Source: Candidatus Woesearchaeota archaeon (GTDB lineage Archaea > Nanobdellota > Nanobdellia > Woesearchaeales > GW2011-AR4). From it: 32,326 nucleotides of DNA. Under the pieces are notes generated by a model, which was given only the letters and a program-made list of their open reading frames with translations, ran no database searches and had not been told where the DNA came from. The stretch lies in the NCBI GenBank assembly GCA_018303655.1, contig JAGVXT010000013.1, positions 1 to 32,326 on the forward strand, in the 5' to 3' direction. The position numbers were made by a program, and so were the translations under genes. Positions 1 through 32,326 of the stretch are shown here, piece by piece (the stretch's first letter is position 1; each line of letters begins with the position of its first letter).

Positions 1-99
1 TTTTTGTATTATTCCTCTTTTGTTCCTCATGGTGGGGTACGCTCCCACCCCCGAAACAGCCTAATGGCTGTTCGGGTTAATATTATTTTCTACAAAGCC
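1..99. other. Left-edge non-coding stretch with two GC-rich hairpins
   Basis: No gene can be supported here. Two strong inverted repeats stand out in AT-rich DNA: GGTGGG/CCCACC around 31-49, and CCCGAA(A)CAGCC/GGCTGTTCGGG around 49-75 with a TAAT loop. On the minus strand they lie just before an ATG at 30 that opens ten codons (MRNKRGIIQK) and then leaves the window. They could be a leader structure of that gene, a terminator of a gene to the left, or part of a structured RNA. A TATA-like run at about 76-89 faces right and may be the original ychF promoter, now cut off by the transposon. Confidence 0.35.
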
Positions 100-106
100 G
101 ATTTTT

Positions 107-123
107 GGGCTTTGGCTCTAAAC
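107..123 (+). repeat. Left terminal inverted repeat of the transposon
   Basis: 17 bp, GGGCTTTGGCTCTAAAC, read from the outside in. It pairs with 4118-4134 with one mismatch. The sequence just outside it, GATTTTT at 100-106, is repeated outside the right end. Confidence 0.8.
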
Positions 124-173
124 CTTAATATCAACTATAAACCCTCATTTTGACTACAAACCAATTTACATAG
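117..173 (+). repeat. Three 19-bp iteron-like repeats inside the left transposon end
   Basis: Units beginning CTCTAAACC (117), CTATAAACC (136) and CTACAAACC (155) recur at an exact 19-bp period. The first overlaps the inner part of the left TIR. The spacing of nearly two helical turns would place bound protein on one DNA face, so a transposase-binding array is the natural guess. The unit tails are degenerate, so this is suggestive only. Confidence 0.45.
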
Positions 174-266
174 CGACTTTATATTCTATCCAAAAGAATT
201 AAATGAGTTTAAAGAATGAGTTAGTATAAGGTTAAATAGTTTAGACAAATAAAGTGGATATTAACT

Positions 267-608
267 CTATTTTTTGAGTGGATATTTCTTTTTAAATCTT
301 TCAATTGTTCCAGTGCTTATTGACGCATTACATTGTTTGCAAATTGGACGCAAATTTGATATAGCATTGCTTCCACCCTTTGCAACAGCCTTATTATGTC
401 CTACTTCAAAATTATAGATTGTAATAGGCTCTTTGAACACGTAACATCTTCCTTCCATCTTATTTCCAAAATATTTTTTCCATACTAAATCACGCACATT
501 TTTTGGTATCTTCTTTCTATTCCTTTCTCCTGATAATTTAGAAAACATAGCCTCATTCTCCCTTCCAATCTTACCCATAAGATTTGATATAGTTCCCATC
601 AACATCAT
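267..608 (-). CDS. HNH endonuclease-like protein (transposon cargo)
   Basis: 113 residues. The C-terminal half carries an HNH/McrA-type signature: EVGH with His71, then NLRPIC..CN with Asn85, Cys90 and Cys93. HNH folds bind one divalent metal and nick or cut DNA. The family usually has a zinc knuckle of two CxxC pairs, but here only Cys55 precedes the core, so the knuckle is incomplete or uses other ligands. The N-terminal 50 residues are basic and of unknown role. The ATG at 608 lies 4 bp after the stop of the lipoprotein gene on the same strand, so the two are probably co-transcribed. Function could be defence, transposon-associated cleavage or a degenerate homing-type enzyme; the sequence does not decide. 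Confidence 0.7.
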   Translation of the reverse strand: MMLMGTISNLMGKIGRENEAMFSKLSGERNRKKIPKNVRDLVWKKYFGNKMEGRCYVFKEPITIYNFEVGHNKAVAKGGSNAISNLRPICKQCNASISTGTIERFKKKYPLKK

Positions 609-612
609 CTTT

Positions 613-1254
613 TTAACTTGTTATTTTTGCCATTATTTGACCTACATTTGTATGCTGAATGCCAGGCGAACCATCTAAATTGGTTGTTGTATAGGTAACA
701 TTTAATTGTCCATCATATTTTGAGCCAGCATTAACGCATACAAATGTAAAATCCCCACTATTGCCATTTGCCACGCTGAAAGACAAACCCGTCAGGGCAG
801 TGCATTGCTGTGCTTTTGCACCAGTTACCATTATGTCGTAACCAAGCGAATTCTTGAAGACAATACGCAAACTTGTCGCAGTTGCCTTGTAGTCAAAGCA
901 AGCAAGCCCTGCCTGTAATGTGCATTTCTCTTGAAATACTTCACTTTTCGGTGCTTCTTTTTCCTTAACTTCTGGTTTAGTAGGCTCTGCTGGGGTTTCT
1001 ATAACTGGCGGTGTTATGCCTGATGGAGTTTCTTTTTCTTCAACTAAACCATCATCTTTATCGCAAATTGCATTGTCATTCTTATCTAAACAACATTCAC
1101 TTGAATATCTGATATAAGGTTTGTTGCATACAATCAATTCTTTTGATATTCTTTCTAAATCCTTGTCGCTTAATTTAGAAACATCTATTTTTTCACAGGC
1201 TGTTATAACTATAATAAGTAGCACCATTAAGACTAACAGAACCTCTTTTCTCAT
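613..1254 (-). CDS. Predicted extracytoplasmic lipoprotein (transposon cargo)
   Basis: 213 residues. A short basic N-terminus and a hydrophobic stretch (residues 4-19) end in the lipobox ITAC, with Cys20 as predicted lipidation site. Next comes a Cys/Asp-rich segment (about 45-70) with a calcium-loop-like DKNDNAICDKDD, then a Pro/Glu/Lys/Thr-rich linker (70-107). The C-terminal beta-rich domain begins CTLQAGLACFDY. That domain resembles the exposed domain of the membrane protein at 25793-26410 (C-x4-GL-x-C-x-[DE]-Y, then a hydrophobic strand, an N, and later paired Cys). Upstream on the minus strand, CTTTAAATAG near 1280-1290 is a good TATA box. A surface lipoprotein is unusual transposon cargo. 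Its molecular function is unknown. Confidence 0.65.
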   Translation of the reverse strand: MRKEVLLVLMVLLIIVITACEKIDVSKLSDKDLERISKELIVCNKPYIRYSSECCLDKNDNAICDKDDGLVEEKETPSGITPPVIETPAEPTKPEVKEKEAPKSEVFQEKCTLQAGLACFDYKATATSLRIVFKNSLGYDIMVTGAKAQQCTALTGLSFSVANGNSGDFTFVCVNAGSKYDGQLNVTYTTTNLDGSPGIQHTNVGQIMAKITS

Positions 1255-1300
1255 TTTGATTAGTCTATGAAGTAACCTCTATTTAAAGATTTTGGTAAGC

Positions 1301-1375
1301 ATATGGTAAATAGATGGGAATAAACTATATTACTATTCTTCTGGGGATTTTTAATTGAATATGGTAAGTAAATGG
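1301..1375 (+). promoter_or_regulatory. Promoter and repeated operator-like motif of the small wHTH gene
   Basis: A 17-bp motif ATATGGTAA(A/G)TA(G/A)ATGG occurs at 1301-1317 and 1359-1375 with two mismatches; the second copy covers the start codon of the wHTH gene. A third partial TTTGGTAAG lies at 1291-1299. A TATA-like ACTATATTA at 1324-1332 sits between the full copies, about 30 bp before the ATG at 1361. The layout fits autoregulation by the encoded wHTH protein, which is inference. Confidence 0.45.
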
Positions 1376-1615
1376 TATTTAATTAGTAAAATAAAATCAA
1401 GTAGTTACAGAAAGAATGTCCTAATTCTTTTACATAAAAAAGAAATGACTCCAAGAGAGTTGGAAAAAGAAGCAAAAATTAAAATTTCACATATAAGTAG
1501 AGCATTAAAAGAATTATCTGAATTGGGATTGGTTAAATGTCTCACACCCGATACAAGAAGAAGTAAAATCTACTCTATAACTAAATTAGGCAAAGATATT
1601 TTAAAGAAATTATAA
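1361..1615 (+). CDS. Small winged-helix DNA-binding protein (transposon cargo)
   Basis: 84 residues from the ATG at 1361; a TTG two codons earlier (1355) is a possible alternative. A classic wHTH pattern is visible: helix 1 'RKNVLILLHK', helix 2 'TPRELEKEAKI', recognition helix 'KISHISRALKELSELGLVKCL', and a wing ending 'RRSKIYSITKLGKDIL'. This resembles archaeal MarR/ArsR-type single-domain regulators. It ends convergently with the nuclease gene with a 6-bp overlap at 1610-1615. A repeated 17-bp motif spans its promoter and start codon, suggesting that it controls itself. It may also control the divergent lipoprotein-HNH pair that starts at 1254. Confidence 0.75.
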   Translation: MVSKWYLISKIKSSSYRKNVLILLHKKEMTPRELEKEAKIKISHISRALKELSELGLVKCLTPDTRRSKIYSITKLGKDILKKL

Positions 1616-2284
1616 ATGATTGCAGTTCCCAACCCATTTACAGAAGCCACAATCTTCATCAGGATTTGGTATTTTTCCTTCTAATACTTTTAATGCTTCT
1701 TTGAAGATTGTTTCAGCATTTTTTATTGAAACATCCATTTTTATTAAATCTGTATTAAAGACAACATCTCCATTTTCATTAACATTTTCTGGATGATAGA
1801 AAAGTAAATATGAATAATTTTCTGTTTCATAACTATTTTTTCTTAAAAGAAAATTGTAAATGTCCAATGAATTTTGATAGTGATTAGCAGTATCTTCCTT
1901 TAATTGAAAACCTCTTGTTTTGTAATCCAACACAATCAATTTTTGTAATTTTTGCAATATATTGTCAATTGCACCTCTAAACACATTGCCTTGTTCATCA
2001 GTCCATTGAAGACCTTTGAGATTATTTCTCCATATTTTCAGAAGTTCAACATTATCAAATAACTTTACATTGCCATTCAATTCTTCAAGTTCTGGTGGCA
2101 ATAAGCCTCTATCCCTAAATGAATCAAAATGTGTTTTTAATATTTTATCCATTCCAGAAGGTAATGAAGGGAATATTGTTGCTGGTCGCTTAATATCTTT
2201 ATTGAAATGAAGCCAGAAACATCTTGGACATTCTTTTAGTAAAGATAAACTTGATGGTGAAAATTTGTATGACATTTTAATCAT
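1610..2284 (-). CDS. Cas4-like PD-(D/E)XK nuclease with predicted Fe-S cluster (transposon cargo)
   Basis: 224 residues. An N-terminal ECPRC (Cys19/Cys22) and a C-terminal CGFCKWVGNC (Cys212, Cys215, Cys221) form the usual four-cysteine Fe-S site of RecB/Cas4-family nucleases. The catalytic core is visible as GAIDNI (Asp107), VLDYKTRG (Asp120, Lys122) and a HYQ motif (His135-Gln137). All key residues are present, so an active exonuclease/endonuclease is expected. Cas4 proteins resect DNA ends and trim CRISPR spacers, but there are no cas genes or CRISPR array in the window. This is therefore a solo, transposon-borne homologue. The start overlaps the stop of the upstream wHTH gene by 4 bp, so the two should be translationally coupled. 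Confidence 0.8.
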   Translation of the reverse strand: MIKMSYKFSPSSLSLLKECPRCFWLHFNKDIKRPATIFPSLPSGMDKILKTHFDSFRDRGLLPPELEELNGNVKLFDNVELLKIWRNNLKGLQWTDEQGNVFRGAIDNILQKLQKLIVLDYKTRGFQLKEDTANHYQNSLDIYNFLLRKNSYETENYSYLLFYHPENVNENGDVVFNTDLIKMDVSIKNAETIFKEALKVLEGKIPNPDEDCGFCKWVGNCNHL

Positions 2285-2568
2285 TCAACTTTTTTCCTAT
2301 AATAAATCCTTTTACCTATTTTTTCACTGCTTATCAGTCCATCTTCTTCTAATTTTTGAATTTTAACCTTTGAAGTAGCTGGATGCATATGTGTTAATCT
2401 TGCTATTTGAGTGTGTGTTAATCCAATCCTTGTATTCTCTAAATATTCAAGAATTGATTTTTCAAAAGGCGGGTATTTTTCAGGTGTAAGTTTAAATTTG
2501 TCTTTTTCCAATTCTAACTTTTTCTTTTCAAATTTTTTCTTTTTTTTAGGTGCTTTAAATTTTTCCAT
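2281..2568 (-). CDS. Winged-helix regulator with Lys-rich N-terminus (transposon cargo)
   Basis: 95 residues. Residues 3-25 are strongly basic (KKKKKFEKKK...), a likely DNA-contacting or disordered tail. Residues 35-95 form a MarR-like winged helix: 'KSILEYLENTRIGLTHTQIA', recognition helix 'HPATSKVKIQKLEEDGLI' and wing 'SSEKIGKRIYYRKK'. It lies 2 bp after the AbrB-like gene and overlaps the nuclease gene by 4 bp (2281-2284). The three thus form one tight minus-strand operon, regulator-regulator-nuclease. It probably regulates the operon or delivers the nuclease to DNA; neither can be told from sequence. Confidence 0.7.
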   Translation of the reverse strand: MEKFKAPKKKKKFEKKKLELEKDKFKLTPEKYPPFEKSILEYLENTRIGLTHTQIARLTHMHPATSKVKIQKLEEDGLISSEKIGKRIYYRKKVE

Positions 2569-2570
2569 TT

Positions 2571-2804
2571 TTAACCTTCGTATTTTACATATAACTTATT
2601 CTCTTTCCGAGTTTTTCCGAGATGAAATTCAAAAGTAAATTTCTTTTTTTCTTCATCCTTTGCTTTTTCTCTTGGCATCCCCATTTCTTTCGCTATTAGC
2701 GCAGGTATCCTGATTGAATGTTGCCTTCCGTCAAATTGAACTTTAACTGTTTTTGTAAATTTATTTGGATGTCTTTCTTCTTTTTGCTCATTATTCGCTT
2801 CCAC
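2571..2804 (-). CDS. AbrB/SpoVT-like small DNA-binding protein (transposon cargo)
   Basis: 77 residues. The segment 'TKTVKVQFDGRQHSIRIPALIAKEMGM' (about 18-44) has the strand-turn-strand-helix pattern of swapped-hairpin AbrB domains, followed by a charged linker and a C-terminal strand 'NKLYVKYEG'. Such proteins are commonly antitoxins or transition-state regulators. The GTG at 2804 is preferred because the mRNA-sense sequence AGGTGTGAT lies just upstream as a ribosome-binding site. The next ATG (2791) would be inside the disordered N-terminus. It is first gene of the operon with the wHTH and the nuclease, and a TATA-like run (TTATATATAA) lies upstream near 2850-2860. Confidence 0.6.
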   Translation of the reverse strand: MEANNEQKEERHPNKFTKTVKVQFDGRQHSIRIPALIAKEMGMPREKAKDEEKKKFTFEFHLGKTRKENKLYVKYEG

Positions 2805-2895
2805 TTATCACACCTTTTTTGCTTACTTATAAGGTATTACGAGCTTATATATAAATTTATCTAAAAATCATATGCTAATAAGATAAAAACCAAAA

Positions 2896-2957
2896 CATTT
2901 ATATACAAAATGCAATTTCCAAAGTAATACGAAAATAATACAATAATGATTTATTGT
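2896..2957 (+). promoter_or_regulatory. Transposase promoter with dyad operator
   Basis: CATTTATATAC at 2896-2906 is a good archaeal TATA box, predicting a start near 2930. A perfect 7-bp dyad, ACAATAA-TGAT-TTATTGT, fills 2940-2957, between that start and the ATG at 2968. It could be a repressor site or an mRNA hairpin limiting transposase expression. Confidence 0.5.
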
Positions 2958-2967
2958 AAGTAAGAAA

Positions 2968-4116
2968 ATGGCACAAGACAAAATGCAGGGTGTGAAGCCC
3001 ACAGAATTAAAAGATGATTTAACAGAACAGATAGACGACGACCTACTAAAAAAATCAAGAGAGTTGCTAAAAAGTGTGAACCCTGCTGTTAAAGACAAGC
3101 AACAAACACTTAATACATTTATTGACCCATACACTCCGAAGCCCTATGGAAGCAAAAAAACTTATCCACAGGATGATTGGTCATTATATGCTAAATCTCT
3201 TGGTAGAGAAAAAATAAATTCTCTTGTTATAATCAACGATGGAATTGATTTTTTGAACATTGGCTACAAGTATAAAGGAAATGGCAGACCACCTGTTGAT
3301 TTAAATGAAATTGCAAAATCTCTCGTTTTTGGTTCTTACAATAACTTTTCTTCTTGGAAAGTTGAAAGTGAATTGACATTGATAGCGCAGGCGATGGGAA
3401 TAATAGATAAGATACCTGCAAGAAGCACGTTTAACAAATATCGGAAAGACCCTGCATTAACTCCAATTCTTGAAAGATTATATAAGTTAATGGCAGAACC
3501 TCTTGCACCACTTGAAGACACCTTCATTGCGGACTCTTCTGGTATAAGCAACAGTTATGGAAACAAAAAATGGCGTGAAATCAGGCATAAAAAGGAAGAA
3601 CAAAAAGAGAGAAGAAAATTTAGTAAAATTCACATAATGATTGGTGCAAAGACAAAGATAATTTCTGCTGTCTTAATTACAGAAGGTTATCAGCACGAAA
3701 ACCGCACTTTAATCCCATTATTAAATGAGACTGCAAAAATATTTGACCCCGAGAGGGTATTGGCAGACGCAGGTTTTCTATCAAAAGGCAATGCGAAGGC
3801 AATTGCTGACATAGGCGCAGTTCCATACATCAGAACTAAAAAGAATGTTCATACTCCTATGAAAGGAGTTACCTCTGCCTATGGTAATATGTTAAGGGAA
3901 CAAAAAATCAATTCTACTATGTTTGATAGGATATATAATAAGCGTGCAATTGTTGAAGCGGTGTTCAGTTCTTTTAAGAGAACAAGGACTTCTTTTTGCA
4001 GGTCAAAATATCTTGTTAGCCAGAGAAATGAACTTCTTGCTAAAGTTGTGTGCCACAATGCCTCAATTTTAAGCCGAATGTTGTTGCGCCACAATTTGAA
4101 GTGCAAATTTCTATAG
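2968..4116 (+). CDS. IS4/IS5-superfamily DDE transposase
   Basis: 382 residues. The DDE catalytic triad is visible: Asp189 in 'IADSSGIS', Asp267 in 'VLADAGF', and Glu330 in 'YNKRAIVEAVFSSFK'. The last motif matches the IS4-type Y-x2-R-x3-E-x6-K signature exactly. The N-terminal third ('GRPPVDLNEIAKSLVFGSYNNFSSWKVESEL...') is the helical DNA-binding region usual for these enzymes. The reading frame is intact, so the enzyme may be active. The stop lies one base before the right TIR. ATG 2968 is used; ATG 2980 is an alternative. The 7-bp TSD is compatible with several IS4/IS5-type groups, so I do not name the IS family more closely. Confidence 0.9.
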   Translation: MAQDKMQGVKPTELKDDLTEQIDDDLLKKSRELLKSVNPAVKDKQQTLNTFIDPYTPKPYGSKKTYPQDDWSLYAKSLGREKINSLVIINDGIDFLNIGYKYKGNGRPPVDLNEIAKSLVFGSYNNFSSWKVESELTLIAQAMGIIDKIPARSTFNKYRKDPALTPILERLYKLMAEPLAPLEDTFIADSSGISNSYGNKKWREIRHKKEEQKERRKFSKIHIMIGAKTKIISAVLITEGYQHENRTLIPLLNETAKIFDPERVLADAGFLSKGNAKAIADIGAVPYIRTKKNVHTPMKGVTSAYGNMLREQKINSTMFDRIYNKRAIVEAVFSSFKRTRTSFCRSKYLVSQRNELLAKVVCHNASILSRMLLRHNLKCKFL

Positions 4117-4117
4117 A

Positions 4118-4134
4118 GTTTATAGCCAAAGCCC
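4118..4134 (-). repeat. Right terminal inverted repeat of the transposon
   Basis: Reverse complement reads GGGCTTTGGCTATAAAC, 16/17 identical to the left end. It is followed by the second target-duplication copy, GATTTTT at 4135-4141. Confidence 0.8.
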
Positions 4135-4141
4135 GATTTTT
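4135..4141. repeat. Target-site duplication, right copy (left copy 100-106)
   Basis: GATTTTT directly outside the right TIR equals GATTTTT directly outside the left TIR. Removing 107-4141 restores a continuous sequence leading into the ychF start region. Confidence 0.75.
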
Positions 4142-4178
4142 GGAAACTTTTTTAATGTCTTTAAGTTTAGCAGAAAAC

Positions 4179-5414
4179 ATGCTAATAGGAATTGTCGGAA
4201 AACCAAGCTGCGGAAAGAGCACTTTCTTCAATGCCCAGACTCTTGCGAATGTGGAAATTGCAAATTATCCTTTCACCACAATAAAGCCGAACCACGGCAC
4301 CGGCTATGTAAGAGTTGATTGCGTTGACAGGGAATTTAATACAAAGTGCAATCCGAGGTTTGGATACTGCATTGAAAGCAACAGGTTTGTGCCTGTTGAG
4401 CTGCTTGATGTTGCTGGCTTGGTTCCTGGAGCTCATGAAGGCAAGGGCATGGGCAACCAATTCCTTGATGACTTGAATCAGGCAGATGTATTAATACATA
4501 TAATCGATGTTGCAGGCTCTACAAACGAGAAAGGCGAGTCAGTTCCTGCATTAAGCTACAATCCTGCAAATGACATAAAGTTTCTTGAGCATGAATTGGA
4601 CATGTGGTATTTAAGATTGATAGAGAAAGGCTGGGAGAGGTTTGCAAGGACTGTAAACCAGGAAAGGCCGGAGCTGAAAAAAGCTGTTGCAAAGCAGCTA
4701 AGCTCATTCAGGGTTACTGAAACCTTGATGGAAAAAGTTATCCAGAAATTAGATCTTGACGCTGATATAATGAAATGGGACAAAAATATTCTTCTCAAAA
4801 TAGCGACAGAGCTCAGAAAGGCGACAAAGCCCATGGTAATAGCCTGCAACAAGATAGACGTCAAAGGCGCTTATGAAAATTTTGAAAGGCTGGAAAGGGA
4901 GTTTTCACAATATTTGCTTGTGCCGTGCAGCGCAGAGGCGGAACTGGCTTTGAGGGAGGCTGCGAAGCATGAATTAATCAAATACATCCCAGGTGATAAC
5001 AATTTTGAAATTATAAGCGAAGAAAAACTGTCGAATGCGAGTGAGCTAGTGCGAACTCGCTCACAACTCACTGAAAAGCAGAAAAATGCATTGAATTTCA
5101 TAAAAATAGATGTGCTTGGCAAATTTGGCTCAACCGGAGTGCAGAAAGTACTTGACATTGCAGTCTTTGACTTGCTTAAGTATGTCGCAATATTTCCAGG
5201 CGGTGTGAACAAGCTTGAGGACCAGCACGGAAACAGGTTGCCGGACTGTTTTTTGATGCCTCCTGAAACAACAGCTCTTGATTTCGCCTTTAAATTGCAC
5301 ACAGACATAGGAAAGAATTTTGTAAAGGCAATTGATGTAAAAAGCAGAAGGCCTGTTGGGAAAGACTTCATTCTGAAAAACAGGGATGTTATAGAAATTG
5401 CGACAAGCAAATGA
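4179..5414 (+). CDS. ychF: YchF/OLA1-type translation-associated GTPase
   Basis: 411 residues from the ATG at 4179 (MLIGIVGKP...), which places the G1 loop at the usual N-terminal position. An in-frame ATG at 4155 would add eight residues. G1 is GKPSCGKST, G3 is DVAGLVPGAH and G4 is NKID. A C-terminal TGS-like domain ('LDIAVFDLLKYVAIFPGGVNKL...FILKNRDVIEIA') follows. This family binds ATP or GTP and interacts with ribosomes. Upstream sequence was replaced by the transposon end only 38 bp before the ATG, so transcription may now rely on promoter sequence within the transposon. A short palindrome-rich segment (5037-5064) adds about a dozen residues (NASELVRTRSQL) before the TGS region. Confidence 0.9.
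   Translation: MLIGIVGKPSCGKSTFFNAQTLANVEIANYPFTTIKPNHGTGYVRVDCVDREFNTKCNPRFGYCIESNRFVPVELLDVAGLVPGAHEGKGMGNQFLDDLNQADVLIHIIDVAGSTNEKGESVPALSYNPANDIKFLEHELDMWYLRLIEKGWERFARTVNQERPELKKAVAKQLSSFRVTETLMEKVIQKLDLDADIMKWDKNILLKIATELRKATKPMVIACNKIDVKGAYENFERLEREFSQYLLVPCSAEAELALREAAKHELIKYIPGDNNFEIISEEKLSNASELVRTRSQLTEKQKNALNFIKIDVLGKFGSTGVQKVLDIAVFDLLKYVAIFPGGVNKLEDQHGNRLPDCFLMPPETTALDFAFKLHTDIGKNFVKAIDVKSRRPVGKDFILKNRDVIEIATSK
5037..5064 (+). repeat. Palindromic segment inside the ychF reading frame
   Basis: Nested inverted repeats GCGAGT (5037) / ACTCGC (5055) and GTGAGC (5041) / GCTCAC (5059) lie in frame, encoding part of 'NASELVRTRSQL'. This interrupts an otherwise lysine-rich linker 'EEKLS...TEKQKNALNFI'. 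It looks like a small palindromic insertion tolerated at a surface linker. Confidence 0.45.
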
Positions 5415-5422
5415 ACCATTAC

Positions 5423-5433
5423 TTTTATAAATC
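5423..5433 (+). promoter_or_regulatory. TATA box of the upstream tRNA-Gly fragment
   Basis: TTTTATAAATC, centred about 26 bp before the fragment start at 5454, is the standard archaeal spacing. The fragment is therefore probably still transcribed. Confidence 0.5.
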
Positions 5434-5453
5434 ACTATTAAATATTCATTCTT

Positions 5454-5478
5454 GCGCTGGTGGTCTAATGGCTATGAT
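5454..5478 (+). pseudogene. 5' fragment of tRNA-Gly upstream of the endonuclease gene
   Basis: The first 20 nt, GCGCTGGTGGTCTAATGGCT, equal the 5' end of the complete tRNA gene at 6415. Here they continue straight into ATGATG, i.e. the D-stem 3' strand without the 35-nt D-loop intron, before homology stops. Including the two preceding T residues, 22 bp are identical between 5452-5473 and 6413-6434. Only an acceptor 5' strand and D-arm remain, so this is most simply a relic displaced by insertion of the endonuclease cassette. A trans-spliced tRNA half or the 5' exon of a ~1-kb intron are alternatives. Confidence 0.65.
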
Positions 5479-5486
5479 GTAATAGG

Positions 5487-5499
5487 AAAATTTATATAT
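5487..5499 (+). promoter_or_regulatory. TATA box of the homing endonuclease gene
   Basis: AAAATTTATATAT lies about 27 bp before the ATG at 5520, giving a leaderless message independent of tRNA transcription. Confidence 0.5.
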
Positions 5500-5519
5500 T
5501 TGCATTTATTAATCATATT

Positions 5520-6383
5520 ATGAAATATCTAAATTTTCCAAAAAATCAACAAACTTTGTTCTTAAAATCAATTAAGTCAAAAACAAAATATTCATGGCGG
5601 AGACTTGCTGGTGTTTTAAACGTAAATAGAAGTATGTTATATTTTTATTTAAATGAATCTTCGAAATTATCATTAGATCGTTATATAAAATTATGCGACC
5701 TAGCTAAAATTAGACCAAAAAACATAGAAACTATTGAAATAAAAAATAAGCAAGTGACAATAAACATTCCAAGTCTATCCAACTTATTGGCAGAATTTGT
5801 TGGAGCATTGGCAGGGGATGGTCATGTTAATGATGTGACATATGAAGTATCAATTTCTATGGACAAGGATTTAGACAATCAATATTCAGATCATATTATA
5901 TATCTTTTCACGACTCTATTTAACATGACTACAAGGAAATTTGTTCAGAAAAATAAAGTAAAATGTTATGTTTATTCCAAAAGCCTTGTCTATTATTTAA
6001 GTGAAACTTTCCTGATTCCAATTGGAAAAAAGAAAGGAAAATTACATATTCCACAACAAATTAAAAATAACAATACTCTACTAAATTCTTATATCAGGGG
6101 TGTTTTTGATACAGATGGTTCTTTTCACAGACACCACAAAAACTCAGCTATGCTTGGGTTTTTTAGTAGAGATGAAACGTTTTTGAAAGAGTTACAGACT
6201 GCTTTAAGAAAATTTAAGTTTAACACCTATTTAAATGGAAAAAATCTATACATCTATAGAAAAGACCAAATAGATAAATTCTTTAAGGAAATAGCCCCTT
6301 CTAATCAGAAACATACAAGTAAATATGAGAGTTATATCAAAAATGGATTTGTGCCTCTTACTAAAGATATTTTGAATCGTTAG
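5520..6383 (+). CDS. LAGLIDADG homing endonuclease
   Basis: 287 residues with two LAGLIDADG helices: 'EFVGALAGDG' (residues 92-101, Asp100) and 'YIRGVFDTDGSF' (191-202), about 100 residues apart. This is the spacing of a single-chain, pseudo-symmetric enzyme that cuts a long asymmetric site. The first 70 residues contain an HTH-like segment ('SWRRLAGVLNVNRSMLYFYL'), probably DNA-binding. The reading frame is intact. Base composition is much more AT-rich than the neighbours, as expected for a foreign gene. It is flanked by copies of the tRNA-Gly 5' end (22-bp direct repeats), implying that the tRNA gene is its target. It has its own TATA box. Confidence 0.88.
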   Translation: MKYLNFPKNQQTLFLKSIKSKTKYSWRRLAGVLNVNRSMLYFYLNESSKLSLDRYIKLCDLAKIRPKNIETIEIKNKQVTINIPSLSNLLAEFVGALAGDGHVNDVTYEVSISMDKDLDNQYSDHIIYLFTTLFNMTTRKFVQKNKVKCYVYSKSLVYYLSETFLIPIGKKKGKLHIPQQIKNNNTLLNSYIRGVFDTDGSFHRHHKNSAMLGFFSRDETFLKELQTALRKFKFNTYLNGKNLYIYRKDQIDKFFKEIAPSNQKHTSKYESYIKNGFVPLTKDILNR

Positions 6384-6384
6384 T

Positions 6385-6395
6385 TTTTTATATTA
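6385..6395 (+). promoter_or_regulatory. TATA box of the complete tRNA-Gly gene
   Basis: TTTTTATATTA, centred about 26 bp before 6415. It lies between the endonuclease stop codon (6383) and the tRNA, so the cassette brings or recreates the promoter. Confidence 0.55.
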
Positions 6396-6435
6396 ACAGT
6401 CTACTCCAATGGTTGCGCTGGTGGTCTAATGGCTT

Positions 6436-6469
6436 CAAACTTCTTCAACAGATGAAAAGATTGCCGTAA
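6436..6469 (+). other. D-loop intron of tRNA-Gly (BHB type)
   Basis: The exon strand TGGC (6430-6433) pairs with intron GCCG (6463-6466) as central helix. TTC forms the 5' bulge, A-rich residues the 3' bulge, and an internal stem AAACTTcTTCA/TGAAAAGATT closes the intron with one bulge and one mismatch. The upstream tRNA fragment lacks this intron. Confidence 0.65.
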
Positions 6470-6486
6470 ATGACTGCGGCCTTCCA

Positions 6487-6499
6487 TTATTTAGAGGTC
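6487..6499 (+). other. 13-nt anticodon-loop intron of tRNA-Gly at 37/38
   Basis: The exon strand CTTC (6481-6484) pairs with intron GAGG (6494-6497) as central helix. The bulges CAT and TCA are cut as CA^T and TC^A, leaving a seven-base loop CTTCCAA. This is the canonical archaeal position; the intron is near the minimum size. Confidence 0.75.
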
Positions 6500-6520
6500 A
6501 GCCGCGTGTCCGGGTTCAAA

Positions 6521-6551
6521 ATAGGGTTTGAAAAATCAGATTCTAGGAAAT
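6521..6551 (+). other. T-loop intron of tRNA-Gly at 59/60
   Basis: The 31-nt insert contains an uninterrupted 10-bp stem, TAGGGTTTGA/TCAGATTCTA with an AAAA loop (three pairs are G-U). TTC of the T-loop pairs with GAA as a short central helix. Cutting AA^A and AT^T restores TTCAAAT between CCGGG and CCCGG. Confidence 0.7.
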
Positions 6552-6613
6552 TCCCGGCCGGCGCATATATCAACCAAAAGGTTTATATACACTAAATCTA
6601 GTATTTTACCACT

Positions 6614-7315
6614 ATGGAAGAGTGCCAAACTGAGAGTAATTCGGAATTGAAAAATGAAGACAGGCCGCGAGAAGAGAGAACTTTAGATGATAGATTAGAG
6701 TCAAAAGAACATAGGCATTCTGATAAGACTGTTGAAGAAAAAGAGATTGAATTATTGGAAAGGATGTATTCCGGTTCCGGAAGAGATGCTAAAAGAATCT
6801 CTGATAAAAGTGAGCAGCCTGCTGACACCTATGACGGCGCAGTTGCTATAATATACCATATTGACAGCGAAGGCAGGGTATACTTTTCTTTGGAGCAGAA
6901 ATCAGGAACTCATCCGAGCAGCGGAAAATACGCCCTTTACGGCGGCACTGTCAGGGTCGGTGAAAATCATGTAGCCGCAGCTGAAAGGGAGCTGCAGGAA
7001 GAAGACCCAAAAGGTTTCTCAGCTGTAATAAAGGCTTTGAATGATACCCATTACAAAGTTGCAGAAGTTCCTGAGTATATTGGCGGCACGCCGTCAAGAA
7101 TGACAATTTGGGCTGCGGAAATAAAAGATGCATCAGAGTGGGAAACATACAAGCTGACAAAAACAACAGAAGGGCATAAGACGATTTTAAGCCTTGAGGA
7201 CACGGTTGCCGCAGTGCAAAAAAATAATTTTGCCTATCCGTCCCAGGGAAAGGCACTTCTTGATTTTGCATACGTACTGCTGAATTCTCCTAAATTGCAG
7301 CAGTATCATCACTAA
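6614..7315 (+). CDS. Nudix hydrolase domain protein
   Basis: 233 residues. Residues 1-70 are charged, Glu/Arg/Ser-rich and probably disordered. The Nudix domain follows (about 72-225), with the box GTVRVGE-x7-RELQEED at 111-131. Metal-binding Glu126, Glu129 and Glu130 are all present; the final Gly of the consensus is Pro132. The family hydrolyses nucleoside diphosphates linked to another moiety (nucleotide sugars, NADH, ADP-ribose, capped RNA), and the substrate cannot be told here. A TATA box GTTTATATAC at 6581-6590 lies just after the tRNA. The gene stands alone and converges on the coiled-coil gene. Confidence 0.8.
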   Translation: MEECQTESNSELKNEDRPREERTLDDRLESKEHRHSDKTVEEKEIELLERMYSGSGRDAKRISDKSEQPADTYDGAVAIIYHIDSEGRVYFSLEQKSGTHPSSGKYALYGGTVRVGENHVAAAERELQEEDPKGFSAVIKALNDTHYKVAEVPEYIGGTPSRMTIWAAEIKDASEWETYKLTKTTEGHKTILSLEDTVAAVQKNNFAYPSQGKALLDFAYVLLNSPKLQQYHH

Positions 7316-7337
7316 TACAAAGGATTGATTAACAGAA

Positions 7338-8021
7338 TTATTTCTTAATCTCCCTTATCGTCTTTGTTTTTGGGGTCACTGTCTTTGTGACTATTTTCTT
7401 TGGCGTTATTGTTTTTGTGACTGTCTTTTTGGGAGTTACCTTCCTAGTAACGGTTCTTCTGGAAATTTTTCTTGCTGGTTTCTTTCCCCCTATCTTTTTG
7501 TTCAGCTGCAGAATGCGCTTTTTCTGGCTTGTGATTCTCGCCTCAAGCTCCAGGTTGCCTCTCTTTGCGGTCCTTAACCTGCTGCTGAAAAGATTTTTCA
7601 GCTTCCTGATTTCATTCTGGGACTGCTTTAATGCAGAATTGAGTTTTTTTATATCAAGCGATTGTCTTTTGTATTTTGGCAATAAATTTTTGATTGACTT
7701 GTCATTCCTGGCAATTCCTTTTGATGCTTCCTGGTTTTTGGAATCCATTTTCTTGAGTTTAGTGTTAAAATTTTCAATTGCATCAGAAATCTGCGCTGTT
7801 GACTTGATTATTCCCTCAATGTCGGATAAGTATTTGTCAAGTGTGTTTTTTAAATCAGCTGAATTGCTGCCCATCGCAGAAGCCTTTGACTCCAGCATAA
7901 GAAGCATATTTTTTATGTGCTCCAGGCTGATCATTATGCTTGAAACATCTGCCCTTACAAACCTGAATGACTCTACAGTCTTTCTCTTATGAACCAAAAA
8001 TTCGTTTCTTATCCCCAACAT
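7338..8021 (-). CDS. Coiled-coil protein with basic Thr/Lys/Val/Pro repeat tail
   Basis: 227 residues from the ATG at 8021, chosen over GTG 8027 because GGAGTGG sits upstream as a ribosome-binding site. Residues 10-175 are predicted helical with heptad spacing. Residues 180-227 are very basic and repeat a K-K-x-V-T-K-T-x-T-P unit about three times, like a nucleic-acid-binding tail. No known domain is recognised. The neighbouring but separate SMC gene may be coincidental. A chromatin-associated or surface-anchored coiled-coil role is conceivable but unproven. TATA-like ATTTAAATAC lies near 8050-8059. Confidence 0.6.
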   Translation of the reverse strand: MLGIRNEFLVHKRKTVESFRFVRADVSSIMISLEHIKNMLLMLESKASAMGSNSADLKNTLDKYLSDIEGIIKSTAQISDAIENFNTKLKKMDSKNQEASKGIARNDKSIKNLLPKYKRQSLDIKKLNSALKQSQNEIRKLKNLFSSRLRTAKRGNLELEARITSQKKRILQLNKKIGGKKPARKISRRTVTRKVTPKKTVTKTITPKKIVTKTVTPKTKTIREIKK

Positions 8022-8114
8022 AACCACTCCATAATAGCAAAATATGTATGTATTTAAATGTTTTTATTTCTAATCTTAAGCAAATTTATAAACAACTGTT
8101 TATTATAACAAGCT

Positions 8115-8816
8115 ATGCTAAGCATAATTATTCCAGCCTACAATGAGGAAACATATCTTCCAAAACTGCTGGACTGCATCAAAAAGCAAACCTACAGAGA
8201 TTATGAAGTGATAGTAGCAGACGCAAATTCAAAAGACAAGACAATAGCCATAGCAAAAAAATACGGCTGTAAAATAGTCAGGAGCGGGAGCCTTCCAGGC
8301 ATTGGCCGCAACAATGGCGCAAAAGCAGCTAAAGGCGGAATTTTGCTTTTCCTGGATGCAGATGTATTGCTTGATGATGATTTCCTGCAAAACTCTGTTG
8401 AAGAGTTTGAAAAAAGAAAGCTCTATTGCGCAAGCGTGAAAATAGTTCCACAGGGCAATAAAATCATAGACAAAATATTTCTTGGGTTTTTCAATTCATT
8501 GGTAATTGCAACCCAAAGATTTTATCCGCACGCAATAGGCGCCTGCATAATATGCAGGAAGAAACTTCATGACAAAATCAAAGGCTTTGACGAAAAAATC
8601 GCTGTTGCAGAGGACATGGATTATGTGAAGCGGTGCTCCAAATACGGCAAATTCAGAATTTTAAAAAACGCAAAGATATTTTTCTCAATGAGAAGGTACG
8701 AGCACCATGGGCATTTGAATGTTGCAATCAAGATAGTTCTTGGAGAAATCCACAGGATGTTTGCAGGCGAGCTGAAAAAGGATGTTTTTAATTACCAGGT
8801 AAGATACAGAAAATAA
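8115..8816 (+). CDS. Family 2 glycosyltransferase (GT-A fold)
   Basis: 233 residues. The start 'MLSIIIPAYNEETYLPKLL' is the typical GT2 nucleotide-binding strand. Asp35/Asp41 lie in the 'VADANSKDKT' segment, and 'FLDADV' (Asp81-x-Asp83) is the metal/nucleotide-sugar DxD motif. 'GFDEKIAVAEDMDY' (about 160-175) carries the ED acceptor-side motif. No certain membrane helix is visible, though 'IFLGFFNSLVIA' is hydrophobic and may associate with membrane. Sugar donor and acceptor are unknown; glycolipid or S-layer glycan synthesis is usual for such archaeal enzymes. A TATA box at 8082-8093 is 28 bp before the ATG. The gene converges on smc with 4 bp between stops. Confidence 0.85.
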   Translation: MLSIIIPAYNEETYLPKLLDCIKKQTYRDYEVIVADANSKDKTIAIAKKYGCKIVRSGSLPGIGRNNGAKAAKGGILLFLDADVLLDDDFLQNSVEEFEKRKLYCASVKIVPQGNKIIDKIFLGFFNSLVIATQRFYPHAIGACIICRKKLHDKIKGFDEKIAVAEDMDYVKRCSKYGKFRILKNAKIFFSMRRYEHHGHLNVAIKIVLGEIHRMFAGELKKDVFNYQVRYRK

Positions 8817-8820
8817 CCAG

Positions 8821-11800
8821 TCAAATCTTCAAACTCACAACCTGTGAAATGCCGTCATTGTTCATAGAAACACCGTAAAGAATGTCTGCCTCTGAAACTA
8901 CGTTGTCATTGTGGCTTATCATGATGTATTGCGCTTTCTCCGCATACTTTCTTATCAGCTTTGCCAGCTTCTCGCTGTTGTGCTTGTCCAATGCAGCATC
9001 AACCTCATCCAAAACATAGAAAGATGCAGGTTCATGCTCCTGTATCGCAAAAATAAAAGCCAGCGCTGTCAAGGTCTTTTCGCCTCCTGACAGCCCCCTT
9101 ATGTCAAGGAACTTGCTTCCAGTTATCTTTACATTGATTCTTACTCCTGCCTCAAACGGGTTTTCCTCGTTTTCCAGCACCAAGTTTGCTTCCGCGCCTT
9201 TTGTCGTGAGCATGCCAAAAAAGTTCTTGAAATTATTATTGACAATTTCAAATGTTTTCATAAACAATTCTTTTTTCTTGCCTTCTATCTCCTTCATCAT
9301 TGTTAAAACATCATCCTTTTCCGTGCCAAGCTTGTCCTTTTTCTCCATAAATTCATTGTATTGTTTTTCAGCCTCGTCATAAACCTCCAATGCACGCATG
9401 TTGACTGAGCCGATGTCCTCTCTCATCCTTTCGAATTTTGAAATCTCGCTTTTCAGCTGCTCTTCTGTCTTTTCCAGGTCGAGCTTTACTCCTTCATACT
9501 GCGCAAATTCCTGGTTCAGTGCAGCCAGCGAAGCTGCAAATTCCGCGTTCTTCAACGAGTGGAAATTCACCTTTATCTCAACCTGCCTGCTTTCTTCCGC
9601 TAGTTTGTCATTAGCAAGCTCATTTTTTTGCATTTCACCGTTAATCTTGTTTTGCTTTTCAAATAACGACCTGAACCTCGTGTAGAACTCTTTTGCTAGG
9701 TTTTCCTTTTCCTTGAGCAGGGATTCTTTTTGGGCTATTGACTCCTGCAGCCTTTTCAGCTCATTGTTGAACTCGTTTTCGTCTTTATCAAGCTGCTTCA
9801 GTATCTTCTCGGTCTTTTCCTTGTCAGGCAAAAATATGTTTATTATCTGGGCATCAATATTCTTTATTTCAGAGCTGGCTCTTATTATCTCCTCGCTGAG
9901 CTCTTTGAATTTCTGCTCGAATGTGTTTAATTCAGCAAGCAAAGTGGGATTGTTAAGCTGCGCAATCACATTCCTTAATTTTTGCTTTTCTATCTTTAAA
10001 TTAGTCAATTGCTGGTTGAATGATGTGGTTTTATTGCTTATTTTGCTTATTTCATTATCGATTTCCTTTTCTTTTGACAGCAATTCTTTCTGCTGCTGCC
10101 TTGAAGCACCTGTATTCCCTGACTCAAAGTGCATTGATGTCTCTGACCTGATTACTTCTCCCTCAAGAACGGCTTTTTTTTCGCGAAGCTCTGTTATCCT
10201 TGCCTCATTCTCTGTCCTTCTTTTCTCAAGCACGCCAATAAGGGTTGAAAGCTCGCTTGCTTTCTTTTCATTTTCCTCAATGCTTTGCGCAACCTCCATT
10301 TCCTTGAATCCGAATGCCTCTTTCTTGCGCTCCCTATAGCCGCCGTGCATTGCCCCTGAAACCTCTGCAATATCACCATCAAGCGTCACAAACTTTGCCT
10401 TGCCTATTCCCAAGCGCGTTGCAACATTAATGTCGTCAACAACAAGTGTGTCGGAAAAAACATACGAAAAAATTTTTTTGAATTTCTGCTCGTAAGAAAC
10501 AAGGTTTATTGCAAGCTCGTGGACGCCCTTTGCGCCTATCAGCTTCCTGACATCTTCGGCTGCTTCCCTTGTATTCAGCTTGTTCAAGGGCAAAAATGTT
10601 GCAGTGCCCAATCTATTGTCCTTAAGGTATCTTATCAGCTCGGCTGCAAGCTTTTCATTTTCAACAACAATGCTCTTGATTCGAGCTCCTGCAGCAACCT
10701 CCAATGCAACTGCATACTTTGAGCTTACATTGCCAAGGTCGGCAACAGTTCCATAGATGCCTTCCCTTTTGTTTTTTAATTCTAAAATTTTCTTGACCGC
10801 TAAATCACCCCTTGAGATTTCCCTTATTGTGATGTCCTTTGCGCGAAGCTTTGCAAGCTCCTCATTGACAGAATTCATCTTTCTTCTTGACTCTGAAAGC
10901 TGGACCGCTAAGGAAGAATCCTCGTCAAGTCTCTTGTTCAGGTCCAAAGTTGCTGATTTAAACATCTGCCTCTTGTCATTTAATTCATCAAGGTGCTGCT
11001 TGTACTCCTTTTCAATGTTTATTACCTTTCTTATTTTGTCCTCTGCAGCGCTTATTTCATGGCCTATCCGGTCCTTTTCCCTTATAAGATTGTGCTGGCT
11101 TTCCCTTAATGCTGTTATCTCTTTCTGGATCTCATCTGCTTTTTTGTCGATTTCCTCCACATTTTTTTCAACATCGGCAACATTGTCCAGCTTGTTTTTT
11201 TCCTTGAATTTGAGTATCTTGCTGTTGATTGTTTCCCTATCGTTGTTTATTGCATTTATTCTGCCTTCATGCTCTTTTTTCTCGTTTGTCAGCTGCTCAA
11301 TTCTTTTTTCTGTTTCCCCGATGCTGTCCCTTAAATCATTTCTTCTTTGCTTTATTTTGCTTAGCTCATTTTTTAATGTGTCAATCCTTGAATTGTTCTT
11401 TGTCAGCTCTATTTTTAATGTCTCAACATCCTTGTTTAATTTTACCTGCTCGATTTCACCTTTTTCCTCGATTTCTTTTGAAATGCTTTCAATCTGCTTC
11501 TTCCTATATTCGTTTTCAAGCTTTAATTTGCTTATTTTTTCCCTTAATGATGCCAAATCCTTGTTGCCAAGGTCTATCTTTTGCTGTATTTCGTTTCTTT
11601 CAAAGTCTTTTTTGTCAATCTGGATTTTCAAGTATGATGCCTTGTTTTGCTTTATCCTGTCGCTCATATCCTTGTACTTCAAAGCCTGGTCTCTGTCTTT
11701 TTTTAACTCCTTTAGGTAAGTGCTTCTCTCTGTCATGATAAGCTCTGTCTCCCTTAAATGCTGCTCAACCTTTTCAAGCTCCAGCATTGCCTTGCGCTTT

Positions 11801-12384
11801 TTTTCCTCGTAAACGGAAATGCCTGCTATGTCTTCTATTAACGTTCTCCTGTCTTCAGGATGCATTTCAACAAACTTTATGATGTCTCCCTGCAAGATCA
11901 CATTATAGCCATCAGGGTCTATTTTCGCCAATGAGAGAATATTTGTGATCTGCTGCCTTGTCATGGCCTTGTCATTTATTTTGTATATGGATTGGCCGTT
12001 GTGCCTCACTATCCTTGTTATCTTGACTTCATTGTCTTCTGTGGGAAACACTTTGCTTGTGTTGTCAAAATAGATGCTTACCTCCCCATGTTTTGCGGGC
12101 TTTTTTGCCTTGCCTCCGTTATAGATAAGGTTGGCTGACTTTTCCGCTCTTAAGTCTCTTGAGGATGATTTGCCAAGAACAAAGCACAAAGCATCAAGCA
12201 CATTGCTTTTTCCGGCTCCGTTTGGCCCAAGAACGCAGTTGAAGTTTCCTCCAAATAGAATTTCGGTGTGCTTGGCAAACGACTTGAAGCCGTGTATCAC
12301 CATCTTGTTTATTCTTGTGGCTTTTAACGTCTCTGCTATAGCCATTTGTGGCATTCCTGATGTGCTTGAAACCTGCTCTTCCAT
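8821..12384 (-). CDS. smc: SMC chromosome segregation ATPase
   Basis: 1187 residues, full family length. Walker A GPNGAGKS is at 53-60. A long coiled coil follows, then a hinge around residues 535-690 containing 'GTVADLGNVSSKYAVALEVAAG' and 'GAMHGGYRERKK', then the second coiled coil. The signature LSGGEKTLTALAF begins at 1098, Walker B FYVLDEVD is at 1122-1129, and the D-loop AALD follows. SMC dimers extrude or tether DNA loops and act with kleisin (ScpA) and winged-helix partners, none of which lie next to it here. About 25 residues precede the conserved 'INKMVIHGFKSF' start. The minus-strand TATA CCTTTAAATATC at 12405-12416 supports the ATG at 12384. Confidence 0.97.
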   Translation of the reverse strand: MEEQVSSTSGMPQMAIAETLKATRINKMVIHGFKSFAKHTEILFGGNFNCVLGPNGAGKSNVLDALCFVLGKSSSRDLRAEKSANLIYNGGKAKKPAKHGEVSIYFDNTSKVFPTEDNEVKITRIVRHNGQSIYKINDKAMTRQQITNILSLAKIDPDGYNVILQGDIIKFVEMHPEDRRTLIEDIAGISVYEEKKRKAMLELEKVEQHLRETELIMTERSTYLKELKKDRDQALKYKDMSDRIKQNKASYLKIQIDKKDFERNEIQQKIDLGNKDLASLREKISKLKLENEYRKKQIESISKEIEEKGEIEQVKLNKDVETLKIELTKNNSRIDTLKNELSKIKQRRNDLRDSIGETEKRIEQLTNEKKEHEGRINAINNDRETINSKILKFKEKNKLDNVADVEKNVEEIDKKADEIQKEITALRESQHNLIREKDRIGHEISAAEDKIRKVINIEKEYKQHLDELNDKRQMFKSATLDLNKRLDEDSSLAVQLSESRRKMNSVNEELAKLRAKDITIREISRGDLAVKKILELKNKREGIYGTVADLGNVSSKYAVALEVAAGARIKSIVVENEKLAAELIRYLKDNRLGTATFLPLNKLNTREAAEDVRKLIGAKGVHELAINLVSYEQKFKKIFSYVFSDTLVVDDINVATRLGIGKAKFVTLDGDIAEVSGAMHGGYRERKKEAFGFKEMEVAQSIEENEKKASELSTLIGVLEKRRTENEARITELREKKAVLEGEVIRSETSMHFESGNTGASRQQQKELLSKEKEIDNEISKISNKTTSFNQQLTNLKIEKQKLRNVIAQLNNPTLLAELNTFEQKFKELSEEIIRASSEIKNIDAQIINIFLPDKEKTEKILKQLDKDENEFNNELKRLQESIAQKESLLKEKENLAKEFYTRFRSLFEKQNKINGEMQKNELANDKLAEESRQVEIKVNFHSLKNAEFAASLAALNQEFAQYEGVKLDLEKTEEQLKSEISKFERMREDIGSVNMRALEVYDEAEKQYNEFMEKKDKLGTEKDDVLTMMKEIEGKKKELFMKTFEIVNNNFKNFFGMLTTKGAEANLVLENEENPFEAGVRINVKITGSKFLDIRGLSGGEKTLTALAFIFAIQEHEPASFYVLDEVDAALDKHNSEKLAKLIRKYAEKAQYIMISHNDNVVSEADILYGVSMNNDGISQVVSLKI

Positions 12385-12465
12385 GAGGATATTGCTATAC
12401 TGGTGATATTTAAAGGTTGCGGGTTATATTTTTGGTAAATTGAGGTCAGCAGTTTTCTATTTTCT

Positions 12466-12948
12466 TCATTCTCCCAGTATCCTTATAGTCTCTCTTTGCA
12501 CTTTCAGTATTAATTCCTTGATTTTCTTTAACTGCTGTAAATCAATGCTTGTTTCAACGCCATAAGTGGAAAGTTCCCTTCTTTCTCTTACTGTTGGATT
12601 AGTGATATTCTTTTCAACATCAAGAGTATCAAATTGAGTAACCAAGTCTTTATCAAAGTTCAGTTTCTTATCGTTTATCAAAGTATGCAGAACAGTTATA
12701 GTGCAGGCCTGGTTTCGGGATTCATAGCCGTATTTGGCAAGGATTGCCAAAAAGCAGTGATAAACAGCATAAAAGCCAACATTAAATGCCCAGTCGTATG
12801 TCTTTAGCCTTTCAAGGGTCTGCACTACTTTATAGTTATATTCGGATTTCTTGACGTGCTTTTGCGCCAAATCCAAATCAGGCTTTGTTTTCACCAGCCT
12901 TTTTGGATCTTTCAAACACCATTTCAAATGCTCATCTATTTGCGGCAT
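12466..12948 (-). CDS. HEPN-domain protein, predicted toxin half of a HEPN/MNT pair
   Basis: 160 residues, mostly alpha-helical. 'AFNVGFYAVYHCFLAILAKYGYESRNQACTITVLH' is the central HEPN helix pair. HEPN toxins are RNases using an R-x4-6-H motif. Here the Arg is followed by N-Q-A-C and the next His is ten residues on, so the motif is altered or inactive. It overlaps the upstream HTH-nucleotidyltransferase gene by 13 bp on the same strand, the usual arrangement of HEPN/MNT modules, in which the MNT protein nucleotidylates or binds the HEPN partner. The function is inferred from this pairing. Confidence 0.65.
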   Translation of the reverse strand: MPQIDEHLKWCLKDPKRLVKTKPDLDLAQKHVKKSEYNYKVVQTLERLKTYDWAFNVGFYAVYHCFLAILAKYGYESRNQACTITVLHTLINDKKLNFDKDLVTQFDTLDVEKNITNPTVRERRELSTYGVETSIDLQQLKKIKELILKVQRETIRILGE

Positions 12949-13544
12949 TTCCTAACCACCTCAACATACTTTTCAGGATTATGGAATACAAGGCTTTCAG
13001 ATAGCATACTATACAAAATTTTGTCTTCTTTATTCATGAGAATATCCTTTTCAGCTATATCGACATACCTTATAGGTTTTTCAACTAATTCAGATTTTCT
13101 TATTTCATCCTTTATTTTTTTGATGCCTTTGGATTTTTCAGCATCATACATAAGCAAAACATCTATATCGCTGAAATCCCTGGTTTTTATGGATGAGCCA
13201 AAAACCAAGCCCATTTCGATGCAGCCCCTGAATTTTTTCAGGCTGTGGAATAAGACACCTAGCCATTTAGGAAACTCCTTGTCTTCCAAACTCAGCATAT
13301 ATTCCATGAATTTTATGGCCAGCTTGTTGCCATATTCATAAGAAAAAAAGACAGAGTTGCCAATCTCCTCTTTAGCCAATAGATGTTTATCTGCTAAAAT
13401 GTTGCATAATTTATTGGCATGGGCATGATTGATGTTCAATATTCTGGCCAATTGCCTGGCGTTATACCTGTCCCTGTAATGCTTAAACAGGTATTTTGCT
13501 ATCTGAATTTCAATCTTTGTGAATTGTATGTTATTAACAGCCAT
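12936..13544 (-). CDS. wHTH-minimal nucleotidyltransferase (MNT) antitoxin
   Basis: 202 residues from the ATG at 13544 (MAVNNIQFTK...). A TATA box ATATATATAAACT at 13565-13577 places the transcript start there; the longer upstream frame would be Cys-rich and untranslated. Residues 1-70 are a winged helix ('YNARQLARILNINHAHANKLCNIL'). The MNT domain follows, with 'GLVFGSSIKTRDFSDIDVLL' (GS-x8-D-x-D) and a third acidic residue in 'IRYVDI'. These catalytic residues are intact. Fusion of HTH and MNT suggests that the protein both autoregulates the operon and neutralises the HEPN partner encoded downstream with a 13-bp overlap. Confidence 0.75.
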   Translation of the reverse strand: MAVNNIQFTKIEIQIAKYLFKHYRDRYNARQLARILNINHAHANKLCNILADKHLLAKEEIGNSVFFSYEYGNKLAIKFMEYMLSLEDKEFPKWLGVLFHSLKKFRGCIEMGLVFGSSIKTRDFSDIDVLLMYDAEKSKGIKKIKDEIRKSELVEKPIRYVDIAEKDILMNKEDKILYSMLSESLVFHNPEKYVEVVRKCRK

Positions 13545-13668
13545 ATGTATTCTAAAAACATACATACATATATAAACTTTACGATTTTGACAGCAATCGC
13601 ATACGTTATACCAAACCAACAATTATTTATACTACCTATTCCAATACAAGAATATAGGGGTGGTACTG

Positions 13669-14187
13669 ATGGAGCATGATTACAAGAACATTATTTCTCA
13701 CATTGACATAGACAGGAGCATAGATGCTACTGAATATTCCAGCTTTAACGGGGTTGATGATGATGCTATTCTTGATTTCAAGAATGACATTGAAGCAGGA
13801 AACGACTCGATTGAAATGCACCTTGTCAAGTCAAAAGCCTACAAGGAGGCATTGGTTTTAAGGCTAAAAAAAAGCAATGGGACTTTTTCCGACACTTGGA
13901 GAGATTTTCTAAAAGAAGAGCAGAAAACCTTTGGCGGAAGCAAGATGTTCTACATAAACAATGACTGCAGCAAGCTGCTGGTTTTATCCCTGCCGAACGA
14001 GATAAGAAACAAGATGAACATGGTCATCACAAGATTAAACAAGATTAACGAGAAAATAACAAGGATAAACTCAAGGATAAAAAAGGAGAACCTTGACCTT
14101 TACGCATCAAGACTGAAGGAAAAAGGCGCAATGGACAAGAAAAAAGACGACATCATCAATTTCATAAACCAGAATTTAAGGGTTTAA
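13669..14187 (+). CDS. Hypothetical protein with helical C-terminus
   Basis: 172 residues. I recognise no family. The N-terminus (1-45) is acidic and Asp-rich. Residues 60-110 mix strand and helix ('MFYINNDCSKLLVLSL'). Residues 113-165 form a basic, probably coiled-coil helix ('MVITRLNKINEKITRINSRIKKE'). The ATG at 13669 is favoured over GTG 13660 because GGGGTGG lies about 5 bp upstream as a ribosome-binding site; a TATA-like TTATTTATACT is near 13622. The gene converges on the DHH phosphoesterase gene with a 4-bp overlap. No context points to a function. Confidence 0.55.
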   Translation: MEHDYKNIISHIDIDRSIDATEYSSFNGVDDDAILDFKNDIEAGNDSIEMHLVKSKAYKEALVLRLKKSNGTFSDTWRDFLKEEQKTFGGSKMFYINNDCSKLLVLSLPNEIRNKMNMVITRLNKINEKITRINSRIKKENLDLYASRLKEKGAMDKKKDDIINFINQNLRV

Positions 14188-15251
14188 ACCATCTCCCTCA
14201 ATCTTTTCACAAACTCTTCGAATTGATGGCTTTTGACATTTAATCCGCAGGCATGCTCATGCCCACCACCATAGCCTTCCAATCCTACTAATGCTTTCTC
14301 AATCAAAATGGGTAAAATAATCTTGCTTGACCTAAGCGAGCATTTCATCTCGTCATTTTTCTCGCGGGCAATCAGGATTATCTTGTCCGGAAACCTGTAA
14401 ATCGCCTCGTTGCTTAAGTCGCTTGTGAAGCTTGTCTTGTCGTCTTTGTAATTGAAGACAACAAGCTTGTCTTCTGTTTTCTCTGCTGTTTTTATAACAT
14501 CATCAATCAAAGGCTCGTACATTTTATTAACCTGCTCGTATCTTTTATAGATGAACTTGCCCTGCGCAGTCTCCTGATTAAGAATTTCGTAGGGGCTTTC
14601 TATCCTTGTCAGGATCTTGATGCATTTCAAAACATCATTTGTCTTGCCTTTTAAAACAAAGGAAAAAATTCTTATCAAATGGCCAAGCTTGGAATTATAA
14701 ATTATATCCCCGGGATATTTATACGGTTTTTCTATAAGCTCAGGAAACTCTTTCTTAAACTCATTAATAAAAGGCGGGATAAACCAGTCTGCCACGCATC
14801 CGATTGCCGCAATCCATAGGTAGCTGCTATGCGAAGCATCGCTCGCTTTCAACTCCTGCTGTACAACCTGGTGGCACATGTATGATGTTGGATGGTTGTC
14901 CTCCCAGTTTGCAATTCTGGGGTTGAAATATTTCACATTGTTTCTTTCAAAAGGACCGTGGTGGTCAATCCATATGACAGGCACTTTCATCTCATCAAGA
15001 AAATCCTGCTCGACAACAGCAAGGTCAAGGATAAAGACTTTGTCAGGACTGTATTCGTGCACCTTTCCAACAAAAGAAGTTCCCAGCTTTGGCGTTGTCT
15101 TGACAATTATTCCCTTTCCCTCTTTTTTATAGCGGTAAAGCTGCAAAAAGGAGCACAGTCCGTCCTGGTCATCGTCAAAAAAGAACAACGGCTTTTTGCA
15201 ATTATCCAGATTATCTCTTATCTGAGCAATTTGAGTTTTTGATAATGCCAT
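14184..15251 (-). CDS. DHH/DHHA1 family phosphoesterase (RecJ-like)
   Basis: 355 residues. The DHH domain shows the metal-binding 'FFFDDDQDGLCS' (about 23-34), 'FILDLAVV' and 'WIDHHG' motifs. The C-terminal DHHA1 domain ends with 'GYGGGHEHACGLNV', whose Gly-rich loop binds substrate phosphate. Family members are Mn-dependent RecJ/GAN nucleases, oligoribonucleases or cyclic-dinucleotide phosphodiesterases. In archaea a GINS-associated nuclease (GAN) role in replication is common, but nothing here fixes that. TATTATATAA at 15271-15280 lies about 25 bp upstream of the ATG at 15251, suggesting a leaderless message. A small palindrome (ATGC-ttc-GCAT near 14828) falls in a variable linker 'ASDASHSS'. 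Confidence 0.85.
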   Translation of the reverse strand: MALSKTQIAQIRDNLDNCKKPLFFFDDDQDGLCSFLQLYRYKKEGKGIIVKTTPKLGTSFVGKVHEYSPDKVFILDLAVVEQDFLDEMKVPVIWIDHHGPFERNNVKYFNPRIANWEDNHPTSYMCHQVVQQELKASDASHSSYLWIAAIGCVADWFIPPFINEFKKEFPELIEKPYKYPGDIIYNSKLGHLIRIFSFVLKGKTNDVLKCIKILTRIESPYEILNQETAQGKFIYKRYEQVNKMYEPLIDDVIKTAEKTEDKLVVFNYKDDKTSFTSDLSNEAIYRFPDKIILIAREKNDEMKCSLRSSKIILPILIEKALVGLEGYGGGHEHACGLNVKSHQFEEFVKRLREMV

Positions 15252-15386
15252 AAGCCGTAAAATTGGCTTTTATTATATAAGGGTTTTTGTTTTTGAAGTT
15301 TTAAATAGAAAAATATAAATACATCAATAGCTTCCATATTTGATTTAACCCAAAACTTTATATTATTTCTTTCATTATCAAACTTC

Positions 15387-16622
15387 ATGCAAATCCCGTT
15401 CAGGCAGCACAAAGGCTATGATCCATTAGGAGACTGCGGCAAAGGAAAATGCCCGGTCTGCGCAAGAAACAATGCTATTTTTAAAGTAAAAAATACGCTT
15501 GAAAAGGAGGAATTCACAAGCGATGCTGTTTCTCCTTTTGTAGGCAGATTCGGGTATCCGAACATCAATGTGGGGATACTTGCGCCGCCGCAGCAAAATG
15601 AGGAAGCATGGCTTTATGATGCTCCAAAATACTGGTCAGCAGAAAACTATGAAATTCCAAAAATTGTTGACTTCAGGTCTTCTTTATTGAATTCCAGGTA
15701 CAATATCAATATTAAAAAGAGGATAAAATTGCTTGAGTTGTCGCAGGACATTGCAATGTCCTCAAAGCCGGTTGATGTTGACATTCAGCTTCATGAAAAG
15801 CCAAGATTCAGGTTAAATCTTGGTTCACATATGGCGCCGACCGGCCCGAATGCAAAGCTAAAAAAGGCCATTATAACAGAAAACCCGAAAATACACACAA
15901 AAGTTTACAAGGTTTTTGAAGACATTGACTTGAAAGCGAACGAAGCAGTCAATTACCTGTATCAAAACAAGTTCGATGAGAATTTCTTGAGCAAAATTTT
16001 GAGCGTTGGAACATTGGGGTTAAAAAAAGACAGAAAACTGGTGCCGACAAGATGGAGCATAACAGCCACTGATGACATCATAGGAAAAAACCTCATCAAT
16101 GAAGTAAAGGATTTTTCTGAAATAAGCTCCTGCTCTGCATTTTTTGGAAATTATCTTGGAAATTATTACTTGATTTTAATGTTTTCTGAAGTATGGAGCT
16201 ATGAGCTGTTTGAGACTTATGTGCCTCAAAACTGGAATTTTAATAAGCCATTAAGGTGTACAACTGATTACGAATCTTACAGCGGAAGAAAAAGTTATGC
16301 AGACGCTACAGCAGGTGGTTATTATACTGTAAGGCTTGCTATTCTTGAAAAACTGAAAGAGATGAAAAAGCAAGCTTCTGTTTTGGCATTAAGGTTCATA
16401 ACAGATGAGTACACGATGCCTTTGGGAGTTTGGGTAACGCGTGAAGCGACAAGAAAAGCAATGAACAATAATCCAATAGAGTTTTCTTCAAAGGAATTGA
16501 TGACTGATTACGCAAGAAAGCTGATAAAAAGAAGGTTTAACTACAACGTTGATTATTTGCTAAATTCCAGCAAATTGCTGAAAAACATCAAGCAACAGAC
16601 AAAATTAGAAAAGTTCATTTAA
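15387..16622 (+). CDS. nreA: Nre-family archaeal DNA repair protein
   Basis: 411 residues. The N-terminal 'DCGKGKCPVCAR' is the zinc-binding motif of the Nre family. Next comes 'SPFVGRFGYPNINVGILAPP', the family's conserved block, and the long Nre core. The last residues, QTKLEKFI, form a PIP box (Q-x2-L-x2-F-[FI]) for binding PCNA, the hallmark of NreA proteins that help repair DNA damage. TATA ACTTTATATTATT at 15355-15367 is 26 bp before the ATG, so the message should be leaderless. It stands alone between divergent dhh and the next small gene. Confidence 0.85.
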   Translation: MQIPFRQHKGYDPLGDCGKGKCPVCARNNAIFKVKNTLEKEEFTSDAVSPFVGRFGYPNINVGILAPPQQNEEAWLYDAPKYWSAENYEIPKIVDFRSSLLNSRYNINIKKRIKLLELSQDIAMSSKPVDVDIQLHEKPRFRLNLGSHMAPTGPNAKLKKAIITENPKIHTKVYKVFEDIDLKANEAVNYLYQNKFDENFLSKILSVGTLGLKKDRKLVPTRWSITATDDIIGKNLINEVKDFSEISSCSAFFGNYLGNYYLILMFSEVWSYELFETYVPQNWNFNKPLRCTTDYESYSGRKSYADATAGGYYTVRLAILEKLKEMKKQASVLALRFITDEYTMPLGVWVTREATRKAMNNNPIEFSSKELMTDYARKLIKRRFNYNVDYLLNSSKLLKNIKQQTKLEKFI

Positions 16623-16673
16623 AAAATGAAAGGTTTATAAATAAATTATATTTTCTACTATTGAGTATTAAAA

Positions 16674-17033
16674 ATGTCTGATGATATAGTTATAAAGCAC
16701 CACATTCTTAGTGGCAGCAATGCAGTTCCTACTGCAACACTTGATATTGTAGTTAATGGTGACACAAGACAAGTAGCTTCTGCTGGTCAAAGTCATCTTG
16801 ATGCTTTGCATCGGGCTCTTTTCAAAGCCTTTGGCTATGAAGTAGAAAGCTGGATAACAGTAACTCTTCCGGATCACAATAAAGTTTTGCTGAATGAACT
16901 TACTTTAGTTATTTTTGGCAATGGTAATAGATATGTGGCAGTGAATCAGTTCCTGGAAGACCCTGAAAGCTCCGGATTATACAATGCCACCATAGTTGCA
17001 TATTTGAAGGCATTAAGAGAACAAAAAATTTAA
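16674..17033 (+). CDS. Stand-alone LeuA-type allosteric (LeuA_dimer-like) domain
   Basis: 119 residues. The sequence follows the C-terminal regulatory domain of isopropylmalate/citramalate/homocitrate synthases: 'PTATLDIVVNGDTRQVASAGQSHLDALHRALFKAFG', then a beta strand 'LTLVIFGNGNRYVAV' and a final helix 'NATIVAYLKALREQ'. In those enzymes the domain binds the feedback amino acid and is fused to a TIM-barrel catalytic domain. Here no catalytic domain is attached or nearby. TTTATAAATAAA at 16634-16645 serves as promoter. A free regulatory subunit, a small-molecule sensor or a repurposed dimerisation domain are options. The family call rests on pattern recognition. Confidence 0.6.
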   Translation: MSDDIVIKHHILSGSNAVPTATLDIVVNGDTRQVASAGQSHLDALHRALFKAFGYEVESWITVTLPDHNKVLLNELTLVIFGNGNRYVAVNQFLEDPESSGLYNATIVAYLKALREQKI

Positions 17034-19565
17034 TTATTTAAATTTTTCTTTTATTTCCTCCATTTCCTTCAAAAATCTTTTAATGGTTTTATTTATATGC
17101 TCGGGCTGCGTCTTCAGTATTTTTGAAACCTCGTCAAGAACGCCCTTGCCTTCAAATTTTTTGAGGATTTTCAGTTCCAAATCATGCAGCTTTATGTCTT
17201 TTTTCTTTTCCATTGCTTTTTTTGCAAGCTTCCATTTCTCAAAAAGCTCATTAACCCTGGATGGCAAATGATAAATTTCAACATCCAATAATCTAGCAGC
17301 CTCCTCCAGAATTCCTGTTTCTGTTTTCTTCTCTTTTTGAGCAGCTTCTCCTGCTGTAAAATAAAGCCTTACAATCCCGTCGCTTATCTTTGCCGATTTC
17401 AGAATCTTTATTTCGCCAGCTTCGGAAGTGTTCTTCAAGTGAGTTCCTCCGCATGCCTCGACATCAACTCCATCAATGTTCACAATTCTCAATACTTTTC
17501 CGGGCACTGCCCCTCCCTGGTAAATTCCCATTCCGTAAGCCTGCTCTGCTTCTGTTCTTGGCAGGAAATTGCTGTGAACATCAATAGACTGCTTAACAAG
17601 CCTGTTTGCCTCCTTCTCAATTTTCTCAAGCTCTTCATCAGTAATGCTCTGGTAATGCGTCAAGTCAATTGTTGCGTAATCCACATCTTTCTTTGCACCG
17701 GCTTGATTTATATGGCTGCCCAAAACTTTTCTTGCAGCGGCATTTATTATGTGGGTTGATGTATGGTGCTTTGCCAACTGCAATCTTCTCTGCAGGTTAA
17801 TCTCGCATTCAACTTCCTGGCTTTCTTTTAGTTTCGGCTTTTCCTTCAGGACATGCACAATTACTCCGCCCTGCTTGAAAACATCAATTACTTCTTCCCC
17901 GTTTATTGCACCAACATCATGCAATTGCCCCCCGCTTGTAGGATAGAAATAAGTTTCATTCAATATGATTTTATTGTCAATAATTTTGATTATGTTGGCC
18001 TTGAATTTGTTTTTTGCGTAATCATTGTAGTACATTGCCTTTGTTTCCGGTACTCCTTCCAGATTCAATTTTTCCTCTCTTTTGGTTGCATGCTCCTGCT
18101 CCTGCTTTAAATGCAGCTCAGCAACCCTTGCATAGAAATTTTCAGGCACGCTGATTTTTTTATTAAGTTTTAATGATTCTTCCACTACAATCTCCGGCGT
18201 TATTCCGTAGCTGTCGTAGAGCAGCAGCAGTTTTTTATCATTAATGTCCTCCTTTACAAGCTTGGATATCATTGAATGTGTTTTTTGCTTTGTTGCCTCG
18301 TATTTTGATTTTTCAACTTCCAGTATTTTTTCAACTTCATCAAGGTTTTCGCCTAGTTCAGGAAACAAAGGCTTAAGGTATTCTGCATGCCATCTGCAGA
18401 CATCAGGCAAATAGATGTTCCATTTGTATTTGTCAATAAAAGACAATGCTCTCCTTAAGATTACCCTTAGGTTATAGCCTCCGCCGACATTGCTTGGCAA
18501 AGCGCCATCGCTCAAAGCAACAAGCAAGGCTCTTGAATGCTCTGCAACAGAATACAAGGCAGCCAATTCAAGTATAGTTTCCCTTAATTCCTTGACATCA
18601 GTTCCTACTTTGCCTGCTACATCTTTCCATACTTTGTCAATATCATCAACCTCGTCAACGTTCAAGTAAGATGAGTAAGGCAGAAATTTCTGCATCAAAT
18701 GCCCGTCAACCTTGACTCCTGTGATTTCATAAAGCTTTTTCACAACAGCTGGGAATGTGGTTTCATAGCTTGTTGACTTTCCTTGGGTGAACCATGCATT
18801 TCTCTCATGGCCCATTCCCATGTCAAGGACTTTCAAGTCAAGCTCTTTGTAGCCATTTGGAGTCTGCTCGAACATCATATAAACCTGATTTCCCAATTCT
18901 AAGCCGCGGGAAAAGTATTCCATGCACGGCCCGAAATTTCCTCCGCCTGCCCACGCGTCTTCATGGAACTTTATTTCTTCATTTGGCAAACCCAAGCCAA
19001 TCTTGAGCCAGTTATGGATGTCAGTAAAATATTTTGATTGGTTCCAGTCTTTTGGCTTCATGAAAGCATGCTGCCCGATCATGACAAAAGCGCAGTAATG
19101 GGCGCCTGTAATGCCTATATTGTCTATATCATTAAATCTTAAGCACATCTGAGGAACCACAAGGGGATTTGCAGGCGGCTCAACTGCTCCTGATACAACA
19201 TAAGGCTGGAAATCATAAATCGAAGCCTGCACAAAATCAGTGTCATCTCTCCAGCGAGCAACAACAGGGTATCTTTTAATCGGAGTGTATCCCCATTTCT
19301 TGAACAATTTAGAAAACTCATTCCAAACGCCAATATAATCTAGCTGCTTTTTTGCAGGCGTGTTGCCGATAAATCTGAAGCCGCCAGAGCAGGCAGGATT
19401 GCCGCAGGCATTGTCATCAGAAACGCTCCAATAGAAAGTGCCGCATTTTGTGCATTTTTTTCTTGAAAATCCCTCTTTCTTGAGAACAGAAGTTGCATAA
19501 TACTTGTCAGGCTCTTTCGAGGCTTTTGCCTTGAATTCTTTCTTGATTTCCTTGTCAGTGAGCAT
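17034..19565 (-). CDS. alaS: Alanyl-tRNA synthetase, archaeal type
   Basis: 843 residues from the ATG at 19565. The in-frame TTG at 19574 is less likely because TATA TTTTTAATATT at 19588-19598 fits the ATG. The archaeal-type N-terminal Zn motif 'CTKCGTFYWSVSDDNACGNPAC' opens the protein, followed by the class II catalytic core ('RYPVVARWRDDTDFVQASI', 'GGGNFGPCMEYFSRG'). The editing domain has HHTSTH near residue 598 and the EACGGTH motif near 702, so Ser/Gly proofreading should be intact. It is somewhat shorter than the roughly 900 residues usual in archaea, the loss lying mainly in the C-terminal C-Ala region, as often in small DPANN genomes. Confidence 0.96.
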   Translation of the reverse strand: MLTDKEIKKEFKAKASKEPDKYYATSVLKKEGFSRKKCTKCGTFYWSVSDDNACGNPACSGGFRFIGNTPAKKQLDYIGVWNEFSKLFKKWGYTPIKRYPVVARWRDDTDFVQASIYDFQPYVVSGAVEPPANPLVVPQMCLRFNDIDNIGITGAHYCAFVMIGQHAFMKPKDWNQSKYFTDIHNWLKIGLGLPNEEIKFHEDAWAGGGNFGPCMEYFSRGLELGNQVYMMFEQTPNGYKELDLKVLDMGMGHERNAWFTQGKSTSYETTFPAVVKKLYEITGVKVDGHLMQKFLPYSSYLNVDEVDDIDKVWKDVAGKVGTDVKELRETILELAALYSVAEHSRALLVALSDGALPSNVGGGYNLRVILRRALSFIDKYKWNIYLPDVCRWHAEYLKPLFPELGENLDEVEKILEVEKSKYEATKQKTHSMISKLVKEDINDKKLLLLYDSYGITPEIVVEESLKLNKKISVPENFYARVAELHLKQEQEHATKREEKLNLEGVPETKAMYYNDYAKNKFKANIIKIIDNKIILNETYFYPTSGGQLHDVGAINGEEVIDVFKQGGVIVHVLKEKPKLKESQEVECEINLQRRLQLAKHHTSTHIINAAARKVLGSHINQAGAKKDVDYATIDLTHYQSITDEELEKIEKEANRLVKQSIDVHSNFLPRTEAEQAYGMGIYQGGAVPGKVLRIVNIDGVDVEACGGTHLKNTSEAGEIKILKSAKISDGIVRLYFTAGEAAQKEKKTETGILEEAARLLDVEIYHLPSRVNELFEKWKLAKKAMEKKKDIKLHDLELKILKKFEGKGVLDEVSKILKTQPEHINKTIKRFLKEMEEIKEKFK

Positions 19566-19657
19566 AATTGCCAAACAATAATAGCAATATTAAAAATTTA
19601 TTGTTTTTATGATGTCAAATAACAAAAATATAAATATCGGCAAAACAGGCCATGATT

Positions 19658-20293
19658 ATGCACTTCAAAGACAGGCATGAAGCAGGAATCAAGTTGGCAG
19701 AGCAGTTAAAAAAATACAAAGAGAATAAAGAAGTTATTGTATTAGCAATTCCAAGAGGGGGTGTTGAAGTTGGCTACGAAATTGCTAAATTCCTGAATGC
19801 AAGATTGGACATTATAGTAACTAAAAAGATCGGATTGCCTGGGAATGAGGAGTTTGCCATAGGCTCTGTCGGCCCGGATAAAAAAGTTGCACTTAACGAA
19901 GAAACAATAAGGATTTACAATGTTTCAGATGAATATATAAGCCGGCAAAAAAAGGAAATAAGCAAAGAGATAGAAAGAAGGTACAAGGCATACAGGGGGA
20001 AATACGAGCTGCAAAATTTAAAAAATAAAATTATTATTTTGACAGACGACGGAATTGCAACAGGATTTACAACAAAAGCGGCAATAACTTATATCAAATC
20101 CCAAAAGCCGAAAAAACTGGTCTTGGCTGTGCCTGTAGCTCCTGCGGATTTTGCAAGTGAAATAAAAAAAGAGGTTGAGCTTGTATGCATTCATTCAACA
20201 AATCTTTTCTTTTCAATAAGCCAGTTTTATGACAGCTTTCCGCAACTGGAAGATGAAGAGGTAAAAAAGTATCTGAAAGAAATAAACAAATAA
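19658..20293 (+). CDS. Phosphoribosyltransferase-domain protein
   Basis: 211 residues from the ATG at 19658; ATG 19652 is two codons earlier. TATA AATATAAATAT near 19626-19636 favours a start near 19656-19658. 'VIVLAIPRGGVEVGYEIAKFL' is the first Rossmann-like PRT segment, and 'KIIILTDDGIATGFTTKAAI' is the PRPP-binding loop (acidic pair then G-x-A-T-G-x-T). The flexible hood region is 'TKKIGLPGNEEFAIGSVGPD'. The whole pattern resembles the Rv0571c/'predicted phosphoribosyltransferase' group, whose substrate is unknown, rather than a named purine or pyrimidine salvage enzyme. Confidence 0.8.
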   Translation: MHFKDRHEAGIKLAEQLKKYKENKEVIVLAIPRGGVEVGYEIAKFLNARLDIIVTKKIGLPGNEEFAIGSVGPDKKVALNEETIRIYNVSDEYISRQKKEISKEIERRYKAYRGKYELQNLKNKIIILTDDGIATGFTTKAAITYIKSQKPKKLVLAVPVAPADFASEIKKEVELVCIHSTNLFFSISQFYDSFPQLEDEEVKKYLKEINK

Positions 20294-20295
20294 AG

Positions 20296-20550
20296 TCAGA
20301 TTTCCTTATAAACAATATCATGCTGCCGTACAGGCTCATTTACTTTCATTCCTATTGACTGCCCGGGCTCTGCAATCTGAATTTTGTCCTGTTCTATCTG
20401 CATAGAGCTTACTTTCTGCTTGAAATCGCTTGTATGCCCTTTTATATGTATTTCATCCCCAATCTTGATGCTACCGTCTGTGACATCAATCACCGCAACC
20501 CCTATTTTAGGGAAATAGTGCGTTACTTTTCCAACCTGCATTTCTTCCAT
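20296..20550 (-). CDS. EF-Tu domain-2-like beta-barrel protein
   Basis: 84 residues from the ATG at 20550, preceded by GGGGGC as ribosome-binding site; an in-frame TTG at 20562 is unlikely. 'VGKVTHYFPKIGVAVIDVTDGSIKIGDEIHIKGHTSDFKQKVSSMQIEQ...PGQSIGMKVNEPVRQHDIVYKE' is one translation-factor beta-barrel (domain 2 of EF-Tu/IF2), without a GTPase domain. Such stand-alone proteins are widespread in archaea. They also resemble the barrel attached to U32-family peptidases. Function is unknown; RNA binding is plausible. It converges on the phosphoribosyltransferase gene with 2 bp between stops. Confidence 0.7.
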   Translation of the reverse strand: MEEMQVGKVTHYFPKIGVAVIDVTDGSIKIGDEIHIKGHTSDFKQKVSSMQIEQDKIQIAEPGQSIGMKVNEPVRQHDIVYKEI

Positions 20551-20591
20551 AATTGCCCCCAAGAAGCATTGAAATTTAAGAGTATTTAAAT

Positions 20592-21131
20592 TTAGCGGTG
20601 ACTGACTGGGGCAGAGGGCAAACCAACCGGAATTTGCTTCTGTGCCTTAACATATTCATAAAACCCACTAGCCTCCATCATTGATAATTTCAAATCTTCT
20701 TTAAACTTTCTTTTCGCAAAATTATTATTCCTTCTTGAGAATCTCATCTCATAATCAAACTTGCCAGTATCCCTAGCTGGCGTAATATCAAAAAAGCATA
20801 ACCATAAATTGTAACTTCCGTATGTTCTTCTTGCTCCGTTAGCACTAGGATAATCGCTTCTGAGAACAAGCGTTATCTCATCAGGAGGCATCATCCTTCC
20901 TTCATGCAATTCAATTCCTACGTGCAAGTTATCAAGCCTTCGATACGGATTTTGAGTAGATTTTTCTGTATAGTACCCACTTAACAACGCCCCGACTGAG
21001 TCAAATGCCTCTTTTTGCGCAATGCCTTCATCAAATTTTATAAGAACCCCTTTTCTGTTTGGGCTCATTTCTATTATTCTTATAATTCGAGTTGCTTCCG
21101 CAACTTTTCGCAAAACTATATCCTCCAGCAT
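20592..21131 (-). CDS. Hypothetical protein
   Basis: 179 residues from the ATG at 21131. An AT-rich CTATAAAATTT about 21-25 bp upstream (within the end of mdh) supports this start over a TTG at 21173 that would overlap mdh. I recognise no family. The protein is mixed alpha/beta: a helical N-terminus ('EDIVLRKVAEATRIIRII'), strands around 'KGVLIKFDEG' and 'LHVGIELHEGRMMPPDEITLVLRS', and a basic segment 'RFSRRNNNFAKRKFKEDLKL'. There are no Cys clusters, membrane helices or nucleotide-binding motifs. The surroundings (mdh, EF-Tu-like) give no functional clue. Confidence 0.5.
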   Translation of the reverse strand: MLEDIVLRKVAEATRIIRIIEMSPNRKGVLIKFDEGIAQKEAFDSVGALLSGYYTEKSTQNPYRRLDNLHVGIELHEGRMMPPDEITLVLRSDYPSANGARRTYGSYNLWLCFFDITPARDTGKFDYEMRFSRRNNNFAKRKFKEDLKLSMMEASGFYEYVKAQKQIPVGLPSAPVSHR

Positions 21132-21147
21132 TTCTTGCCACAAAATT

Positions 21148-22083
<936 letters not shown>

Positions 22084-22122
22084 TTAATGGATTTTTTAAT
22101 GGTTTTTAAATCTATTTAGAAA

Positions 22123-23484
22123 TCACCATTCAATATTATTAACAGCCCTCTGCACAACCTCGCTTAATGCAGGATGCACATGGACGGCATCGCTTATGGC
22201 ATCTGCTGCCAAGCCAGCCTTCATTGCAATAATAATTTCATGAATCAATGTTGATGCATCAGTCCCAAGGATATGGCAGCCTAAAATTTTTCTTGTTTTC
22301 CTGTCAGCAAAAATCCTGACAAATCCTTCTTTGTCCTGCAAAGCCAGGCCCATCCCTGATTTTATAAAATCATATCTGCCTGTTGCATAGCCAATTTTTT
22401 TATCTTTCAAGTCCTGCTCTCTTAACCCAACACCAGCCACTTGTGGGGATGAAAATATGGCATGCGGCATTGCATTGTAATCAACTTTGACCTTCTGGTT
22501 TAGCACGGCATTGCTGTAGGCATACTGGGCTTCCAGATTTGCGCTGTGCTTGAACATGTATTTTCCCGCTATATCGCCCAAAGCCCATGTGCTTTTTGCT
22601 GTTGTTTCCAAAAATTCATTTGTTTTGACAAACCCCTTGTCATCAGTTTCAACATTGCCTTTTTTAACATCCAAAATGTCTGTATTAGGAATCCTGCCTG
22701 TTGCAACAAGCAAAGCATCTGAAATTATATTTTTATTTTGTTTTTTCCCTTTAGCTGCAACAATGAAGTTTTTGCCTTTTTTTGAAAATTTCATTGCATC
22801 AAACTCCGTCAAAATATTGTATTTTTTCCTGAAAATATCGGTAAATTTTTGCGAGATTTCCGTGTCTTCAGCGGGTATTAACAATTTGCCCCTTTGCACA
22901 ATGTTAATTCTAGTGCCTAAAGACCCATAGAAATGGGCAAGTTCGGCAGCAATATACCCGCCACCTAAAATAGTCATTGTTTTTGGCTGCTTTTTCAACC
23001 GTAAAGCTTCGTCACTTGTGATGTAATCAACATCTTTTAATCCTTCAAGATTAGGAACAAAAGGCCTTGTCCCTGCCGCAATTACAACTTTGTTTCCTTT
23101 GATAGTTTCGCTTCCAATTTTTAATGTTCTTTCAGCAATAAATTTTGCTTCTGCCTTGAATAATGTTGTATTTTTATTCTCAATAATCGCTTCTTCAATT
23201 TCCTTTGCTTCTTTATCCACTATGTGGTATGCTCTGCTAGTTATTTTTTTAAAATCAATAGAAGAAATTTTCGAATTTATCCCAAATAGACAGGATTTCC
23301 TGATGGTTTCCGCAACATCCGCGCTTTCAATCAGAATCTTTGACGGGATGCATCCCCTGTTCAAACAAGTGCCACCCATCGGCCCTTTTTCCACGATTGC
23401 GACTTTCATTCCCATTTCAGCGGCTGCGGAAGAAATGTTCAATCCGGAGCCTGCCCCTATAACAATCAAGTCAAAAGTCTGCAT
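22123..23484 (-). CDS. Pyridine nucleotide-disulfide oxidoreductase, lipoamide dehydrogenase-like
   Basis: 453 residues from the ATG at 23484 (MQTFDLIVIG...). CTTTAAAAAT near 23511-23519 fits this start better than ATG 23496. The N-terminal FAD loop is GAGSGLN. The redox disulfide CLNRGC (Cys40/Cys45) is followed by IPSK. The NAD(P)-binding loop is 'LGGGYIAAELAHFYGSLG', and the C-terminal catalytic 'HVHPALSEVV' supplies the His-Glu pair. These mark a class I flavoprotein of the dihydrolipoamide dehydrogenase/mercuric reductase/mycothione reductase group. No 2-oxoacid dehydrogenase E1/E2 or glycine-cleavage genes are nearby and no HMA domain is fused. A thiol or disulfide substrate other than lipoamide is therefore possible. 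It is divergent from hydB. Confidence 0.82.
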   Translation of the reverse strand: MQTFDLIVIGAGSGLNISSAAAEMGMKVAIVEKGPMGGTCLNRGCIPSKILIESADVAETIRKSCLFGINSKISSIDFKKITSRAYHIVDKEAKEIEEAIIENKNTTLFKAEAKFIAERTLKIGSETIKGNKVVIAAGTRPFVPNLEGLKDVDYITSDEALRLKKQPKTMTILGGGYIAAELAHFYGSLGTRINIVQRGKLLIPAEDTEISQKFTDIFRKKYNILTEFDAMKFSKKGKNFIVAAKGKKQNKNIISDALLVATGRIPNTDILDVKKGNVETDDKGFVKTNEFLETTAKSTWALGDIAGKYMFKHSANLEAQYAYSNAVLNQKVKVDYNAMPHAIFSSPQVAGVGLREQDLKDKKIGYATGRYDFIKSGMGLALQDKEGFVRIFADRKTRKILGCHILGTDASTLIHEIIIAMKAGLAADAISDAVHVHPALSEVVQRAVNNIEW

Positions 23485-23557
23485 TTTGATTGCCATTAAT
23501 CACATTATTTTTAAAGTTTTGGTTTGGGAGTTTCAAAAGCCAAACCGCAAAATTGGC

Positions 23558-23570
23558 AATATTTATAAAC
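23558..23570 (+). promoter_or_regulatory. TATA box of the hydrogenase operon
   Basis: AATATTTATAAAC predicts a transcript start near 23588-23592. The hydB ATG at 23601 then has a leader of about ten bases. It lies between divergent hydB and the flavoprotein gene. Confidence 0.6.
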
Positions 23571-23600
23571 AAGGAATGGCTGAAGATGCGCATGGTTTGA

Positions 23601-24569
23601 ATGAGGGTTTTAAAGCAGAAAAAAAAGAGGCTATTTGAATTTCTGGGCAAATTAAAGCAGTCTTACGAGCTAATAGCCCCTGTCAGCAAGGACGTTGTCA
23701 GGTTTGAAAAAATTGATGATACTGGCGATATTTATCTTGAAAAGAATTCATACTTTCCCCTTAAGGAGTATTTTTTCAGGAAAGAGGAAGTCTTGTTCAA
23801 ATTCAACGGCAATAAAATTATTGTGCCGGCTCCTGAAGCTCCGGCAAGAGTGTTCTTTGGCATCAGAAAATGCGATTTGAATGCAATAAGTCACCAGGAC
23901 ATGGTGTTTATGAACCAAGTCAATGATCCTTATTACAGTTCTATGAGAAAAAACAGCTTTTTGCTCGGTTATCACTGCAACACTGCTCCCAGCCCATTCT
24001 GTTTCTGCGGCTCCTTGGAATTGGTGGATTATTCCGATTTGATGTTTTATGACAGGGGCGATTATCTGCTTGTTGAGATTGGCTCTGAAAAAGGAAAATT
24101 TTTAGCTGGCAAATTCAGAGAATTTTTTGTTGAAACCAATGCAGCAATAACACAAAAAGAAAAAATAATTCCTAGAGCAGACAGGCTTGACAAGAAGGAC
24201 ATTTCTCATCTTTACGACCATCCTGACTGGAAAAAGGGAGTTGATATCTGCTTGTCGTGCTCTGCTTGCACTGCCCTATGCCCGACGTGCTACTGCTTTG
24301 AGATTCATGACAATGTCGGCACAAAAAACCCAAAGGAAGGGGAGAGAAAGCGCAGCTGGAGCTCATGCCAGGTGCAGGAATTCACAAAAGTCGCAGGTGA
24401 GCATGTGTTCAGGAAAGAAAGGGAAGAAAGGTTCAAGCACAGAATTTATCATCAGCTTGACTATTTCAAGCAAAAAAATGGAATAAACCTTTGCGTTGGC
24501 TGCGGCAGGTGCATAGAGGCATGCCCCACAAGAATAGATTTTGTTGAGATTATTAACGAGATGAAATGA
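23601..24569 (+). CDS. hydB: [NiFe] sulfhydrogenase-type beta subunit, 4Fe-4S protein
   Basis: 322 residues. Two 4Fe-4S motifs near the C-terminus, CLSCSACTALCP (217-228) and CVGCGRCIEACP (298-309), are each followed by the usual cluster-exchange Pro. Further Cys lie in 'GIRKCDL' and 'NTAPSPFCFCG'. This matches HydB/AsrA-type electron-transfer subunits, which relay electrons between the flavin subunit HydG and the HydD-HydA hydrogenase core. In group 3b enzymes the order is hydB-hydG-hydD-hydA, as here. The in-frame codon just before ATG 23601 is TGA, so no longer start is possible. It overlaps hydG by 4 bp. Confidence 0.88.
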   Translation: MRVLKQKKKRLFEFLGKLKQSYELIAPVSKDVVRFEKIDDTGDIYLEKNSYFPLKEYFFRKEEVLFKFNGNKIIVPAPEAPARVFFGIRKCDLNAISHQDMVFMNQVNDPYYSSMRKNSFLLGYHCNTAPSPFCFCGSLELVDYSDLMFYDRGDYLLVEIGSEKGKFLAGKFREFFVETNAAITQKEKIIPRADRLDKKDISHLYDHPDWKKGVDICLSCSACTALCPTCYCFEIHDNVGTKNPKEGERKRSWSSCQVQEFTKVAGEHVFRKEREERFKHRIYHQLDYFKQKNGINLCVGCGRCIEACPTRIDFVEIINEMK

Positions 24570-25387
24570 AACAAAAACTAAAACAATTAGAAAACCCTTA
24601 CATCCCAAAACCATACAAAATCCTTGATTTCCATAGGGAAACCTTTGACACGTTTACTTTAACAGTTAATATGAAAACAAGCCATGAGCCTGGGCAGTTT
24701 GTCCAAGTTTCAGTGCCGGGCTTTGGAGAAGCTCCTATTTCAATCTGCTCCGACTCAAAGGATTTCATTGAATTAAACATAAGGGAAGTCGGAAATGTGA
24801 CAAGGGCGCTTGCCAAGCTGAGAAAAGGCGATAAACTGCTTGTCAGAGGGCCTTATGGAAAAGGCTATCCGATGCAGCATATTAAGGGCAATAACATAAT
24901 TATGATAGGCGGCGGCTGCGGCGTTGCGCCATTGAAAGGGGCAATAGGCTATATAGAAAATCATAGAGCTGACTTCAATGATGTCCTGCTGTACTTAGGA
25001 TATAGGTCTCCGGATGATATAATCTTCAAAAGGGAAATGGAAAGGTGGAAAAAGGAATACCACATAAAGGTAACTGTTGACAAGAATGCACATGGCAAGT
25101 TCTGCTACGATGCAAAAGAAGGCTTCATTACTGATGCGCTTAAAGCGTCGAGCTTCACAAATGAAAACAAAGTTGTGTTCATTTGCGGCCCTCCAATTAT
25201 GATGAAGGGCGCAATTGACATACTAAAGCAAAAAGGATTCCACGATGACCAGATTTTTATCAGTGCAGAAAGATTGATGTACTGCGCGCTTGGGATATGC
25301 TGCCACTGCATGATAAGAGGAAAGTTCACTTGCATTGACGGGCCTGTCTTCAGGTATGATGAGGTAAAAGATTTTAAGAATGATTGA
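24566..25387 (+). CDS. hydG: [NiFe] sulfhydrogenase-type gamma subunit, FAD/NAD(P)-binding
   Basis: 273 residues, ferredoxin-NADP reductase fold. The FAD domain (1-105) has 'PGQFVQVSVPGFGEAPISI', the family variant of the RxYS flavin motif. The NAD(P) domain begins 'MIGGGCGVAPLKGAIGYI' and contains 'FICGPPIMM'. A C-terminal [2Fe-2S]-type cluster C-x4-CC-x2-C ... C is seen in 'MYCALGICCHCMIRGKFTC', as in dihydroorotate dehydrogenase K/HydG subunits. It passes electrons between NAD(P)H and HydB. The 4-bp overlap with hydB implies coupled translation. The next hyd gene, hydD, is displaced about 1 kb by two unrelated genes. Confidence 0.9.
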   Translation: MKQKLKQLENPYIPKPYKILDFHRETFDTFTLTVNMKTSHEPGQFVQVSVPGFGEAPISICSDSKDFIELNIREVGNVTRALAKLRKGDKLLVRGPYGKGYPMQHIKGNNIIMIGGGCGVAPLKGAIGYIENHRADFNDVLLYLGYRSPDDIIFKREMERWKKEYHIKVTVDKNAHGKFCYDAKEGFITDALKASSFTNENKVVFICGPPIMMKGAIDILKQKGFHDDQIFISAERLMYCALGICCHCMIRGKFTCIDGPVFRYDEVKDFKND

Positions 25388-25424
25388 AATGAAAAAAACC
25401 GAATCCAGAAAACATTTTCAATGG

Positions 25425-25730
25425 CTAAAATAAATCGTTAACTTTAGACTTTAACAAATCAATTAATTCAGGCTGGTTATAATGGTAAACATCAGGAATA
25501 TCAAGAGAAAGGATACGCTTTTGCATATAGTGCTTGGGAAAGCGTTTGGCTATCTCGGCCCTTTGGGATTGCTCCATGACTATAACTACATTAGCCCAAT
25601 TAAGCTGTTTTTCAGTTACTGGGTTTTCATTATAAAGGCCAGCAGACTTGGTATTAAATCTGCCTTTAAAAGCTTCTTCAGCTGTTTTGCTCCTGTTCTG
25701 GTTCTGGTTGCAGACGAAAAGTACATTCAT
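25425..25730 (-). CDS. Low-molecular-weight phosphatase-like protein
   Basis: 101 residues from the ATG at 25730 (MNVLFVCNQNQNRS...), which places the P-loop at the family's normal position. The longer frame from 25754 adds eight residues. The catalytic loop is C-x5-R-S (Cys7, Arg13), and 'LDIPDVYHY' may supply the Asp general acid. LMW-PTP-fold proteins include tyrosine phosphatases and arsenate reductases. At 101 residues this one is shorter than the usual 140-150 and resembles compact archaeal homologues. It sits in reverse orientation inside the hydrogenase gene cluster, between hydG and the membrane-protein gene, so it probably does not belong to that operon. Confidence 0.68.
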   Translation of the reverse strand: MNVLFVCNQNQNRSKTAEEAFKGRFNTKSAGLYNENPVTEKQLNWANVVIVMEQSQRAEIAKRFPKHYMQKRILSLDIPDVYHYNQPELIDLLKSKVNDLF

Positions 25731-25792
25731 AGTCTTATGATTGGAAAAGCGCATAATTTAAATGTTTCTGTTAAAGTAGTGGATAGGGTACA

Positions 25793-26410
25793 ATGAGCAA
25801 AATAATTGATTTTTTCAGGGAGAATTGGATTGGAGGGGTAGTAGGAGGGGTACCATTATTACTGATCTCGTGGCCAATTCTTTTAGATTTTTGGTTTCCT
25901 CTAATCCCGGCGCTTCTTTTGGGTATGACTTTAGGAGCATTCATTAATAAATCTGCAAGAAGTGGCAAATATCTTTATGTCACTCTTGCCGTGCCTCTTT
26001 ATTTGGCGGTGTTACTATTCATGATTGCGCCCTATGGTGTTATAGAACTTCCCGTTGATTTACCATACAGGTGTAATTTTGAAAAGGGTTTGCAATGTTT
26101 AGAATATGAAATATCCAAGGACAGGGGAATTACGTTTACTGTGAGAAATAATTATAATGACACTATTTTATTGAATTCTGTGACATTCAAGAATTTAATC
26201 TCCAATGAAATTGTATCTTGCTTGAATCAACCATCTTTTCCCATGCAACTTAGGAAAATTGAATCAGTTTCAATTTCATCTAAAGAATGTTCCCTTTCTA
26301 ATGAACCAAAGGATAAAATAGGTTTGTCGATAGAATTGAATTATTTAATTGGTAATTCACTGGAGGAACAAGTTGCTCACGGAGAAATATTCACTTCCGT
26401 TGGAAAATAA
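25793..26410 (+). CDS. Membrane-anchored protein with extracytoplasmic Cys-rich domain
   Basis: 205 residues. Two or three hydrophobic helices occupy about 12-50 and 60-85; the rest (90-205) is a predicted outside domain, 'YRCNFEKGLQCLEYEISKD...' with four Cys. Its opening C-x4-GL-x-C-x-[DE]-Y is the same as in the transposon lipoprotein at 613-1254, and the following strand pattern is similar. The two therefore probably share an extracytoplasmic beta-domain. It lies in the hyd locus, with its stop only 4 bp before hydD, so hydD may be read from this gene's promoter (TAATTTAAATG near 25754). A link to H2 metabolism is not indicated by sequence. Confidence 0.6.
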   Translation: MSKIIDFFRENWIGGVVGGVPLLLISWPILLDFWFPLIPALLLGMTLGAFINKSARSGKYLYVTLAVPLYLAVLLFMIAPYGVIELPVDLPYRCNFEKGLQCLEYEISKDRGITFTVRNNYNDTILLNSVTFKNLISNEIVSCLNQPSFPMQLRKIESVSISSKECSLSNEPKDKIGLSIELNYLIGNSLEEQVAHGEIFTSVGK

Positions 26411-26414
26411 AAAA

Positions 26415-27197
26415 ATGCCGAAACCAAAACTCAAATTAGGATTTTACGGAATAACAGGATGCGCAGGCTGCTTATTGTCGGTCATATTCAACGAGGATGA
26501 AATTCTTGATTTAATTCAATTAGTTGACCTGAAGGCATTCCCATTCATAAAGGAAGTAAATCCGGACGAGCAGTTCGATTACGTGTTTATGGAAGGATTG
26601 GTGGCTGACAAAGGTGATTTGGAGGAGCTTGAAAAGCTCAGGCAAAACACAAGATACATTGTGTCATTGGGGGCATGCGCATGCACTGGCTGCGTGCCTG
26701 CATACAGGCAATTTACCCTAAAGGAAAATTACGAGCATTTGTTGTATCGGAAGCAAAAAGAAGTTGAAGACATCCAGCCAACTCCGATAGACGCGCATGT
26801 CAAAGTGGACTATTACATCCCGGGCTGCCCTCCTGACAAAAGGGAAATTGTAACGTTCATAAAAAACATAGCGATAGGCAAAGAGCCAAAGCCGTATGAA
26901 AATCCCGTATGCGTTGAATGCAGGAAAAACGGCAACCAATGCCTGCTTGATTTGGGAAAGCCGTGCCTTGGCCCCATCACCGCCGGCGGGTGCAACTCTG
27001 TATGCATTAACGGCAATTTTGAATGCTGGGGCTGCAGAGGGCCAACAAAAGACATGAATTTGCCATTGATGATAAAAATTTTGAAGGAGAAAGGATTCGA
27101 CGACAAGTTCATACAGGACAGGATGAGGACTTTTGCAGGATTAAAGCTGCCGATGCTTGAGCAATTTTTTAATGTTAAGGTCAATGTAAAATGCTAA
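26415..27197 (+). CDS. hydD: [NiFe] hydrogenase small subunit (delta)
   Basis: 260 residues from the ATG at 26415; the frame upstream of it overlaps the previous gene. The proximal cluster ligands are visible: 'GITGCAGC' (Cys16, Cys19), 'GACACTGC' and 'IPGCPPD'. The C-terminal region holds the other clusters, 'CVECRKNGNQC', 'GKPCLGP', 'GGCNSVC' and 'CWGCRGP'. There is no Tat signal, so the enzyme is cytoplasmic, as in group 3 hydrogenases. It transfers electrons between HydA's Ni-Fe site and HydB. It is separated from hydA by a 156-bp palindromic insertion. Confidence 0.93.
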   Translation: MPKPKLKLGFYGITGCAGCLLSVIFNEDEILDLIQLVDLKAFPFIKEVNPDEQFDYVFMEGLVADKGDLEELEKLRQNTRYIVSLGACACTGCVPAYRQFTLKENYEHLLYRKQKEVEDIQPTPIDAHVKVDYYIPGCPPDKREIVTFIKNIAIGKEPKPYENPVCVECRKNGNQCLLDLGKPCLGPITAGGCNSVCINGNFECWGCRGPTKDMNLPLMIKILKEKGFDDKFIQDRMRTFAGLKLPMLEQFFNVKVNVKC

Positions 27198-27209
27198 TAT
27201 TAAAAAATT

Positions 27210-27365
27210 CAATCCGTCCCTTTGGGACATTAGCCAGTGCTTGGCTTTGCTGTCTGCCACACGCAAAGCCTCGCAGATTTATTCATTATTTCAATGAATT
27301 CCTTCGAGGCGAAAATTCAATGGCAGTAGAATTTTCGCCGAGTGAATCTTATGTCCGAAGGACGG
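27210..27365. mobile_element. MITE-like palindromic insertion between hydD and hydA
   Basis: A non-coding, strongly self-complementary unit. The outer arm AATCCGTCC...GGGACAT (27211-27230) pairs with ATGTCC...GGACGGATT (27351-27368). Inside are three hairpins: GGCTTTGC/GCAAAGCC (27243-27269), ATTCATT/AATGAAT (27281-27299) and a perfect GGCGAAAATTC/GAATTTTCGCC (27308-27338). The 11-mer ATTAAAAAATT stands on both sides (27199-27209 and 27366-27376), like a target duplication. No protein is encoded. As RNA it would form a large branched structure in the hyd transcript. Confidence 0.65.
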
Positions 27366-27402
27366 ATTAAAAAATTAAAAGTTAAATAGGCAAAAACTGA
27401 AA

Positions 27403-28677
27403 ATGCCAAAAACAATAACCTTAAACCACATAACCAAGATAGAGGGGCATGCGAAACTTGAGATTGGGGTAGAAAGAGGTGGAATAACAAAGTGCCAGCT
27501 TTCTGCAGTCGAAGGCTCAAGATACTTTGAAGGGCTCGTCAGGGGAAGGAAATTTTTTGAAGCGCATGAAATAACCTCAAGAATCTGCGGCATCTGCAGC
27601 TGCGCGCATGTAATTGCAGCAATAAGCGCTGTTGAAGACGCTTTGAATTACAAGCCAAGCGAGCAAACTTTGCAATTAAGAAAGCTCCTTACTTTAGGAG
27701 AAAGAATAAGGAGCCACGCTACCCATCTTTACTTTCTTGCCTTGCCGGATTATCTTGGCTATGAGTCTGCATTGGCAATGGCTTCCAAATACAGGCCGCA
27801 GCTCCAGAATGCATTGAATTTGATGAAAACAGGCAATTTGGCAATTAAAATTATAGGCGGCAGGGACCTGCATCCTGTATCAGCAACCGTTGGAGGCTGG
27901 CTCAAGCTGCCAAAAAAATCTGATTTGCTGATTATCGGGAAGCAGCTGGAATCTGCAAAAGCGGATGCAATAAAAACATGCAAACTGTTTTTCTCTTTGA
28001 AGTATCCGGAGTTCCAAAGCAGGACGGAGTGTTTTTCCTTGATTGACAAAAATTCCTACGCTGTTCTTGAAGGCGAGTTTTCATCAGAAAAGATCTCTTT
28101 CAGAAAATCCCAGTATAAAGAATTTATTAACGAGTACCACGAGCCAAGGTCAACTGCCAACTTTGTCGTGAAAAGCGACCACAGGTACATGGTGGGCGCG
28201 TTATCGAGGCTGAACAACAGCCATAGGAAGCTCAGCAAAAATGCGAAAAAAATGCTCAAGCTGTCAAAGATAAGGCTGCCTTCAAAAAACCCGTATTTGA
28301 ATAATGTTGCGCAGGCAATTGAGATTGTGCATTGCATTGACGAAGCAATCAGGATATGTGAAAATCTTAATATCAGGAGCGAGGCTGTGGAAAAACCGAA
28401 GCTCAAAGCAGGCAATGGAGTTGGCGCGATTGAAGTTCCAAGGGGCACTTTATGGCATGATTACACTATAAATGATAATGGAGTCATAACAAATGCAAAC
28501 ATAATAACGCCAACAGCGCAGAACCTTTTGAACATACAGGAAGATATAAGGGATTTTGTGCCTTCTGTAGCAAGCAAAAGAAAAGAGAAAATTGTGCTCG
28601 AGGTTGAGAAGCTGATAAGGAGCTACGACCCTTGCTTCTCGTGCTCTGCGCATTTCTTGGAAGTGAAATGGTCGTGA
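27403..28677 (+). CDS. hydA: [NiFe] hydrogenase large subunit (alpha), catalytic
   Basis: 424 residues. Both nickel-binding motifs are intact: N-terminal R-x-C-G-x-C at 60-65 in 'SRICGICSCAH', and C-terminal D-P-C-x2-C-x2-H at 409-417 in 'DPCFSCSAH'. The protein continues seven residues beyond His417 (FLEVKWS). This is the C-terminal peptide that maturation proteases remove after nickel insertion, and a candidate protease gene lies at 29544-29909. It catalyses reversible H2 oxidation. With HydBGD it forms a soluble group 3b-type, NAD(P)-linked complex. Its promoter and leader are altered by the palindromic insertion 27210-27365. Confidence 0.95.
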   Translation: MPKTITLNHITKIEGHAKLEIGVERGGITKCQLSAVEGSRYFEGLVRGRKFFEAHEITSRICGICSCAHVIAAISAVEDALNYKPSEQTLQLRKLLTLGERIRSHATHLYFLALPDYLGYESALAMASKYRPQLQNALNLMKTGNLAIKIIGGRDLHPVSATVGGWLKLPKKSDLLIIGKQLESAKADAIKTCKLFFSLKYPEFQSRTECFSLIDKNSYAVLEGEFSSEKISFRKSQYKEFINEYHEPRSTANFVVKSDHRYMVGALSRLNNSHRKLSKNAKKMLKLSKIRLPSKNPYLNNVAQAIEIVHCIDEAIRICENLNIRSEAVEKPKLKAGNGVGAIEVPRGTLWHDYTINDNGVITNANIITPTAQNLLNIQEDIRDFVPSVASKRKEKIVLEVEKLIRSYDPCFSCSAHFLEVKWS

Positions 28678-28727
28678 TGCTCTCATTATTTGGAAGAATC
28701 TAAATGGAAAGGCAAAAATGTATAGAA

Positions 28728-29099
28728 TTAAACATGTTTTGCGGAAACTGGGACTCCGCCAACCGAATATGTGTGGGGTGAATTTTCTTCGTCTTTGAAT
28801 TTGTTTCCCTTTCTCACAACAGAATCCACTACAGCCCAATAATAGTCTATGAACCTGCTCACCACGGGATTTTTCATATTGAGTTTGTACATTTTTGCCT
28901 TTCCAACGACTCTTGTCTGTACAACTATCTTCTTTTCCTTAAACTCTTTCCATAATCCTTTTAATGTAGTATATCCTACCTCGGAGTATCGCGCAATATC
29001 CTTCATTGAATAGTCATACTCCGAATGTACTATTAAGAAGCTCCATATCCTGTTTTTAGGCGTGTCGCCTTCTTCCTGCAAAAATACTGACTTTGGCAT
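28728..29099 (-). CDS. Winged-helix transcriptional regulator
   Basis: 123 residues. 'PKNRIWSFLIVHSEYDYSMKDIARYSEVGYTTLKGLWKEFKEKKIVVQTRVVGKAKMYKLN' (14-74) is a clear winged helix resembling archaeal replication-/plasmid-type wHTH regulators. The C-terminal 45 residues add one helix ('VVSRFIDYYWAVVDSVV') and a polar tail. It is transcribed toward hydA and divergent from the small gene at 29215, with a 115-bp intergenic region holding two direct repeats, a plausible operator. It may control itself and the downstream maturation genes; this is inference from position only. Confidence 0.7.
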   Translation of the reverse strand: MPKSVFLQEEGDTPKNRIWSFLIVHSEYDYSMKDIARYSEVGYTTLKGLWKEFKEKKIVVQTRVVGKAKMYKLNMKNPVVSRFIDYYWAVVDSVVRKGNKFKDEENSPHTYSVGGVPVSAKHV

Positions 29100-29147
29100 T
29101 GTAATCTATACACTAATGCATACACCCATTAATATTTAAAGGTTTCT

Positions 29148-29192
29148 ATTTAGACCCATAAGGGACTAAATTTAGACCATATACTTATATAC
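29148..29192 (+). promoter_or_regulatory. Direct-repeat operator candidate and TATA box before the 29215 gene
   Basis: ATTTAGACCCATA (29148-29160) and ATTTAGACCATA (29170-29181) are near-identical, spaced 22 bp or two helical turns. The second abuts TACTTATATAC (29182-29192), a TATA box centred 28 bp before the GTG start at 29215. A factor bound there could block or recruit TBP. The divergent wHTH gene is the obvious candidate. Confidence 0.5.
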
Positions 29193-29214
29193 TTCTTGAT
29201 GCTCATTTTTTTAC

Positions 29215-29520
29215 GTGGCCAAAGTAAAAAGAAGTGAGTACATAAGAATTAGCAGGACAATAGTAAAGAAGCTTTTTGATCAAAACTGCTTTGGGAAAGG
29301 CTCTGTTTATATTAACGTTTTAAAGTCAGGAATGCCAAAGGAAGATTTGGATAAAGTTGAGATTGTGCTGGAATCTCTGGTAAAGCAGAATATCTGCGGC
29401 AAAAAGAAAAAAGAGCATGGCTGGAAATACCACCTAAATATGGACAGGTACGACAAAATAAAGGAGATAATCAAAGAGAAAGGAAGTAATTCAATGATCC
29501 CGATTTTATTGTTACTTTAG
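29215..29520 (+). CDS. Small hypothetical protein, possible winged-helix
   Basis: 101 residues from a GTG at 29215, placed by a TATA box 28 bp upstream (leaderless). Residues 10-75 suggest a winged helix: 'YIRISRTIVKKLFDQN', 'PKEDLDKVEIVLESLVKQNICGKKKKEHGWKYHLN'. The C-terminus is a charged helix ending in a short hydrophobic run (MIPILLLL). No named family is recognised. It precedes the maturation protease gene by 23 bp on the same strand and may share its transcript. Confidence 0.55.
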   Translation: MAKVKRSEYIRISRTIVKKLFDQNCFGKGSVYINVLKSGMPKEDLDKVEIVLESLVKQNICGKKKKEHGWKYHLNMDRYDKIKEIIKEKGSNSMIPILLLL

Positions 29521-29543
29521 CAAAATTAAGAACCACTAATAAA

Positions 29544-29909
29544 ATGCGAAACCTGTATGTATTCGGCAATGAATACCTTGAAGATGACAATTTCGGCCAT
29601 AAAGTTGCACAACATTTAAAAAAAAAGTTCAAGATAGTCACTTGTTATTCGCCTGAAACCCTTCTTGATGCCGGGGAAAAAGAAATAATAATTTTGGACG
29701 TAGTCAAAAATGCCGAAAAGCCAATAATAATTGACGACATTTCAAAACTAAAAACCAACAAAATCATAAGCTTGCACGATTTCGACCTGGGATTTTTTTT
29801 GAACTTGATGAACAACATGGGGATAAAAAGAAAGATTAAAATAATAGGAATCCCGGCAAAGGGGAATATCCGGGAAACAACAAGGAAAGTTATCGGGCTT
29901 ATCGGCTAA
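29544..29909 (+). CDS. Hydrogenase maturation protease (HycI/HyaD family)
   Basis: 121 residues. The N-terminal 'YVFGNEYLEDDNFGHKVAQHL' matches the family's GNxxxxDDGxG motif, with Asn-Phe in place of Asp-Gly. 'IIILDVV' carries the second metal-binding acidic residue and 'SLHDFD' the His. These proteases remove the C-terminal peptide from the hydrogenase large subunit once nickel is inserted; the obvious substrate is HydA, which ends with a seven-residue tail. It is shorter than the typical 150-160 residues. The next gene begins 1 bp after its stop, so it is co-transcribed with the EamA transporter. Confidence 0.78.
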   Translation: MRNLYVFGNEYLEDDNFGHKVAQHLKKKFKIVTCYSPETLLDAGEKEIIILDVVKNAEKPIIIDDISKLKTNKIISLHDFDLGFFLNLMNNMGIKRKIKIIGIPAKGNIRETTRKVIGLIG

Positions 29910-29910
29910 A

Positions 29911-30855
29911 ATGGAGAATAAAAAAGGATTGATGCTGGTTTTTGGGACTGCAATAATCTCCGGATTTTCTATTTTTGTGAACAGCTATGCAATACAGGGC
30001 ACTAACGCGCCTGCTTTTGTTTTCCTCAAAAATTTGCTGGTTGCATTGATGCTTTTTGCGATATTGGCTTTTTTCGGAAGCTTTAAAGAGCTTAAAAAGC
30101 TGACAAAAAAGCAGTGGTATAAGCTCGTTGCAATAGGCTTTATCGGCGGCTCAATACCATTCATATTATTTTTTAAGGGACTGCAGATGATAGGGAAAGA
30201 GCCTGCTTCTGTTGGCTCGTTTATACATAAAACGATTTTCATTTATGCCGCAATACTTGCCATAATATTTTTGAAAGAAAAAATTAACAAATGGCTTATT
30301 GCAGGAGCTTTGTTGATTTTATCCGGGACTTATTTATTTGCAACGCCCAAATTCAGCTTAGTGGCATCGCAAACAATAATACAGGGCATGATTTTTGTGC
30401 TTGCAGCCACGATGATGTGGGCTTTGGAGAACGTAATTGCAAAACATGTGCTTAAAGAGCTTTCTGGAACAATAGTGGCTTTTGGAAGGATGTTTATCGG
30501 CTCAATTTTTATTTTGGCTTATTTGATTGCAACTGGCGAGCTGTCGGCAATAGCCAAGTTTGGACAGCAGCATTACCTTTGGATTTTTGTGACAGCAATG
30601 TTCCTTTTGCTTTATGTTCTTACATACTACAATGGCTTGAAGCTCGTTAATGTTACAACTGCAACTTCCGTGCTCTCTATCGGCGCTCCAATAACAAGTT
30701 TGCTTGCATTAGCTTTCAAAGGGCAGCAGATAAATCCTTACCAGATTTATGGGGTTATGCTCATATTTACAGGAGTTATTTCAATTGTTTGGATGCAGAA
30801 AATAGTATTCCCGGTTCATAAAATTCTTAAAGTGAAGGCTTATGGACGGGGTTGA
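29911..30855 (+). CDS. EamA/DMT-family membrane transporter
   Basis: 314 residues with about ten hydrophobic helices in two five-helix repeats (about 5-145 and 155-295), the DMT superfamily layout. 'SFIHKTIFIYAAILAIIFLKEKIN' is the conserved helix 4-5 region of repeat 1, and 'VTTATSVLSIGAPITSLLALAF' its counterpart in repeat 2. EamA proteins export amino acids and other metabolites; the substrate is unknown. Near-zero spacing from the protease gene and a 14-bp overlap with the next gene indicate one operon. Confidence 0.85.
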   Translation: MENKKGLMLVFGTAIISGFSIFVNSYAIQGTNAPAFVFLKNLLVALMLFAILAFFGSFKELKKLTKKQWYKLVAIGFIGGSIPFILFFKGLQMIGKEPASVGSFIHKTIFIYAAILAIIFLKEKINKWLIAGALLILSGTYLFATPKFSLVASQTIIQGMIFVLAATMMWALENVIAKHVLKELSGTIVAFGRMFIGSIFILAYLIATGELSAIAKFGQQHYLWIFVTAMFLLLYVLTYYNGLKLVNVTTATSVLSIGAPITSLLALAFKGQQINPYQIYGVMLIFTGVISIVWMQKIVFPVHKILKVKAYGRG

Positions 30856-31552
30856 ACTAGCAGCAAGATTTTCTTACATAACCAACTCGTTAAGATTTTG
30901 CGGCCCTGAAGAGGCTTCAAAGCAGTTTGTTGATTATATAAATGAAAAAAGCTCAGCAGAATCTGTGCGGGAATCAATAAGAAAGTTTGAAGGGCTTTAT
31001 CCTTATCTTTCCTCAATAGCGGAAAAGACAAAAAAGGATTTTCTTGACTACGATGTTGTCGAGGCATACTGGATTGGAAATGAGCTTCTTGAGGAATTTA
31101 ATGATGGGGATATTAAAGGTATAATAAGAAAACTGATTAACGGGGGCCTGCCAAAATCAATTGGCGAAAAATTAATGAAAAATATGCCTAACGGATTTGT
31201 GCCTCATCACAATTTCAATGTTTTTTATGTCGGCGTTGGCAGGACAACAGGCTCTGTGCCGACAACATTAAATAACATGGACAACTGCAGAGTTTCTTAT
31301 GGAAAAGTCGTTGAGATTTTGAAGGACAAACTGATTGTCTCGGCTTCTTCTCTCAAAAAAGAAAAAAACAAACTAATCATCAAGGAGCATGAGCCAAAAA
31401 CAGCAGTTTACATTCCGGAAATTCTTAAAGGTGTCAAAAAAGATGACATCGTAGCTTTGCATTGGGGGTTTGCATGCGCTGTACTGAACCAGAGACAGCT
31501 TGAAAACCTCAAAAAATACAGCCAGAGGATTCTTGATGTTCTGAATGGGTGA
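30842..31552 (+). CDS. Conserved protein of a family seen next to [NiFe] hydrogenase genes (DUF6390-like)
   Basis: 236 residues. The N-terminus 'MDGVELAARFSYITNSLRFCGPEEASKQFVDYI' and later 'VPHHNFNVFYVGVGRTTGSVPTTLNNMDNCRVSYGKV' and 'IVALHWGFACAVLNQRQLENLKKY' are like an uncharacterised family I associate with hydrogenase loci (DUF6390). Membership should be confirmed. Conserved His in 'PHHNF' and 'ALHWG' and Cys in 'RFCGP' could bind metal. It is cytoplasmic and mixed alpha/beta. It overlaps the transporter gene by 14 bp and lies in the same operon as the maturation protease, so a part in hydrogenase maturation is the best guess. Confidence 0.6.
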   Translation: MDGVELAARFSYITNSLRFCGPEEASKQFVDYINEKSSAESVRESIRKFEGLYPYLSSIAEKTKKDFLDYDVVEAYWIGNELLEEFNDGDIKGIIRKLINGGLPKSIGEKLMKNMPNGFVPHHNFNVFYVGVGRTTGSVPTTLNNMDNCRVSYGKVVEILKDKLIVSASSLKKEKNKLIIKEHEPKTAVYIPEILKGVKKDDIVALHWGFACAVLNQRQLENLKKYSQRILDVLNG

Positions 31553-31804
31553 AAAGTTCGTGAAACGCGTGTTATATGTTCGTGAGTGTCGCTTCGTTCA
31601 TTATTATTTTACCTTATAGGTCGTGGAAGAACTTTCGTATAAGCTTAGGAATGCAAACTCAAAGAGATTCGCATAACGGGGGATTATACGCAGGCTCTAA
31701 AATTTATATTCAATTGAATTCTCGCTAAATTACGGAAACTAGAAGGGGGCGTACTAACAAAAAACATGAATATTTATAAACAATGTAGAATATTTACTAT
31801 TAAG
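31553..31804 (+). other. Gene-free stretch at the edge of an accessory region
   Basis: No ORF or known RNA is supported. Repeats of GTTCGTGA (about 31556 and 31588) and a perfect palindrome ATTCAATTGAAT (near 31707-31720) are visible. AATATTTATAAAC near 31765-31778 is the likely TATA box of the next gene. Composition shifts toward AT at the right, matching the start of a restriction-like gene. Confidence 0.4.
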
Positions 31805-32326
31805 ATGAAAACAGAAACAAGAAAAAAAGTAAAAGAACTTGTGAAAGAGGTAATACTATCAAAAATTGATAATTACAATGCTGAAACTGAGTATAAACCA
31901 TTTTTCCAAGCAATTTTTACCAAAGAGCAAATATTAACTCACACTATTGTTCATTCGTTCTATACAAGCTTTGGAATGTCTATCTATGAGCAATTAGTGA
32001 AAATTCTTGCAGAAGGGGCAGGTTATGAAGCTCATACACAATATGATATATTAGGAGAAATAGATGAAAAAACAGAAGCAATTATCAGTAAAATTGATAT
32101 GGATTTAAGGGCAGGAAAAAGAAATCCTGATATGAAAACAGAGTTTGAAGAAATTAAAAAATCCATACAAAAAGGAAAATCACTCGAAGACCCTGATAAA
32201 AGAGTTGATGTATTTGTCAAGAAATCTGATGGAACAGAAGTTTATTTTGATATAACTTCCCCAAAACCAAATATTAAGGAGTTTGTCGCACTAAAAAAGA
32301 AGCTGTTAAGATGGATTGGTTTAAGA
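31805..32326 (+). CDS. Probable type II restriction endonuclease (TdeIII/MjaII-like), truncated by the window
   Basis: The ATG at 31805 opens a frame of 174 codons with no stop before the window ends. 'THTIVHSFYTSFGMSIYEQLVKILAEGAG' followed by 'RVDVFVKKSDGTEVYFDITSPKPNIKEF' looks like the TdeIII/MjaII group of PD-(D/E)XK restriction enzymes. The core would be Asp in 'RVDVF' and Asp in 'YFDITS', with Thr/Ser in place of the usual Lys, or Lys in 'SPKPN'. Such enzymes cut short palindromic sites and need a partner methyltransferase, not seen to the left, so it would have to lie beyond the right edge. The AT-rich composition suggests recent acquisition. The family call is from memory of motif layout. 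Confidence 0.6.
   Translation, partial: MKTETRKKVKELVKEVILSKIDNYNAETEYKPFFQAIFTKEQILTHTIVHSFYTSFGMSIYEQLVKILAEGAGYEAHTQYDILGEIDEKTEAIISKIDMDLRAGKRNPDMKTEFEEIKKSIQKGKSLEDPDKRVDVFVKKSDGTEVYFDITSPKPNIKEFVALKKKLLRWIGLR

Follow-up and report, generated by a model that had tools for sequence, protein, structure and literature searches.

The window analysed here is a stretch of 32,326 nucleotides from a Candidatus Woesearchaeota archaeon (contig JAGVXT010000013.1). It contains a complete transposon of 4,026 bp with seven genes, at positions 108–4133 (Table 1). The inverted repeats of the element are GGCTTTGGCTNTAAAC, and an exact 9-bp target duplication, CGATTTTTG, bounds it on both sides. An alternative reading lengthens the direct repeat to 11 bp (CCGATTTTTGG) and shortens the terminal inverted repeat (TIR). 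All the genes from HNH (from 267) to the stop codon of the transposase (4116) lie within the element. A preliminary description of this DNA had placed three of the genes, coding for an AbrB-like protein, a winged-helix (wHTH) protein and a PD-(D/E)XK nuclease, on a transposon. This is correct, and the transposon is now delimited by its ends and by the 9-bp target-site duplication (TSD).

Table 1. Positions of the transposon features within the window, with the basis for each assignment.
Feature	Position	Strand	Basis or remark
Left 9-bp target-site duplication, CGATTTTTG	99–107		Identical to 4134–4142; abuts the TIR
Left TIR, GGCTTTGGCTCTAAACC	108–124	+	Identical at 15/17 positions to the reverse-complemented right end
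HNH endonuclease, transposon cargo	267–608	−	PF01844, 28.7 bits (cut-off 21.4)
213-aa cargo protein, lipoprotein-like N-terminus	613–1254	−	No Pfam family in Pfam scan
86-aa winged-helix protein, separate, convergent with nuclease	1355–1615	+	TrmB/EarA/ArsR-type Pfam matches barely above cut-off
Cas4/RecB-like PD-(D/E)XK nuclease, CxxC...CxxC, cargo	1610–2284	−	PF12705; fold search; invariant residues over 103 distinct homologues
Winged-helix protein, regulator pair gene 2	2281–2568	−	Weak Pfam matches; AbrB–wHTH pair recurrent beside transposases
AbrB-like protein, regulator pair gene 1	2571–2804	−	Family profile evidence
Divergent intergenic region between regulator operon and transposase; probable shared operator region (putative)	2805–2967		Short repeats over-represented in 5 of 10 related elements, not significantly so in the window
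IS5-like DDE transposase, 382 aa	2968–4116	+	PF01609, 2.1e-20; NCBIfam IS5_2, 1.3e-25, under the curated cut-off
Right TIR, reverse complement GGCTTTGGCTATAAACT	4117–4133	−	Pairs with the left end
Right 9-bp target-site duplication, CGATTTTTG	4134–4142		Identical to 99–107

A gene for a GTP-binding protein lies directly downstream of the insertion point, and the right flank of the element aligns upstream of this gene in congeners (20 searched). With only 107 bp of left flank before the contig ends, these 20 congeners revealed no empty site. These 107 bp contain inverted repeats, have no match upstream of the GTPase gene in congeners, and are possibly another repeat or mobile element.

Elsewhere in the window, a 20-bp direct repeat, GCGCTGGTGGTCTAATGGCT, occurs at 5454–5473 and 6415–6434. 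The repeat corresponds to the 5′ portion of what is probably a tRNA gene with an intron, which ends near 6564 (CCGGCCGGCGC), and the segment between the two copies contains a gene for a LAGLIDADG protein (5520–6383). It looks as if a homing-endonuclease segment has been inserted into the tRNA gene, regenerating its 5′ part. ARAGORN reported no tRNA at this site.

The best NCBIfam model for the transposase is IS5_2; the score is 90 bits, where the curated cut-off is 140, and related transposases reach 124–139 bits on the same model. The IS903 group of the IS5 family is characterized by GGCTTTG ends, a 9-bp TSD, a length of about 1 kb, and a transposase as the only gene. The window element resembles this group in having a DDE_Tnp_1 transposase related to IS5_2, GGCTTTG ends and a 9-bp duplication. 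It differs from it in its transposase, which is about 380 aa long with a profile score under the curated cut-off, and in its size, with kilobases of cargo on the left side where the IS903 group is compact.

The window transposase was used as a query to find related elements, which were then tested for inverted repeats and target duplication. The search identified 13 more cargo-bearing elements in DPANN genomes, with related transposases and duplications of 9 bp (or 9–11 bp). Their ends are mostly of the GGCTTTG type, this being the start of the left TIR that the window element and its relatives have in common. They are found in G183, G033, G016, G106, G102, G110, G004, G002, G093 and G299 (our genome numbers), in archaeon GW2011_AR20 (locus L110) and Nanoarchaeia STA_51 (locus L097), and in G191/G194, which is a single element present in two genomes and was counted once. 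The ends of the G093 element deviate (GGTGGTG/GGCTGTG). Two elements without cargo, in G339 and G343, also have related transposases; they are about 1.2 kb long and their ends differ. As a control, 400 random placements gave a duplication of at least 9 bp in two cases and a GCTTTG end in none.

The transposases at L216, L222, L226, L229 and L231 have an extra N-terminal stretch that is cysteine-rich and SWIM-like (CxC...CxCxH), which the window transposase lacks. Those at L219, L227, L228 and L150 adjoin a grpE-dnaK-dnaJ cluster in different genomes, which suggests that this neighbourhood is a preferred insertion region.

DNA methyltransferase or restriction-type genes were identified with Pfam on 7 of the 14 cargo-bearing elements, some of which were scanned in part. 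The cargo consists of N6_Mtase and Methylase_S in G033; an EcoRI methylase and GmrSD-HNH in G016; N6_Mtase with HSDR_N in G106; Dcm, HATPase and Vsr in L110; AAA/DUF4143 and N6_Mtase in L097; a ResIII helicase beside DUF2779 in G191/G194; and N6_N4_Mtase in G299. The cargo of other elements differs, with DUF1828/1829 and DUF6978 in G102, and NYN in G002. That the family is enriched in defence cargo is a reading of these results, not a measurement. In the window element, ORF translations and Pfam revealed no DNA methyltransferase among the genes, and its own role in defence is putative. As a separate observation, the DUF2779 protein of G191 and G194 (loci L286, L287), beside its ResIII-type helicase, is possibly another nuclease partner.

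The packing of the three minus-strand genes is exactly as first described: the AbrB-like gene, which has a GTG start, is followed after a 2-bp gap by the wHTH gene, which overlaps the nuclease gene by the 4 bp ATGA. The window AbrB-like protein alone has no Pfam match, and its AlphaFold model is poor (pLDDT 59). Its assignment as AbrB-like comes instead from the family profile, which aligns with four other AbrB-like proteins (hhalign 94%); PF04014 (MazE/SpoVT-AbrB) is matched by 3 of 12 family members, with E values up to 0.1 and a best value of 1.1e-5. The second protein had been described as a Lys-tailed wHTH. It has weak, sub-cut-off Pfam matches to several wHTH families. The Lys-rich part is an N-terminal extension rather than a tail, and is absent in relatives.

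In single-sequence searches the AbrB-like protein was nearly unique, and the wHTH protein gave generic matches only. Relatives of AbrB were found with a three-row AbrB profile. The same order of genes, with AbrB ahead of wHTH and both divergent from a family transposase, recurs in G090, G178, G301, G230, G106, G155 (contig 36) and G269, where the contig holds only the N-terminal part of the transposase. Several of the elements bearing the pair sit on contigs too short to include both ends. The genes that follow the pair vary. In G090, G178 and G106 there is a methylase/restriction fusion; in G269 an EcoRI-type methylase and then a GmrSD-like protein (both identified by their resemblance to the scanned proteins of G016); and in G301 and G155 other genes.

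The region between the transposase and AbrB genes contains short repeats, which are over-represented (p ≤ 0.015) in 5 of 10 elements, compared with 3 of 60 divergent intergenic regions from nuclease loci used as controls (Fisher p ~0.001). The test can be taken as supportive only of a possible operator, because the controls are themselves inflated (10/60 at p ≤ 0.05) and the repeats in the window's own region are not significant (p 0.2–0.7).

For the nuclease there were 401 confirmed matches in the genome collection, from which 80 loci were kept, and an AbrB gene is present in two of these (L100 and L124). There is therefore no fixed link between the nuclease and the pair. The tight coupling had suggested a functional module; that the three genes form an obligate one is not supported. 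Most nuclease genes sit outside transposons of this family. The nuclease often adjoins unrelated operons: of 60 upstream neighbours, 25 are same-strand genes no more than 10 bp away. Of the 80 loci (0.94 Mb), 5 have a transposase of the family no more than 8 kb away, where about 0.18 would be expected (P ~1e-6); the expectation assumes that genomes average 1.2 Mb, and the search behind it differed slightly in method. Restriction–modification (R-M) families are commoner near the nuclease (ResIII 6, N6_N4_Mtase 4 and HSDR_N 3 of 130; Pfam/PADLOC). The distant genes used as a comparison also include methylases, and the enrichment among immediate neighbours is modest.

The three families do nevertheless occur together elsewhere, as a gene-neighbourhood search showed. 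L124 (DeMMO1_8) has a transposase fragment, AbrB, a wHTH-like gene, a 48-aa protein, the nuclease, a 166-aa protein and Dcm (PF00145), opposite the restriction enzyme NgoPII (PF09521). In L023 (G093), AbrB, wHTH and a nuclease cut to 47 aa adjoin an HsdS-like gene. L217 (G178) has AbrB, wHTH, an 809-aa R-M fusion interposed before the nuclease, and the nuclease cut at 119 aa. L100 is without the wHTH gene, and consists of AbrB, a 49-aa protein, the nuclease, a PLD/helicase protein and an Eco57I-type methylase. A transposase of the same kind adjoins in L124, L217 and L100; in L110 and L097 the nuclease is inside TSD-bounded elements; and in all five of these loci a DNA methyltransferase is beside the nuclease.

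The nuclease could in principle be a RecB/Cas4-like enzyme of host DNA repair that has come by chance to lie between the regulators and the transposase. It has a RecB-type fold and many of the surveyed copies adjoin housekeeping genes. However, its distribution is not that of a housekeeping protein, since it is patchy and present in only 22 of 118 relatives. A second copy (67% identity) is found on contig 12 of the same genome, beside BRO-like and HNH-like genes and without the pair, and the nuclease repeatedly occurs in elements with R-M genes. A host repair role is thus considered unlikely. We give slightly less credence still to a toxin–antitoxin or addiction unit, in which the AbrB and wHTH proteins would be antitoxin and repressor and the nuclease the toxin. 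AbrB domains are common in antitoxins, members of the AbrB family match the MazE profile, and the genes are tightly coupled. Against this, the nuclease is usually without an AbrB partner, its homologues are found beside many unrelated operons, and behind the pair there are usually other genes.

The preliminary description had also named a factor helping transposition by end processing. In this reading the nuclease would process the ends of the element or of its target, in the manner of the extra nucleases of some transposons. The nuclease does share an element with the transposase, and a transposase is near and divergent in L110, L097, L100 and L124. Yet a related transposase is near in only 5 of the 80 nuclease loci kept, and most TSD-bounded elements, the cargo-less 1.2-kb ones included, have no nuclease. 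We regard a helper function as improbable.

The window nuclease matches PF12705 with 38.5 bits (cut-off 22), and its AlphaFold model is confident (pLDDT 90). A PDB sequence search gave no significant match. The best Foldseek matches include Cas4 (top), AdnAB, MGME1, RecE, lambda exonuclease and the Argonaute-associated Cas4 family protein ACE1 (PDB 9iac). The last of these shares the Cas4-type nuclease core, at a low TM-score of 0.27; unlike for ACE1, no Argonaute was identified here. A search of viral contigs with the nuclease sequence alone gave no match, and a search with the nuclease alignment gave 12 relatives (best 60% identity), which were used only in the joint motif count.

Conservation was counted over 104 distinct rows including the window (103 homologues), with residues numbered from the second Met (ORF residue minus 3). 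The catalytic residues are conserved, and C16, C19, D104, D117, K119, Y140, C209 and C212 are invariant wherever covered. The four-Cys cluster recognized at the outset is thus present in every homologue that covers it. At position 136, in the QxxxY motif, 102 rows have Gln and the window copy alone has Ser; judged from this substitution the window nuclease may be impaired or weakened.

The cysteines are arranged 2+2 (CxxC...CxxC), and a third C-terminal Cys is not conserved. CRISPR Cas4 has one N-terminal and three C-terminal cysteines, a layout from which the window nuclease differs. It is extremely improbable that the protein is a Cas4 of CRISPR adaptation, as its top structural match and a weak match to TIGR00372 might suggest, given this cysteine pattern, a TIGR00372 score of 23 bits against a cut-off of 65, and the failure to find Cas1 in the whole genome (88% complete), which extends the earlier remark that no cas genes are near. 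With a PF12705 score above gathering and no Cas1 found in the genome, it classes as a stand-alone Cas4-like nuclease.

It is concluded that the locus is probably a defence-cargo transposon of the IS5 type (IS903-like), in which the regulator pair belongs to the element and the nuclease is interchangeable mobile cargo. The arrangement itself is real, recurrent and mobile. The AbrB-like and wHTH proteins would be the regulators of the element, their genes being read away from that of the transposase. Their probable binding sites are repeats in the intergenic region between the two, a putative operator, from which they would repress both their own operon and the transposase. Behind the pair would come swappable cargo, often for restriction–modification. 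A link to defence, one of the functions first proposed, is favoured because the three families co-occur elsewhere, the same kind of transposase adjoins them in L124, L217 and L100, and the same element often carries R-M genes as well, although the window element has no DNA methyltransferase. The nuclease, which elsewhere accompanies R-M systems, is most likely an accessory defence nuclease that would act on cut or foreign DNA ends.

Nucleases of this kind are already known. Solo-Cas4 is encoded by most DPANN members, which are mostly without CRISPR-Cas, and in several genomes it is beside R-M genes; the same survey describes pfam12705 Cas4-like proteins with helicase fusions and with Dcm and Vsr in their contexts (Hudaiberdiev et al., 2017, PMC5704561). 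The window protein is like the solo-Cas4 of that study in being a PF12705 nuclease without CRISPR, frequent in DPANN. It differs from the nucleases described there in having no helicase fusion and CxxC...CxxC rather than one plus three cysteines, and from their solo-Cas4 in belonging to a transposon that is well defined by its TIR and TSD and carries a regulator pair.

The transposon vehicle with its dedicated regulator pair appears to be new. No description was found in the open-access library that was searched of DPANN IS5-type transposons with R-M cargo and an AbrB–wHTH pair, and a survey of Thaumarchaeota describes IS-like transposons that typically have one or two genes (PMC6563490). Toxin–antitoxin pairs are known beside Tn3 transposases (PMC7157771). 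The window element resembles Tn3 with such passengers in that a small gene pair adjoins the transposase, and differs from it in that the transposase is of another family, no toxin was identified, and the cargo downstream is variable.

A more far-reaching possibility, which we think less likely to be right than wrong, is that IS903-like transposons specialized in shuttling defence genes are widespread in DPANN. The AbrB–wHTH controller would then, like the C proteins of R-M systems, time the expression of the restriction cargo and the transposase after entry into a new host, and the nuclease with 2+2 cysteines would be a general R-M accessory enzyme.

The genomes of DPANN archaea are tiny and the organisms difficult to culture, and little is known of how they acquire and lose their defence genes. 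The element offers short, testable systems: its ends are defined, it has a putative operator region, and its nuclease is small, with cysteines in an unusual pattern. If the proposal is true, a simple transposon that carries R-M genes, solo Cas4-like nucleases and its own regulators would help to account for the scatter of solo-Cas4 genes reported in 2017.
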